Shown: positions 1 to 64,000 of the stretch, one piece after another | Layout of the letters: every line of letters starts with the position of its first letter | Numbering within the stretch: the stretch's first letter is position 1 | Assembly: GCA_028293285.1 (NCBI GenBank) | Contig: JAQGPC010000295.1 | Location: 1 to 64,000, forward strand | Source of the DNA: Pedosphaera sp. | Lineage (GTDB): Bacteria; Verrucomicrobiota; Verrucomicrobiia; Limisphaerales; Pedosphaeraceae | Direction: 5' to 3' | Length of the DNA stretch: 64,000 nt | Notes under the pieces: generated by a model | The model's input: the letters and a program-made list of their open reading frames with translations, nothing else | What the model was told of the DNA's origin: nothing | Databases searched by the model: none | Program-made: the position numbers and the translations under genes

Positions 1-88
1 CATCCTCGCGCATCAAACATAAATACGGAGCCGCAAAGGCCCACTCCTCATCACTCACATCACTCGGATAATTACCTCGTTCTATCAT
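1..88 (-). mobile_element. N-terminal fragment of an IS4/IS5-type (DUF4096-like) transposase, cut by the window edge
   Basis: Reverse complement from ATG at 88 reads MIERGNYPSDVSDEEWAFAAPYLCLMRED, matching the YPSDLSDEEWA...P signature of IS5-family transposase N-termini. Not in the ORF track because it is truncated. Confidence 0.75.
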
Positions 89-197
89 CCAACAGCTTAC
101 ACCAACAAAGTTAAGTACACCCTCTAGAGTTTCATGCGAAATCTGCTCTCAAATTAATGCTTCGTGTGGCCAGTTTGTAGCAGATTAGGGGAAAATA

Positions 198-344
198 AGA
201 AAAGAATTCCCACAACTCAGAGCAATCATCGGGCAAACTGGAGCAAGTTCGTGGGAAGTCGGAGCAGTTTCCCCCAATCTTGGAGTAAGTTCCCTCGAAC
301 TCGGAGCAAAAGCAGGAGAAAATTGAGCAAACTTGTGAAGAACT
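198..344. repeat. Degenerate tandem repeat with exact 21-bp period (at least 6 units)
   Basis: The core [g/a]GAG[c/t]aa recurs at 219, 240, 261, 282, 303 and 324, spacing exactly 21 bp. Minus-frame translation shows heptads CSEFEGT/YSKIGGN/CSDFPRT/CSSLPDD/CSELWEF. Confidence 0.8.
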
Positions 345-529
345 GTCCTGTTTACTTTTGGTTTTGGTGTTGACACAATAATAACAAGTGTTATAATGTG
401 GGTTGAGCCCGGTATTGGGCGACGGCGCGTTGGTTGTGCCGGGGTTCTTTGACAAGTTGCAGTGAAAAGTGACGTGATCGAGCCGGTGATGGTCACAGGT
501 TTTCAGGTTATAAGGTTCAGCTGAATGGC

Positions 530-1260
530 CCGTGGTGCGTTGTTCGTGGTGCGTTGGCTGAAATTCCGGGTTATTCCGTGTTAATGGGGGTTAATCCGCG
601 TTAAAAAACAGAGGACTGAGGTCAGATGACGGAAGCCGGAAGTCAGAACTCTGAAGGGCTGAAAACTCATCACCGCATGCGGGACGGGCGTTTCCAGCTA
701 CTGGAGATCGGAAAATCCGCCTGAAGGCGAAACTCCGAATAGTGGTCGAGAGACGAGGGTCCAGGGTCGAGGGCCAGCAAAATTAAGTCGGAACTCTGAA
801 CCGAGCCGGGGAATTACGGTTGGTCCGCGATAATTACGGTTAATTACGGTTAAAAAAAATAATAGGTGCAAAAAGGAGATGTTAGAGCCTCCTGACGTCG
901 GCTGCTACGGCGCGGAAGCGGGTTCGATCCAGTACGAGCTAGTATGACCTGGTGCGAGCTGGAAATGTTGCGTGGTTCGCGGTGCGTTGCCGGATAGGAC
1001 GGAAATTCCGGGTTAAAAGATGGTTGGTCCGCGAATGACGCCAATGGCCACGAAGGGGAATGAGGAACAACCAAGGCGCAAAGACGCCAAGAAGGGGGAT
1101 GGCCACGAAAGGGGCACAAGATGCCGGAGGTGGGAAAGGGTATTGGCCGCGAGAGGACCCAGAGGGCGCAAAAAGGAAGATGAAATAGTAAGTGTGAGTA
1201 GGTACGAGCTGGTACGACCTGGTGCGAGCAGATGGGAGTTGAGCCAAGTGCGGAATTCGG
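530..1260 (+). repeat. Mosaic intergenic repeat region, copy A
   Basis: Contains words shared with the reverse complement of 29590-30090, e.g. GGAGATGTTAGAGCCTCCTGACGTCGGCTGCTACGG (875-910), TAATTACGGTTAATTACGGTTAAAA, GTACGAGCTGGTACGACCTGGTG, GACGGAAATTCCGGGTTA. Confidence 0.85.
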
Positions 1261-1311
1261 AGTGCGGGGTGCGGAATGGAGGCTGAAGTTTGACGACAAC
1301 CTGGAAATTCG

Positions 1312-1338
1312 CTCGTCGTCGATTCCGTCGACGACGAG
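1312..1338. repeat. Perfect 11-bp inverted repeat with 5-nt loop
   Basis: CTCGTCGTCGA-TTCCG-TCGACGACGAG. Confidence 0.8.
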
Positions 1339-1621
1339 AAAAGTAAGGGGTTTTGAGGTGTTTTCATTTTCAAAGCTGCAATCCTGACGGATGCGGTGGG
1401 GAAGGTGTGTGGGTGAGTGAGAAAGTGGTTGGTTTTTCCAAAGCGATGTTGACTTAGTTTTTTTGATGGGATAACAAAGGCGCATGGTTAAGGGGCGGTT
1501 GCGTTTTGGAGATTCTGGACAAAACGTTTTGCAATCGCCCTGACCAAAGGATGGTCGTTGTGGGTGAAGGTTCACCACTCAAATACAAATGAACAAATCC
1601 AGATTAAGGAGGAGTGCGCGT

Positions 1622-2074
1622 ATGAAGGCATTGTCAAAAGTAGTCGGTGTATTGATTGTAGTTTTGTTTGGTTCGGTTGCGTCCCAGGGGCAGGTCTTTC
1701 CCACTCGGACAGGAGGCCCCGGCGACACAAACACCATCTCAGTGGTGCCTAATTTTGGCAGTCTGGTGATCACTTACGACTTCTTTGCCATTCCAGACAC
1801 GATGGATGTTTACTATGATGGCGCGAATATTTTCAGTTCCGGATTAATCAGCGGTCAGGGACAGTTCACGATAAATTATGGACCCGGTTCGGCCGACAGT
1901 CTCATGATTATTATGAATCAAGGAGGCAATGATCTAACTACAGCCTGGACCTACCAACCCACGGTGGTGCCGGAACCGGGTTGCCTTGCGCTTTTCGGAC
2001 TGGGAGTGCCGGCGCTGGTTTATGGTCGGCGGCGGATGCTGGCAGCGCGAGGTGAGCGGGTAGGGAAGAGTTAA
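1622..2074 (+). CDS. PEP-CTERM sorting domain-containing secreted protein
   Basis: Signal-peptide-like N-terminus; C-terminus VPEPGCLALFGLGVPALVYGRRRM (PEP motif, hydrophobic segment, Arg cluster). Confidence 0.85.
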   Translation: MKALSKVVGVLIVVLFGSVASQGQVFPTRTGGPGDTNTISVVPNFGSLVITYDFFAIPDTMDVYYDGANIFSSGLISGQGQFTINYGPGSADSLMIIMNQGGNDLTTAWTYQPTVVPEPGCLALFGLGVPALVYGRRRMLAARGERVGKS

Positions 2075-2087
2075 GGGCTGGGAGTGT

Positions 2088-2384
2088 ATGGGAATGCATT
2101 TAGGGCCGCGCGGAACTGATACTTGGGATGCGGTGGTCTTCCGATGCCTGCTGCTGGCGGACGCGCTGGTGCTGTTCTTTTATTTTTGTGCCGGGATGAG
2201 CGGGAGCCATGTGTCAGAAGAAATGACATTTATTACCATGCTGGTTTTGCTAGTGCTGGGTTTGTTCTTGCTCGTTGTTTCTCCGCTTGCGTCAAGGATT
2301 GACCGTGGCTGGAGAATTGCTGGCTTCTTGTTGAGCATCCTTTCACTGCTTTCCTTGTTGCTGCCGACATTGGCTCGGGCATGA
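2088..2384 (+). CDS. Small multi-TM hypothetical membrane protein
   Basis: 98-aa ORF with three hydrophobic segments, in the gap between two same-strand genes. Confidence 0.5.
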   Translation: MGMHLGPRGTDTWDAVVFRCLLLADALVLFFYFCAGMSGSHVSEEMTFITMLVLLVLGLFLLVVSPLASRIDRGWRIAGFLLSILSLLSLLLPTLARA

Positions 2385-2470
2385 AACTTCCGTCGTCAAA
2401 GAATTGAACGTTGCTAAAGGATATCAGTCTGTTATACAGCAACCATCTGGAACGCAGATTGTTTAATACC

Positions 2471-4675
2471 ATGGTGGAACCAAGGACGTTTTTAAGCCCG
2501 CCAGCCCGCAAGAGTGCTGGAATTCGCCGGATTGTTTGCCAGTTGATTGGCATCCTCACACTTTTCGCCCTGACGTTTTCGGCGCGCGCGATTCCGCAGT
2601 TCGATGTGTTTCTCGGCTATGATGGCGTGGTGCCGGAGGCGAGTTGGTTTCCCATTGTCTGCGAAATCAAGAATGACGGGCCGGGATTCGTGGGCGTGAT
2701 TGAAGTAACGGCCAACAATTACAATAATCAGGATCATACGCGCCGGTTGATCGTTGAATTGCCCACGGGGACGTTGAAGCGGGTGGTGATTCCGGTGTTT
2801 TCGGCGGCGCGGTATCAAAGCAGTTGGGATGTGCATTTGCTGGATCAGCGGAGGCGGGATTTAGCGCCGCCGCAAACGGGGATTCGCCCGCGCAAGCAAA
2901 TCACTTCGGCGACCACGTTGCTTGGGGCCATTCCCCGCACGGCGAGTGGGGTGCCGGTGTTGCGCGCCATCGTGGGTAATAATCAAACGGAACTTCAGCC
3001 AACGACGGCGCGGTTGCAGACTTCCATCCTGCCGGATAATCCGCTGGTGTTCGAGGGCATGGATTCGCTTTATTTGAATTCCGAGAAAGTTTCGGAACTG
3101 ACCAGCAATCAAAAGGGAGCGTTGTCAGCATGGCTGAATGCGGGTGGGCATTTGATCATCGGCGTGGAGCAGATTGGCGATGTCAATGGCAGTCCATGGT
3201 TGCAGGAGCTTATGCCTTGTGAACTCAAGGACGTGCGGAACGTGCAAAACCATGCTGAACTACAAGCCTGGTTGAAGACTGGGGTTTCACAGTTTCTGAA
3301 AAGTTCAGGCAGGAATAAGCGGCCGGAACAAGAGGTGTTGGTGAATCCATTTGCGGATCTGCCGGGTGATCCTGCATTTGAGGCCGCGCCGCTGCAAATC
3401 ATCACGGGCAAGCCGCGCAACGCAGAGATATTGGTTTCGGTGGAGGACACTCCGGCGATTGTGACTGCGCACCGCGGTTATGGTCGAGTGACGGCGTTGT
3501 TGTTCAGCCCGGAACGCGAGCCGATGCGTTCGTGGAAAAACCTGCCGACGTTCTGGTCGAAGGTGACGGAAGTTTCACCGAAGTTGTATGCCTCGGAAAA
3601 CTCGGTGCAACCGCGCGGTGGTTACAGTACCGATGGAATTTTCGGCGCAATGATTGACAGTAAACAAGTGCGGAAACTGCCGGTCGGATGGCTTTTGTTA
3701 CTGTTGATCGTTTATCTGCTGGTCATTGGGCCATTTGATCAAATGTGGTTGAAGCGGGTGAAGCGGCCCATGCTGACCTGGATTACGTTTCCGTGCTACG
3801 TGGTTTTGTTTTCGCTGTTGATATATTTCATCGGTTATCGGCTGCGCGCGGGCGAGACGGAGTGGAATGAACTGCATGTGGTGGATGTGTTGGAACACAA
3901 TGGACAGGCGGAATTACGCGGCCGGACTTATGCCTCCATTTATTCGCCGGTGAATGCCACCTACAAAGTTGAAAGTGCGCAGAATTGTTCCACGTTCCGC
4001 GGGGAGTTTGTCAGCAGTTGGAACGGTGGCGGTGGCAACAGCTCAGAGAAAGCGGACGTGGTGCAAAACGGTGATAACTACCGCGCTGAAATATTTGTGC
4101 CAGTTTGGACCAGCCAACTTTATGTGAGTGATTGGTGGATGAATACGACCATGCCTCTGAGGTTGGCGGTTGTCCCGGACAACAATGGTTGGCAGGTGAC
4201 AGTCGAGAACCTCTCGGACCATGATTTGAAAAATGCCCACCTGGTGGTGTCTGGCCGTGTCCTGGATTTAAAAGAAATTCCCAAAGGACAGAAGAAAACT
4301 TTTGGCTTCAAAAAAGAAGAGGGCACAGGGCTGCGCGACTTTGTTTATCAACACGGTGGTAATTTCCAATCTGCCATCATGCATCGTCACCAGGCCTTCG
4401 GCTCCAGCGGGAGCGGACAAATCCAGGATTTGCCCAACAGCACCATGGCCGTTTCATTTGTTTCCCAGTTGGCCAATGGACAGACGCAGCAGGACTTTGT
4501 TTCCACGCCCGGTTTGGACCTGAGTTCGGTAGTTGAACATGGCAATGCTGTGTTGCTGGCCTGGGAATCGGACTTCTCGCCCGTCCGGCCCATCAACCAA
4601 TTTCCAACGCGCCGCAGCCACAAGGACACCCTTTGGCGCATTTCTGTTCCGGTATATACGCAACCATCGCTTTGA
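2471..4675 (+). CDS. Large membrane-anchored hypothetical protein upstream of ABC exporter
   Basis: Signal-like N-terminus, TM segments (VGWLLLLLIVYLLVIGPFDQ; MLTWITFPCYVVLFSLLIYFIGY); ends 11 bp before the ABC ATPase. Start codon uncertain (2411 TTG or 2471 ATG). Confidence 0.8.
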   Translation: MVEPRTFLSPPARKSAGIRRIVCQLIGILTLFALTFSARAIPQFDVFLGYDGVVPEASWFPIVCEIKNDGPGFVGVIEVTANNYNNQDHTRRLIVELPTGTLKRVVIPVFSAARYQSSWDVHLLDQRRRDLAPPQTGIRPRKQITSATTLLGAIPRTASGVPVLRAIVGNNQTELQPTTARLQTSILPDNPLVFEGMDSLYLNSEKVSELTSNQKGALSAWLNAGGHLIIGVEQIGDVNGSPWLQELMPCELKDVRNVQNHAELQAWLKTGVSQFLKSSGRNKRPEQEVLVNPFADLPGDPAFEAAPLQIITGKPRNAEILVSVEDTPAIVTAHRGYGRVTALLFSPEREPMRSWKNLPTFWSKVTEVSPKLYASENSVQPRGGYSTDGIFGAMIDSKQVRKLPVGWLLLLLIVYLLVIGPFDQMWLKRVKRPMLTWITFPCYVVLFSLLIYFIGYRLRAGETEWNELHVVDVLEHNGQAELRGRTYASIYSPVNATYKVESAQNCSTFRGEFVSSWNGGGGNSSEKADVVQNGDNYRAEIFVPVWTSQLYVSDWWMNTTMPLRLAVVPDNNGWQVTVENLSDHDLKNAHLVVSGRVLDLKEIPKGQKKTFGFKKEEGTGLRDFVYQHGGNFQSAIMHRHQAFGSSGSGQIQDLPNSTMAVSFVSQLANGQTQQDFVSTPGLDLSSVVEHGNAVLLAWESDFSPVRPINQFPTRRSHKDTLWRISVPVYTQPSL

Positions 4676-4686
4676 TTTAATAGAAT

Positions 4687-5643
4687 ATGAATGCTGATTC
4701 CGCTCCTCCGGTTCCTGCGGTGCATACCACCGGTTTGACCCGCACGTATGGTTCAATGACCGCGCTCAACTCGCTCGACTTGACAGTCATGCGTGGAGAT
4801 CTCTTCGGATTTATCGGCTCCAACGGCGCGGGCAAAACGACTACGCTCCGCATCCTGGCGACCTTTTTGGCCCCGTCCGCAGGAACAGCCAAAGTCCTCG
4901 GTCATGATGTTGTGCGCGATGCCGATGCCGTGCGTCATGTCATCGGTTACATGCCGGATTTCTTCGGTGTGTATAAGGACATGGAAGTAACTGAGTATCT
5001 GGATTTCTTCGGTGCCTGTTACAAAATCCCAACCGCGCAACGCGAAAAAACGGTCAATGATGTGCTCGAACTCGTTGGCTTGAGTGAGAAAAAAGGCGCG
5101 CTCATTGGCGCGTTGAGCCGGGGCATGCAACAACGACTCGGCCTGGCTCGCGTGCTGATTCATGATCCGCAGGTTCTGTTGCTCGACGAACCCGCCAGTG
5201 GATTGGATCCGCGGGCACGCATCGAAATGATGGCCATTTTGCAGGAGCTTCAGCGCCTCGGTAAAACCATCATCATCTCGTCACACATCCTGAGCGAGCT
5301 CCAAACGCTCTGTAATCGTGTGGCGATTATCGAACGCGGACAATTGATTTATTGCGGCCCGGTTCAGGGCGTGCGCGATCAGATGGCATCGGGCTTGGTT
5401 GTTTGGGTGAAAGTTGCGGCTGATAGCAACAAAGCCATCGAATTATTGAAGACGCGGAGTGAAGTCGCCGAGGTGCAAACTGTGGACGGACGTATCAAAA
5501 TTACGATGGTGGATCACAATGTCGACCACGGTTTTGTAGCCGAGACATTGATCCACGGTGGGCTGCGACTTACCCAATTGCAGGAAGACGAGTTGGGGTT
5601 GGAAGAAGTTTTCCTGCGCGTCACTCGTGGAGAAACTCAATAA
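4687..5643 (+). CDS. ABC transporter ATP-binding protein
   Basis: Walker A GSNGAGKTT, signature LSRGMQQRLGLARVLI, Walker B VLLLDEPASGLDP. Confidence 0.97.
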   Translation: MNADSAPPVPAVHTTGLTRTYGSMTALNSLDLTVMRGDLFGFIGSNGAGKTTTLRILATFLAPSAGTAKVLGHDVVRDADAVRHVIGYMPDFFGVYKDMEVTEYLDFFGACYKIPTAQREKTVNDVLELVGLSEKKGALIGALSRGMQQRLGLARVLIHDPQVLLLDEPASGLDPRARIEMMAILQELQRLGKTIIISSHILSELQTLCNRVAIIERGQLIYCGPVQGVRDQMASGLVVWVKVAADSNKAIELLKTRSEVAEVQTVDGRIKITMVDHNVDHGFVAETLIHGGLRLTQLQEDELGLEEVFLRVTRGETQ

Positions 5644-5703
5644 CACCGATTGGTTGGTGCGCACCACGCTTCGTCTGTTGATGCGTGAGTGGAAATGTTG
5701 CCG

Positions 5704-7425
5704 ATGACTTTTCTACCGATAGTCGAGCGGGAGTTGCGGGTGGCGTCGAGACGTGCGCTTACTTACTGGGTCCGCCTGATTGCCGCATTGCTGGCGTTGC
5801 TGGTTTTTGCGGGGTTTCAGATCATCGCTGAAATGGCTAAAGGGGCAATGTTCAACCTTGGGCAGATCGAGTTTTCCGTCATGAAATGGATGAGCTTCGC
5901 CTTTGCTTGTTCCATGGGTGTGTTTCTCACTTCAGACTCGTTGAGCGAGGAGAAACGGGAAGGAACTCTCGGGCTGCTCTTTCTCACGGACCTGCGCGGC
6001 CACGATGTTGTTCTGGGAAAACTTTTTTCCAATTCGATTCGGGCAGTCTATGGATTGCTGGCGACCTTCCCAGTCTTGGGATTGACCTTTCTAATTGGCG
6101 GTGTGGCCGGCGCCGAATTTGGGCGGGTCATGCTTGTGATTTGCAATACACTCTTCTTCTCGCTTTCCCTCGGCTTGATTATCAGCTCTGTCAGCCGTGA
6201 CACGATTAAGACAATGAATGGGACATTGCTTGCCAGTGTGATTTTCTTCGGGGGCTTGCCTCTGGTGGATTCGCTTATTCCCAAATTAACTTCCATCCCC
6301 TTCAAACCGATTCTCAGCATTGCCAGTCCGGTCTATTTGTTTGCTGAAACCGATGCCAGCAATCCTTCAAACTACTGGCTCAGCCTGGGCATCCAACATG
6401 CAATGGGGTGGGGTTTTCTTCTTTTGGCCAGCCTTTGTGCGCCGCGTGCATGGCAGGAGAAGTCGAACAATTCAAGCCAGACACGCTACACTCTGTCTGA
6501 AAAGTTGCGATTCGGTGGAATACGCGCCCGTGCGGCATTTCGTCGCAGGTTGCTGGACAAGGAACCATTCCTCTGGCTTGCCTTACGTGACCGGTGGCTG
6601 GCGCGGTTGATTTTAATTGTCACAATGTTGGGCCTCGCCTGGCTTGGCACCGGCATCATTTACGGCAAAGTCAGCACCGCCTTCAGGTCTGCTTATTATG
6701 TGCAGACGGCATTCGTATTCCTCGTGGAACTATGGGTCGCATCACAGGCAAGCCGCTTCTTTGTGGATGCAGTCCGCAACGGTGCGCTGGAACTGCTGCT
6801 GATAACGCCGACAAGCCCCGGTCAGATTGCTCGCAGCCAATGGAGTGCGATATGGCGAACTTTCCTGATACCAGTGCTGATTTTGATCCTATTGCAAATC
6901 ATCGGTGGCACCATGATGTTTTTTCAGATGAGGAAAGCAATGACTGGCATGAAGGGGACGCCTGGTTTCAGTTTCGAATACTTTCAACTGGTAAACATGG
7001 TTGTGGGCGTGGTGAGTTTTATTGCCAATCTGGCCGCTGTGGCCTGGTTTGGAATGTGGATGGGAGTAACCACTCGTAAACATTCCATCGCGGTATTGAA
7101 AACCCTTTGCTTTGTTTTGATATTGCCCTGGCTGGCCTTGATATTTGTGCAGGGAGTTTCGATGGCTGCTCTGGCCTACTCGAAAGGTCCGTTCTGGATA
7201 AGTTCACTCATCGTCGGTGGCTTGTGCATTGGCAAGGATTTGTTTTTTATAGCCTGGTCGCGTCGCAGACTCTTGACCGGATTGCGTGAAAAAGTTTCTC
7301 GTGGCGAGGCTGCGCTGCCATTGCAGTCCACGCCATCTCCTGTGAATGAACCGCCAATTATCATGCCCGCTGTTGTTTCGGCAATTCCCGTAAAAGCAGA
7401 GGCTCCACCTGACGTGCTGCCGTAA
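5704..7425 (+). CDS. ABC-2 type transporter permease (paralogue 1)
   Basis: MTFLPIVERELRVASRRALTYWVRL..., LSEEKREGTLGLLFLTDLRGHDVVLGKL motif, multiple TM. Confidence 0.9.
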   Translation: MTFLPIVERELRVASRRALTYWVRLIAALLALLVFAGFQIIAEMAKGAMFNLGQIEFSVMKWMSFAFACSMGVFLTSDSLSEEKREGTLGLLFLTDLRGHDVVLGKLFSNSIRAVYGLLATFPVLGLTFLIGGVAGAEFGRVMLVICNTLFFSLSLGLIISSVSRDTIKTMNGTLLASVIFFGGLPLVDSLIPKLTSIPFKPILSIASPVYLFAETDASNPSNYWLSLGIQHAMGWGFLLLASLCAPRAWQEKSNNSSQTRYTLSEKLRFGGIRARAAFRRRLLDKEPFLWLALRDRWLARLILIVTMLGLAWLGTGIIYGKVSTAFRSAYYVQTAFVFLVELWVASQASRFFVDAVRNGALELLLITPTSPGQIARSQWSAIWRTFLIPVLILILLQIIGGTMMFFQMRKAMTGMKGTPGFSFEYFQLVNMVVGVVSFIANLAAVAWFGMWMGVTTRKHSIAVLKTLCFVLILPWLALIFVQGVSMAALAYSKGPFWISSLIVGGLCIGKDLFFIAWSRRRLLTGLREKVSRGEAALPLQSTPSPVNEPPIIMPAVVSAIPVKAEAPPDVLP

Positions 7426-7441
7426 TTGAGTCCGTCAACGC

Positions 7442-9097
7442 ATGAATGTAAAGCCGGTTATCGAACGTGAGTTGCGGGTGCAGGCCCGCCAATCATTCAC
7501 CTACGTCCTGCGGATGGTGGGAGTAACCACACTGCTTTTTGTCTGCTTTTACTTTGCCGCCACTGAAGGCTTTATACCCGAATTCGGCAGTAAGCTATTT
7601 GGCTATATCAATTTCACCTTGTTTTGCTCCGTATGGATATTGGTCCCACCGTTGGCCGCGGATTGCATCAGCCGCGAAAAGCGGGAAGGCACACTTGGTT
7701 TGCTATTTCTGACTCCATTGAAGGCACGTGATATTGTACTGGCAAAGGGATTGGTCCATGGTTTACGGGCTTTTACCCTTTGGCTGGCGGTCTTGCCGGT
7801 GATGACCATTCCCTTTTTAATCGGCGGCGTCACCTGGCAGGAAGCGGTTACCTGCGGCCTTGTCAATTTCAGTTCTATATGCTGGGCTTTGGCTGCTGGC
7901 GTAATGGCCTCCGCTACTGGCAAAGTTTGGCTGCGTTGTCTTTTGATGGCTTATATACTCGCCGCATTTTTTTTCACCCTATTTGGTTATATCAATGGAA
8001 TCAGCATTATTGGAACGGTCGGTAATTATTCTCCATTCTTCCGTACCCGCTCATTCTCCACCATTTCCACAGAAGGCGTGATTTCCATGGGCCTCTACTA
8101 TGCCACAGATTTTGGTGGTTCATGGGGTCCATTGTTGGCTTTGATACCTCCGAAGGGGCATTCGGCGTGGCTCTGGTGCCAAGGTGGGGTGGCTTTGGTG
8201 TCACTCATCGCCTTGTTGATTGTCATCAGAATTGCGGCCTTGCGATTGCGCCAAGGCTGGCAGGACAAACCTCCTTCGAAACAGCAGGTCAAAATGGAAA
8301 AAATATTTTGCACACCGGTATTGTGGGTTGGATTCCTACAGCGCTGGATGCGTCGTAAATTGGAACGCAATCCGATTGGCTGGCTCGAACAACGCACGTG
8401 GTCGGGCAGGGTGGTCACGTGGGGATGGTTTGCCATGATGATATCTCTTTATAGCGCGGCGTTGACCGAAGGGTTTCATCGCGGCATTCAAGTACTCCAA
8501 CAATTCATGGCCTGCCTGCTCATTGCTGGAGTTACCGTAAGCGCGGCAGGCAGTTTCCGGCGCGAACGTGAAACCGGCGTATTGGAACTGCTTCTCGTCT
8601 CGCCGATCACCGAGGCGCAGATTATTACAGGCCGCCTTCGCGGTTTGTGGGGCCAATTTTTGCCGGCCATGGTTATGTTGCTGGCCATCTGGATGTACTT
8701 TGGCACCATGATAAATCAGCGGGTTGATTTTGAATCAATTCGCCTCTATGGCCTGGCCTTTCTCACCATGCCCGTGATCGGGCTATACTTCTCCCTGCGG
8801 CGGAGCAACTTTATCAGTTCATTCTTGTTTACCTTGCTGCTGGGGCTGTTATTGCCCATGGGTATCAGGGCAGTGATTGGTTTCCTGTCCAATGTGCTTT
8901 TTGGTTTTGGCGGATATGGCTTTCGTTATAGCGAGTCAGATTCCTATTTGGATATGATTTTGTATTTGTTTTTAAGACTGATTGAATCAACTGCATTTAT
9001 CAGCCTGTGGCAGGGAGTGGTAGCGGTAATGCTTGGGCGGCGACTTTACCGGGACTTGGCCAGCCGTAATTTTCCTTTTGAAAAAGCATTAACTTAG
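7442..9097 (+). CDS. ABC-2 type transporter permease (paralogue 2)
   Basis: PVIERELRVQARQSFTYVLR..., ISREKREGTLGLLFLTPLKARDIVLAK motif, multiple TM. Confidence 0.9.
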   Translation: MNVKPVIERELRVQARQSFTYVLRMVGVTTLLFVCFYFAATEGFIPEFGSKLFGYINFTLFCSVWILVPPLAADCISREKREGTLGLLFLTPLKARDIVLAKGLVHGLRAFTLWLAVLPVMTIPFLIGGVTWQEAVTCGLVNFSSICWALAAGVMASATGKVWLRCLLMAYILAAFFFTLFGYINGISIIGTVGNYSPFFRTRSFSTISTEGVISMGLYYATDFGGSWGPLLALIPPKGHSAWLWCQGGVALVSLIALLIVIRIAALRLRQGWQDKPPSKQQVKMEKIFCTPVLWVGFLQRWMRRKLERNPIGWLEQRTWSGRVVTWGWFAMMISLYSAALTEGFHRGIQVLQQFMACLLIAGVTVSAAGSFRRERETGVLELLLVSPITEAQIITGRLRGLWGQFLPAMVMLLAIWMYFGTMINQRVDFESIRLYGLAFLTMPVIGLYFSLRRSNFISSFLFTLLLGLLLPMGIRAVIGFLSNVLFGFGGYGFRYSESDSYLDMILYLFLRLIESTAFISLWQGVVAVMLGRRLYRDLASRNFPFEKALT

Positions 9098-9153
9098 CAA
9101 GCAGATGACATTGACAGCATGAACACGAAATTGGGACTCTACCTTCCAGTCGC

Positions 9154-10827
9154 ATGACCTTTCTGCCCATCGTTGAACGTGAACTGCGCGTGGCCGCGCG
9201 CCGCCGTGCCACGTACTGGTTGCGCTCTGCCATCGCGCTGGGGGCGATTATCATTGGCGTATGTGTTGACCTTTCCTATCACAACCGGCCACCCCGCGAA
9301 TTTGGCCAGAACCTGTTCCAAATCCTTTCGATGCTGTCCTTTCTCTACTGTCTCGTTGCGGGGGTGCGCTCGACGGCGGATTGTCTGAGTGAAGAAAAAC
9401 GGGAAGGAACGCTTGGTTTGTTGTTTCTTACTGACCTGAAGGGATACGATGTGGTTTTCGGCAAGCTCGTCGCCACTTCCTTGAACGGCTTCTATGGGTT
9501 GATGGCAATTTTTCCGGTATTGGCGATTCCGCTGCTGATGGGCGGTATCACTAATGGAGAATTCTGGCGCATGGCCCTGGTGCTGATAGACACCTTCTTA
9601 TTTTCGTTATCCATGGGAATTCTTGTCTCAGCCATGAGTAAAAGCCCACGCAAAGCCATGGCGGCAACTTTTATCATGATCGTATTTTTCGCGGCTGCAC
9701 TGCCGGCTTGCACCGCCTGGATACCCTGGTTTTACCGTTCTCCAAAGTTAGCGGCTCTGTTGATGGTGCCGTGTCCCTTCCAGGCTTTTGGTCTCGTTTT
9801 CGACTCGTCCTATGTTCCCGGTGCGAAACATTTCTGGTGGTCGATTGCTGTGATACATGCGTTAACCTGGATTTTTCTTTTAGTGTCCTGTGCGATAGTG
9901 CCTCGCTCGTGGCAGGACAAACCATCCGGCTCAAAAGCCCTTCGCTGGGGCGAACGCTGGCATCGTTGGAATTATGGCGATTCGGCGGATCGTCGCGCTT
10001 TCCGCACACGATTACTTGATATCAACGCGTTCTTTTGGCTGGCGGGTCGCGCTCGCGCAAAACCAGCCCACGTCTGGCTCATTCTTGCGTTGATCGCGTG
10101 TTTGTGGGCGTGGGGTTGTATCGAATATGGCAGTGACTGGTTCAACGAGGCAATTTATTTTGCCACCGCCATTATTTTAAATTTGATGCTCAAAATCTGG
10201 GTTGCCTCGGAAGCTGGCAAGCGTCTCGGCGAAGACCGTCAAAGCGGTTCCCTGGAATGGCTCCTATCCACCCCGCTAAGTGTGCCAGACATATTGCGCG
10301 GTCAATGGCTTGCTTTGAAACGGCAATTTCTCGGTCCCGTTGTGGCAATAATTATTATCGAGATTATTTTCATGCTGGCGCCGTTGGCCAGTTCCAGATC
10401 GGATGCGGAGGATGGTGTTACATTTACCTGGATAGCGGGAATTCTCATGCTGGTGGCGGATTTGATTGCGCTTGGCTGGCTCGGAATGTGGACCGGCCTT
10501 ACCTCCAAAAATCCCAATCGAGCCACCAGCATTACAGTCACTAAAATTTTAGTGCTGCCCTGGATTCTTCTCATGGCAGCAGTTCTCTTCATAACCGTAT
10601 TATCCATTGGCATCCCCTTTAATGCAGATTGGAAATTCTTCCTCGGTTTATGGTTCGCGTTGGGAATAATGGTGGATTTAGTCTTCGGAATAAGCGCGCG
10701 GCGCAAACTTCACGCTGAATTTCGCATTGTGGCAATGCAACGTTTCATGCCTTCAAAATCGCTCACGAGCGGATGGTTCAAGCGCAACGAACCGGCTCCC
10801 AGCCTGCCGCCTGTCATTGCTGCCTGA
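9154..10827 (+). CDS. ABC-2 type transporter permease (paralogue 3)
   Basis: MTFLPIVERELRVAARRRATYWLRS..., LSEEKREGTLGLLFLTDLKGYDVVFGKL motif, multiple TM. Confidence 0.9.
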   Translation: MTFLPIVERELRVAARRRATYWLRSAIALGAIIIGVCVDLSYHNRPPREFGQNLFQILSMLSFLYCLVAGVRSTADCLSEEKREGTLGLLFLTDLKGYDVVFGKLVATSLNGFYGLMAIFPVLAIPLLMGGITNGEFWRMALVLIDTFLFSLSMGILVSAMSKSPRKAMAATFIMIVFFAAALPACTAWIPWFYRSPKLAALLMVPCPFQAFGLVFDSSYVPGAKHFWWSIAVIHALTWIFLLVSCAIVPRSWQDKPSGSKALRWGERWHRWNYGDSADRRAFRTRLLDINAFFWLAGRARAKPAHVWLILALIACLWAWGCIEYGSDWFNEAIYFATAIILNLMLKIWVASEAGKRLGEDRQSGSLEWLLSTPLSVPDILRGQWLALKRQFLGPVVAIIIIEIIFMLAPLASSRSDAEDGVTFTWIAGILMLVADLIALGWLGMWTGLTSKNPNRATSITVTKILVLPWILLMAAVLFITVLSIGIPFNADWKFFLGLWFALGIMVDLVFGISARRKLHAEFRIVAMQRFMPSKSLTSGWFKRNEPAPSLPPVIAA

Positions 10828-10937
10828 TCACCAAGAAATGCGCTGGCGTTTATGACTTTAAAGCGATATAACAGGAAAGTTATTGCAGGAAATTTTTCTT
10901 GAGTGATTTTTATATCCACTGTTCAGTAGTGGAGGCA

Positions 10938-11027
10938 GGAGAGATGGCTGAGTGGCCTAAAGCGCAGGTTTGCTAAACCTGTGAACGGGAAACTGTTCCG
11001 AGGGTTCGAATCCCTCTCTCTCCGCCA
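10938..11027 (+). tRNA. tRNA-Ser (anticodon GCU), CCA encoded
   Basis: GGAGAGA acceptor pairs with TCTCTCC; anticodon loop TTTGCTAAA; variable arm; T-arm GAGGG-TTCGAAT-CCCTC; terminal GCCA. Confidence 0.97.
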
Positions 11028-11051
11028 TCCCACTCGTACTGCCAATATCGT

Positions 11052-11459
11052 ATGTCCTCGTTTAAAGAATTAAAGCAGGCGGAAAAAAGCGCGGCTCAGC
11101 AACAACAATTGCTTTCGGAGCTTAATACCCTTGCACGTCAAATCGAGCGTTGTGCGGAAACGGTTGCCGGTCTCCAGGCTGAACTGGCTGCAATCAATGC
11201 CAAATATCCCGGCACGCGCACCACGCGCGAGGATATTGCCTTCCTTACTGATTTGCTCAAATGCGCAAACAAGAAGCTGGGCTGGGAAAAGCAGCTTGCG
11301 AGCTTGCGCAAGCGGACACCCGAGTTGATGGAGAAAATGTCCATGTTGCTTAACGACCCAAAAAACCCTCCCGCCGAACAAGTCCGTATGGAAATGCTCC
11401 AAACCTTGCAGGGCATTCAAGCTGCAATGGAACGTCTGCAAAGTCTGGATATGAGTTAA
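11052..11459 (+). CDS. Coiled-coil hypothetical protein
   Basis: 135 aa, Glu/Gln/Lys/Leu-rich, follows the tRNA on the same strand. Confidence 0.65.
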   Translation: MSSFKELKQAEKSAAQQQQLLSELNTLARQIERCAETVAGLQAELAAINAKYPGTRTTREDIAFLTDLLKCANKKLGWEKQLASLRKRTPELMEKMSMLLNDPKNPPAEQVRMEMLQTLQGIQAAMERLQSLDMS

Positions 11460-11570
11460 TTTGCCAGTTCCAAATGCCTTTTCAGCATGGATTTTGACGG
11501 TTGAATAATCCTGCAAAATGGTCTAAATGCACTACTTGTGAATTCTTTGATGGTACGCCATTTTAGCACT

Positions 11571-12095
11571 ATGAATGCGAAATTGATTTTTACTGCCGCA
11601 GGCATGACAGCGGCGTTATTGTTTGCCGGTTGCCAATCAATTCCACCGGGAGCGGAACGCGGCCCGAATGGCACCATGGCTTATGATGTGTTGGTGGATG
11701 CTTCTGCCCCGGGCGCGCGCATCCGGGCAAACGGCGCTGACATGGGGAATACGCCAGTGCATTTAAAAATCTACGGCGATCCGGACGGGACATTCCATGA
11801 CTTTGGTTCTTACGCCTATGTGGTGGAAGCGTTGCCGCTAACTACCAATCAGTTTGCGCAAACACGGTATTTCCAGACCGGCCATTTGATGACTCCGGAG
11901 GATCATATTCCACCGCAAATTTACTTTGATATGAACCAGCCGCCGCCTCCGGCTCAACCGAGTTACCCGCCTGCCACTTATTACGGTGCGCCGCCCCCTG
12001 CATATTACGCTCCTCCCCCCTATTATTATGGGCCGGGGGTAGGGATCTACGTTGGTCCAGGCTATGGTCCCTATCGACGTTATCGCCGTTGGTAA
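11571..12095 (+). CDS. Putative lipoprotein with PEGA-like domain and Pro/Tyr/Gly-rich tail
   Basis: Lipobox LLFAGC; VLVDASAPGARIRANGADMGNTPVHLKI resembles PEGA; C-terminus PPPPAQPSYPPATYYGAPPPAYYAPPPYYYGPG. Confidence 0.8.
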   Translation: MNAKLIFTAAGMTAALLFAGCQSIPPGAERGPNGTMAYDVLVDASAPGARIRANGADMGNTPVHLKIYGDPDGTFHDFGSYAYVVEALPLTTNQFAQTRYFQTGHLMTPEDHIPPQIYFDMNQPPPPAQPSYPPATYYGAPPPAYYAPPPYYYGPGVGIYVGPGYGPYRRYRRW

Positions 12096-12188
12096 ATTTA
12101 AAATATCAAACAGGGAAGCTGGAGGATTTTACCCCATGGCCTCTCAATCCTGATTCTCGTAAATTTCATATGTAGTTTAGTAAAGCGC

Positions 12189-12214
12189 GGCGACCCTGAG
12201 TGGGGTCGCCTTTT
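12189..12214 (+). terminator. Rho-independent terminator downstream of the lipoprotein gene
   Basis: GGCGACCC-TGAGTG-GGGTCGCC followed by TTTT. Confidence 0.8.
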
Positions 12215-13076
12215 GCTTTGCAAAACTCAGCAGGAATTGGTCATTTGATTGATGGGATGGCTTTATGTATTAATGTTCGGCTGACATCTTGTGAAGAATG
12301 ATTTGCATCCTGCCTGGTCAATCATCTGCAATCAAACAAACGAATCGGTGCGCTTTTAAGAAACTTTGACGCCAATGGTTTCATTTGCCGTGTCGGCCTT
12401 ATGTCACAGCTTCCCGGATTGCCTTAATGCAATCTTGAGCAGTTCCAACTGCATCAGGTCTAATAGGCGTGTTCACTTGAGTGAAGACGTAACATGGATT
12501 TTGAACTGCTATTTAGATCGATTAAAGAAGCCTGCCAAGAGTCGCCAATATTACTATTGCTGGCTTTTCTGATGGTATGCGCGTTAACCTTCATTATTGT
12601 CGACGCACACAAGCATAAAAAAATACGTCCTGGAGGGCGTCGTCTAAAATAATGGATTTCTCCATTTTGAAGATTTCAAATCTATAAGAAGACGGTACAC
12701 ATCAACCAAGCGGGTAGGCGGCCTTAAAAGTAAAGGGGACGGACCCCGGATAGAGCCGCCCCCCACTAACATCCCTCAATGAGGAACCAATGTTAATATG
12801 CCATTGCTTATGACAGTTGCAAATCGCTGCAACCTTTCTGGTCGGTCTCTCAATAGAATAGCTTTGGCTAATGAAGCTTTTCTAAGTGGTTGATGCATAG
12901 CAAAAACAGAGCGGCTCAATTAAATGAGTCGCTCGAACTTGATTATCCTTTCATCCGAGAACTACGGGACCGATCAAGATGAATAAAAATAAACCTTATC
13001 CTCCTTGTCGCCAATAGGGACTTCGTCCCATAATGAGGTGTGCTATCACTTCCACAGTGGTTCTACAACGACTGAA

Positions 13077-13256
13077 ATGTTGATGAAGAAAACAAACAAA
13101 CCCAGGTCTGCGATCCGAGATTTCTTTTCACCTGCCAATGCGTATGACCAAAAGCGGCCATATCGGACTTTTCTATACGCACTTTTGATAGGAATTGTAG
13201 TTGCCGTGGCTTTCGGTTTCGCACTGTATTATTTGAACAAGAACCGGCGTTTTTAA
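13077..13256 (+). CDS. Small single-TM hypothetical protein
   Basis: ~60 aa, C-terminal hydrophobic segment FLYALLIGIVVAVAFGFALYYLNKNRRF. Confidence 0.45.
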   Translation: MLMKKTNKPRSAIRDFFSPANAYDQKRPYRTFLYALLIGIVVAVAFGFALYYLNKNRRF

Positions 13257-13344
13257 TACGTAAACCGGAGCAGTTCATTTAGTAATTTTCTTCTCAGAAT
13301 TTATTGGCGAACCAGTATTCTTAGGATAGACCCATGCAGATTTT

Positions 13345-14220
13345 ATGAGGATTCTTTGTATTCACGCGCATTTTGATGATTTTGAGTTTGTGGCGGCGGG
13401 CATATTCGAAGTATGGCGGCGCAAGCTCGGCTCCGATTTGAAGGCAAAGGTCATTGTTTGCACGGATGGCAAGGCTGGCCATCATTTTCGCACCCGGGAA
13501 GAAACCGGTCGCATCCGTTTGCAAGAGCAACAGGAATCGGCTCGCATCGGTGGATATGAATTTGCGTCATTGAAACTCCCGAACGGTCACTCACCTCGCG
13601 AAGCTTGCCTGCAGGTTACGCCTGACTTGCTGGCCAGCTTGTGGAAAGCAATTCGCGAGTTCGAACCCGATTACCTTTTTTGTCCGCCACTGGCGGCTGA
13701 CCCTCTTGCCGGTGTTCACGTGGATCATATTGCCGTGGCTCAGGCAGTGCGCCAGGTGGCTTATATGATCAATGTGCCGCATGCGTTCACCCTGGAATAT
13801 CCGGCGGATGAAACCAAGCCACAACCCTGCAAGGTTCCAGTCATTCTGAATGTTTACGACGGCTATATGGCGGGCGCCAACGCATTGGATGTTGCCGTGG
13901 ACATCGAAGAAGCATTCCCAAAAGTTTGTGAGATGTCTTGGTGTCATCAATCGCAGATTGCTGAATGGCTTCCCTGGGTAGGCAGGCATGACATGGCTCC
14001 GCCCAAATCACTATCCGATTGGTCCATGGCTTTGCGCCAGCGTTTTGAAATCCGTCAACGCAAACTTGGCGTTGAATCGCCACGATTGTTCGAGTTCTTC
14101 AACGTGACAGCATGGGGAACCGTCCCCAGCTACGAGCAGATATTGAAAGATCTGCCGAACATTATTCCTGCCGCATCCAATCTCGAACGGCTCAAGGAAC
14201 GATTAATCCGGTTCAGTTGA
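13345..14220 (+). CDS. PIG-L family deacetylase
   Basis: N-terminus MRILCIHAHFDDFEF (PIG-L AHPDD-like), DHIAVAQAV, YNVYDGY region. Confidence 0.85.
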   Translation: MRILCIHAHFDDFEFVAAGIFEVWRRKLGSDLKAKVIVCTDGKAGHHFRTREETGRIRLQEQQESARIGGYEFASLKLPNGHSPREACLQVTPDLLASLWKAIREFEPDYLFCPPLAADPLAGVHVDHIAVAQAVRQVAYMINVPHAFTLEYPADETKPQPCKVPVILNVYDGYMAGANALDVAVDIEEAFPKVCEMSWCHQSQIAEWLPWVGRHDMAPPKSLSDWSMALRQRFEIRQRKLGVESPRLFEFFNVTAWGTVPSYEQILKDLPNIIPAASNLERLKERLIRFS

Positions 14221-14227
14221 AAGAGAG

Positions 14228-15664
14228 TTACGCTGTCAGCATCTTCTGGCAGGCGGCGCGCAACTTCTTGAGTTGCCCCTCAGACTTGGCCTCAATGTAA
14301 CAGCGAATGAGCGGTTCCGTCCCGCTGGCGCGGAAAGCCACCCACTCACCCTTGGGCAGTAGAAACTTGTAACCATCTGTCGTGATAAATTTTTCCACTT
14401 TGAAAGGGCCAATGACATCCAGACCCGCTCCTAATTTTTTCAACAGCGCTTCTTTCTTCTCGGGTGGAATGGCCACATTGATGCGATCGGTATGAAATTC
14501 GCCGGTCTTCTTCTCAATTTCTTTCAAAATGGCTCCGAGCGATTTTTTCTCCGTCGCGACCAGTTCCGCCATCAAGAGGCAGGCCAAAATTCCATCCTTC
14601 TCAGGCACATGTCCCTTAACACTCAGTCCGCCGGATTCTTCGCCTCCCACAATGATCGGTTCACTTTCCATCAGCGCGCCAATGTATTTGAAACCAACGG
14701 GCGTCTCATGAACTTTTACGCCGAGCATCTCGGCCACTGCATCTACTTGATGACTGGTCGGCACTGTCCGCACCACCGCACCAGTCCAATGCCGGTTTTT
14801 TTTCAAATGGTACAAAGCTAAAGCCAGAATCTGATTAGGGGTGAGCCAGGTGCCGTCTTTGTCCACGATGCCAAACCGATCCGCATCGCCGTCCAATCCC
14901 AACCCAAGCTGTGCTTTTCCGCTCTGGACAAACAAACTGACTTCATGCATCCCTTCCGCATTCGGTTCCGGATGATGTCCACCAAACAATGGATTCAATT
15001 CGTTATGAAAAACCGTAACCTTCGCCCCCGTTTCAATCAGCAACTTATCCAGATAACCGCGCCCGGTTCCGTACATGAGTTCCACGGCAACCTTCAATTT
15101 GGCTTTTTTGATGGTGGCAAAATCAATGAGCTTGCGCAGTTGCTTGAAATAGTCGGGCTGCGGATCAATGGTCTTGCATTGATACGTTCCAATCACCGAG
15201 GCGTTGAAGGTCCAGTTTTGAGCGATGAGTTGGGCAATATGCGCCTCAATCTGTTTGGTAACTTCCGCCGTGGCTGGCGCGCCGTTGCTGGTGGAAAACT
15301 TCAGTCCTTGATACTCTGCTGGATTGTGGCTTGCGGTCATGTTAATCCCGCCAATCGCTTTGCGCGCGCGAATCGTATGCGCAATGACCGGCGTGGGCGT
15401 GTCGCGCTCGCAGAGCAGGGGAGTAAGGCCATTGCTGGCCAACACTTCAGCGGCAGCAAGGGAAAATTCCTTGCCTAAAAAACGTGTGTCATACCCCAGG
15501 ATGACGATTGGTTTGCGACCATGAATAGCCGACTGAGAATTGGCCAACTCGGCCTTCAGATATTGAGCAATTCCTTGCGTAGCCAGGCGCACATTATCAA
15601 ACGTAAAATCGCGTGCAATCAAACCGCGCCAACCGGACGTTCCAAATTTAATCGTGGGGGGCAT
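14228..15664 (-). CDS. Phosphoglucomutase/phosphomannomutase family protein
   Basis: KFGTSGWRG; GINMTASHNPAEY catalytic loop; LDGDADRFGI metal-binding loop; RASGTEPLIRCYIEA. Confidence 0.95.
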   Translation of the reverse strand: MPPTIKFGTSGWRGLIARDFTFDNVRLATQGIAQYLKAELANSQSAIHGRKPIVILGYDTRFLGKEFSLAAAEVLASNGLTPLLCERDTPTPVIAHTIRARKAIGGINMTASHNPAEYQGLKFSTSNGAPATAEVTKQIEAHIAQLIAQNWTFNASVIGTYQCKTIDPQPDYFKQLRKLIDFATIKKAKLKVAVELMYGTGRGYLDKLLIETGAKVTVFHNELNPLFGGHHPEPNAEGMHEVSLFVQSGKAQLGLGLDGDADRFGIVDKDGTWLTPNQILALALYHLKKNRHWTGAVVRTVPTSHQVDAVAEMLGVKVHETPVGFKYIGALMESEPIIVGGEESGGLSVKGHVPEKDGILACLLMAELVATEKKSLGAILKEIEKKTGEFHTDRINVAIPPEKKEALLKKLGAGLDVIGPFKVEKFITTDGYKFLLPKGEWVAFRASGTEPLIRCYIEAKSEGQLKKLRAACQKMLTA

Positions 15665-15736
15665 AGAAGTATGTAGGGTGCCAAACCGTCGTGAGGTCAG
15701 TTAAATCCGAAATCCGCAATGGCCCATCTCAATGGA

Positions 15737-16123
15737 CTAGTTCTTCCAATCAAAAGCCCGCTTCTTCAGCGCGTAGATATAACCTACGAACAGAATGCCG
15801 AGGAACGTGAGCATGGAACCGAAAATGGCGTTGGCATTTTGCGTGAGCATGTCTTTATAAACAACTGCCCAAGGATAAAGGAAAACGACTTCAATATCGA
15901 ACAGGATGAACAACATCGCCACGAGATAAAATTTCACCGAAAGACGGGTATTTCCTTCTCCGACCGGCAGCATACCGCATTCATAAGCGGTATCCTTGAT
16001 CCGGCTGCGTTTGCCCAATTTGCCGAAAAGCACCGACACGCCCAAGGTCATGGCAGCGAACCCGATCGCTACCAAGCCAAGGATCAATACCGGAATATAT
16101 TGTGCCAACTGCGAATCTTCCAT
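15737..16123 (-). CDS. nuoA: NADH-quinone oxidoreductase subunit A
   Basis: YECGMLPVG...RLSVKFYLVAMLFILFDIEVVFLYPWA is diagnostic for NuoA/ND3. Confidence 0.95.
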   Translation of the reverse strand: MEDSQLAQYIPVLILGLVAIGFAAMTLGVSVLFGKLGKRSRIKDTAYECGMLPVGEGNTRLSVKFYLVAMLFILFDIEVVFLYPWAVVYKDMLTQNANAIFGSMLTFLGILFVGYIYALKKRAFDWKN

Positions 16124-16247
16124 GTGCAGAATTTAAAAACGACCACTCGCTTTGGCAAGTGGAATCCCTGAAAAAGGAGAAAACCCCATGTCCTTGGCAC
16201 TTGCGGCGATACTGTGGGCGGGGAAACTTGCTATAGGAGCAAGAGTT

Positions 16248-17177
16248 ATGAAAGGCAAGATACTGGTCGGCACTGCTAGTTGGACTGATCCCGGCTTCAT
16301 CGCCGATTGGTATCCTCCAAAGTTGCCCGCTACTGAACGGCTGCGCTGGTATGCAGAACATTTCAATTTGGTGGAGGTCAATTCCAGCTTTTACAGAATT
16401 CCCGAACGACGTTTTGTTGAACGGTGGTGCGAGCAAACACCGGAAGGATTCACTTTTGATGTCAAACTCCACCGGTTTTTATCCCGGCACAGCACCAAAC
16501 CGGAACTCCTGCCCAAGGATTTGCGCCCAAAGGCTTCTTTGAGTGGCAAAAAGGTAGAACTGACCCCCGCATTGGAAGAGGCCGTTACGGAACGATTTCT
16601 TAAAAGCCTTGAACCGTTCGAAGACGCCGACAAATTAGGAGCACTGCTCCTGCAACTTTCGCCTTCTTTCAGTCCGCGCAAAAATTCCCTGGATGAACTT
16701 AACCATCTGTTAACGCTCCTCAAAGGGCGTAGAATCGCGATTGAACTCCGCAATCGCAAATGGGTGGTAGGGGAACATTTCCGCGATACTGAAGCCTGGT
16801 TCAAGAAGCACAAGGTCACGTTCGTGATGGTAGATACGCCGACCAATCCGCACTTCATGATCATGCCCAAGATTGATGTCGTCACAAACCCGAAGCTGGC
16901 TTATCTGCGCGCACACGGACGCAACACGCGCGGCTACATAGCCGGGCGAACCGTGGCAGAACGTTTTGATTATGACTACTCGGAAGCAGAAATTCAGGAA
17001 ATGGCGCAACGAGCGGAAAACATCGTGAAGCACGCCGATGAACTGCACATGGTGTATAATAACAATGCTTCCAATTATGCGCCGAAAGCCGCCATAGCAT
17101 TTCAAAATGCCTTGGTGAAACGACATCCTGAAGTGACTCCGAACGAATCTTCTCAGAGGGAAACAGTTTATGCGTAA
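16248..17177 (+). CDS. DUF72 domain-containing protein
   Basis: ILVGTASWTDPGFIADWYP...LRWYAEHFNLVEVNSSFYRIP; YVYFNN-equivalent MVYNNNASNYAPKAA. Confidence 0.92.
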   Translation: MKGKILVGTASWTDPGFIADWYPPKLPATERLRWYAEHFNLVEVNSSFYRIPERRFVERWCEQTPEGFTFDVKLHRFLSRHSTKPELLPKDLRPKASLSGKKVELTPALEEAVTERFLKSLEPFEDADKLGALLLQLSPSFSPRKNSLDELNHLLTLLKGRRIAIELRNRKWVVGEHFRDTEAWFKKHKVTFVMVDTPTNPHFMIMPKIDVVTNPKLAYLRAHGRNTRGYIAGRTVAERFDYDYSEAEIQEMAQRAENIVKHADELHMVYNNNASNYAPKAAIAFQNALVKRHPEVTPNESSQRETVYA

Positions 17178-17811
17178 AATAAAGGAAGCGATCAAAGAGG
17201 CAGCCGATGAGAGCAAAGCAGTGATTGAAGCGGCTTCCAGTAAGGCCAAATCAAGCCGTGTCAAGCTGCTGGAGGAACTCGATGCAAAAATTCGAGTCTG
17301 TACTGCCTGTCCGTTGCATAAGTCCCGCACGCTGGCGGTTCCAGGCGAAGGCAAGTATAACGCCAAAGTGATGATCATTGGCGAGGCGCCGGGCAGAAAT
17401 GAGGATTTAACGGGCCGTCCATTCGTCGGCAGCTCCGGGAAGTTTTTGGACCATGTTTTGGATGGCTCGGGGTTTGACCGAACTGATTTCTTTATTACCA
17501 ACATCTGCAAATGCCGCCCGCCCTCGAATCGAACGCCCAAAACCCACGAGATTGAAACCTGCACCTCCTTATATCTTTTTAATCAAATTTCATTGATCAA
17601 TCCGGGGTTGATTGTGCTTTTGGGTGGCGTGGCAGTGAAGCGGATGTTGGGCCTGAAAACCGTGGAGCAGGCGAGGGGCCGAATCATAGAGCATGAAGGA
17701 CAGAAATTCCTCGCTACCTATCATCCCGCCGTGCGCTTTTATCGGGAAGATCTGGCTGAAAAGATCAAAGAGGATTTTGACATTCTGAAAGCTGAAATGA
17801 AGAATTTGTGA
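17170..17811 (+). CDS. Uracil-DNA glycosylase, family 4 type
   Basis: CTACPLHKSRTLAVPGEGKYNAKVMIIGEAPGRNEDLTGRPFVGSSGKFLD; TYHPAVRF; Fe-S cysteines. Confidence 0.93.
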   Translation: MRKIKEAIKEAADESKAVIEAASSKAKSSRVKLLEELDAKIRVCTACPLHKSRTLAVPGEGKYNAKVMIIGEAPGRNEDLTGRPFVGSSGKFLDHVLDGSGFDRTDFFITNICKCRPPSNRTPKTHEIETCTSLYLFNQISLINPGLIVLLGGVAVKRMLGLKTVEQARGRIIEHEGQKFLATYHPAVRFYREDLAEKIKEDFDILKAEMKNL

Positions 17812-17814
17812 GGC

Positions 17815-18027
17815 TCACTTCCGAAACAGCCGGAGAATGACGGTCAGGAGAATGCTCAGTAGCACGCAGGTGACTATCGGAAAATAAAACGAGAAATTCC
17901 CCTTCGTATAATGAATATCTCCGGGCAGCCGCCCGAGCCAGCCTTTGCCAAAGCCCGACCAGATCAATATTCCCACGACCGCCAGGACAACTCCGATTAC
18001 GACCAGATATTTACCAAGTTCATTCAC
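17815..18027 (-). CDS. DUF2905-like small membrane protein
   Basis: GKYLVVIGVVLAVVGILIWSG...LGRLPGDIHYTKGNFSFYFPIVTCVLLSILLTVI. Confidence 0.85.
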   Translation of the reverse strand: MNELGKYLVVIGVVLAVVGILIWSGFGKGWLGRLPGDIHYTKGNFSFYFPIVTCVLLSILLTVILRLFRK

Positions 18028-18038
18028 CCAACTACTAC

Positions 18039-19868
18039 CTATTCCACGGAAGAGAGTTTTTCAAAGCCTTCTTCAATGAAAGTCGTATTTTGAATTCGCG
18101 CCAACTTGGAATAAAGCCCGTTCAAAGTCATAAGCTCCTCGTGCGTCCCATGTTCGACTATTTGACCCTGACGTATAACCAGGATCTGGTTGGCCTTGCG
18201 AATCGTGCTGAGCCGATGCGCAATCACAAAACTGGTGCGATTGGCCATCAGGTGTTCCAGCGCCTCCTGGATCAACCGCTCCGTGCCAGTATCCACACTC
18301 GCTGTCGCTTCGTCCAAAATGAGAATCGGCGCATCCTTCAACAACGCCCTAGCGATGCTCACCCGTTGCTTCTCGCCTACACTTAGCTTTACTCCTCGCT
18401 CGCCGACACGTGAATCATAACCCTCCGGCAAGCGGCTGATAAACTCATGACAATTTGCCGCTTTCGCAGCCGCAATCAGTTCCTCCTCCGTTGCATTCAA
18501 TTTTCCGTACAGGATGTTTTCGCGAACCGTGCCGTTGAACAAAAATGCCTCCTGGCTGACGACGCTGATTTGTTGGCGCAAGGATTCCAGCGAAATGCCG
18601 CTGATGTCCTGTCCATCAATCGTAATCCGCCCAGCCGTGACTTCATAGAAGGCAGGCAGGAGATTGACCAGCGTGGATTTGCCCGCACCCGTTGGGCCAA
18701 CCAGCGCAATCATTTCTCCCGGCTTGGCGTGAAGGGAAATATTTTGCAAGACGACTTTGTCTTCCGCATAGCTAAAGCTCACCTTCTCGTAAACCACGTC
18801 ACCACATACTGCTGCCGGGAACCCTTGGCGTCGTTTGTTGTCCATCCGCTCGATCGGGGTATCAAGGATATCAAACACCCGCTCGCCAGCAGCACGCGCT
18901 GCCTGCAATAATTGATTCAAGCTGTGTAATTGACGAATGGGATCGTAAAAGAGCGTCAGATAAAAGAGAAAGGCGATTAACTGGCCCGAAGTTATTTTGC
19001 CATGAAAAACTTGGGAGCCACCCACCCACAAAATCAATCCCATGCCGAGTGCGGTGGCGAAGCTCATGGCTGGTGAATACAAAGCCCAGACCCGCATGAT
19101 GCCCAGCGACGAAGTTCGTAAATCATCCGCACGTCCTGCAAAACGGGCATCTTCATGAGATTCCTGTCCAAAAGATTTAATCTGCCGGACCCCTTGCAAG
19201 TTATCCATGAGCAGCGCGTTCATGGCGCTCGCGGCCTGCCGTTGCGCCCGGTAGCGGCGATGTGCGGTCAACGTGTACCAAAGCGCGCCACCTGCCAGCA
19301 GAGGTATAGGCACCATTGCTACGAGGGCGAGCAGGGGACTTTTTTGAAAAAGAATCACCGGAATTATGATAATGCTTAGAATAGCAATGGTTCCTTGTTC
19401 AATCCCATCAATCAGGATGCGCTCCACGGAATTCACATCCTCAATCACCCGCGTCATCAGGTCGCCGGAAGCGCGTTGATCAAAATAGTGCGCCGGCAAC
19501 CGCTGCAGCCGCGCATAAACATCGCGACGCATGTCAAAGATCACATTTTGCTCAAAGGTGTTGTTGATGCGAATGCGAATACTGTTGAATACATCCCGAA
19601 GCAGAAAAGTGGCCAGTAAACCAATAATGACTGCCGTCAGGTCTCCAATCTGCTTCTTCCCAATCACCCCATCAATGACCGATTGGATGAAGTGCGGGTA
19701 GGCCAGCGAGAAAGCGAGCGACATCAAGGCGCATGCCATGGTGCCAAATGCCATCAGCTTGTAAGGCTTCAAATAAACCGCCACCCGGCGGATTATCTCG
19801 CTAGTGGAACGGGATTTGGCGGTAAAGGTAGGATCGCTTTTCGAAGTTAAGTGTGGCTGACGAGACAT
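18039..19868 (-). CDS. ABC transporter, fused permease and ATPase (MsbA-like)
   Basis: N-terminal TM domain; GPTGAGKSTLVNLL; LSVGEKQRVSIARALL; LILDEATASVD. Confidence 0.95.
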   Translation of the reverse strand: MSRQPHLTSKSDPTFTAKSRSTSEIIRRVAVYLKPYKLMAFGTMACALMSLAFSLAYPHFIQSVIDGVIGKKQIGDLTAVIIGLLATFLLRDVFNSIRIRINNTFEQNVIFDMRRDVYARLQRLPAHYFDQRASGDLMTRVIEDVNSVERILIDGIEQGTIAILSIIIIPVILFQKSPLLALVAMVPIPLLAGGALWYTLTAHRRYRAQRQAASAMNALLMDNLQGVRQIKSFGQESHEDARFAGRADDLRTSSLGIMRVWALYSPAMSFATALGMGLILWVGGSQVFHGKITSGQLIAFLFYLTLFYDPIRQLHSLNQLLQAARAAGERVFDILDTPIERMDNKRRQGFPAAVCGDVVYEKVSFSYAEDKVVLQNISLHAKPGEMIALVGPTGAGKSTLVNLLPAFYEVTAGRITIDGQDISGISLESLRQQISVVSQEAFLFNGTVRENILYGKLNATEEELIAAAKAANCHEFISRLPEGYDSRVGERGVKLSVGEKQRVSIARALLKDAPILILDEATASVDTGTERLIQEALEHLMANRTSFVIAHRLSTIRKANQILVIRQGQIVEHGTHEELMTLNGLYSKLARIQNTTFIEEGFEKLSSVE

Positions 19869-20095
19869 GTGTTACAATTCAAATTAATTACGGTCAAAGC
19901 TGAAAAATACATCAGGTTATCAAATTCCGCCTGTTTAAACTCATAATCATTCGCAGTCAGTTGTCAAAACGGTTTGAGCGCAACGAACTTTAATAATAAG
20001 GCTTTTAAGAGGTCTGTAAAGGAACCGGTCATTTGACCGTAAGGCGAAAAATACGTGCAATTTCTGTTCCTTGCGAATATATTGCCTGAAAATCA

Positions 20096-20971
20096 ATGTA
20101 TCCTCCAGTCGAGACTAAAGACCCGACCGCTGTTGAGGCTGAAGTGCAATCCGCATACCTCACAATGTTTCCGCATGGAGATAAGCAGTTTGTTGCTCGG
20201 GCATTCGGTTGGGCGGTTGATGCTTTCACTGGAAATTATGCCGATTATCAAGCCGTTGATGCTCAATATCACGATTTCGAGCATACGTTGCAAGGCACAC
20301 TCTGCTTCGCCCGTTTATTGCGGGGGCGTCATTTATCGGACGCAAATCCGCCATTAAATCAAAGGGTATTCCAGCTTGGCTTGTTGGCTATTTTATTGCA
20401 CGACACCGGCTATTTAAAAAAGCGGGGTGATGATGTGGGGACCGGCGCGAAATACACAGTCACACATGTGGAGCGTAGTGCGGACTTTGCGGAGAAACTG
20501 CTTACGGAGCAAACGGGATTTTCTCAGGAGGAAATTAAATCGGTCAAAAATATGATTCGCTGCACCGGAATTAATGCTGTGCTGGATCAAATTCCCTTTC
20601 AAAGCGAGTTGGAAAAGACGGTTGGCTTCGCTTTAGGAACCGCAGATCTACTCGGGCAGATGGCAGCGGAAGATTATATCGAGAAACTGCCAATTCTTTA
20701 TGCGGAGTTCGCTGAAGCCGCAACGTATAGCAAAGAGAAGGCTCACGTCGTGGGATTATTTTCAAGCGTGAATGATCTTATGCAGAAGACCCCGGTCTTC
20801 TGGGAAAAATATGTGCAGCAGAAGCTCAACCGCGACTTTGCCGGACTGTATCGGTTTCTTAATGCTCCTTTTCCCTTCGGGCCTAATTATTACCTGGAGC
20901 GGATTGAAGCCAACATGGAATGTTTGCGTCTTCAATTGGCAGCGGGCAAGGGAAGTTCCGTAAGCAGATAG
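20096..20971 (+). CDS. HD-domain metal-dependent phosphohydrolase-like protein
   Basis: YHDFEHTLQGTLCFARLL...LLAILLHDTGYLKK HD signature. Confidence 0.8.
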   Translation: MYPPVETKDPTAVEAEVQSAYLTMFPHGDKQFVARAFGWAVDAFTGNYADYQAVDAQYHDFEHTLQGTLCFARLLRGRHLSDANPPLNQRVFQLGLLAILLHDTGYLKKRGDDVGTGAKYTVTHVERSADFAEKLLTEQTGFSQEEIKSVKNMIRCTGINAVLDQIPFQSELEKTVGFALGTADLLGQMAAEDYIEKLPILYAEFAEAATYSKEKAHVVGLFSSVNDLMQKTPVFWEKYVQQKLNRDFAGLYRFLNAPFPFGPNYYLERIEANMECLRLQLAAGKGSSVSR

Positions 20972-21032
20972 GCCCTTCTGAGAACGCCTCTTTTTCTCTT
21001 TTTACTTTTCGCGCATGGCGTAACTTTTCCTT

Positions 21033-23099
21033 ATGTCGCGTGACTATGTTCTGCAGCCGTTTAATCCGCCGGTTCAATTGCATGTTGATTATGCAAAGGA
21101 ACTGAATGAGCAGCAGCATGCCGCAGTCACGGCACCGCCTGGCCCATCACTAGTCATCGCCGGTGCAGGTTCGGGCAAGACCCGCACTTTGACTTACCGG
21201 GTGGGCTTTTTACTGGAGCAGGGAATTCCTCCCGACCGCATCCTGTTGCTTACCTTTACTAACAAGGCAGCCCGCGAGATGATGCGCCGCGTCTCCGATT
21301 TGCTGGGACAGGAGTTGCCATCCCTTTGGGGCGGAACCTTTCATTCCATTGGCAATCGCATCCTGCGCCAACATGCAACGCTGGTGGGTTACCAGAGGGA
21401 CTTCACCATTATGGACCGGGAAGACGCAAAGGATTTGATCGGCGCGTGCATAGCCGAAGCAGAGATTGATGTAAAAGCAACCCGCTTCCCCAAAGCTGAA
21501 GTATTGGCCGACATCTTTTCCATGGCCAGCAACACGCGGCGCACCGTTCCGGAAATTTTGGAACAGGAATATGATTATTTTGAAAACCTTGCTCCGCAGA
21601 TTGCCGATATCCAGCAACGTTACGCCGCCCGGAAACGCTCCACCAATGCCATGGATTTTGATGACTTGTTGGAACTCTGGTTGAAGCTCCTGCGCGATAA
21701 TCCGGAAGTCTGCGAACATTACCAACGCCGCTTCCAATTCATTCTCGTGGACGAGTATCAGGACACCAATCACCTTCAGAGTGAATTGATCGATCTCTTG
21801 GCCGGGCGTCATCATAATCTCATGGTCGTGGGCGATGATGCGCAGAGCATCTATGCCTGGCGAGGTGCGAACTTCCTAAATATTCTAAAGTTTCCCGAGC
21901 GATATCCGGAGGCCAAAGTTTACAAAATCGAAACCAACTATCGCAGCACTCCAGAAATTCTCGATGTTGCCAATGCAGCCATTTCCGCCAACATCCGGCA
22001 ATTCGCCAAGCAACTCACTCCCGCGCGGAAATCCGGCGCGAAGCCGGTTCTCGCCACCTGCATGACCGCTTCCGAGCAGGCGATGTTTGTCGCTCAGCGC
22101 ATATTGGAATTGCGCGAAGAAGGGGCGAGCATGAACGAAATGGCCGTGTTGTATCGTTCCCATTTCCACGCACTCGAATTGCAACTGGAACTGACCCGGC
22201 GCAACATACCTTTCAGCATCACCAGTGGGATTCGCTTTTTTGAACAGGCGCATATCAAGGACGTGACCGCCTATCTCAAGCTGGTGATGAACCCGCGTGA
22301 TGAATTGGCTTTTAAACGGCTCGTCCAGTTACTCCCCGGAGTCGGCGGCAAAGGCGCGGACAAGCTCTGGATTAAATTCAGTTCCGAGATTAGAGCCCAA
22401 GGCTTAAAGCCTGGCGCGGACAATGGAGAACCTTCAAATTCTCAACCTGCTATTGCTCATCCCATAGCCACCGCCCTGCAAGCCTGTGCGGCCAGCGTCC
22501 CCAAAAAGACGGCTGTGGCCTGGGCGCAATGGGTGGCCACTGTATCCCAATTGGAAGTTGCGCCAGTGCGTGGCAAGACGGATCGCATGATTCGTCTGGT
22601 AATCGAGGCTGGTTACGACCAACACTTGCAGGAGACTTACGCGAATTATCGCACCCGCCTGGATGACCTGGAGCAGCTTGCTATTTTTGCCCAACAATTT
22701 CCCACGACCGAGGATTTTCTCTCACAGCTTGCTTTGCTCACAAACCTGGAAGCGGAATCAGATCAGCCGGCCGGCAATGATAACGAACAAGTTCGCCTTT
22801 CCTCAATTCATCAAGCCAAGGGACTGGAGTTTGATGTTGTTTTCCTAATCATGCTTTGCGATGGATTATTTCCCTCGGCCCGTTCGTTGGATACCGCCGA
22901 AGGTGAAGAGGAAGAGCGGCGGCTTTTGTACGTGGCGATCACGCGTGCCCGCAACGAACTTTACCTTAGCTATCCTTTAATTCGCATGATGCCCGGGAGT
23001 AGTGGTGATGCCATGCAACAACCCTCCCGGTTTCTGTCCGAGATTCCCCGCGAACTGCTGGAAGAGTGGAATCTTAAGCCCGCCAACCCCTACGGTTAA
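21033..23099 (+). CDS. UvrD/PcrA/Rep-family ATP-dependent DNA helicase
   Basis: LNEQQHAAV; VIAGAGSGKTRTLTYRV; ILVDEYQDTNHLQ; VGDDAQSIYAWRGA; SSIHQAKGLEFDVVF; ERRLLYVAITRARNELYLSY. Confidence 0.97.
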   Translation: MSRDYVLQPFNPPVQLHVDYAKELNEQQHAAVTAPPGPSLVIAGAGSGKTRTLTYRVGFLLEQGIPPDRILLLTFTNKAAREMMRRVSDLLGQELPSLWGGTFHSIGNRILRQHATLVGYQRDFTIMDREDAKDLIGACIAEAEIDVKATRFPKAEVLADIFSMASNTRRTVPEILEQEYDYFENLAPQIADIQQRYAARKRSTNAMDFDDLLELWLKLLRDNPEVCEHYQRRFQFILVDEYQDTNHLQSELIDLLAGRHHNLMVVGDDAQSIYAWRGANFLNILKFPERYPEAKVYKIETNYRSTPEILDVANAAISANIRQFAKQLTPARKSGAKPVLATCMTASEQAMFVAQRILELREEGASMNEMAVLYRSHFHALELQLELTRRNIPFSITSGIRFFEQAHIKDVTAYLKLVMNPRDELAFKRLVQLLPGVGGKGADKLWIKFSSEIRAQGLKPGADNGEPSNSQPAIAHPIATALQACAASVPKKTAVAWAQWVATVSQLEVAPVRGKTDRMIRLVIEAGYDQHLQETYANYRTRLDDLEQLAIFAQQFPTTEDFLSQLALLTNLEAESDQPAGNDNEQVRLSSIHQAKGLEFDVVFLIMLCDGLFPSARSLDTAEGEEEERRLLYVAITRARNELYLSYPLIRMMPGSSGDAMQQPSRFLSEIPRELLEEWNLKPANPYG

Positions 23100-23220
23100 T
23101 CAACCTGACGGTATCTGGCATAAATACTTTCCGGTTTGGAAACGTTTCTTATGCAAGTCTTTGGCGTTATTCAACATAAAGGGCTTGACGAACTATTTCG
23201 TCCTACAATAAGAGTCCTTC

Positions 23221-23715
23221 GTGTTCGGAAAAAGTAATCAAAAGCACTTCATTCTAATTGCAGACGATTCTGAAGAAGACAGTTTTTTCATAGAGCGTGC
23301 CCTGCGCGAATCGACGCGTTTCCAAGTCATCGGTTCAGTGCGAAATGGCGAGGAAGCCATTGCTTATCTCGCGGGACAGGGGCCTTATGCAGATCGCCAG
23401 CTTTGGCCTTTTCCGCACTTGTTTTTGGTGGATTTGAAAATGCCCCAAGTGGATGGATTTAAAGTTCTGGAATGGTTGCGCAAACAAAACTTTCCGAGCT
23501 TGAAGGTGGCGGTGCTTTCAGGCTCCTCGATCTTGGCCGATATTCAGAAGGTGCAAAGCTTGGGCGTAAATGCCTTCTACACCAAATCGATTGAACATGC
23601 GCGGCTCATGGAATTGGTCCGGAATCTGGAGGCTTTTCTTTTGACCCCAAACCTGCCCATGGAATTTCCTTCCCTTCCAACAAATCCAAGCCGGGTCAGT
23701 GGAAGTCAGGTTTGA
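23221..23715 (+). CDS. Response regulator receiver protein (single REC domain)
   Basis: ILIADDSEEDSFFIERAL...HLFLVDLKMPQVDGFKVLEWL...KVAVLSGSS; GTG start. Confidence 0.93.
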   Translation: MFGKSNQKHFILIADDSEEDSFFIERALRESTRFQVIGSVRNGEEAIAYLAGQGPYADRQLWPFPHLFLVDLKMPQVDGFKVLEWLRKQNFPSLKVAVLSGSSILADIQKVQSLGVNAFYTKSIEHARLMELVRNLEAFLLTPNLPMEFPSLPTNPSRVSGSQV

Positions 23716-23730
23716 CGTTGCGCCGTAAAT

Positions 23731-24033
23731 TCACATCCAGGCTCGTCTCAAATCTCTTTGGTAGAGCCGGACAAACATCCACGTGCAAAGCGCTGGCAGC
23801 AACAGACTGGTGGTCAGATAAACCATCCAGATGATATAAACAGTTCGTTGCGGCTTGATAAAAAAATCGCCCTTGGTTCCCGCGTGCACGAACGGTGGCA
23901 GAAAATCAAGAATCAGCCCATTGTCCGCACAGATGAAATAACCGCCCGGCATTTGCCAATGCCAGAGAAAGGCGGCGAACAGGAAGGTTACTGCAAAACC
24001 GGAGCCATAAAGCATCAAGATTTTCAGTTTCAT
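23731..24033 (-). CDS. Small two-TM hypothetical protein
   Basis: 100 aa with N-terminal and central hydrophobic segments. Confidence 0.6.
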   Translation of the reverse strand: MKLKILMLYGSGFAVTFLFAAFLWHWQMPGGYFICADNGLILDFLPPFVHAGTKGDFFIKPQRTVYIIWMVYLTTSLLLPALCTWMFVRLYQRDLRRAWM

Positions 24034-24112
24034 TAGTCTAAAATCCTCAACTTTTCACCACCGATATTCCCGTCATTGACGGTCCATTGTCCCAGTGGAA
24101 GCGTTTATACTC

Positions 24113-25627
24113 TTAAAGTGCTTTGATTACAATCAAAGTTCGGTCGTCCTGTGGAGGCGTATCATCCGTGAATTGCCGTAGCTGCTGGAAGATGGCCTGG
24201 ATGATTTCTGTGGCGTTCTCGCGGGCGTTGGCCTTGATGGTTTCAATCAGCTGAGTACGACCAAATTCCTGCTGCATTTCATCCAGCCCTTCCGTAATAC
24301 CATCGGTGTACAAAACAAGGATGTCCCCGGGTGATAACTTCAATCGGCGCTCTTCCAAACTCTGGTCCAATCGATGACTCCGATCCAGCCCCACCGCCAT
24401 TCCTTTAGGAGCAACCACTTCCACGGTTCCAGTCGTCGCATGATACCAAAGCACCGGATCATGGCCGGCACGCACAAAATTGAAGGTCCGCTCAGTCGTA
24501 TCAAGAATTCCGAAAAGGACAGTGATGAACATGTCCTCCCGCAAATCCGGAATTACCAATTCATGCACGTGTTGCAATGTCTCGGCGGGTGTTGAACTCA
24601 GACGCGTTTGCGCACGGATCGCAGACCGGCAAATCGTCATGATTAAAGCGCTGGGAATCGCCTTGCCTGAAACATCGGCGATGACCACGCCGACGCGCGA
24701 TTCATCCAGTGGAAGAAAATCGTAATAGTCGCCGCCCACGTGCCGGGCCGGAATATTGTATCCCACCATGTCAAAATTCTTAACCACCGGAGCATGGTCG
24801 GGCAGCAGCATCCTTTGAATTTCACTGGCGACCCGCAAATCGCTATCGAGTTGCTTTTGTTCTGCCTCCAACGTGTAAAGGGTCGCGTGGTACAAGGAAA
24901 TGGCAGCATGGTCCGCCAGCGAGTCCAGCAGGAATAAATCGTTCGCATCAAAATACGCTGCGGCATTACCGGTTTGCTTGTTCACCACCGCCATCACGCC
25001 CAACACCTCGTCCTTGAACTTCAACGGAATAAAAATTGCCGTGCGTGTCTGAAGCAATGGATCATTGTATTGCACCAATCTGGGATCCTTTAACCCATCC
25101 TGTATGAGCACCGGCTTTCCGCTGTGAGCCACTTCACCAATGATGCCTTCCCCTAAAGGAATGATTTGAGATTTAACCACCTGTTCCAGCGGTTGTGAAT
25201 GGTCGTTAATTTTTGACTGGATTGGTTCCGAAGGCCGCAGCGGAGGAGGAAACGCGCCAATAATGACTTCCGCTTGCAAATTTTTCTTTTCCTTATCCAG
25301 CAAAAAAACCGCGCCCGCGCTGGCCTGGGTCGTGGTGACGGAGAAATTGGCAATCATGTAAAGCAACTCGTCGAGGCCAATCCCCTCTGTAAACGCTTCG
25401 CCCAGGTCATGCAAAAAATCGAGAATCACCTTGCGACGTTGCGTGAGCTGATCAATTTGTTCGCTTAACCTCCTGCTTTCTTTTCTTTGCTTTGTCAGTT
25501 GCCAGAGCAGTCCAAAAATAATCAGCAAGGCGGGAGGGAGCAGGTAAGGCCACAGGTCATGTTGCGGAACTGGCGATCCGACCGCGGCAAGAAGCCGACC
25601 ACCAGCAATTGGCGCAATCGGAATCAC
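24113..25627 (-). CDS. GAF domain plus SpoIIE/PP2C-type serine phosphatase
   Basis: GAF-like EGIIGEVAHSGKPVLIQDGLKDPR; ASEIQRMLLPD...HVGGDYYDFLPLDESRVGVVIADVSGKAIPSALIM; LVLYTDGITEGLD. Confidence 0.95.
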   Translation of the reverse strand: MIPIAPIAGGRLLAAVGSPVPQHDLWPYLLPPALLIIFGLLWQLTKQRKESRRLSEQIDQLTQRRKVILDFLHDLGEAFTEGIGLDELLYMIANFSVTTTQASAGAVFLLDKEKKNLQAEVIIGAFPPPLRPSEPIQSKINDHSQPLEQVVKSQIIPLGEGIIGEVAHSGKPVLIQDGLKDPRLVQYNDPLLQTRTAIFIPLKFKDEVLGVMAVVNKQTGNAAAYFDANDLFLLDSLADHAAISLYHATLYTLEAEQKQLDSDLRVASEIQRMLLPDHAPVVKNFDMVGYNIPARHVGGDYYDFLPLDESRVGVVIADVSGKAIPSALIMTICRSAIRAQTRLSSTPAETLQHVHELVIPDLREDMFITVLFGILDTTERTFNFVRAGHDPVLWYHATTGTVEVVAPKGMAVGLDRSHRLDQSLEERRLKLSPGDILVLYTDGITEGLDEMQQEFGRTQLIETIKANARENATEIIQAIFQQLRQFTDDTPPQDDRTLIVIKAL

Positions 25628-26169
25628 GAACCGTTTTTGATTTTTTTCAAATCCTCGGCCAGAAATTGTGTGACATCCTTGAACCGTGGAACATTGGCCG
25701 GAGTAATATCCATCAAGGTCTTGTGGGCATCCAGACAGTTGCGGGTAATTTCCTCACGTGTCGGCTTGGCTTGGACGGGGGTATGGTCCAGACCCTGCAT
25801 GGCTGAATCCATGGTTCCATTTACCACCTTGAACAAATGGATTACTCCCAGGTTCTCCAGCAACTCCGCAATGCGCGCATTCGGATTCAGCAACTCGATG
25901 CCTTTCCCATTGGCTGCACCTTCTCCGTTTACGGAAACTTTGGCTGCATCAATCTTCAAGCCAAAACCCGCTAGAACTCCTAGAAAGGTACTGTCCATCA
26001 ACAGGCATTCGGTCAAGTCGAGGATGAAACAGGTAAAACCTCTTTGAAGCAGCTCATTGACCAGCAATTTGAAATCAATGCTCGAAGTAAAATTTGCCCG
26101 GCCGGTGATCCGAATGCATGCCAATCGCCCAGAGGCGAAGACTGTTAATTTGGCAGAGGGTGTACTCAT
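25624..26169 (-). CDS. STAS-domain protein (anti-anti-sigma factor type)
   Basis: CFILDLTECLLMDSTFLGVLAGFG; 4-bp overlap with the phosphatase gene. Confidence 0.88.
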   Translation of the reverse strand: MSTPSAKLTVFASGRLACIRITGRANFTSSIDFKLLVNELLQRGFTCFILDLTECLLMDSTFLGVLAGFGLKIDAAKVSVNGEGAANGKGIELLNPNARIAELLENLGVIHLFKVVNGTMDSAMQGLDHTPVQAKPTREEITRNCLDAHKTLMDITPANVPRFKDVTQFLAEDLKKIKNGS

Positions 26170-26276
26170 ACAGGGCGCAACACTTTATCCAACTAATATG
26201 AGATTGGAAATTCTCCGAGTCAAGAAACGCATCATTCTGGCAAAAGCATTATACATCAAAGGATTATAGCTCATTC

Positions 26277-27437
26277 TTAACTTCCATGGGCTGGTTTTAG
26301 ACTTTCTTTGCGCGGAGCACCTACAATCTGCACCAGAGTTTGTTGCAGGATAAGGGCTTCATCCAAACTGCTTGAGATCAGCCGCTGATTGCATTTGAGC
26401 AATAAATCCATCGCCTTAATCAATTCCTCCTGGCTATACCGTTGCGACTGGGGAAAGGCCTTGAACAACACATAAGGATTTATCGCCAAGGGATTATACC
26501 GTTTGTCTTCCGGCAATTTATCCGTCGGTATGCGCTCCAACTGACTTTTAAATCTGGAATAATCTCCCACCGGCTTGATCCAGCCTTCCCGCACCATCTC
26601 CTTGAGCAGAATCATCGCCCGGACCTTGCCGATCAATCCATACAAAAGTCCAATCTCAGACTTTTGCGTGTCAAACTTCATCTCCCAAAGCTCCTCATCC
26701 AGATTCCGCAGGAGCCGCGGCAAATCACGGTCACCTAACGCATCACCGAGAGCGAACGCTCGCGCCGCCTTGTTGCGCGTGGTTATCGCTGCCACATCAC
26801 CGACCTCGATTTCTGTCCGTTCACCCACATACAAAGCGAGCTTTTCAATTTCGCTATTAAGCTGTCTGGCATTTGGCCCGACGTTGCTGACCAATTCCGC
26901 CAAAGCCTCGTCTGAAATCTCCTTCTTCAGCCCACGCAAGGTTTGCAAAGCCATGGTTTCCGCCTGTTGCATCCAATCCTTGTCATCAATGGATAACCCT
27001 GCAAAAGCCTCGACTGCACCCAGCTTATCTACCGTCTTATAAAAAACCTTCCGCTTGTCCACCTTGCCGGCGCTAATGAGCAGTCGAACAGTTCCCCACG
27101 CAAAGTCTTTGAGTTCCTGCGCAATCTCGCCGAGCGTCTCCGTCACTGCTTGGGCGCTGGCGGCACGTTCATCTCCGAGGAAGTTGCAGTTCTGCAGCCA
27201 GATGGCTTTGCCGCCGCCAAAAAAGGGCAGGGTTTGAAGCGCTTCCCGGAGCCGGGCCAGAACCTTTAGGGCTTCGCCGCTGTTGCTGACGCTCGCATCA
27301 AGAATCTCGTGGTCCATGCCACCCAATTGCTCACACCATTCCTGGTAAATTTGTTTGGCGCGTTGTTTGACGGCGAATTCGTCATCACCACAAACCAGTA
27401 CGAGGGGCGCGGGCTGCTTGGCAGCGGGGGAGGGCAT
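26277..27437 (-). CDS. holA: DNA polymerase III subunit delta
   Basis: LVLVCGDDEFAVKQRAKQIY; LNSEIEKLALYVGERTEIEVGDV; domain layout of HolA. Confidence 0.88.
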   Translation of the reverse strand: MPSPAAKQPAPLVLVCGDDEFAVKQRAKQIYQEWCEQLGGMDHEILDASVSNSGEALKVLARLREALQTLPFFGGGKAIWLQNCNFLGDERAASAQAVTETLGEIAQELKDFAWGTVRLLISAGKVDKRKVFYKTVDKLGAVEAFAGLSIDDKDWMQQAETMALQTLRGLKKEISDEALAELVSNVGPNARQLNSEIEKLALYVGERTEIEVGDVAAITTRNKAARAFALGDALGDRDLPRLLRNLDEELWEMKFDTQKSEIGLLYGLIGKVRAMILLKEMVREGWIKPVGDYSRFKSQLERIPTDKLPEDKRYNPLAINPYVLFKAFPQSQRYSQEELIKAMDLLLKCNQRLISSSLDEALILQQTLVQIVGAPRKESLKPAHGS

Positions 27438-27442
27438 GAGGT

Positions 27443-27901
27443 CTATTCCAACTCGCCGCCATTCTCATTGATACGATCCAACACTTCAGTCATGTCTTCG
27501 ACTTGTTCGAACAATGGGGCGGAAACAAAAATGGGACGCTTCTGGGCAGTGGCCAAGGCAATGCAATCGCTGGGACGCGCATCAATTTCCACAATCTTGC
27601 GCGCGAGTTCGTTTTGTTGATTCAGGATCAGCCGGGCGAAATAGGTCGAGTTCTTCAATTCCGTAATGACAACCCGGTCCACCGTAATGCTGAAACCCTT
27701 CATGATGTGGGCAATTAAATCATGAGTCAGCGGTCGTTCCTTGGGAGTTTCCTTAAGAAACATGCCGATAATCTGCCCCATGGCAGGCTCCACGTTAATG
27801 ACGAATACCTTATCGTCATTTCCGACGAAGAGCGCACACCCACTATTGGCAGGCAAAATCCCTCGAATTTGCACCGGCACGACATCATTCTTCATAACCA
27901 C
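27443..27901 (-). CDS. Bifunctional nuclease family (DUF151) protein
   Basis: FVGNDDKVFVINVEPAMGQIIGMFL; VVITELKNSTYFARLIL; IDARPSDCIALA. Confidence 0.93.
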   Translation of the reverse strand: MVMKNDVVPVQIRGILPANSGCALFVGNDDKVFVINVEPAMGQIIGMFLKETPKERPLTHDLIAHIMKGFSITVDRVVITELKNSTYFARLILNQQNELARKIVEIDARPSDCIALATAQKRPIFVSAPLFEQVEDMTEVLDRINENGGELE

Positions 27902-28069
27902 AGTTTACTGGTGCAAATTTGAAAAAACAAGTCTTCCTCACGCAATTGCATAACCAAGGAAATCCTTGCACTGTGTTGGTGCAAAAGCCTTTCAGATTTG
28001 TTCCTTCTCAACTATGGGGTTTGCGTGAAGGCAGGCATTCATCCACCTCTTCTCATTTAGAACCAGCTC

Positions 28070-29518
28070 CTATGCCAAAATGTCTGTCACAATCCGGCCA
28101 TGCACATCCGTCAACCGAAAATCTCTTCCACTATAACGATACGTCAGTTTCTCGTGGTTGATCCCCATCAGATGCAAAATCGTCGCATGCAGATCGTGGA
28201 CGTGAACTTTGTTCTCCACCGCATGCCAGCCAAATTCATCCGTCGCACCATACACCAGCCCGGGCTTGATGCCACCACCCGCCATCCACATCGTAAAACC
28301 AAATGGATGATGCTCACGCCCGTCAGTTCCCTCTGCCGTTGGTGTGCGTCCAAACTCACCGCCCCAAACCACCAGCGTATCCTCTAATAAACCGCGTGCC
28401 TTCAAGTCCTTGAGCAAACCCGCAATTGGCTTGTCCACCGATGCGCAATTATTCGGCAACTCCGCTTTCAAGCTGCCGTGCTGGTCCCAGAGTTGGCAAC
28501 TGCTCCGCTTTGCCGTCTGCGTGTGATACACCTGCACCATCCGCACACCCCGTTCCACCAAGCGCCGCGCCATCAGGCATTGCTTGCCGAAAGTTTCCGT
28601 CATCCCTTCATCCAACCCATAAAGCTTCTTCGTCTCCTCGGATTCATTTGCGACATCGAAAGCCTCCGGTGCCCGCGCTTGCATGCGAAACGCCAGTTCA
28701 AACGCCTCAATCCGTGCGCTTAACCGGCTGTCCTCCTCGCGCTTCTGCTGATGCAATTGGTTCAACTGCTTCAACACATCCAACTGCTCCCGCTGTTGCC
28801 GTGTTGAAAAACGGGCATTGCTCAAATTCGCAATCGGATTTTTCAGATCCGATACCAGCGTTCCCTGATACGAAGCCGGCAGAAAACTCGAACTCCACAG
28901 TGGCGCGCCTTGTGCCGGTTGCGCCGGGCTAATAACAATGAACCCCGGCAAATCCTGGTTCTCGCTGCCCAAACCATAAAGCAACCATGAACCCAAACTC
29001 GGCCTTGAGAACGCCTGCTCGCCCGTGTTCATTTGCAGGCATGCTCCATTATGATTGATGTTGTCGGCCACCATCGACCGCACCACGCACATATCATCCA
29101 CGCACGTTGCCAGGTGCGGAAACAACTCACTCACCTCGATGCCCGATTGCCCATATTTCTTAAACGTCCACGGCGACTGCAATAAATTCCCCGTCTTCGT
29201 CCGTTCCAGCTTCGGTTTTTCGAAGGGCAGGGGCTTGCCGTTGTCCTTCGCCAAACGCGGCTTCGGATCGAACGTATCCACATGCGATGGCCCGCCCGAC
29301 ATGAAGAGGAAAATCACCCGCTTCGCCTTTGCCGGATATTGCGGCGGCTTTACCTCTAAGGGGTTTGACGAAGCAACATTCGCCAATGCACTCGAAACAA
29401 ACCCCTCCCCGAACAACGAAGCCACCCCCAGCATGCCAAAGCCATTCGCAAACCGACGCAACATCTGCCGCCGACTTAGCGGTGCTTGCCAACCATTTTG
29501 GAAGTAGTTGCTGGACAT
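28070..29518 (-). CDS. DUF1501 domain-containing protein
   Basis: SRRQMLRRFANGFG Tat-like start; FLFMSGGPSHVDTFDPKP; DTLVVWGGEFGRTPTAEGTDGREHHPFGFTMWMAGGGIKPG. Confidence 0.95.
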   Translation of the reverse strand: MSSNYFQNGWQAPLSRRQMLRRFANGFGMLGVASLFGEGFVSSALANVASSNPLEVKPPQYPAKAKRVIFLFMSGGPSHVDTFDPKPRLAKDNGKPLPFEKPKLERTKTGNLLQSPWTFKKYGQSGIEVSELFPHLATCVDDMCVVRSMVADNINHNGACLQMNTGEQAFSRPSLGSWLLYGLGSENQDLPGFIVISPAQPAQGAPLWSSSFLPASYQGTLVSDLKNPIANLSNARFSTRQQREQLDVLKQLNQLHQQKREEDSRLSARIEAFELAFRMQARAPEAFDVANESEETKKLYGLDEGMTETFGKQCLMARRLVERGVRMVQVYHTQTAKRSSCQLWDQHGSLKAELPNNCASVDKPIAGLLKDLKARGLLEDTLVVWGGEFGRTPTAEGTDGREHHPFGFTMWMAGGGIKPGLVYGATDEFGWHAVENKVHVHDLHATILHLMGINHEKLTYRYSGRDFRLTDVHGRIVTDILA

Positions 29519-29589
29519 CTTCTAACTTTATTCGTCAACCCTTGGGAGTCAAGCCAAGCGGGTATCGATATGAGTTTTACAAACGGCGA

Positions 29590-30090
29590 CTTTAAACCAA
29601 GGTCTTGCACGTAATACGCACCACGAAACACTCGCAACAACTCACACCAGGTCGTACTAGCTCGCACTTGCTCATATTTACCTTATTTTTAATCTCCTTT
29701 GCGATCTCTGCGCCCTTTCGCGGCCAATTTTCCGGTTTCTGTCTTCCACTTTTTTAATCCCATTAACCCGGATTAACGCGGAATAACCCGGAATTTCCGT
29801 CCTGCCTTGGCAAACGCACCACGAACCACGCAACATTTTCAACTCCCATCAACTCATACCAGGTCGTACCAGCTCGAACCCGCTCCCGTACCGTAGCAGT
29901 CGGCGTCAGGAGGCTCTAACATCTCCCTCTTTGTGCGCACATCACTTTTTTTAACCGTAAATAACCGCAATTAACCGTAATTAGCGCGGAGTAACCGTAG
30001 TTCTCCTTCTCCAAGTTCGGAGTTCCGCCTTCAGGCGGCTTCCTCCGGCCTCTGCCCTCAGACATCCGTCCTCCGGCTTGATTGTCAAAG
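29590..30090 (-). repeat. Mosaic intergenic repeat region, copy B (inverted relative to copy A)
   Basis: 29891-29926 is the reverse complement of GGAGATGTTAGAGCCTCCTGACGCCGACTGCTACGG (34/36 identical to 875-910), with the same flanking word order as copy A. Confidence 0.85.
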
Positions 30091-30393
30091 ACCCACGGCA
30101 CAGATGCACCGCTTATGGAAATGATCCTTTCAGGATTCCACAAGAAACGTATAACACTCGTTATACAATGAGTCAAGCCTTTTCCAGCTGCAACCAAAGT
30201 CCACGAAGTAACAGATGATCTAGTGCTGGTCGTAAAGTTTGGCGCCAATGTCGGAAGTGCTGCTCCTGTTGTATGCGCGAATGACATCACAATAATTTAA
30301 TGAAAGCTGATAAGCTTCGTGCACAGCTTCTGTTAAGAGTGTTCTGATTCCAGAGGGCGAGGCTTACTATTTAAACTAATGGCGGGAAATTTC

Positions 30394-30924
30394 TCATACG
30401 CCTTGGTTCTGGCTAGGTATATCAATTTTAGGTCCGTCATTCTTCCAATCTGATTGCAAATTTAAAATATGTCGGCGGAGAGCGAAAAGAAGGTCGCCAA
30501 TAACTCCTGCGCTGCTTGGTGGATTTTCATAGGAATATCTCCATTCAGTAAATGCTTTGTTTGCCATGGTTAGCTGGCCTTCCAAACTGAGATCAATACC
30601 TGGAAAAGCCTTCTTTGCTGCTTCGGCATTTGGATTCGATTTGATTAATTCATCAAAATACTTCCTAATCTCAGTTTTATCATCTTTGCTGAGGGTGGTA
30701 AAAAGATCTTTCAGGAAATGTATTTTGTTTGGGGGGGCGCCAGATCGGATGACATGGATGCATTTCAGATAAACTTCTGCTGAAAATGCCATATTCATGA
30801 TCATTGGGCTTGCAATACTCCCATCATGAGTTTGTCCTAAATAACTGGTCAATACCCGAGCAGCTTTGTGATAGTTAGACGCTGAGATATACATTAAACG
30901 CGGATCTAATTTTTTTCGATTCAT
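30394..30924 (-). CDS. HEPN-like hypothetical protein
   Basis: Helical protein with NMAFSAEVYLKCIHVIRSG...HFLKDLFTTLSKDDKTEI, a pattern typical of HEPN-like proteins. Start uncertain (ORF extends to 30984). Confidence 0.55.
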   Translation of the reverse strand: MNRKKLDPRLMYISASNYHKAARVLTSYLGQTHDGSIASPMIMNMAFSAEVYLKCIHVIRSGAPPNKIHFLKDLFTTLSKDDKTEIRKYFDELIKSNPNAEAAKKAFPGIDLSLEGQLTMANKAFTEWRYSYENPPSSAGVIGDLLFALRRHILNLQSDWKNDGPKIDIPSQNQGV

Positions 30925-31040
30925 AATCATTTCGTTAATGTGCTGCCTTTTGAAAAAGTTACCCTGTTGTTGACCTGCGCACAAACTCGATATAACATCT
31001 TTACTGTCTCCACCAGTGTTCTCTCTAACCGGGAGTTATT

Positions 31041-31802
31041 ATGAGTTATTTGAAATCAATAAGGACCTCGCATTGCTCGGTCAGTTATCAAGTAACCTCG
31101 CGTCGAGCCGCCTTCACCTTGATTGAACTATTGGTTGTTATTGCCATCATCGCCATCCTCGCCGGGTTGCTGCTTCCCGCTCTGGCGCGGGCGAAAGCCA
31201 AGGCGCTGCAAACCAAATGCATCAGCAACAATAAACAGGTGGGTTTGGCCTTCCTCATGTATGCCAATGAAAACGCTGACTTCTTTCCGCGTTGCCTGGA
31301 TTGGGCTTCCACCGGTGGCCAGAATGGCGCTTACGATGTTTTTGTCGCCATGATCAACCGGCCGCTCTATCCCTTCCAAGGCACCCCCGAAATTTTTAAA
31401 TGCCCGGCGGACAAAGGGGACATCTATCCCGCCCATGGCGCGACCAACTGTTATAACCAATATGGCAATAGTTACCTGACTGAATGGGCAGTGGATTACA
31501 TCCGGACCAAGCGCGTTTGTGGGAATGCCGCTGGCACCCCGGATGCCTATGATGGCCAATCGATCAAATTGTCTGAGATAGCCCTGAGCGCCTCCAAAAA
31601 GTTTATCCAAGGCGACTGGATCTGGCATGTCAACCGCGGTGTCACCGACCCCAAAAGCGTCTGGCACAATTATAAGGGAAAAAGTCTGTCCATTATGCTG
31701 TATGGCGATGGTCACGCCGGAGCTTTTACTTTTCCTTTGCAACCACCAGACACCGATCCATATTGGTCTGCGGTTCCCAGCCCAACCAATGCCTGGTGGT
31801 AA
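31041..31802 (+). CDS. Type II secretion-like pseudopilin / DUF1559-like protein
   Basis: [33 protein letters not shown]-terminal LYGDGHAG. Confidence 0.92.
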
Positions 31803-31831
31803 AGATTTCCAGGGTTGAACGGCTCCGGCCT

Positions 31832-32503
31832 ATGAAACCCAATCGAAAACTTGCTGAAACCACCACGCCGGACGGCGCGCGTCTCATTCTCTACGAGCAT
31901 GACGGAACTTATTGCATCCGCTTGAACGAGCAGGAATTGATGAATTCAAAGATTGCCGCCTCAGAGCTTCTGCTGGGCGAGTTGGTAGTGGGACGGCTTC
32001 CGGCTCAAAGTGATTCTTGCATATTGATTGGCGGCTTGGGCTTGGGTTTCACCTTGAAGACCGTGTTGAACCGGGTTGGCGCAAAAGCCACGATAGAAGT
32101 CGCGGAGTTGATCCCCCAAGTCGTGGATTGGAACCGCGAATTCTTGTCCCACTTAAACGGAACGCTGCTGGACGATTCCCGAGTGAAAGTTTTCGTTGAA
32201 GACGTATGGGATGTTATCGCTCGCGCCGGACGGTCTCGTTATGACGCCATCGTGCTCGATGTGGATAATGGACCGACGGCGATGGTTCAAAAACAGAACG
32301 CTCGTTTGTATCAGCAAAACGGTTTGCAGCGAATTGCGAGCGCACTAAAACCCGGTGGGCGGGCGGCCTTCTGGTCGGCACGTCCGGATCCCGCCTTTGC
32401 GAACCAACTTGCCAAAGCCGGGCTTAAGGTTGAACTCGTCCCCGCGAAGACGTACGCGAATGCCAAGCGGTCGGCCTATACCATCTACTTGGCCGACAAG
32501 TAA
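31832..32503 (+). CDS. Spermidine synthase-like methyltransferase-fold protein
   Basis: ILIGGLGLGFTLKTVL; VAELIPQVVDWNREFL; YDAIVLDVDNGPTAMVQ. Confidence 0.8.
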   Translation: MKPNRKLAETTTPDGARLILYEHDGTYCIRLNEQELMNSKIAASELLLGELVVGRLPAQSDSCILIGGLGLGFTLKTVLNRVGAKATIEVAELIPQVVDWNREFLSHLNGTLLDDSRVKVFVEDVWDVIARAGRSRYDAIVLDVDNGPTAMVQKQNARLYQQNGLQRIASALKPGGRAAFWSARPDPAFANQLAKAGLKVELVPAKTYANAKRSAYTIYLADK

Positions 32504-32548
32504 GATTTTGCTCCTGATTAAGCCAGAACGCGTTTATGTTTTGGTGTA

Positions 32549-33409
32549 ATGGCAATTATTGGCAGACGCAACACACTCTCAGTGGTGAGAGAAGCTGCTC
32601 CCGGACTCTTCCTTGATGGCGGAGAACTGGGAGAAATCCTGCTGCCCGGTCGTTATATAGAACGCGGAGTCGCGCCGGGAGACAAATTGGATGTATTTGT
32701 CTATCTTGATTCTGAAGACCGACTCGTGGCCACCACCGAAATCCCGTTCGCGATGGTCGGTGAGTTTGCTCATCTGCGAGTCATCAGCGTGAACCTTCGC
32801 ATCGGCGCGTTTCTCGACTGGGGCCTCGCCAAGGATTTATTGCTGCCGTTCCGCGAACAGGAAACGCCCGTCCGTGCAGGCCAGCGGGTGATCGCTTACA
32901 TCTATCTCGACCAGAAATCCAATCGGATTGTGGCGACCACGCGATTGTACCGACATTTAAACCGGCGAGCACCAAACTATCGCGAAGGTCAAGCCGTTGA
33001 GTTTCTTATCACTGGCAGCACGCCCCTTGGTTACAATGCCATCGTGGAAAATGCCCATCAGGGACTGCTCTACCACGACAAACTTTCCGCGCCACTCGCC
33101 GTTGGACAGAATTTGAAAGGCTTCATTCGCACGATACGCTCTGGCGGCAAGCTCGATTTGAGCCTCGATGCGTCTGGGTACAAACGCGTGGCGTCATTGA
33201 CCGACCAGATTGTCCAGGCACTTGAGCGGAATGGCGGACGCCTTGGCTTTGACGATGGGAGTTCACCGGAAACAATCCGCGAAGCGTTTGGGACCAGCAA
33301 AAAGGCATTCAAGCAGGCCCTCGGGGCGCTCTACAAAGCCCGTCGCATCAGCTTTGAAAGTCCCGGAATAAAGTTACTGGATAACACTTCCTTTTCACCG
33401 GGCGAATGA
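32549..33409 (+). CDS. CvfB-family S1 RNA-binding protein
   Basis: Tandem S1-like modules: GELGEILLPGRYI, AFLDWGLAKDLLLPFREQ, GLLYHDKLSAPLAVGQNLKGFIRTIRSGGKLDLSL, winged-helix-like C-terminus. Confidence 0.88.
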   Translation: MAIIGRRNTLSVVREAAPGLFLDGGELGEILLPGRYIERGVAPGDKLDVFVYLDSEDRLVATTEIPFAMVGEFAHLRVISVNLRIGAFLDWGLAKDLLLPFREQETPVRAGQRVIAYIYLDQKSNRIVATTRLYRHLNRRAPNYREGQAVEFLITGSTPLGYNAIVENAHQGLLYHDKLSAPLAVGQNLKGFIRTIRSGGKLDLSLDASGYKRVASLTDQIVQALERNGGRLGFDDGSSPETIREAFGTSKKAFKQALGALYKARRISFESPGIKLLDNTSFSPGE

Positions 33410-33561
33410 GCGGCATTCTTTTCCGATGGTTTGTACTATCCATCCATTGGAGATCAAAATAAGAAACTTACCCGTAGAGAACACCATTGGAACGGCATCC
33501 AAAGACTCACCAAAGGTTTATTAATAACTCTATAACTGAATAAACCGGAGATCGAATAAAG

Positions 33562-33605
33562 TTAAACTTACCCGCATTGAAATCGGGCAATGCGGGTAAG
33601 TTTAA
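33562..33605. repeat. Palindromic hairpin element, copy 1
   Basis: TTAAACTTACCCGCATTG-AAATCGGG-CAATGCGGGTAAGTTTAA, perfect 18-bp stem, 8-nt loop. Confidence 0.9.
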
Positions 33606-33823
33606 AATGTCCTCACTTTATGTCGAGAAGATAATTCCAAGTGAGTTGACTCGCCCAAGGCCGTATCTCATCGCTGTTCTTGATGCCATTGCATTGATGC
33701 AAACGCCCTGCGTTTTCCCCAATAGCCGCCTGCTTTGAGAACTGGATCCAATTGCGCCCATGTGCCATGGCGCGTTCACATTCGGCTCGACAACTCGTTT
33801 GTTAGTAAGTATTTGTTGTACTT

Positions 33824-34732
33824 ATGAAAGCTCCCATGGGTGATGCTGGTAACTCCCACCTTAACCTGGATCCTCAAATCTTCGGAGAATCATTTGACCG
33901 CGAGCCATTTGGCTTCACGCATAATTTGAGCGGGTTGGATTTATTTCAAAACGATTCGCTCCGCGCCTTGGCGGATAAATATCACGACCATAAAAAAGAT
34001 TACTACGTCGGTGCTGGTGCACCCGAGCCAGGCGTGAAATTTTACTCAGTGAAGCACGTGGATTATAAACCGGCGGACGCCCTGGATAATATGGAGAAAG
34101 GCTCCTACCGCGTGCTCATGAAACGACCGGAGAATCATGATAAACGGTTTCGGGCATTGCTTGATGAGTTGTTCCAGCAGGTCGTCGATTTACGGGGAGG
34201 ACTCGGAGATGAACGCGTCGTGCGTCTGGAGTCAGCTATTTTTGTAAGTTCCGCTGCCACGACCACGCCTTTCCACTTTGACCCTGAGATCGCATTTTTC
34301 TGCCAGATTGCCGGTGATAAGATTTATCACGTTTACTCGCCGCGAGCCGTGACCGAAGCGGAAATGGAGCAATTCTATATTCGTGGCGTGGTGGATATCG
34401 CCCAGGTGGATCTCGCCGGACGAGATCCCAAGCTGGAACATGTCTTCAACCTTAAAGCTGGCAAGGGACTGCATCAGCCGCAGAATGCGCCTCATTGGGT
34501 GGAAACGCGAGGAGACCGTTCCATTTCATTTTCGTTTGTATTCGAAACCACCGCCACGCGCGCCAAAGGCCGGACCAGATCCTTCAATCATGTGGCGCGT
34601 AAGCTGGGATTGAAGCCAACCGCTCCAGGCGCCACTCCCGTTCTGGATACCGTCAAGGCCAGTGCCATGCGCGTGGTGATCCCGGCGCGCAAAGTTGCCG
34701 GTAAAGCTGCCCGCAAGGTTGCGGGGAAATAG
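33824..34732 (+). CDS. Cupin/JmjC-like protein with Lys/Arg-rich tail
   Basis: TTPFHFDPEIAFFCQIAGDKIYHVYSP; GLHQPQNAPHWVETRGDRSISFSF; tail ARKVAGKAARKVAGK. Confidence 0.75.
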   Translation: MKAPMGDAGNSHLNLDPQIFGESFDREPFGFTHNLSGLDLFQNDSLRALADKYHDHKKDYYVGAGAPEPGVKFYSVKHVDYKPADALDNMEKGSYRVLMKRPENHDKRFRALLDELFQQVVDLRGGLGDERVVRLESAIFVSSAATTTPFHFDPEIAFFCQIAGDKIYHVYSPRAVTEAEMEQFYIRGVVDIAQVDLAGRDPKLEHVFNLKAGKGLHQPQNAPHWVETRGDRSISFSFVFETTATRAKGRTRSFNHVARKLGLKPTAPGATPVLDTVKASAMRVVIPARKVAGKAARKVAGK

Positions 34733-34759
34733 ATCAAAACTTCTGCTAACCTCGCTTTA

Positions 34760-36406
34760 CTAACCCGCGCCAGCGCCGGTAAGGCATTGCAACAAATAGG
34801 GCAGTAACTGCTTCTTGCGGGACACGATGCCATCCAGTTCCCAGATATGCGGTCCATGTGCGGGAAAGGTAATGCGTTCGAGGAAGGTCGGCGCTCCAGC
34901 AACCAACAACAAAGAGTTCTGTGTGTTGATGTCAGTCACCATTAACGCAGCAAAAAATAATCCACGACCCCAGCAATGGCTCTCCAGTGCCGCGAAGAGT
35001 TCCGACTGTTTATCAGTGAACCGGGCAAAGTTGAGTTCTTCAATCTGCGAGACGGTAAACCTTCTGCCGCTATCTTCGTATTCCTTGCAATCGGCGGTGA
35101 TTACCTGAGCCGGAGTCATGGTCAGGAGCGGCGAGCCAACCGAGAAAATTTGTTCGGCCAATTCGGCTGGATCTGTACTCGCGATTTTTGCCAGATGATC
35201 CAACACGCGGCTGTCTACCGGTGTGGCTGTGGGCGAAGTTAAATTCAAGGTGTCGGAGATAAGTCCCGCCATCAACAGGCCGGCAATGTCAGAGGGAATT
35301 GGCACTCCCATCTGTTGGTAGCACAAGGTAACAATGGTGCTCGTGGAACCGACCGGATTGTTCCAGAAATGAATCGGCAAATTGCTGGTGAATCCGATGC
35401 GATGATGATCCAGAATTTCCACGATGGGAATTTTATCCGCACCTTGCACCGCTTGGGAAAGTTCGTTGTGATCAACGAGGATCAATCGTCGCGGGACAGG
35501 TTTGAGAAAGTCGCTTTTCGTGATGATGCCCAGCAGGACGTTTCCCTCTCCCACCACAGGGAAAACGGAAGAGGTCGAGGTGGCGGCGCGTTCGCGGGCG
35601 GCTTCCAACGGGGTGTCCGGGTTGAAGCTGATAAAATGTTCGAGCAAACGTTCCGCTCTCAAGGCTCCGCGCGCGAGCAACACCGTGGTGGCCGTATCAT
35701 AGGGAGAACTGACCAGGGTGACCTTTTTTTCCTGCGCGGCCTCGCGGACGCGGTCTAAAATGGGCAGACCGCCGGTGACTACTATGGCGCGGGCTTTGCA
35801 CTCGATGGCAGCCATCTGGATGTGTTCGCGGTCGCCGACAAAAAGAACGATTTTCTTGTCCCGCTGACGTTCCATCCGCTGGGTGAACGTGTTCAAATCC
35901 ATGGCGCCGACCATCAGCAAGGTTTCCACCGCTTCATTGGATATCTCGCCACTGATCACCGTGCCGGCAAAAGTTTTCACAATGCCAGCCAGCGAGGCTT
36001 CGACGATTCGTGCCGAGGAAGCTTCTTCCCGGGGAGGAAACAGGTAATGACTCAGCTTGAAGGAGGAGAGCATTCCCAGGCAGCGATTGTTTTTGTCAAC
36101 GACCGGGAGGCCGCGCAATTCCTTTTCCGCCATCATTTGAATGGCATCGTAAATGGCGACATCCGATTGCACGAAAAAGGAATCACGCCGCATGACATCG
36201 CTGACGCGCGGAGAAACATCGCTCAGGAAAACCGGCGCGGCGACGTGGAATCGTTTGAGCACGTAATCAATGCGGGCATTGGTATTCCCCGCGCGTGCCG
36301 CAATGATATCCGGCACGCCCAGAAGTTGTTTCAGCCGCGCATACCCGATGGCGGAACAGATGGAATCCATGTCTGGATTCTTATGTCCAATTACGATGGT
36401 CTGCAT
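34760..36406 (-). CDS. Putative manganese-dependent inorganic diphosphatase with CBS/DRTGG insert
   Basis: IVIGHKNPDMDSICSAIGYA; ILVDHNELSQAV; EILDHHRIG; CBS-like SSVFPVVGEGNVLLGIITKSDFL. Confidence 0.95.
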   Translation of the reverse strand: MQTIVIGHKNPDMDSICSAIGYARLKQLLGVPDIIAARAGNTNARIDYVLKRFHVAAPVFLSDVSPRVSDVMRRDSFFVQSDVAIYDAIQMMAEKELRGLPVVDKNNRCLGMLSSFKLSHYLFPPREEASSARIVEASLAGIVKTFAGTVISGEISNEAVETLLMVGAMDLNTFTQRMERQRDKKIVLFVGDREHIQMAAIECKARAIVVTGGLPILDRVREAAQEKKVTLVSSPYDTATTVLLARGALRAERLLEHFISFNPDTPLEAARERAATSTSSVFPVVGEGNVLLGIITKSDFLKPVPRRLILVDHNELSQAVQGADKIPIVEILDHHRIGFTSNLPIHFWNNPVGSTSTIVTLCYQQMGVPIPSDIAGLLMAGLISDTLNLTSPTATPVDSRVLDHLAKIASTDPAELAEQIFSVGSPLLTMTPAQVITADCKEYEDSGRRFTVSQIEELNFARFTDKQSELFAALESHCWGRGLFFAALMVTDINTQNSLLLVAGAPTFLERITFPAHGPHIWELDGIVSRKKQLLPYLLQCLTGAGAG

Positions 36407-36557
36407 GATAAATCTTGTGTTTCGCTAATCAAACCGAACTGACTTCACCGGCTTTTCAAGCGGCTTAATCTAGTCAATGTTCCCCACATTGGAAACAGCT
36501 ATATCAAAATAACTCAGGTTATGAGAAATAATGAATTGTCTGTGGAGAAAATGAGAA

Positions 36558-36583
36558 AAGGCGCACCTTTTCAGGTGCGCCTT
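36558..36583 (-). terminator. Rho-independent terminator downstream of nrdJ
   Basis: AAGGCGCACC-TTTTCA-GGTGCGCCTT; minus strand continues TTCTCATTTTCTC. Confidence 0.8.
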
Positions 36584-36602
36584 GGTTGGTAACGATGGTC
36601 AA

Positions 36603-39600
36603 TTATGAACAGCCCAAACTTTCGCCACAGTTCAGGCACTTATAGCAAGCCCCGTTGCGAACGGCCATGTGACCGCAATTCGGGCACGTGGGCGCATCCT
36701 GTTGGAAATGAGCCACAGATTCACTCAGGCTATTAACGGTTCGGCCAACGCCGGAGTGCTTGTGCCCATGACCATTGCCGTCAGTGGGTTTCATTTCCAG
36801 AATGTCCGTGTCTTCGGAAATCGGAAGTTCCGGCACCGGGCGATTGATCTTCTTCTTCAACTCTTCCAAAAGGCCGGGAATGGCCAGTTCGGGTTGGTTG
36901 CGGGACACCGTGTTGGCTTCGCGATAGCCGGGGATGAATTGGAACGCCATCCAGCGGAAGACGTAATCGGTAATGGATGAGGCGTTGCGGACTTCCGGGT
37001 TCTTGGTGAAACCGGAGGGTTCGAAACGCTGGTGTGCGAACTTGCGGACCAAAGCTTCCAGCGGCACGCCGTATTGGAACGCCATGCTGGTGAGGGTGCC
37101 GATACTGTCCATCAAACCGCCGATGGTGGAACCTTCCTTCGCCATGGTGATGAATAGTTCACCGGGTTGATGGTCCTCGAACAAGCCAACCGTGAGATAA
37201 CCTTCGTGGCCGGCAATGTCGAACTTGTGCGTGATAGCCGTGCGGGTATCGGGCAGACGACGGCGGAGCGGTTGAACGGCTTCTTCGCGCAACGCGCCGA
37301 CTTCCTTTTCAAGTTCCTGGATGCGATTGGTGAGCGTGGCAACTTCAGTCGCCGCTTTTTCCGCTGTGGTGCCGCCGCCTTCGTTGGTTTTCTTGGTGTT
37401 GAGTGGCTGGGAACGCTTCGAGCCATCGCGATAAATGGCAACGCACTTGAGGCCCATTTTCCAGGCTTGAACGTAAGCATCGCGAATGTCTTCCACGGAA
37501 CAATCCTGCGGCAGGTTGACCGTCTTGGAAATCGCCCCGCTGATGAACGGCTGCGCCGCGGCCATCATCTTGAGATGGGCCATGTATTTGATGCTGCGCT
37601 TACCCTGATAAGGCTTGAAGGCGCAATCAAAGACATCCAAGTGTTCAGTTCGGAGGCCGCTGGCAATGGTTTTGCCGTTTTCTTCCACGTCTTCGATGGT
37701 GTCGTACTTCTCGATGTGCGCGACAATCTTTTGAATGTCTTCCGTCTTGTAACCGAGGCGTTGGAGCGCTTCGGGCACAGTGCGATTAACGATCTTCAAC
37801 AGCCCGCCGCCGGCCAACAATTTATATTTGACCAGGGCAATGTCAGGTTCGACGCCGGTGGTATCGCAATCCATGAGGAAAGCGATGGTGCCGGTGGGAG
37901 CAAGCACAGTGACTTGGGCGTTGCGATAGCCCGCCTTTTGACCACGTTCGATGGCGTGATCCCAGCACTTGCGCGCTTCTTCCTTGAGATAGTGGAATTC
38001 GCGGTTGGGTTGAATGGTTTCGACCGCTTCGCGATGCAACTTAATGACCCCGAGCATCGAGGCGACATTGTCCTTGGCGACCGGCTTTTTCACATGAGCG
38101 CAACGGGCATCGTGATAACCTTTGAAAGCGCCAATGGTGCTGGCGATCTCAGCCGATTGCTCGTAGGCGTGACCGGTCATTATAGCGGTAATGGCACCAG
38201 CCAGCGCGCGGCCGCCATCGGAGTCGTAAGGCAGGCCGTAGCTCATGATGAGCGAGCCAAGGTTGGCGTAGCCGAGACCAAGAGTGCGGTAAATGTGGGA
38301 ATTCTCGGCAATGTCCTTGGTGGGATAGCTGGCGTTATCAACCAGAATTTCCTGAGCCGTGATATAAATGCGGACAGCCGCCTTAAAGCGTTCGACATCA
38401 AACGTGCCTTCCGGGCGCTTGAACTTCATCAAGTTCAAGGAAGCGAGATTGCAAGCAGTATTGTTCAGGAACACATATTCCGAGCAGGGATTGGTGGAAT
38501 GAATCGGTTCTGTGCCTTTGCAGGTGTGCCACTTTTGGATGGCATCATCATATTGCAAACCAGGATCGCCGCAAATCCAGGTGCCTTCAGCGATCTTGTT
38601 CATCAGCTTGTCGGCATCCTTCTTTTCGAGCGGCTTGCCACTGGTGATGGAACGCGTCCACCATTCGGTGCCTGCTTCGGCAGCGGTCATGAACGCATCA
38701 CTGACGCGAACAGAAAGGTTCTCGTTCTGATACATCACGCTGCCGTAGGCTTCGCCATTGTACGAACCGTCATAACCCTGCTCGATCAAGGACCATGCCT
38801 TCTTTTCTTCCTTCTGCTTGGCGTCAATAAATTCTTCGATGTCGCCGTGCCAATCACGCAAAGTGTTCATCTTGGCCGCGCGACGGGTCTTGCCGCCGGA
38901 TTTAACGACATTGGCAACCTGATCGTAAACCTTCAGGAAGGAAAGGGGACCGCTTGGACGTCCGCCACCGCTGAGTTTTTCGCGGCTGGAACGAATCGGG
39001 GTTAAATCGGTGCCGGTGCCGGAGCCGTATTTAAAGAGCATCGCCTCGCTGTAAGCCAGGTGCATGATGTCTTCCATGTTGTCATTCACCGATTGAATGA
39101 AACAGGCGCTACCCTGGGGATATTCGTATTGGGTGGTGGAACGCTCAGCTTCGCCGGTTTTGCGATTGTAATACCAATTGCCGCGACCGGAATTCTTGCC
39201 GACGCCGTATTGATGATAGAGACCGACGTTGAACCAGACCGGTGAATTGAACGCACCGTATTGGTTCACACAAAGCCAGGTCAATTCATCGAAGAAAATT
39301 TCACCATCAGCCTTGCTGAAATAACCATCTTTGATTCCCCAATCCGCCATAGTCCGGCAGATGCGATGGATGAGCTGGCGGACCGAAGTTTCGCGTTCCG
39401 AGGTATTTTGCTCGCCGTAAAAATATTTGGAGACAACGACCTTGGTGGCGAGGATGGACCAGGACTTGGGCACTTCAACGTTTTCCTGCTTAAAGATTAC
39501 CTTGCCGGCATCGTCGGTAATTTCCGCAGTCCGCTTTTCCCATTCGAGCTGGTCGAAAGGCTTGACTTTGGCATCACTAAAAACGCGCTCGATGCGCAAT

Positions 39601-39752
39601 GCTTTTTGACCGGAGGCAGCACCTTTTGGGGCGCGCGAAGATGTAACGCCAGCGGCCTGACGGCGGCGCGATTGAGCAGGGGACGGGGAGATTACTTGGT
39701 CGTGTGTGTCGATCATGATTTTTTTACCTTTCGGCTGCGGTTTTCGGGACAC
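36603..39752 (-). CDS. nrdJ: Vitamin B12-dependent (class II) ribonucleotide reductase
   Basis: NPCSEYVFLNNTACNLASLNLMKF; QVTVLAPTGTIAFLMDCDTTGVEPDIALVKYK; C-terminal CPNCGHMAVRNGACYKCLNCGESLGCS. Confidence 0.97.
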   Translation of the reverse strand: MSRKPQPKGKKIMIDTHDQVISPSPAQSRRRQAAGVTSSRAPKGAASGQKALRIERVFSDAKVKPFDQLEWEKRTAEITDDAGKVIFKQENVEVPKSWSILATKVVVSKYFYGEQNTSERETSVRQLIHRICRTMADWGIKDGYFSKADGEIFFDELTWLCVNQYGAFNSPVWFNVGLYHQYGVGKNSGRGNWYYNRKTGEAERSTTQYEYPQGSACFIQSVNDNMEDIMHLAYSEAMLFKYGSGTGTDLTPIRSSREKLSGGGRPSGPLSFLKVYDQVANVVKSGGKTRRAAKMNTLRDWHGDIEEFIDAKQKEEKKAWSLIEQGYDGSYNGEAYGSVMYQNENLSVRVSDAFMTAAEAGTEWWTRSITSGKPLEKKDADKLMNKIAEGTWICGDPGLQYDDAIQKWHTCKGTEPIHSTNPCSEYVFLNNTACNLASLNLMKFKRPEGTFDVERFKAAVRIYITAQEILVDNASYPTKDIAENSHIYRTLGLGYANLGSLIMSYGLPYDSDGGRALAGAITAIMTGHAYEQSAEIASTIGAFKGYHDARCAHVKKPVAKDNVASMLGVIKLHREAVETIQPNREFHYLKEEARKCWDHAIERGQKAGYRNAQVTVLAPTGTIAFLMDCDTTGVEPDIALVKYKLLAGGGLLKIVNRTVPEALQRLGYKTEDIQKIVAHIEKYDTIEDVEENGKTIASGLRTEHLDVFDCAFKPYQGKRSIKYMAHLKMMAAAQPFISGAISKTVNLPQDCSVEDIRDAYVQAWKMGLKCVAIYRDGSKRSQPLNTKKTNEGGGTTAEKAATEVATLTNRIQELEKEVGALREEAVQPLRRRLPDTRTAITHKFDIAGHEGYLTVGLFEDHQPGELFITMAKEGSTIGGLMDSIGTLTSMAFQYGVPLEALVRKFAHQRFEPSGFTKNPEVRNASSITDYVFRWMAFQFIPGYREANTVSRNQPELAIPGLLEELKKKINRPVPELPISEDTDILEMKPTDGNGHGHKHSGVGRTVNSLSESVAHFQQDAPTCPNCGHMAVRNGACYKCLNCGESLGCS

Positions 39753-39846
39753 AAAACCCGATTATTTCAATACGGACAATAAGTCGGGAAATTTGTAAAA
39801 TTGGGCCTAATTTAATCAGTTTACGCCCTTTTTGTTAGCGTAAAAA

Positions 39847-39893
39847 CCCCATCACATAGGGGAATACATAAAAAGTAACACTACCTGTTGTGG
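39847..39893 (-). promoter_or_regulatory. Candidate paired NrdR boxes upstream of nrdJ
   Basis: ACACTACCTGTTGTGG (39878-39893) and CCCCATCACATAGGGG (39847-39862), start-to-start spacing 31 bp. Matches to ACACWATATATWGTGT are 12/16 and 9/16 by eye. Confidence 0.4.
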
Positions 39894-39983
39894 TGACAAG
39901 AAGATTTTCGAAAAAAGTTACGACAACGTTATTCATTGGGGAAAATGAATAAATTTGCCGGAATTTCGAAATTAAGGCGGTTA

Positions 39984-41549
39984 TTACGAGCGGGGCTTTT
40001 TTGACCTGCGGGCCACCACTGTTTTACGCGAATTCTCGGCCTGTTTGGGGCGGTTGGTCTTGAATCGACGCATCGGTTCGATGGTTTTAGGCCGTGCCTT
40101 GGGCACCAAAATGATAGGACAGCCTTCGTAACCAAAAGCCTTGCGAATTTCACCGCCTAAATACTTCTTATATTGGTCGGAAAAAAGTTCATCGCGATTA
40201 ACGAAAAGCAGGAAGGTGGGCGGGGCTTGTCGGACCTGAGTGGCGTAGAAAAACTTCAAACGATGACCGGCAGCACTGATGGGTTGACGTTTTTCCACGG
40301 CGTCATTGATGGCACGGTTGAGCAACGCGGTGGGAATTTTTTGCGTCAACTGGTCGGCGATATAACGGACGGCCTCAAGGAGTCGGTCCAAATGGAAGCC
40401 GGATTTGGCCGAAGTGAAAATGACCGGCGCATAATCCAGGAAAAAAAGATGCTTCTGAACCCAGTCGCCGAACTCACTCAAGGTGGTGAGACGTTCCACG
40501 CGACGCTCATCCCGGCCACGGTTTTTGCTGTTGCGACGATCCATTTCTTCTTCGCGTGCTTTTTTCACATCTTCTTCGACGAGATCCCATTTGTTGACGA
40601 CGACGATACATGCCCTGCGTTCCTCTACAATTTTATCGGCGACTTTTTTATCCTGTTCAGTGATGCCCGTTTCGGCGTCGAGAACGAGCACTGCTATGTC
40701 ACAACGAGCAATCGATTCTTCGGTACGCTTGACGCTGAAGAACTCGATGGAGTCATCAATACGGCGCGTTTTGCGCATACCGGCGGTGTCAATCAGAACG
40801 TAGGATTGGCGAATGCCCTCAGTAATGACATCAAAGGGAACATCGACAGCATCGCGGGTAGTGCCGGGAATGGGGCTAACGATGACACGCTCAGATTGGG
40901 TCAGCGCATTGATGATGGAAGATTTGCCGACATTAGGCCGGCCAACGATGGCGAGTTTGACGGGACCAACCACTTTTTCCAACGGTTCCTGTTCCACCAC
41001 TTCGTCGCCGGGTTCCGGCGCGGGTTGCATGGGACCTTCCTGCTGGGGCAGCAGAGAAGTGGCGGTCTGCATCAAATTTTCAATGCCTTCGCCATGGATG
41101 GCGCTGACGGGAAATAGTTTATCAAAACCCAGTTCGGAGAACTCCAAGGCCGCAGTTTCGACGCGGTGTGTATCCACCTTATTGGCGGCAACGAGAACAG
41201 GTTTGCCGGAACGCCGCAGCTTTGCGGCTACTTCGCGGTCGAGTGGAACGACGCCTTCCTGCACATTGACGGCCAGGATAATGACATGGGCGGCTTCGAT
41301 GGCGAGGTCAACCTGGTCCAAGGCGGCTTTGATGATGACATCGACCGACTTTTCTCCGCGCAAAAGCCCAATGCCGCCGGTGTCCACAAGCGTAAAGGCG
41401 TGACCGCCCCATTCCGCCTCGGCGCTGACGCGATCCCGCGTCACCCCCGGTTGATCGTGGACGATGGCGATGCGCCGTCCGACAATACGGTTAAACAAAG
41501 CCGACTTTCCAACATTCGGCCTACCCACAATTGCTATCAAACCTGACAT
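39984..41549 (-). CDS. der: Ribosome biogenesis GTPase Der
   Basis: Two GTPase domains: IVGRPNVGKSALFNRI and IVGRPNVGKSSIINAL; PGVTRD and PGTTRDAVD; NKVD/NKWD. Confidence 0.97.
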   Translation of the reverse strand: MSGLIAIVGRPNVGKSALFNRIVGRRIAIVHDQPGVTRDRVSAEAEWGGHAFTLVDTGGIGLLRGEKSVDVIIKAALDQVDLAIEAAHVIILAVNVQEGVVPLDREVAAKLRRSGKPVLVAANKVDTHRVETAALEFSELGFDKLFPVSAIHGEGIENLMQTATSLLPQQEGPMQPAPEPGDEVVEQEPLEKVVGPVKLAIVGRPNVGKSSIINALTQSERVIVSPIPGTTRDAVDVPFDVITEGIRQSYVLIDTAGMRKTRRIDDSIEFFSVKRTEESIARCDIAVLVLDAETGITEQDKKVADKIVEERRACIVVVNKWDLVEEDVKKAREEEMDRRNSKNRGRDERRVERLTTLSEFGDWVQKHLFFLDYAPVIFTSAKSGFHLDRLLEAVRYIADQLTQKIPTALLNRAINDAVEKRQPISAAGHRLKFFYATQVRQAPPTFLLFVNRDELFSDQYKKYLGGEIRKAFGYEGCPIILVPKARPKTIEPMRRFKTNRPKQAENSRKTVVARRSKKPRS

Positions 41550-41656
41550 AAGATAACAATGGAGCAGGGAAGCGCGTTACGAAAGGGAAAAGCGCAAGAG
41601 TCTGAGTAGCGGGCCGTTGAGAAGAAACTTTTATGGGAGAACGGGTTTAGGAACGT

Positions 41657-42220
41657 ATGCCATCGGCGTTTTCACATGCTTTTGCGGCGGTTGCCTTGGG
41701 AAAGACCTATACGGGCGAGCGAATGTCGTGGCGGTTCTGGGTGTTGGCGGCAGGTTCGGCAGCCATGCCGGATTTTGACGTGATCAGTTTTCGCTTTGGT
41801 ATTCCTTACGAAAGCATGCTCGGACATCGCGGGTTGACGCATTCACTGCTGTTCGCGGTGTTCTGGGCACTGCTGGCCATGTTTTGGGAGTTCAAGTACA
41901 TAGCACCGTTTTCGAAAAGGTGGTGGGGACTGCTGGCTTTTTTCTTTATGGCGACGGCATCGCACGGAGTGTTGGATGCATTTACAGATGGAGGGGAAGG
42001 AGTTGGTTTCTTCGTGCCTTTTAATGCGACACGTTATTTCTTTCCCTGGACGCCGATTGAAGTTTCACCGATTGGCGTGGGAGGATTCTTCAGTCACCGG
42101 GGATGGGTAGTGATGAAGAGCGAATTTCTGTATGTCTGGCTCCCTTTTGCAGGATTGTGGCTGGCAGCGTGGATTTGGAGGCGGATGGTTTGGGCGCGCC
42201 TCAAACCGCAACAGAATTGA
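41657..42220 (+). CDS. YdjM-like membrane-bound metal-dependent hydrolase
   Basis: MPSAFSHAFAAVALG; AAMPDFDVISF; LGHRGLTHSLLFA; TASHGVLDAFTDGGEGVGFFVPF. Confidence 0.9.
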   Translation: MPSAFSHAFAAVALGKTYTGERMSWRFWVLAAGSAAMPDFDVISFRFGIPYESMLGHRGLTHSLLFAVFWALLAMFWEFKYIAPFSKRWWGLLAFFFMATASHGVLDAFTDGGEGVGFFVPFNATRYFFPWTPIEVSPIGVGGFFSHRGWVVMKSEFLYVWLPFAGLWLAAWIWRRMVWARLKPQQN

Positions 42221-42228
42221 TGAGCAGA

Positions 42229-43269
42229 TTAATTACTTGGCACTTCCAAAGTAAATTCCTGCTGCACAGTGCCGTCCTTCACCTCGACTCCTCTGGTGGC
42301 TGAACCTGCCTTGCGATGGATGGCTTCCAGGGTGTATGTGCCGGGAGGAACATTCGCAATGGTAAAGTTGCCATCCTTGTCGGTCACTGCGAAGAACGGA
42401 TTATCAGCCACATAAACATACACAAACATCCATGGATGGACATCGCATTTGACACGCACCGGCAATTCCGGCGTGTCAAAGGAGATCCCAATGGGTGGTC
42501 CGCCTGCCATTTGGGCTTTGTTGATTTCCCGGTTGCCTTGGGATGCGGGCGTGGGATGAATGTTGTGCAAGACTGGATCAGAGTTTCTGAAATTGATCTT
42601 TTGTTTGACCATCGCGCCGACGATGTAGGGTTGATAGAGGCAGCCGGTTTGATCAATCATGACTGGCGTCGAAGGTGTTGCAAAACTTTTTCCTTCCAAG
42701 CCGCTGCGGATGAAAATAAAAACATCCGCCAATCCCCCATCCGTTGAAACCGTATAAAATTGAGTCTTAACCGGCTGGGAATACAGTTTTCCACAGTTTA
42801 CATCAGCAGCAATCGCTTCAATAACTTTTTCTGGTGGCGGAGTTCCTTTAAGAACGACACGACCGGTGATAGTGCCGCCCGATTGGTCTCCTCCTCGACC
42901 AGTTAGCGGCGCCAGACCACCCGAGACGGAAGGCGTGGGCGGAGTTGGCGTTTCAACGGGAATGGGTTGTTCGTTTGCTACCGGAATGTCTATAGGAGGC
43001 GGAAGTTCATGATTTGGTTTTGCTGGAGCCGGCTTTGCAATTTGGCCGGTTTGGACGAGTCTCGGTTTCTGAGAAGTTTTTTGTGTAGCAGACTCGGGAG
43101 GTAAAGCCGGTTCGATAGCTTGATCCGAAGAATTGGACTGAGCCAGCGATCCTTGTGAGGACTGTTTTTTAACAACCAAGGCCACGAGACAGACGGCAAT
43201 GGTAACCAAAGCAAAAGCAATGACCCATAAAGGGCGGATTGCAGTGCTCTTAGGAGTTGGGGTGGCCAT
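42229..43269 (-). CDS. Membrane-anchored protein with cupredoxin-like and carboxypeptidase regulatory-like segments
   Basis: N-terminal TM; Pro-rich linker; ISFDTPELPVRVKCDVHPWMFVYVYVADNPFFAVTDKDGNFTIANVPPGTYTLEAIHRK. Start set to the MATP codon because the longer ORF overlaps the upstream gene. Confidence 0.8.
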   Translation of the reverse strand: MATPTPKSTAIRPLWVIAFALVTIAVCLVALVVKKQSSQGSLAQSNSSDQAIEPALPPESATQKTSQKPRLVQTGQIAKPAPAKPNHELPPPIDIPVANEQPIPVETPTPPTPSVSGGLAPLTGRGGDQSGGTITGRVVLKGTPPPEKVIEAIAADVNCGKLYSQPVKTQFYTVSTDGGLADVFIFIRSGLEGKSFATPSTPVMIDQTGCLYQPYIVGAMVKQKINFRNSDPVLHNIHPTPASQGNREINKAQMAGGPPIGISFDTPELPVRVKCDVHPWMFVYVYVADNPFFAVTDKDGNFTIANVPPGTYTLEAIHRKAGSATRGVEVKDGTVQQEFTLEVPSN

Positions 43270-43340
43270 TTCCTTTTTCAACACCACTGTTGGACGGAAG
43301 TTGCGGGGCGGATTATTCAAGCCGCCGGAAACTCCCAAGT

Positions 43341-44597
43341 CTATCCGCGACAGAACTTCTCGAAAGCGCCGCCGAAGAGTTCTTTGACGTCGCGTTCGAC
43401 TTCCGCAGGGGAGGTTTGCCAGCCGGTTTGTCCCAGTTCCGTGTATTTCTCCACCAGGATATTTGAGATGACGCGGCGGCTGTGCTGCCATTTGTAAACG
43501 ATCTGGTCGAGCACGCGGGCGTCGGAATGCTGCGGCGTGAAGCTGGGGCCAAGCAATTCAATGCGCATGCGGGTGATCTCGTCGATGAGAGAAGGGATAT
43601 TGGTAAACCACCAGCAGCCGAAGATATGCAGGTTGCGAAACTTACGGGCGAGGATGCACAGCTCGTGTTGGTTCTCGCGGGCAAGAACAGTAGCGAGAAA
43701 CTTGTTTTGCGGAAATTGAGCGCAAAGATTTTGCAGCGTGTTGAGATCGCTCAGGCCAACGCCATCACCGGCCAATTTTAATTGAGGATTAACGGCGCGT
43801 TTGACGCCCGGCATCAGCGCGAAGGGCAGGTTATGCTCGCGGCAATGCGGCAACACGGCGTGCTCGATTAAGTTTGCGGAAACGGTATTCGCAGGAAACG
43901 CGAAATCAGGCGGCAACGAAACCATCAGGTATTTGGCATCAATGCGTTTGGACCAGTCCGCCAGAAAGCGGCGGATTTCGCTATAGGTTTTGCTCCCGGG
44001 ATTTACTTCCACGCTGTAACCCCATTGTGCGAGCTTGGGAGCAGTTTCCGGCCAGTTCAGAATGAGCGGATCAATGCGGAGCGCGGCAGTAAACCGTTCG
44101 TCACGGTGAAAGCCTTTTTCCCAGACTGGACGTTCAAGGTCATCGAATGGGGAATTGGTCATGCAGATGTTACGCACACCGGCAAGTTCCATGCATTGAG
44201 TAATGTGCTGTTCCACAGTTCGGCCAGCGAACCATTGGCGCAAAGCAGGCAGATCACGTTTCTTTACATCGAGTCCAAGCGCATGCAGCGTGGTCAGGAC
44301 GCCGCGACAAGCTTCCGAGATGGGCGAGTGTTCGATGAAAAGGGTATTCCAAATGAGGTCAGCTTGTTCGGTCTTGGAGAGCGACCAAAACTTATCGTAG
44401 GAAACATCATGGAGACGGAAGGACTCGGCCACGAGATAATGATAGATGAGCAAATCATCAATGCCCCAGAGCAGGAGTTCGCCAAAAACAGGTTCGTAAA
44501 GATGCGTATGGATGTCGTAAATGGGAGTGGACGCGACAATCTCTTCAACTTGGGCTGCAAACGGTACCCGGCTGGCTTCAGACAAAATCGATTTCAT
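43341..44597 (-). CDS. Amidohydrolase-superfamily protein (glucuronate-isomerase-like)
   Basis: IYDIHTHLYEPVFGELLLWGIDDLLIYHYLVAE; TNSPFDDLERP; C-terminal FGCWWFTNIPSLIDEITRMRIELLG. Confidence 0.8.
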   Translation of the reverse strand: MKSILSEASRVPFAAQVEEIVASTPIYDIHTHLYEPVFGELLLWGIDDLLIYHYLVAESFRLHDVSYDKFWSLSKTEQADLIWNTLFIEHSPISEACRGVLTTLHALGLDVKKRDLPALRQWFAGRTVEQHITQCMELAGVRNICMTNSPFDDLERPVWEKGFHRDERFTAALRIDPLILNWPETAPKLAQWGYSVEVNPGSKTYSEIRRFLADWSKRIDAKYLMVSLPPDFAFPANTVSANLIEHAVLPHCREHNLPFALMPGVKRAVNPQLKLAGDGVGLSDLNTLQNLCAQFPQNKFLATVLARENQHELCILARKFRNLHIFGCWWFTNIPSLIDEITRMRIELLGPSFTPQHSDARVLDQIVYKWQHSRRVISNILVEKYTELGQTGWQTSPAEVERDVKELFGGAFEKFCRG

Positions 44598-44655
44598 CGG
44601 ATGGCGAGGTTAAGAAAGAATTCAACGCACTGCCATAAGAATTTAGGGTAGTGTC

Positions 44656-44832
44656 CTAATTTGAATTTTTCTTTCTGCGGTCGCTTAACAGCCCATCCAC
44701 ATAAACATAGATTACGACGCAAACGAAGACGGGTATGTAATATCCAAACTTAAGCGTTAAAAAATGAAGGTTATATGAATACACGGCAAACCAAACGCAT
44801 AAAAAAATCCACTGTTTCCAATTCTTTCTCAC
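44656..44832 (-). CDS. 58-aa two-TM passenger peptide of the IS1-like element (not in ORF track)
   Basis: GTG start overlaps the preceding TGA (GTGA): VRKNWKQWIFLCVWFAVYSYNLHFLTLKFGYYIPVFVCVVIYVYVDGLLSDRRKKNSN*; stop TAG lies inside the TIR. Confidence 0.6.
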   Translation of the reverse strand: MRKNWKQWIFLCVWFAVYSYNLHFLTLKFGYYIPVFVCVVIYVYVDGLLSDRRKKNSN

Positions 44833-45137
44833 TGCTTTCCTTTCACTTCCGCAGCAATTGCAACCTTAACCGCCGATTTTGGTGAGACAACGGGCGGAAT
44901 GTCCAAGACCGCAACAAACCTTTCGTCTGAATCATCCTTGCCAGCCCTGTGCGACCACGCATAGCAACGCGTGGCCTTGGGGTGTCCTCGCAGATCAAAC
45001 ACTTCTACGATGCCATTCCAGATTGTTTTACCCTGAAATACTTCACGCACAGGAACCGATTCAACGTGTGTCGAATCGGCCTTGTGCATGTGAGATATTA
45101 CCAGTTGTAACCGCTCGATATATTCTTTATTCGCCAC
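44829..45137 (-). CDS. ~102-aa passenger protein of the IS1-like element
   Basis: From GTG at 45137: VANKEYIERLQLVISHMHKADSTHVESVPVREVFQGKTIWNGIVEVFDLRGHPKATRCYAWSHRAGKDDSDERFVAVLDIPPVVSPKSAVKVAIAAEVKGKQ; overlaps the transposase 3' end by 11 bp. Confidence 0.65.
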   Translation of the reverse strand: MANKEYIERLQLVISHMHKADSTHVESVPVREVFQGKTIWNGIVEVFDLRGHPKATRCYAWSHRAGKDDSDERFVAVLDIPPVVSPKSAVKVAIAAEVKGKQ

Positions 45138-45785
45138 AATTCTTAACCAGTTCCTCAACCGTCCATTGACTCTTTTCAATGCCAGCAGCCATCGCAGGAG
45201 TGCAACGAATCGTGCTGTGAGTCTTGCACAGATTATAATAAGCAAAATTCATTGCAACCGCAGCCTGAAAGTTTTCCAGCTTCTTACTGAAAGCATTGGT
45301 CAAACGGCTCAAACGGCTCAAGCGGCGGCAATGCATGCGGAGCGTGTGATTCTGCTTCTCAACGTGTGAAGTTGAAACGGGCTATACCGGCTTGCTGCGT
45401 CCTTGTTGAGATTACTGAGGGAGTAGGTTTTTACAATTTGCGCGTAGTCCACTTCACTTCCAAAGCTGCGTTCAATCGCATCAGGATAAGCCTTGAGCGC
45501 ATCAGTGGAATCTGAATGCGGTTAGCCCATGCGACTGGCAAGATCATCCATGAAGGCTTTGGCGTGATAGGAATCACGCTTACCCACCAGAAACGCGGGA
45601 ATCAATTTTGTGTCTGCGTCCAAGGCGATGAAAGTCCACACGTCACCGATTCCGGTAACCATATCTTTAGCCGTGGCGTTTTTCTTTTTCTTGCCGATGA
45701 ATCCCCAAAGCTCATCAACTTCAACTTGCTGGCATTTCACGTTCCTCATTTTCTCATCCATAATCTTGGCGCAACCTAAATTCAA
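45127..45785 (-). pseudogene. IS1-family transposase remnant
   Basis: MRNVKCQQVEVDELWGFIGKKKKN...FIALDADTKLIPAFLVGKRD; a stop in the LKAYPDAIERSFGSEVDYAQIVK region; C-terminal LRMHCRRLSRLSRLTNAFSKKLENFQAAVAMNFAYYNLCKTHSTIRCTPAMAAGIEKSQWTVEEL. N-terminal HTH region missing. Confidence 0.9.
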
Positions 45786-45812
45786 ATTAGGACACTACCG
45801 AATTTAGTAAAG

Positions 45813-45908
45813 GTAGGATAGGCATCCTGCCTGTCTGAGAGCGTAATGAGATGTTATCCATGACAAGCGCTATGGATTCTTCCCGGACCGGCGAGACGCC
45901 CATCCTAC
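45813..45908. repeat. Imperfect palindromic intergenic element
   Basis: Arms GTAGGATAGGCATCCTGCCTGTC and reverse complement of GTAGGATGGGCGTCTCGCCGGTC (18/23 matched) with inner ATCCAT...ATGGAT. Confidence 0.6.
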
Positions 45909-45931
45909 TTTCGGGTTCGCAGCTACCGACA

Positions 45932-46702
45932 TTAAGCAGGGACTTTGCGAGACAGGCTTTTCGCACGCCGCACCCAGACGCGGTCGCGCTTGCGTTGGAA
46001 AGCTGGAGCGTGGGCGTCATCGTGAATCACATCCTTGATTTCGACGCGAGCAAGGTCAGGTTGATTCTTCGCGAGGTAGAGTTCAGCGAGTTGAACTTTG
46101 GCGCGGGCATACGAATGGTTGGAGGTGACTTGCTGCCAGATTTCCAAAGCGGCATTTTGTTCGCCGAGCGCGGTCAAAGTTTCGGCCAGCGCCATCATGG
46201 AATAGCCGTAATCGTGCTTGGGATCTTCCGCACAAACGCCTTCCAGCAGCGGACGGGCTTCAGCAGCACGCTTCAGACGGAGCAGGGATTGACCCAAGTG
46301 GGCACGAGCATCAATGTCCTTGGGATCACGTTCGAGTGCGGCCCGATAACAGGTTTCGGCTTTTTGGAATTTGCCCTGCCGGAAATAGATATCGCCAAGT
46401 TGAAAATGATGGACGGCATTATCAAGGTGATGAATCTGTGCTTCCAGTTCTTTGATGCGCTTGCGTTTGGCCGCGCCCGGAAGCTCGAATCCCTGTGAAG
46501 CGGAGCCGGAATTGCGGTAAACGATGAAATAATAAAAAACGGCGCTAAAAACCGAAAAGAAAAAGATGAACGCGGCCCAAATATATTCCCGGTTCCGGAT
46601 GGCATGGATGAACATCCAGATTTGAAAAAGGGTCAGCAGTACAAAAGGAAGACTGAGCCAGCTATCGAATTCGGTCACGTCTGTAATCAGCGAGGCCACC
46701 AT
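45932..46702 (-). CDS. Membrane protein with TPR repeats
   Basis: N-terminal TM segments; YFRQGKFQKAETCYRAALERDPKDIDARAHLGQSLLRLKRAAEA. Confidence 0.85.
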   Translation of the reverse strand: MVASLITDVTEFDSWLSLPFVLLTLFQIWMFIHAIRNREYIWAAFIFFFSVFSAVFYYFIVYRNSGSASQGFELPGAAKRKRIKELEAQIHHLDNAVHHFQLGDIYFRQGKFQKAETCYRAALERDPKDIDARAHLGQSLLRLKRAAEARPLLEGVCAEDPKHDYGYSMMALAETLTALGEQNAALEIWQQVTSNHSYARAKVQLAELYLAKNQPDLARVEIKDVIHDDAHAPAFQRKRDRVWVRRAKSLSRKVPA

Positions 46703-47003
46703 TAGAAAAGGCTATAACAACCGGTTAATGGGATGCAATCAAACTTTATACCAACCGACGTCCTTATACACAATCGTGAGACAAGGCAAAATTTGGGAAC
46801 AAAATGTTCTCATTGTCCTCATAACGCTTTAGTCCCAGGCGGACTTGAAGCGGGTGGCTGACGGATGAAAGGCCAAGACGCGGATGCAGCAGGTTGGGGT
46901 CAAACAAGTTTCGTGTTACTTTTTGACGCAGTCGGGGTCGTAAATAGACATAAACAGCTTGTTTTCGGTATCTATTTAGATAAATGTCTGCGGGGATTAG
47001 CCA

Positions 47004-47759
47004 ATGAATAAGACCCTCATAGTGGTGCCAACATACAATGAGCGCGAAAACCTTCCAGCGCTGGCGGAACGGTTGTTGAAGCTTTCTGTACCGGTGGACC
47101 TGCTGGTGGTGGATGACAATTCGCCCGATGGCACTGGGCAAGTGGCGGATGAACTGGCAGCGAAACATCCTTCGATTCATGTGTTGCATCGCGCTCAGAA
47201 GCAGGGATTGGGACGGGCCTATTGCGCGGGATTTACATGGGCATTGGAACGCGATTACGAGTTTGTCATGGAGATGGACGGGGATTTTTCGCACAACCCC
47301 GATGACATTCCCAAGTTTTTAGAAGCGGCCAAAGATGCGGACCTGGTTTTGGGATCGCGTTATTGCAATGGCATCCGGGTAATCAACTGGCCGTTGAGAC
47401 GATTAATGTTGAGCAAGAGCGCGGCGGAATATGTGAGGCTCATTACAGGAATGCCGTTTACCGATCCCACGGGTGGTTTTAAATGTTTTCGTCGTCGCGC
47501 CCTACAATCTCTCGACCTGAATACGATTGAATCGAACGGCTATTGTTTCCAGATCGAGATGACGCATAAAATCTGGCGGCAGGGAATGAAGGTGGTGGAA
47601 GTGCCAATTATTTTCACTGACCGCTTTGCAGGGACTTCCAAGATGTCCGGCGGCATCGTTAATGAGGCGTTGTGGATGGTGTGGAAATTATTGTTTCAGA
47701 ACGGACTTAGGCGCAAGCCGCGTGGTAAAGCTCCATTGCGTGAACTGGATAAGACGTAG
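47004..47759 (+). CDS. Glycosyltransferase family 2, polyprenol/dolichol-phosphate mannosyltransferase-like
   Basis: VVPTYNERENLPAL; LLVVDDNSPDGTGQVAD; VMEMDGDFSHNPDDIPKFL; LVLGSRY; DPTGGFKCFRRRAL. Confidence 0.95.
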   Translation: MNKTLIVVPTYNERENLPALAERLLKLSVPVDLLVVDDNSPDGTGQVADELAAKHPSIHVLHRAQKQGLGRAYCAGFTWALERDYEFVMEMDGDFSHNPDDIPKFLEAAKDADLVLGSRYCNGIRVINWPLRRLMLSKSAAEYVRLITGMPFTDPTGGFKCFRRRALQSLDLNTIESNGYCFQIEMTHKIWRQGMKVVEVPIIFTDRFAGTSKMSGGIVNEALWMVWKLLFQNGLRRKPRGKAPLRELDKT

Positions 47760-47818
47760 GATTAGGATTTCTCTGAGTGGCAAGGAGTGGGCGGCAGTAT
47801 TTCAAGCCATTAAAGCTT

Positions 47819-48322
47819 ATGAAAACATTACGTAATCCAGCGATGCTGCTCGCGTTATTGTATTTTGGATTCGCAATGTATGTGCTTTGGACCATTCCGC
47901 AACTTCCACTGCGGGTGGCAACTCACTTCGGTTTGAGCGGGCAACCCAACAATTGGATGAGCAAGTCGGAGTATCTTCGTTTCATGGGAATTTTTGGTTT
48001 TATTTTTCCTTTCTCCATTGTCGGGATTTGTTTTCTGGTGCGGTTCTTGCCGGCGAGTGCTTTCAACATGCCGCGACGAGATTACTGGTTATCGCCTGAG
48101 CATCGTGGCGAGACATTTCGATACTTTTTGCATCAATCGTTATGGTTCGCCTGCATGGCCGTGGGCTTTCTGGCCGGTCTTCACTGTCTGCTGGTGCAAG
48201 CCAATCATGTGTCGGGGGGAAGACTGCCGTTAATTCCGCTTTTGATATTAGCAGGAACATTTCTGATTGGGCAGATCGGTTGGGGTATACATCTGGTGCG
48301 GCATTTTAAGAAAGTGGTTTAA
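47819..48322 (+). CDS. DUF1648-like membrane protein
   Basis: PQLPLRVATHFGLSGQPNNWMSKSEY signature; multiple TM. Confidence 0.82.
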   Translation: MKTLRNPAMLLALLYFGFAMYVLWTIPQLPLRVATHFGLSGQPNNWMSKSEYLRFMGIFGFIFPFSIVGICFLVRFLPASAFNMPRRDYWLSPEHRGETFRYFLHQSLWFACMAVGFLAGLHCLLVQANHVSGGRLPLIPLLILAGTFLIGQIGWGIHLVRHFKKVV

Positions 48323-48377
48323 CTTCGTGTCTTCATTTAAGATTCGACACTGCGAGTTTTCGGATTAGCTTTCTGCC

Positions 48378-48764
48378 ATGATTAAAGGGTTCTCAAATAA
48401 TAAAGGATCGGCAAGGCGATTGCCTTGGAGATTCCTCGTATTGTTCGCACTCGGCTGTCTGCTGTTTGTGAATGGATGCAGCACAGAAAAAAATTGGGAC
48501 AGCCAGATTGGCAATTATACTTACGACGAGATGGTCAGCGATTACGGTGCGCCGTTAACTTCCACGAAGGTGGCAGGCGGTGGAACTGTTGCCCGGTGGG
48601 CGATTTACCGGGAGCAGGAACACACAGACGAATTGCGCCAGAAGCAGGACGGGAGTGTTGAACATTTACCCCCGTCGGGGTCCGCCTGGCGGACGGATTA
48701 TCTATATGAGATGACGTTTGATTCGGGAGGCAAACTCATAAGCTGGAAAAAGGTCCGTCCTTGA
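48378..48764 (+). CDS. Putative lipoprotein
   Basis: FALGCLLFVNGCSTEKNW lipobox; YTYDEMVSDYGAPLTSTKVAGGGTVARW. Confidence 0.75.
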   Translation: MIKGFSNNKGSARRLPWRFLVLFALGCLLFVNGCSTEKNWDSQIGNYTYDEMVSDYGAPLTSTKVAGGGTVARWAIYREQEHTDELRQKQDGSVEHLPPSGSAWRTDYLYEMTFDSGGKLISWKKVRP

Positions 48765-48860
48765 TTCGGAGAATGGAAAAGAAATTCATCGTTTAATGAT
48801 TTCGCCTGAGTCGTTGATACGGGCTTGATTGCCGGGAAGGTTCATTTCATTCTCACGCGC

Positions 48861-49424
48861 ATGATTACTGTGATTGTTGGGACGAACCGGCCAGGCAGCC
48901 ATACGCGCAAGGTGGCCAGGCATGTGGAGGAGATGTACGCGGAGATGAAGGTGCCGTTGCAGGTGCTGGATCTGGCAGACATGCCGCCCGAGATTTTTCA
49001 TCCGACTTCGTACGCGGAAAAGCCGAAATCGTTCCAGCCATTTTCGGATGCGGTGCTGAAATCTTCCGGGTTGGTGGTGGTGACGCCGGAATACAATGGG
49101 AGCGTGCCCGGCGTGCTCAAATATTTTATTGATATGTTGAAATTCCCGGAGAGTTTTGAAAAACGTCCGGTGTGTTTTGTGGGCTTGTCGGCGGGAGTGT
49201 GGGGCGCGTTGAGACCGGTGGAACAGTTGCAGCTTATCTTCGGCTATCGTAACGCGTATATTTATCCCGAACGGGTGTTTCTGCCACAGGTTGCAAAATT
49301 ATTAAATATCAATGGCAGGTTGACGAGCCAGGAAATGCTGGATCGCTTGCGAGCGCAGGCGGATGGGTTTGTGGATTTTGTGGAGAAGTTACAGAAAACG
49401 AAGCTGCGGTGGACGGTTCAATAG
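48861..49424 (+). CDS. NADPH-dependent FMN reductase family protein
   Basis: MITVIVGTNRPGSHTRKVARHV; VVVTPEYNGSVPGVLKYFIDML. Confidence 0.92.
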   Translation: MITVIVGTNRPGSHTRKVARHVEEMYAEMKVPLQVLDLADMPPEIFHPTSYAEKPKSFQPFSDAVLKSSGLVVVTPEYNGSVPGVLKYFIDMLKFPESFEKRPVCFVGLSAGVWGALRPVEQLQLIFGYRNAYIYPERVFLPQVAKLLNINGRLTSQEMLDRLRAQADGFVDFVEKLQKTKLRWTVQ

Positions 49425-49443
49425 AAGTGCGCGACTAATTGAT

Positions 49444-50283
49444 ATGACAAAATTAAGTGCATCAAAGTTGGCGGTATGCAGTTGGTCGTTGCAACCGTCC
49501 AGCCCGGAGCAGTTGCTGGAGCAACTCAAAACGATTGGCATCTCGCGGGTGCAGATTGCGCTGGATCCATTGCGGGAGAAGCCGGAGGTATGGGGCAATT
49601 TTCCCGAGTTGTGTCGCGCAAACAAAATAAAACTGGTCTCAGGAATGTTCGTAACGGTGGGCGAGGATTATTCCACTCCAGAAACGATTCGGCGCACGGG
49701 CGGCGTGGTGCCGGACGGAACCTGGAAGGAAAACTGGCGCAACATCCAGGCAAACGCGGCGATTGCCGAGGAACTAGGATTGCAGTTAGTGACGTTCCAT
49801 GCCGGTTTTCTGCCGCACGAGCCGAGCGATCCGGAGTTTGGCAGGTTGGTTGAGCGGATAGCGGACATTGCGGATGTATTTGCAGCACGAGGGATGGAGC
49901 TTGGTTTTGAAACCGGGCAGGAGACGGCGGAAACGCTGAGCGTTTTTTTGGAGGAATTGGATTGGCCGAATGTGGGTGTGAATTTTGACCCGGCCAACAT
50001 GATTCTTTATGAGAAGGGCGATCCGATTGAAGCGCTGCGCGAACTAGCCCCGTGGATCAAGCAATGCCATATCAAGGACGCCACCCGCACGAAGGTGCGC
50101 GGCGCGTGGGGCGAGGAAGTGCCGGTGGGAACCGGCGAGGTGGATTGGAAAGCATTTTTTAAGACGCTCGAAGAAGTGGAATTTCATGGTGATCTGGCAA
50201 TTGAACGGGAAGCGGGCAGCCAGCGGGTGGAGGATATTCGGTCGGCAAAACAAGTGGTGGAAAAGATTTTGAAGGAGAGTTGA
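49444..50283 (+). CDS. Sugar phosphate isomerase/epimerase (xylose isomerase-like TIM barrel)
   Basis: LVTFHAGFLP; GFETGQETAETLSVFLEEL; VGVNFDPANMILYEKGDPIEAL; IKQCHIKDA; LAIEREAG. Confidence 0.92.
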   Translation: MTKLSASKLAVCSWSLQPSSPEQLLEQLKTIGISRVQIALDPLREKPEVWGNFPELCRANKIKLVSGMFVTVGEDYSTPETIRRTGGVVPDGTWKENWRNIQANAAIAEELGLQLVTFHAGFLPHEPSDPEFGRLVERIADIADVFAARGMELGFETGQETAETLSVFLEELDWPNVGVNFDPANMILYEKGDPIEALRELAPWIKQCHIKDATRTKVRGAWGEEVPVGTGEVDWKAFFKTLEEVEFHGDLAIEREAGSQRVEDIRSAKQVVEKILKES

Positions 50284-50314
50284 AGGATTAAGCTGCGATT
50301 GAGTCTGAACTCAT

Positions 50315-51337
50315 ATGATTAAAGTGGGCATCGTGGGGCTGGGGTTCATGGCGGCGACGCATCTCAAGGCGTATCGGCAATTGGGCGGCATGCGTATCGG
50401 GGGATTGTGCAGTCCGAGCGGACGGCATTTGGATGGAGATTTTTCAACGGTTGCGGGAAATATCGGCACGGCGGAACCGCTGAAGTTGGACATGGCGTTT
50501 GTCAAACCGTATCGCATTTTTGCTGACATGCTGACAGACCCGGAGATTGACCTCGTTGACATCTGTGCGCCGACGCATGCGCATGCTGAATTGGCTGTGG
50601 CGGCATTGAAGGCGGGCAAGCATGTAATATGTGAAAAGCCGCTGGCGCGAACCAGTGCGCAGGCGCGGGAGATTGTCGAAGCGGCGCAAGCTGCCAAAGG
50701 ATTTTTCATGCCGGCGATGTGCCTGCGCTTCTGGCCGGAATGGGCGTGGTTGAAAAAGGCGATTGATGAGAAAAGTTACGGGAAGGTTTTAGGAGCGCGG
50801 TTTCGTCGCGTTTGTGAACCGCCGGGTTGGGGACACAAATCTTACTTCGACGGCGCACGGTCAGGTGGGGCGTTGCTGGATTTGCACATACACGATACGG
50901 ATTTTGTGCAGTTTTGCTTCGGTCGGCCAAGCGGTGTTTATTCCACAGGTTATAGCAAGTTCAGCGGAGCGATAGATCATGTGACGACGCAATATCGCGT
51001 GGCATCGGGAGCAATGGTGTCGGCGGAGGGAAGTTGGGCCATGACGAAAGGATTCGGTTTCAACATGGCTTACACGGTGAATTTTGAAAAGGCCACGGCA
51101 GACTATGATATGGCGCGAGGAGTGGATGGCTTGCGGCTTATTGAAGAAGTGCAGGAACCGCGAACCATTCAGTGCGAGGGAGCGGATGGTTATGTTCAGG
51201 AACTTGGTTATTTGCTGGAGTGTATTCGTAGTGGAACCCGGCCCAGCGTGGTAACGGCGACTGATGCTTTGAGCGCGGTGGAAATTTGTGAGGCAGAAGA
51301 AATGTCTATTCAACAGGGAATAGAAATAGAATTGTAG
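50315..51337 (+). CDS. Gfo/Idh/MocA family oxidoreductase
   Basis: KVGIVGLGFMAATHLKAYRQL; VDICAPTHAHAELAVAALKAGKHVICEKPLART; GGALLDLHIHDTDFV. Confidence 0.95.
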   Translation: MIKVGIVGLGFMAATHLKAYRQLGGMRIGGLCSPSGRHLDGDFSTVAGNIGTAEPLKLDMAFVKPYRIFADMLTDPEIDLVDICAPTHAHAELAVAALKAGKHVICEKPLARTSAQAREIVEAAQAAKGFFMPAMCLRFWPEWAWLKKAIDEKSYGKVLGARFRRVCEPPGWGHKSYFDGARSGGALLDLHIHDTDFVQFCFGRPSGVYSTGYSKFSGAIDHVTTQYRVASGAMVSAEGSWAMTKGFGFNMAYTVNFEKATADYDMARGVDGLRLIEEVQEPRTIQCEGADGYVQELGYLLECIRSGTRPSVVTATDALSAVEICEAEEMSIQQGIEIEL

Positions 51338-51430
51338 GTAGAAGAATAGTACCGGTGGTTTGCAGGAACTCTATTAGTAGTAATCTTCTATGATGTTTCC
51401 ACGTCCAACCAGCTCGAATATAAATAATCT

Positions 51431-51976
51431 ATGAAGATAAAGCTATTAAGTGCGATTTCACTGGTCAGCTTGTTTATTTTGGCGAGCGTCATCCCAAGTT
51501 TGGCGGAAGCGACCAAGACCCCGGCGGTAGGAGATAAAGCTCCGCTGGTGGAAGGCAAGGATCAGAATGACAAGGTCTGGAAGTTGTCGGACGAAGTAGG
51601 GAAGAAAGTGGTGCTGCTTTATTTTTATCCCAAGGATGACACACCGGGATGCACCAAGGAAGCGTGCGGTTTGCGGGACAGGATGGGGGATCTCGCCCAA
51701 CAAAATGTGAAAGTGATAGGGGTTAGTTTCGATTCGGCAGAGAGCCATCGAAAGTTCATGGCCAAATACAGCCTGAAATTTCCATTAATTGCGGATACTG
51801 ACGGGAAAATTGCCGATGCCTACGGCGTGCGCAAGGAAGCGGGAAAAAGCATGGCGCGTCGCGTGAGTTTTCTGATTGGCCTGGACGGAACGATCAAGCA
51901 TGTCACGGATGATCGTTCGGCGGATGTTCATTTGACTGAAATGCAGGAAGCAATCACCAAGCTGCCTAAAAAGTAA
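51431..51976 (+). CDS. Peroxiredoxin (BCP/AhpC-TSA type) with signal peptide
   Basis: [54 protein letters not shown]. Confidence 0.95.
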
Positions 51977-52046
51977 CTCGCATTTAGCTGGTTTTTACCA
52001 TCACGAATTAGTTGAAAGCCATGGTTGGATTTGCTACCTTGATGGT

Positions 52047-52799
52047 GTGAAACCCCTGCAGCCTCCGTTCTCAAGCGGACATGTCCAGCGCAAGCATTCT
52101 GCCTTCACACTCATCGAATTATTGGTGGTCATCGCGATCATAGCGATTCTCGCAGGTTTGTTATTGCCTGCGCTCAGCAAGGCTAAAAACAAGGCACAAG
52201 GTGTTTCCTGTCTTAATAATCTAAAGCAAATCGGCCTGTCGTTAAATTTCTACACGGACAGCCACCAGAGCAAGATGGTTTCCTCGCTCAGCTTTGGCGC
52301 TGTTCCGCATGATTATGCTTCGGCGGCGAACAGCGTGGGCCAGACGGATACCTATGGCGGAGTTCCCAAATTGCTGAACGTAGGCGATTACAAGGTTTTT
52401 TGGTGCCCCAGTGACAAGGTACAGAAGCCATCCACGCCCGTAATCAAGGACAGTGATTTTACTTCCTATCGCTACCGCTTTGTTATCTGGTGGAATACCT
52501 GCGATTTTCCCGGTTTGCGGGATTCGGATTTTATACGTCCTTCAGCGCAGGCCATCTACCATGAAGATTACGATTATCATTATAACAAACTAAAGTCTCC
52601 TTATCCCGCCACCCAACCGATTGTTAACGGTATTTATGCTGACTTTCATGCGTCGAAATGGAAAATCCTTTTTAGGCAAAACCAACCGGGGAAACTTTAT
52701 GATCCTAATTGGTTTTCCTATGGCCCGAATGGTCAATTGAACACAGATAATCCCAATACTGGCGGTGATGTGCATACGGGCTACGATAATCAGAATTAG
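52047..52799 (+). CDS. Type II secretion-like pseudopilin
   Basis: [47 protein letters not shown]. Confidence 0.92.
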
Positions 52800-52854
52800 C
52801 GAGGGCGAGTCAACATGAGCAGGCGTCCACTGTCTTGTAGGAATCTGTTCTGAT

Positions 52855-53556
52855 TTACTCCAACTCACCCCAACGCATAACCCGGACCGATTCCTGAAAC
52901 CAGGCATTACTGGCTGGAACATGCACTTTTACCACTCGTTTTACCTCGGGATCAGCTTCAATCCAAGTTTGGCCGCCAATATATGCAAGCACATGAGTTC
53001 CGTCCTCGGTTACCGCAATATCTCCGGGTAGAATTTTGGAATGGTCAATTTCATTGATGCTTTTGGAAGAGAATAATTCTCTGGTGCGTTGGCGGTGACC
53101 TTCACCAAGAGCGCGTGCCGAACAATCGTGCCACCAGAGGTCAAGACTTTCCCGAATAAGACCGGGGTTAAGCGTTAAAAATCCTTGATGATAATTGGCA
53201 TTGATTAATCCACTCCTGATCAAGCCGGAGCAATCAATGCCCCACTGGTTTTCACCTCCCCAGATATAACGTGTTCCTTCGTAAGAAAGCAGAGAGGTGA
53301 CATAATTCTTGCGCAAGGCTGAAGCATTAAACTTCTTGGCAGGCAGAAGAACGAACAAACCTATAAGAAAAATAAAAGTCAACGCGGTGAATCTAATTGT
53401 GCGGTTGCTCCACCAAAAATAGAGCAGGCCAAAATAAAGTGCCATTACTGCCGCCAGCACAGAGAGCCGTAAGGGCAGGTTATTAACCGGGTATAGGATC
53501 AGACCCGCTGTGATCGGCCAGAGAGCGAACCAGCGTTTACGCAGCGCGCTTCTCAT
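52855..53556 (-). CDS. Membrane-anchored NlpC/P60-like cell-wall peptidase
   Basis: N-terminal TM; GTRYIWGGENQWGIDCSGLIRSGLI catalytic Cys; ILPGDIAVTEDGTHVLAYIGG catalytic His. Confidence 0.88.
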   Translation of the reverse strand: MRSALRKRWFALWPITAGLILYPVNNLPLRLSVLAAVMALYFGLLYFWWSNRTIRFTALTFIFLIGLFVLLPAKKFNASALRKNYVTSLLSYEGTRYIWGGENQWGIDCSGLIRSGLINANYHQGFLTLNPGLIRESLDLWWHDCSARALGEGHRQRTRELFSSKSINEIDHSKILPGDIAVTEDGTHVLAYIGGQTWIEADPEVKRVVKVHVPASNAWFQESVRVMRWGELE

Positions 53557-53592
53557 GTCTGTTTTGGATGGAGACTTTGAAGATCATGAACT

Positions 53593-56181
53593 TCAATCAT
53601 CATCGTCCCCCTTGGGATGCGCGAACACGAAAGCCGCTCTCACGGGCGCGGGCATGGGGCTATCTATTCCCCGGACAGATTGCCATATAAGTTCGTTCAG
53701 CAGCAAATCATCGGCAGCATCTTCCTTTTTAAAATTCATTTTTTGGGAGAGTTTTGCGTTTCGACCCAAGGGATTGTTGTAAGCCTTGAGGTTAACATTT
53801 GCTGGAAGAGCTTTGTAGGGGCGAAAATCGGGTTTGGAGTGAAAGGCATTATACATGGGAGTGGCAGCGGCATCAAATTGGGACATGGGTTGCAGACCAA
53901 GAATCAATTCCATGGTGCGAAGCATGCTGCTGGTGGAATACATGGTGGAATCGGTTCGCCCGCGTTTGATGTACGGACTGATGGCAAAGGCGATGGTGCG
54001 ATGGGCATCGACGTGGTCAGATCCGTTTTGGGCGTCATCCTCGACGACAAAGATGGCAGTTTGCGGCCAGAATTTGGAATGGGAGACGGCTTCGACCAGC
54101 GTGCCGAAAGCCAGGTCATTGTCGCCCACATAAGCAGTGGGGGTAAAGGCGCCGGGTGAAACCCCATGCGTATGATCGTTGGGAAGGCGGATGATTTGGA
54201 GACGCGGCATCTCGCCTTCGGATTCAAAGCGCTTGAGTTCCTGAATGAATCTTTCCGCGCGTTTCGCATCGGGATAATCGAGATCGAAGCCGCGGTAGAG
54301 GGGATCAAAATGGCCTTCGAGCGTTTTGACCTTGGCCCTTGCCGGACGGCCCTCCTTTGCGCTGGCAATAAATTCACCGTAGCTACGATAGCTCACGCCA
54401 GCTTCGCGCGCGCGATCCCAGAGATAACCGTTGGCGGGAGAGGCGATGAAGAAACCGCCCTCGCTTGGGTAAGGGTATTTGCCTTTACCGTTATGGCCAT
54501 AGGTCAGGGGCCAGGTTTTTTCGACGTAGTCAGTCGCATACGCCCCCATCGTCCATTCGTGGCCATCAGCACTGACTTCGCTTTCCACGTAAAAGTTATC
54601 CAGCAGGACAAAATCGCGAGCGATGTGATGATGGTTGGGAGTGACTTTTTGGGGAAAGATACAAAGTTTAGGGTCACCGTTGCCTTCGGGCATGTCTCCG
54701 AGGATTTGGTCGTAGGTGCGGTTCTCCTTAATGATATAGATGCAATATTTGATGGGTGAAGGATCGCCGGGTTTGAGCGGGATGGGGTTGTCAGTCGCCC
54801 GAGTGGCGGAAACGCCTGCGCCAGCATGGAGCGGGCTACAGGCATAAGCCTGAGCAGTGTAGGTGACAAGTTGTTCTTCAAACTGTTTACGGGAAGGAAT
54901 GTCGATGATGCTCAAAGTGCCCTTAAACAGTTTTGCGATGTATTGGGTGGTGGAAGTTTTCTTTTGGCCGGGGACGGGACCATGGGGATTGGCTTTGGAA
55001 ATGATGCCTTTGCCATTGCTGACAAGCAGGTGTTGGCCATCGGGAGTCACGCGGACGGAGGTAGGATACCAACCGACAGGGATGAAACCGAGCGAACGGC
55101 TTTTGCCGGGTTCGCTCACATCAATGACCGCGACCATATTGTTATCGGCATTGGCAATGAAAAGAGTTTTTTCATCGGGGGTGAGGGCGAGGCTATTCGG
55201 GGTGGAACCGGGAGGCGAGTTGGGATGGAGTGCGGCCCAAATGGTTTCGATGGCTTGACCTTTTTCCGTGTCGAAGAGAGTTACGGTATTGCGAGCGGAA
55301 TTAGCGACGAATAAAAGTTTGCCGGATTTGGTGAGCAACATCTCATTGGGATGTTCCTCGGTGGGCCAATTGGCAATGACTTGGTTGGATTTCAAATCGA
55401 CGACGGCCACTTTGGCCTGGGCCCAGAGACTGACGTAGAGCCGGTGACGTTTTTCATCGAGGCGGCAGGCATAAGGATAAGGATCGGAGGGATTGGTCGC
55501 GTAAAGGTCGGCTTCGCTACGCTTGGTGACTTCGGCCGTGTCGGGATCAGAAGGAGGAATTATACGCGTGGAGAAAGGCGGGGTGGCATCGGGAGCGAGG
55601 ATAATGTCCGAAGCGTTGGGTTTGCCGGAAAGATTGACCTGAGTGATGCGGTGTCCCCAGATGTTGGCCACATAAAGGCGTTTGGTGGCGTCAGCGATGG
55701 CCATGCCGCCGGGAATGCCGCGGTCAGCCACATCGCGGAGATGAATCTGCCGATGCTGGGAAAGCTTTCCGTCTTGAAAGTTGAAAGCGTGAATGACTTC
55801 GTCGCCAGCACCGCTACTAAAAAGTTGCCGCCCGTCCTTGGAGAATTCAATGCCATAAAACGCTTCATCGAGGAGGACATTAGAAACAACTTTTCCACTC
55901 GGGATTTCAATAATTTTAATTTTATGGTCACTAAAGCCGGTATGCAGAACAGCGGCAAACTGGCCGGACGGATGAACCGCGATGTTGATGGGAAAATCAC
56001 CAAGCTCAATTTGACGACCGGCGGGACGAAGCGACCATTGATTAGGCAGCAAAACAGAGCCGTCGGATTGGGGGCCGGGGAGATTTGAAGGCGTCCATTT
56101 CTTTGATTGATGGTTAAAGACTGAGCACGCGGTCAGGAACGAAAGGAGAGCCAGACTTATACAAATAAAACAACGTCGCAT
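53593..56181 (-). CDS. Beta-propeller (YncE-like) fused to phosphoesterase/alkaline-phosphatase-family domain
   Basis: N-terminal PNSLALTPDEKTLFIANADNNMVAVIDVS repeats; ENRTYDQILGDMPEGNGDPKLCIF; HVDAHRTIAFAISPYIKRG. Confidence 0.92.
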   Translation of the reverse strand: MRRCFICISLALLSFLTACSVFNHQSKKWTPSNLPGPQSDGSVLLPNQWSLRPAGRQIELGDFPINIAVHPSGQFAAVLHTGFSDHKIKIIEIPSGKVVSNVLLDEAFYGIEFSKDGRQLFSSGAGDEVIHAFNFQDGKLSQHRQIHLRDVADRGIPGGMAIADATKRLYVANIWGHRITQVNLSGKPNASDIILAPDATPPFSTRIIPPSDPDTAEVTKRSEADLYATNPSDPYPYACRLDEKRHRLYVSLWAQAKVAVVDLKSNQVIANWPTEEHPNEMLLTKSGKLLFVANSARNTVTLFDTEKGQAIETIWAALHPNSPPGSTPNSLALTPDEKTLFIANADNNMVAVIDVSEPGKSRSLGFIPVGWYPTSVRVTPDGQHLLVSNGKGIISKANPHGPVPGQKKTSTTQYIAKLFKGTLSIIDIPSRKQFEEQLVTYTAQAYACSPLHAGAGVSATRATDNPIPLKPGDPSPIKYCIYIIKENRTYDQILGDMPEGNGDPKLCIFPQKVTPNHHHIARDFVLLDNFYVESEVSADGHEWTMGAYATDYVEKTWPLTYGHNGKGKYPYPSEGGFFIASPANGYLWDRAREAGVSYRSYGEFIASAKEGRPARAKVKTLEGHFDPLYRGFDLDYPDAKRAERFIQELKRFESEGEMPRLQIIRLPNDHTHGVSPGAFTPTAYVGDNDLAFGTLVEAVSHSKFWPQTAIFVVEDDAQNGSDHVDAHRTIAFAISPYIKRGRTDSTMYSTSSMLRTMELILGLQPMSQFDAAATPMYNAFHSKPDFRPYKALPANVNLKAYNNPLGRNAKLSQKMNFKKEDAADDLLLNELIWQSVRGIDSPMPAPVRAAFVFAHPKGDDDD

Positions 56182-56369
56182 AATGCAAGGACGTTTGTGC
56201 CAGTCATTTGGTTAGGGGTAAAGCGACATTTAGGTGACAGGTAGTATATTAATTTGAAATTTGACAGTGCCAAGTGGCTGCCAGCCTGCTTAAGCGAATT
56301 TGCCATCAGCTTTTCGTGGCCATTTATGCTACCCGGCTAATTTACTCGACACATAACCCGGCAATTTTT

Positions 56370-56411
56370 AAACTACCCGCATTGCTCGGTTTCAATGCGG
56401 GTAGTTTTTTT
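56370..56411 (+). repeat. Palindromic hairpin element, copy 2 (terminator-like T-tract)
   Basis: AAACTACCCGCATTG-CTCGGTTT-CAATGCGGGTAGTTT then TTTT; loop is the near reverse complement of the copy 1 loop. Confidence 0.9.
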
Positions 56412-56687
56412 ATGATCTGAATTTGAAATTGATTGTTTGTTTCTAGCTTTCTCTTTTTTTTTCTTCTTGTTTACACATTTTTGACTAATGGAACATTTCG
56501 CCACGAGTGCCATGTTGTGAGGCATGATTTAACGCGGGAAATTGAGCTTTGGAGATTGGAATTGGTGGACGACGGTAATTCAAACTGCATCACTACCGAT
56601 TGGCAAGGAGGCTTGCGTTGCGAAGAGAGGTGGGTAAAGTTCTTTCGGCTGTGGCGGAAAACCAGCCAGTCGTATCCATAAAACCGC

Positions 56688-57758
56688 ATGACACAAAGTA
56701 TTACATTTTCAAGCTGCGCCGCACGATTGCGCGAGTTCATCCAACAAAGCGCTGGTGGTGCGCAAAAATTCAATGAATTAGCGCTGGAGCTTTTCGGCCT
56801 GCAATTTGCCGCCAACCAGCCATATGCGCGATTCTGCCAATCCCGCAAAGCAACGCCTGCAACGGTGCGGCATTGGGTGGACATTCCGGCCATGCCGACA
56901 GCGGGGTTCAAAGAACTGGAACTGACCAGCATTCCGTCAGCGGAGCGAACGAGGGTTTTTTATTCCAGCGGCACGACGGAACAACGTCCAAGCCGACACT
57001 TTCACAATGCGGAATCGCTGGCCATTTATGAAGCGTCATTACTGCCTTGGTTCAAAGCGCATCTTATGTCAGAGCAGATAAATTTTATTGCGCTCACGCC
57101 GCCACCGGAAAAGGCACCGCATTCATCTCTGGTGCATATGTTCGAAACGGTTGGCCGCGAACTCAATTCGCAGAAAATAGATTTTACGGGCACAGTTGGC
57201 AACGATGGGGCGTGGGGTCTGGATGAGGAGAAGACTGTTCAGATGCTTACGGCAGCGAACCAGCCGGTGATGTTGTTGGGAACGGCGTTTAGTTTTGTGC
57301 ATCTGGTGGATGCGCTGGCGGAAAGAAAACTTGCGATGCGATTACCTGAAGGTTCGCGAGTGTTGGAGACGGGTGGTTACAAAGGGCGGTCGCGGACGAT
57401 GCCAAAAACGGAATTGCACACATTGATTACACGCTGGTTAGGCGTGGAGACGTCGCGCATCGTTTGTGAGTATGGGATGAGTGAACTCAGTTCGCAGGCC
57501 TATGATAAGGCAATGCGGAGTGCGGAAAGGATCTTCAGGTTTCCGCCTTGGGCTAAGGTGCAGATTATTTCGCCTGAAACCGGCAAAGAAGTTGGCGAGG
57601 GCGAAACAGGATTGATAAGGGTGTTCGATTTGGCGAATGTTCGTTCGGTGATGGCGATCCAAACGGAAGATTTGGGCGTGCGACGTGGCGACGGCTTTGA
57701 GCTGATCGGCCGTGCCGCATTGTCTGAGCCGCGCGGTTGTTCGTTGATGAGTATTTAA
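56688..57758 (+). CDS. LuxE-like acyl-protein synthetase
   Basis: IPAMPTAGFKELELTSIP; VFYSSGTTEQRPSRH; VLETGGYKGRSRTMPKTELHTLITRWLGVETSRIVCEYGMSELSSQAYD. Confidence 0.88.
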   Translation: MTQSITFSSCAARLREFIQQSAGGAQKFNELALELFGLQFAANQPYARFCQSRKATPATVRHWVDIPAMPTAGFKELELTSIPSAERTRVFYSSGTTEQRPSRHFHNAESLAIYEASLLPWFKAHLMSEQINFIALTPPPEKAPHSSLVHMFETVGRELNSQKIDFTGTVGNDGAWGLDEEKTVQMLTAANQPVMLLGTAFSFVHLVDALAERKLAMRLPEGSRVLETGGYKGRSRTMPKTELHTLITRWLGVETSRIVCEYGMSELSSQAYDKAMRSAERIFRFPPWAKVQIISPETGKEVGEGETGLIRVFDLANVRSVMAIQTEDLGVRRGDGFELIGRAALSEPRGCSLMSI

Positions 57759-57761
57759 TAC

Positions 57762-58496
57762 ATGAAAAAATTTCTACTAATTGCAATCCTGGCATTCCCG
57801 GTGATTGGTCTGGTGTCTTGGGTCGTCTGGGGAACAAAGCAGAGAGTGCCGGTGAAAAAGCCCGTCGAGGTGCAGGTGGAGAAGACGGTTAAAGATCGAT
57901 TGCAGCAATATGGGCCGGAAGCACGGGCGCGGTTGAAACCATACTTTGAAGCAAAGCAGGTGGCTTATCCGCCGGTGCGGTTGACGCTGGTGGGTTTGAA
58001 GGAAGAGAAGACGTTGGAGTTGTATGCGGGAGGCAGCAATCAAAAGCTGGAATTCATTCGGGCTTATCCAATCCTGGCGGCGAGTGGCGTGGCCGGGCCG
58101 AAGCTGCGCCAAGGCGACAAGCAGGTACCGGAAGGAATTTACCCGGTGGAATGGCTTAATCCAAACAGCAGCTATCACCTTTCGTTTCGCATTGGATACC
58201 CGAACGAATTTGATCGTGAACATGCGCAAAGCGAAAGCCGCACGAATTTGGGCGGGGACATCATGATTCATGGCGATACAAAATCGGTGGGTTGTCTGGC
58301 AATGGGTGATCCGGCGTCGGAAGATTTGTTTGTGCTCGCGGCGGACACGGGAATTACGAATATCACGATTATTTTGAGTCCAGTGGATTTTCGAAAAGGG
58401 AAGACGGTGGAGATTACGGAGAAGTTGCCGAAGTGGACGCCGGGACTTTATGAGACGATCAAGGCGAAGTTGAATGAACTGCCGGTGAATAATTAA
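57762..58496 (+). CDS. L,D-transpeptidase (YkuD/YafK-like)
   Basis: SYHLSFRIGYPNEFD; DIMIHGDTKSVGCLAMGDPASEDLF (HxxxxSxGCxxM). Confidence 0.92.
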   Translation: MKKFLLIAILAFPVIGLVSWVVWGTKQRVPVKKPVEVQVEKTVKDRLQQYGPEARARLKPYFEAKQVAYPPVRLTLVGLKEEKTLELYAGGSNQKLEFIRAYPILAASGVAGPKLRQGDKQVPEGIYPVEWLNPNSSYHLSFRIGYPNEFDREHAQSESRTNLGGDIMIHGDTKSVGCLAMGDPASEDLFVLAADTGITNITIILSPVDFRKGKTVEITEKLPKWTPGLYETIKAKLNELPVNN

Positions 58497-58499
58497 AGG

Positions 58500-59771
58500 A
58501 TGAGTGCGGACAATAATCATAAAGTACGGACGCTTTGGCTATCGGGGGTGCTGCATGCGTTCACGCATCTGTACCAGATGGCGTTGGTGCCGCTTTATCT
58601 ATTGATTCAACGTGACTTGAAGTTGGATGGGGTGGAGCAGGCGACGTTGCTGGTGACAGTGATGGGATTCACCTATTTTCTGCCGAGTTATCCCATGGGT
58701 GTGCTGGCAGACCGAGTGAGTCGGAAAAAGCTTTTGGCGATCGGTTTGGCATTGAACGGGCTGGGATTTGTTCTCCTCGGTTTTTCTCCGAATTATGCTT
58801 GTGCCTTACTGAGTGTGGCGCTCGCGGGATTTGGAGGGAGTTTTTATCATCCGGCGGCGACGGCGCTGGTCGCGCGACTCTATCCTACCAACACCGGCAA
58901 AGCACTTGGATTGACCGCTATTGGCGCGAGCGTGGGTTTTTGTGTCAGCCCGATCTATGCCGGATGGCGCGCGGAAATGACGGGGAACTGGCGTTATCCG
59001 GTCGTCGAACTGGGAGTGATGGGGATTATTTGCTCGGTTATTTTTTATTTGCTGGCAGCGGAAGAACCGGTTGTTCCGGTGGCAGCAAAGACCAAAACGT
59101 CCGGCAAAAAATTATTTCCAACAAAGGCGCTGTGGATATTCTTTTTGATGGCGGCGTTCGCATTCAGCCTGCGCGACTTTGCGGGGATGGGTATGGGAAG
59201 CCTAGGCTCGTTGTTTTTGCAGAAGGCGCATGGATTCAATGCGCAAACCACGGGATTTATTCTATCTGGAATTTTCCTCGCATCGGCGGTCAGTAATCCC
59301 TTGTTTGGGCATTTGAGTGATCGAGGGCGGATACGATGGGCCATTGCGCTGTTGTTGCTGGCAACGGTAATGATTGCCATTTTTCCACACGTTTCCAAGG
59401 CTTGGATGTTCGTGGTATTGAGCGCGTATGGATTTTTCTTTTTAGCCAGCTATCCAGTCGTGGAAGCGGCGTTGATGGAATCGGTACCGGACGCGGTGCG
59501 GGGCCGGGTGTTTGGATTATTTATCACGTGCGGCGGATTGTTGGGAAACATTTCGCATTGGGCGGTAGGCGCGATGGTGAAAAACCTGGGACCAAAGGCC
59601 GTGATTGCCAGCAATTATTATTCACTTTATGGCTGGCTCGCCGTGGCGGTCGTGCTTTCAATGGCTGGCCTGCCTTGCCTCCATGCAATCCGAAACCGGG
59701 AGAAATTAAAGGGACATGTTTTGCCCGTAGTGATTCCCAGTGCCGTCGCGCCTGAATCCCCACTCCAATGA
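58500..59771 (+). CDS. MFS transporter
   Basis: 12-TM-like; FLPSYPMGVLADRVSRKKLLAIGL; GGSFYHPAATALVARLYPTNTGKALGLTAIGASVGFCVSPIYAG. Confidence 0.92.
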   Translation: MSADNNHKVRTLWLSGVLHAFTHLYQMALVPLYLLIQRDLKLDGVEQATLLVTVMGFTYFLPSYPMGVLADRVSRKKLLAIGLALNGLGFVLLGFSPNYACALLSVALAGFGGSFYHPAATALVARLYPTNTGKALGLTAIGASVGFCVSPIYAGWRAEMTGNWRYPVVELGVMGIICSVIFYLLAAEEPVVPVAAKTKTSGKKLFPTKALWIFFLMAAFAFSLRDFAGMGMGSLGSLFLQKAHGFNAQTTGFILSGIFLASAVSNPLFGHLSDRGRIRWAIALLLLATVMIAIFPHVSKAWMFVVLSAYGFFFLASYPVVEAALMESVPDAVRGRVFGLFITCGGLLGNISHWAVGAMVKNLGPKAVIASNYYSLYGWLAVAVVLSMAGLPCLHAIRNREKLKGHVLPVVIPSAVAPESPLQ

Positions 59772-61129
59772 ACCTGCCGAATTATTTTTTAGCAGATTTA
59801 CCGCCCGAGGCAACGCTGAGCCAGGCGATGATCGAGGAGGCGTGCCAGACGCTTAAACGAAATCGTGAGCAGTATCTGGCAAATCGCACGACGCCAAGTT
59901 TGATTCGTTTGATTAGCGGCGTGGCGGAGAACTGGCTGGAGCCGGATTATCCGTTTCGCAAGTTTGCGTTGGAACACGGGCCAAGGGCGACAGGTTTTTC
60001 AGCGGCCACGCTGACGGTTGGATTGGATAATTTTTTCAAACAGGTCACGGCGGAAAACCTGAATGCGTTACTGGTGCAGGAACTGGGACATACGCAGCGA
60101 TTGGATGCGCCCAGCGCAACGACAACAGAACAAAAAGGGTTGCGGGCGGCGCTGGCCAATGGGCCGGAATTTATCGCACATATCACGGGTGGGCGAATTC
60201 CGAATCCAGTGTTTATCAGCATTATTCTGGGCGTGCTGGTGCGGTCGGCGCAATTTGTGAAATGCGCGAGCGGCACTTCATTCCTGCCCCGACTGTTCGC
60301 GCATTCGCTGTATGATGCGGACCCGAAGCTGGGAGCTTGCCTGGAAATAGCCGAGTGGCGCGGGGGCACGGCGCATTTGGAAAAGGTTTTGTTCCATGAA
60401 GCGGATTGTGTCACGGCGACGGGGAGCGATGAGACGCTGGCGGAGATTCGCAAGCATGTGCCGATTAAGGCGCGGTTCCTGGGATACGGGCATCGGGTAA
60501 GTTTTGGATATGTGACACATGACGCGTTGGCAGGGTTTAGTCCGAAGAAAATCGTGGCGCGGGCGGCAACGGACGTGGTGGCTTGGAATCAATTGGGCTG
60601 CCTTTCGCCACATGTGATTTACGTGGAGAATGGTGGCGGCGTCACAGCGGACCAGTTTGCGGAGATGTTGGGCGAAGAATTGGCGCGACGGGAGCAATTG
60701 GAACCGCGCGGTGAGTTGCCGCCGGAATCGGCCGCGGTGATTGCATCGAAGCGGGCATTTTACGAGATTCGGGCGGCGCATTCGCCGGAGACGCGGCATT
60801 GGGCGAGCGAAAATTCGACAGCGTGGACGGTGATTTATGAGGCTGATCCCAGATTTCAATTATCCTGCCTGAACCGGTTTATTTATGTGAAAGGTGTGAC
60901 AAGCCTGACGGAGGCATTGCAAAATGCGGATAGTATTCGTGGAAAGGTTTCAACGGTGGGATTGGCTGGGACAGAGGAAAAGTTGCCGGAAATGGTGGCG
61001 CAATTGAGCCGATGGGGAGCGACGCGGGTTTGTCCGCTGGGGCAGATGCAAAATCCGCCATTGCTGTGGCGGCATGATGGTCGGCCAGCGTTGGGCGATT
61101 TGGTGACGTGGACGGATTGGGAACAGTGA
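59768..61129 (+). CDS. LuxC-like acyl-CoA reductase
   Basis: HITGGRIPNPVFISIILGVLVRSAQFVKCASGTSFLPRLFAHSL; DVVAWNQLGCLSPHVIYVENGGGVTADQFAEMLGEEL (active-site Cys context). Confidence 0.85.
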   Translation: MNLPNYFLADLPPEATLSQAMIEEACQTLKRNREQYLANRTTPSLIRLISGVAENWLEPDYPFRKFALEHGPRATGFSAATLTVGLDNFFKQVTAENLNALLVQELGHTQRLDAPSATTTEQKGLRAALANGPEFIAHITGGRIPNPVFISIILGVLVRSAQFVKCASGTSFLPRLFAHSLYDADPKLGACLEIAEWRGGTAHLEKVLFHEADCVTATGSDETLAEIRKHVPIKARFLGYGHRVSFGYVTHDALAGFSPKKIVARAATDVVAWNQLGCLSPHVIYVENGGGVTADQFAEMLGEELARREQLEPRGELPPESAAVIASKRAFYEIRAAHSPETRHWASENSTAWTVIYEADPRFQLSCLNRFIYVKGVTSLTEALQNADSIRGKVSTVGLAGTEEKLPEMVAQLSRWGATRVCPLGQMQNPPLLWRHDGRPALGDLVTWTDWEQ

Positions 61130-61183
61130 GCGGAAGACGGATGGCAGAGGTCAGAAGACGGAAGTCGGAATGAAAATGATTTT

Positions 61184-61546
61184 ATGAAGATGGAATTGAG
61201 AAAGACGTTTCAGTTTGAAGCGGCGCATTTGCTGCCGAATTTGCCGAAGGCGCACAAGTGCCGCCGACTGCACGGTCACAGTTTCAAGGCGGAGGTAGTG
61301 GTGAGCGGCGAATGCGATCCCAAGCTGGGCTGGGTGATGGATTATGCGGATATTTCGAAAGCATTCAAACCGCTCTGGGAAAAACTGGATCATTATTATT
61401 TAAATGAGATTCCCGGTCTGGAAAATCCAACGAGCGAAAATGTGGCGGCGTGGATCTGGAAAAAATTAAAACCAAAGCTGCCGCAATTAACGGAAGTGAT
61501 TGTAGCGGAGACATGTGCCGCGCGATGTGTTTATCGCGGGGAATGA
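61184..61546 (+). CDS. queD: 6-carboxytetrahydropterin synthase / 6-pyruvoyl-tetrahydropterin synthase-like
   Basis: FQFEAAHLLPNLPKAHKCRRLHGHSFKAEVVVSG; GWVMDYADISKAFKPLWEKLDHYYLNEI; ENPTSENVAAWIWKKLK. Confidence 0.95.
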   Translation: MKMELRKTFQFEAAHLLPNLPKAHKCRRLHGHSFKAEVVVSGECDPKLGWVMDYADISKAFKPLWEKLDHYYLNEIPGLENPTSENVAAWIWKKLKPKLPQLTEVIVAETCAARCVYRGE

Positions 61547-62251
61547 AAAGAAGTCCAGACGCAATGCCTGCAGGAAGGCTGTAAACACTGCTTATTTTCG
61601 GATGTAATAAGTTCGTCGGATATTTTTTTCGAACGCACGCAATATGGCAGTGTCTCTGTTACGAATGCTAAAACGTCCCATATCCATACAACGTTGTGTC
61701 CCGTTGCGCGACCGTGCCAAGCTTCATTTTTTTGAAGGAAATTGTGAACGGTGCGCGGTAAACTTCGGGTCGTTCATCCTTCAAGAATTTCAGAAGTCTT
61801 CAAAGTAACCTTTTCGTTGCCTGCAAGTTAAGTCGTGTTGCAGTCATGCAAGTCAGTCAGAAAAAATCTCAACAGAGTATCGGCCCTGGAATTTTTCCAG
61901 TGCGCATAAAAATGTGTAAGCGAAAAAGTTTACGCATTGCATCCCGCTTCCTTGCAACGAGCAGCACGGCAAAATGCAATTGCGCAGAAGCCTGGCAAGG
62001 CAAAATGCCCGTCTTAAGCGGTTCCGAAGCTTGGTCGAATCGCACCGTAATTCCATAAGCCAATCGGCATCATGGGATTATAGAAACGCAGAATCGTTGG
62101 CACGACATCTGCAACTCGACCCTCAATCAGAATAAAAATTTTAGGGGTCCCTGGAAAACACAATTTATGCGGCAGTAAGCGCATAGAAAACGGACAAACG
62201 GATCACAGATCAAGGGTCACACCTTGAAAAACACGAAAGAAAAAAATACGC

Positions 62252-64000
62252 ATGAGTTCTACAACCCTTCTGATTCAGTCGTTTTGTTTCGGAATGTTCC
62301 GCCCGGGTAAGCGGCGGATGACGGAGAAGCGAACATCCAATGGCCTGCTTTTTAAAACATCATTATTGATTTTTTTGAGTTGGGGAATTTCGTCAGCAGT
62401 TCACGCGACCGAGTATTACGTCACACCCACGGGAACGGCAGCCGGAAACGGCAGTAGCGCGAATCCCTGGGATTTGCAGACGGCGCTCAATCAACCAGCG
62501 AGCGTCAAGCCGGGGGACACGATCTGGGTGCGGGGCGGGGTGCATCGTCTATCCAACCGGCCGACCAAATTTGTAAGCCGGCTTTCCGGCGCTTCGGGTT
62601 TGCCGATCACGGTTCGCGCCTATCCGGGCGAACGGGCCACAATTGATGGAAATCTGCAGCAGACCGTTGGTGGCTGGGTGACGTACTGGGGATTGGAAGT
62701 CATGGATTCCCAGCAATTCGGTGCTGGCATCACGCCCACGCGCACCACCTCACAGAGCGGCCCGTGGCCGACCACCTGGTGGGCGACTTATGACGGCAAG
62801 CAGCAGGATTTCTGCGTTAGCGGGGTTGATATGCAAGCGCCCAACTGCAAATTGATCAACATGGTCATCCATGACAATGTCGGTGGTGGCCTGGGTGTGA
62901 ATGCGGCGGCGGGCAATATGGAAATGTACGGCACGCTTTCCTATTACAATGGCTGGCAAAGTACGGCCGATCGCGGTCACGGCCATGGCATCTACGGGCA
63001 GAATGCGGCCCCTACGACCAAGCGTATCCTTGATTGTTTGGTCTTTGATAACTTTGCAATCGGCATGCAGGCAACCGGCGCGGGACCCAATCCGGTCGCG
63101 GACAACTTTGACGTCGAAGGCAGTGCCTTCTTCCTCAATGGCGCATTGGCGCTTTCACATCAGAACAACCTGCTCATTGGCGCATTTCAAGGCCAGGCCC
63201 AAAATCCGATTGTGCGAACCAATTTCATTTATGACACGATGGGGAGCAGCTCGGACTTCTTTCTGGGTTATGATGGCGGTTCAATGAATGCCATTTGCCA
63301 GGGCAATTATTTCCAAACGAGCGCCATGTTCGGTGGAAACGTCAATATGACGTTGTCTGGAAATACGTTTGTGAGCGGCACCATTGGCATCACCCAAAGC
63401 AGTTATCCCAACAATAATTATCTGACCACCAAGCCGACCCAAAATGTGGTGGCGGTGCGGCCCAACAAGTATGAGCCGGGCCGGGCGAACATCGTCATCT
63501 ACAACTGGCAGAAGCTTAACGCGGTGGCAGTGGATGTGAGCAATGTATTGCCCACGGGCACGGCTTATGAAGTGCGCAATGCCCAGGATTTCTATGGGAT
63601 TCCGGTGACCACGGGCACTTATAATGGTGGGACGATCAGTGTGCCGATGACAGGCTTTACGGTAGCGAAGCCGGTGGGCATCGGTGCGCCGCCAACTTCC
63701 GGGCCGGACTTTGCCGCGTTAGTTCTATTGCCAACAACCTCGGTGACCCCTCCGAGCAATACTGCACCGACGGTTTCGAGTATTCCCAATCAAACTGTCA
63801 ATGCCGGGACGCCCACAGCGGCCATTGGCTTCACAGTAAGTGATGCCCAAACTGCGGCAGGCAGCCTGACCGTATCGGGCAGTTCATCCAACCCAACGCT
63901 GGTGCCCAATGCGAACATTGTGTTCGGCGGCAGTGGTTCAAGCCGCACGGTGACGGTGACTCCGGCAGCCAATCAATCGGGCACGGCGACTATTACTGTG
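62252..64000 (+). CDS. Secreted right-handed beta-helix protein with Ig/cadherin-like repeats, truncated by the window end
   Basis: Open frame to the window end (so absent from the ORF track): ...SAVHATEYYVTPTGTAAGNGSSANPWDLQTALNQPASVKPGDTIWVRGGVHRL...; C-terminal SSIPNQTVNAGTPTAAIGFTVSDAQTAAGSLTVSGSSSNPTLVPNANIVFGGSGSSRTVTVTPAANQSGTATITV. Confidence 0.88.
   Translation, partial: MSSTTLLIQSFCFGMFRPGKRRMTEKRTSNGLLFKTSLLIFLSWGISSAVHATEYYVTPTGTAAGNGSSANPWDLQTALNQPASVKPGDTIWVRGGVHRLSNRPTKFVSRLSGASGLPITVRAYPGERATIDGNLQQTVGGWVTYWGLEVMDSQQFGAGITPTRTTSQSGPWPTTWWATYDGKQQDFCVSGVDMQAPNCKLINMVIHDNVGGGLGVNAAAGNMEMYGTLSYYNGWQSTADRGHGHGIYGQNAAPTTKRILDCLVFDNFAIGMQATGAGPNPVADNFDVEGSAFFLNGALALSHQNNLLIGAFQGQAQNPIVRTNFIYDTMGSSSDFFLGYDGGSMNAICQGNYFQTSAMFGGNVNMTLSGNTFVSGTIGITQSSYPNNNYLTTKPTQNVVAVRPNKYEPGRANIVIYNWQKLNAVAVDVSNVLPTGTAYEVRNAQDFYGIPVTTGTYNGGTISVPMTGFTVAKPVGIGAPPTSGPDFAALVLLPTTSVTPPSNTAPTVSSIPNQTVNAGTPTAAIGFTVSDAQTAAGSLTVSGSSSNPTLVPNANIVFGGSGSSRTVTVTPAANQSGTATITV

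Follow-up and report, generated by a model that had tools for sequence, protein, structure and literature searches.

Analysis of a 64,000-nucleotide stretch of Pedosphaera sp. DNA (the window) revealed an element that, on the best explanation taken as a whole, is probably a copy of a compact IS1-related cargo transposon with an internal deletion and a dead transposase (Table 1). We lean slightly towards regarding this element and its relatives as miniature defence transposons related to IS1 that form a hitherto undescribed family with a plug-in expression slot. In such a family, the end of a companion gene would supply a ribosome site and the start overlap, the terminal inverted repeat (TIR) would supply the stop codon, and unrelated short genes would be exchanged exactly between the two. 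A first-pass annotation had described two coupled passenger ORFs, of 102 and 58 aa, inside an IS1-like element. The coordinates of both ORFs held. The GTG start of the 102-aa ORF (45137-44829) overlaps the 3' end of the transposase (45127) by 11 bp, and the GTG of the 58-aa ORF (44832-44656) overlaps the TGA of the 102-aa gene (GTGA). The TAG of the 58-aa ORF (44658-44656) lies inside the 22-bp TIR at 44647-44668, which has a perfect partner at 45778-45799.

Table 1. Features of the element, with positions in the 64,000-nucleotide window
Feature	Position	Strand	Evidence or remark
IS1-type element, internally deleted copy (1153 bp)	44647..45799	(-)	perfect 22-bp TIRs and exact 8-bp target duplication
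Left TIR GGTAGTGTCCTAATTTGAATTT	45778..45799	(-)	22-bp perfect repeat partner
Right TIR AAATTCAAATTAGGACACTACC	44647..44668	(-)	source of the TAG stop codon of the 58-aa ORF
Target duplication CTAAATTC, left side	45800..45807	(-)	exact 8-bp match
Target duplication CTAAATTC, right side	44639..44646	(-)	exact 8-bp match
Transposase remnant, codons 48-182	45369..45773	(-)	tblastn with intact 278-aa relative; in-frame TAA at 45524-45522
Transposase remnant, codons 199-278, different frame	45127..45378	(-)	tblastn with intact 278-aa relative
102-aa core companion protein (gene 2)	44829..45137	(-)	GTG start; Ka/Ks 0.17 versus C119 copy; AlphaFold2 pLDDT 92
Shine-Dalgarno-like AAAGGA	44838..44843	(-)	within 3' end of 102-aa gene, 5 nt before 58-aa GTG
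58-aa hydrophobic ORF, variable end slot occupant	44656..44832	(-)	slot anatomy; no homologue

The transposase in the window is broken: codons 1 to 47 are absent, a TAA interrupts the frame, and a frameshift precedes codon 199. Everything to the left of codon 48 is gone, and the remnant opens at this codon almost immediately past the left repeat. All 15 related genomes searched contained the outer 16 bp of the left TIR, with at most one mismatch. About 50 bp downstream of the insertion, an amidohydrolase-like ORF (window 43341-44597) is positioned in the same orientation, and transcription from the element could reach it.

The assignment of the element as IS1-like stood in part. Intact relatives encode a single-ORF transposase of 275 to 293 aa that matches DDE_Tnp_IS1 (PF03400) with 32.7, 29.4, and 34.7 bits (cut-off, 24.1), which classifies it as an IS1-type DDE transposase, and the 8-bp target duplication in the window falls within the 8 to 9 bp of IS1. 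However, the NCBIfam equivalog model NF033558 was matched with 74.3 bits against a cut-off of 100, which points to a relative of IS1 type and not to a classical IS1. The match begins at position 39 of 199 of the IS1 profile, the N-terminal zinc finger region is missing, and the intact relatives have one ORF of 275 to 293 codons, not the two-ORF frameshift layout of insA/insB. DDE_Tnp_IS1595, named for a family known for passengers, was not among the Pfam matches of three intact transposases. More distant IS1-like transposases (same order; L260, L261, L268, and L272, 37 to 50% identical) lack the 102-aa gene. In L260 and L268, other genes adjoin the transposase and inverted-repeat candidates are present; a pair of CxxC motifs is retained at the N terminus in L268 and L272.

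Comparison of the intact relatives revealed a common order: TIR, variable left cargo, IS1-type transposase, companion of about 100 aa, variable end slot, and TIR. The left cargo often includes a small divergent ribbon-helix-helix (RHH) gene. Complete elements measure 1.9 to 3.7 kb, with a median of 2.7 kb (39 bounded copies with a near-full transposase). An exact target duplication flanks 41 of 48 bounded elements. As judged from the sequence, these duplications indicate that the relatives are true mobile units. In acidobacterial copies, the end slot is mostly occupied by the RHH gene itself; there were 30 RHH-like occupants, and matches to RHH_1 and DUF6290 were weak and below the cut-off. 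In six acidobacterial loci (L076, L078, L103, L114, L123, and L130), a second variable gene separates the transposase from the 102-aa gene. In the Verrucomicrobiota elements L055, L198, L200, L202, and L213, a gene of 120 to 160 aa recurs to the left of the transposase; its product has a coiled-coil-like start and an HTH-like C-terminal part, with a weak HARE-HTH match in L055.

The 102-aa frame is conserved in more than 100 copies. Among about 85,000 species genomes scanned, 140 relatives were found, whose records carry the labels Verrucomicrobiota, Acidobacteriota, Planctomycetota, Myxococcota, and Proteobacteria; plasmid and phage collections contained no relative at an E value of 1e-5. A transposase is located upstream on the same strand in 87 of 118 distinct full-length copies. 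The 102-aa gene directly adjoins 52 of 63 near-full transposases, a sample gathered through the 102-aa gene. The reverse test started from transposase loci and found the gene at all seven that had at least 70% identity and enough downstream sequence (same order). Comparison of the window copy (C81) with a second copy in the same genome (C119) gave a Ka/Ks of 0.17 for this gene (13.0 synonymous and 8.0 non-synonymous differences), and comparison with a G004 copy gave 0.16. By these ratios, the 102-aa gene is under purifying selection. Thus, conservation, dN/dS, and co-occurrence with IS1-type transposases, all proposed as checks in the first-pass annotation, came out in favor of this gene. As judged from its distribution, it belongs to the core of the element, accompanies the transposase across phyla, and is not half of a cargo pair.

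The structure of the 102-aa protein was modelled with AlphaFold2 on 59 sequences, which predicted an alpha-beta4-alpha fold (pLDDT, 92; pTM, 0.84). A Foldseek search of this model against the PDB and viral models revealed nothing at an E value of <0.001, and a profile search of PDB sequences gave one insignificant match. No Pfam or NCBIfam model matched the 102-aa or the 58-aa protein over its curated cut-off. CutA and cystatin-like folds appeared as weak Foldseek matches with TM-scores near 0.3 and were not believed. Because the fold matches nothing known, a DNA-binding role is only a guess. The protein probably assists or regulates transposition, by end binding or transposase control, rather than serving as cargo. 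That it functionally replaces the zinc finger of the transposase is possible but likewise a guess; a constant companion without a known fold beside an IS1-type transposase raises the question of how transposition works in this group when the usual zinc finger is missing.

It is somewhat unlikely that the 102-aa protein was instead acquired from a host and acts as cargo in its own right, for example, in regulation or defence, and not as a transposition factor. Lone chromosomal members without a transposase in Verrucomicrobiota would fit such an origin, as would the more distant IS1-like transposases that manage without the gene, but the gene adjoins the transposase across several phyla in conserved order and is the one unchanging gene after it. 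The diverged lone members, with no transposase or TIR nearby (L230, L232, L234 to L237, L204, and L119), suggest that the protein may have a role apart from transposition. One relative (L088) was found in a metagenome-assembled genome labelled Thaumarchaeota, a label that may be a binning error, and another (L134) in the isolate Methylocystis sp. Sn-Cys.

The end slot, which runs from the stop codon of the 102-aa gene to the right terminal repeat, differs from copy to copy. Four copies in the Pedosphaera genome itself hold four unrelated slot proteins of 58, 43 (lipoprotein-like), 54, and 101 aa. All four start on an NTGA overlap with the companion stop codon and end at the TAG of the TIR. Such spanning from the start to the TIR stop was found in 11 of 27 eligible slots (non-RHH, 90 to 450 bp, intact repeat stop), compared with 0.27 expected from shuffled slots; this full-denominator test took the place of a combined probability (1e-25) calculated post hoc for 12 selected slots. 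A Shine-Dalgarno-like motif within the final codons of the companion precedes the start in 10 of the 11 spanned slots. Some slots, of about 30 bp, hold no gene. The backbones of the window copy and C119 are 92% identical over 546 aligned bp and their right ends agree at 20 of 22 positions, whereas the slot between them is unalignable. The slot occupant is swapped for unrelated genes between otherwise similar copies. The exchange could proceed by recombination between copies or by template switching at the purine-rich ribosome site and the repeat; both routes are guesses.

An all-against-all comparison of the slot proteins revealed only two recurring occupant families, with Ka/Ks values of 0.42 and 0.13 (the second near saturation). 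Homologues of the 101-aa occupant (L280, L281, and L282) are lone genes with no repeat or element genes nearby, and N6/N4 DNA methylases follow the companion gene in L228 and L233. On these two observations, the occupants look like captured genes. Several occupants are 54 to 58 aa long with one or two hydrophobic segments, and they could be taken for versions of a single, fast-evolving homologous membrane protein. This reading is improbable given the range of the other occupants, which include the 43-aa lipoprotein-like ORF, the 101-aa protein, ParB-like 123-aa and 85-aa soluble proteins, and DNA methylases. It also does not account for slots that are unalignable between 92% identical backbones or for relatives of the 101-aa occupant that stand alone outside the element. 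By its sequence layout, the end-slot gene is read from a start that overlaps the companion TGA, with the Shine-Dalgarno-like site in the 3' end of the companion gene. Translational coupling in the slot would allow a single captured gene to be expressed at little cost to the element.

The occupant in the window, the 58-aa ORF, looks like a gene on the anatomy of its slot rather than on conservation of its own. The homologue search proposed for it returned no sequence relative in 97 related genomes. It is predicted to be a slot occupant encoding a hydrophobic membrane peptide, and its two-TM character (P of about 0.11 against a composition null) is near the expectation for a T-rich stretch. Single-sequence AlphaFold gave one continuous helix (pTM, 0.43) that is not interpretable. 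We consider it quite unlikely that the ORF is open only by chance in a decaying element. The missing homologue would agree with chance, and a slot of this length would be open by chance in about 2 to 3% of cases before the phase requirement is applied. Yet the 10 other eligible copies that make up the 11 of 27 (0.27 expected) share its start and stop anatomy, a Shine-Dalgarno-like site is placed ahead of its start, and its frame remains open despite the multiple breaks in the transposase.

The proposal that the element carries cargo was therefore correct for only one of the two ORFs: both look like genes and a non-transposition gene is present, but the 102-aa gene belongs to the core and only the 58-aa ORF is a slot occupant. 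As a cargo pair, the two did not hold up, since in other copies the constant 102-aa gene is followed by an unrelated gene or by none. A toxin-antitoxin-like or soluble-plus-membrane pair that stabilizes the element had also been considered. The overlapping, apparently coupled genes and the small, hydrophobic 58-aa peptide would suit such a pair, and other copies carry toxin-antitoxin-like or toxin-like genes (PIN, Panacea, and RelA_SpoT). Nevertheless, the neighbour of the 102-aa gene is unrelated or missing elsewhere, same-genome copies included, and the gene also stands beside DNA methylases and RHH genes. A gene that stays constant while the next one is replaced or absent is unlikely to have a dedicated toxin-antitoxin relation with it. 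The pair reading is thus largely refuted by non-co-occurrence, and we regard it as very improbable.

In the relatives, non-transposition genes lie between the TIRs and target duplications flank them, as in a cargo-carrying IS-type transposon. A scan of cargo proteins picked by eye revealed known defence or toxin-like families: HEC-06/GmrSD in L220 (HEC-06 E value, 6e-151), AbiU/AIPR in L251 and L203 (AbiU E value, 2e-144), a RelA_SpoT-domain PDC-S33 protein in L098 (PDC-S33 E value, 2e-92), and an SLFN_AlbA_2 protein in L246 that matches a pAgo model (E value, 2e-44). Further cargo comprises SocA_Panacea with a small membrane protein in L213, PIN in L168, NYN in L199, and a Clp-like protease in L198. 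The C119 copy retains its left cargo, a GmrSD_N-HNH protein. This inventory supports, without proving, the view of the family as a compact carrier of defence genes. Hosts would retain elements whose gene is useful to them, often one related to defence or the membrane.

The common view of IS elements is that of selfish units that carry no cargo. The present family transports single defence or membrane genes in packages of 2 to 4 kb across soil and groundwater phyla and may thus be a vehicle for defence genes that has escaped notice. New small defence proteins could readily be sought in the end slot. Searches of the open-access literature found no account of IS1 elements of this kind. With the IS1 family, the elements share a DDE transposase over the Pfam cut-off (in intact relatives), short TIRs, and an 8-bp duplication. 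They differ from it in the single-ORF transposase that lacks the zinc finger region and scores under the NCBIfam cut-off, and in their length of 1.9 to 3.7 kb, which includes cargo and a constant companion gene. IS elements with passenger genes and transporter IS likewise carry cargo genes between IS-type ends; here, the elements belong to the IS1 group, have a constant companion, and hold a slot occupant that overlaps the companion stop and the TIR. The cargo of Tn7-like transposons includes many defence genes (PMC8649781), a trait shared with the present elements. Unlike Tn7, these have no multi-subunit machinery; they span 2 to 4 kb and have a single transposase and a single companion. Integron gene cassettes provide a functional analogy, in that swappable genes are expressed from a fixed platform; unlike in integrons, no integrase was seen among the ORFs listed between the TIRs, the features on which this comparison is based.
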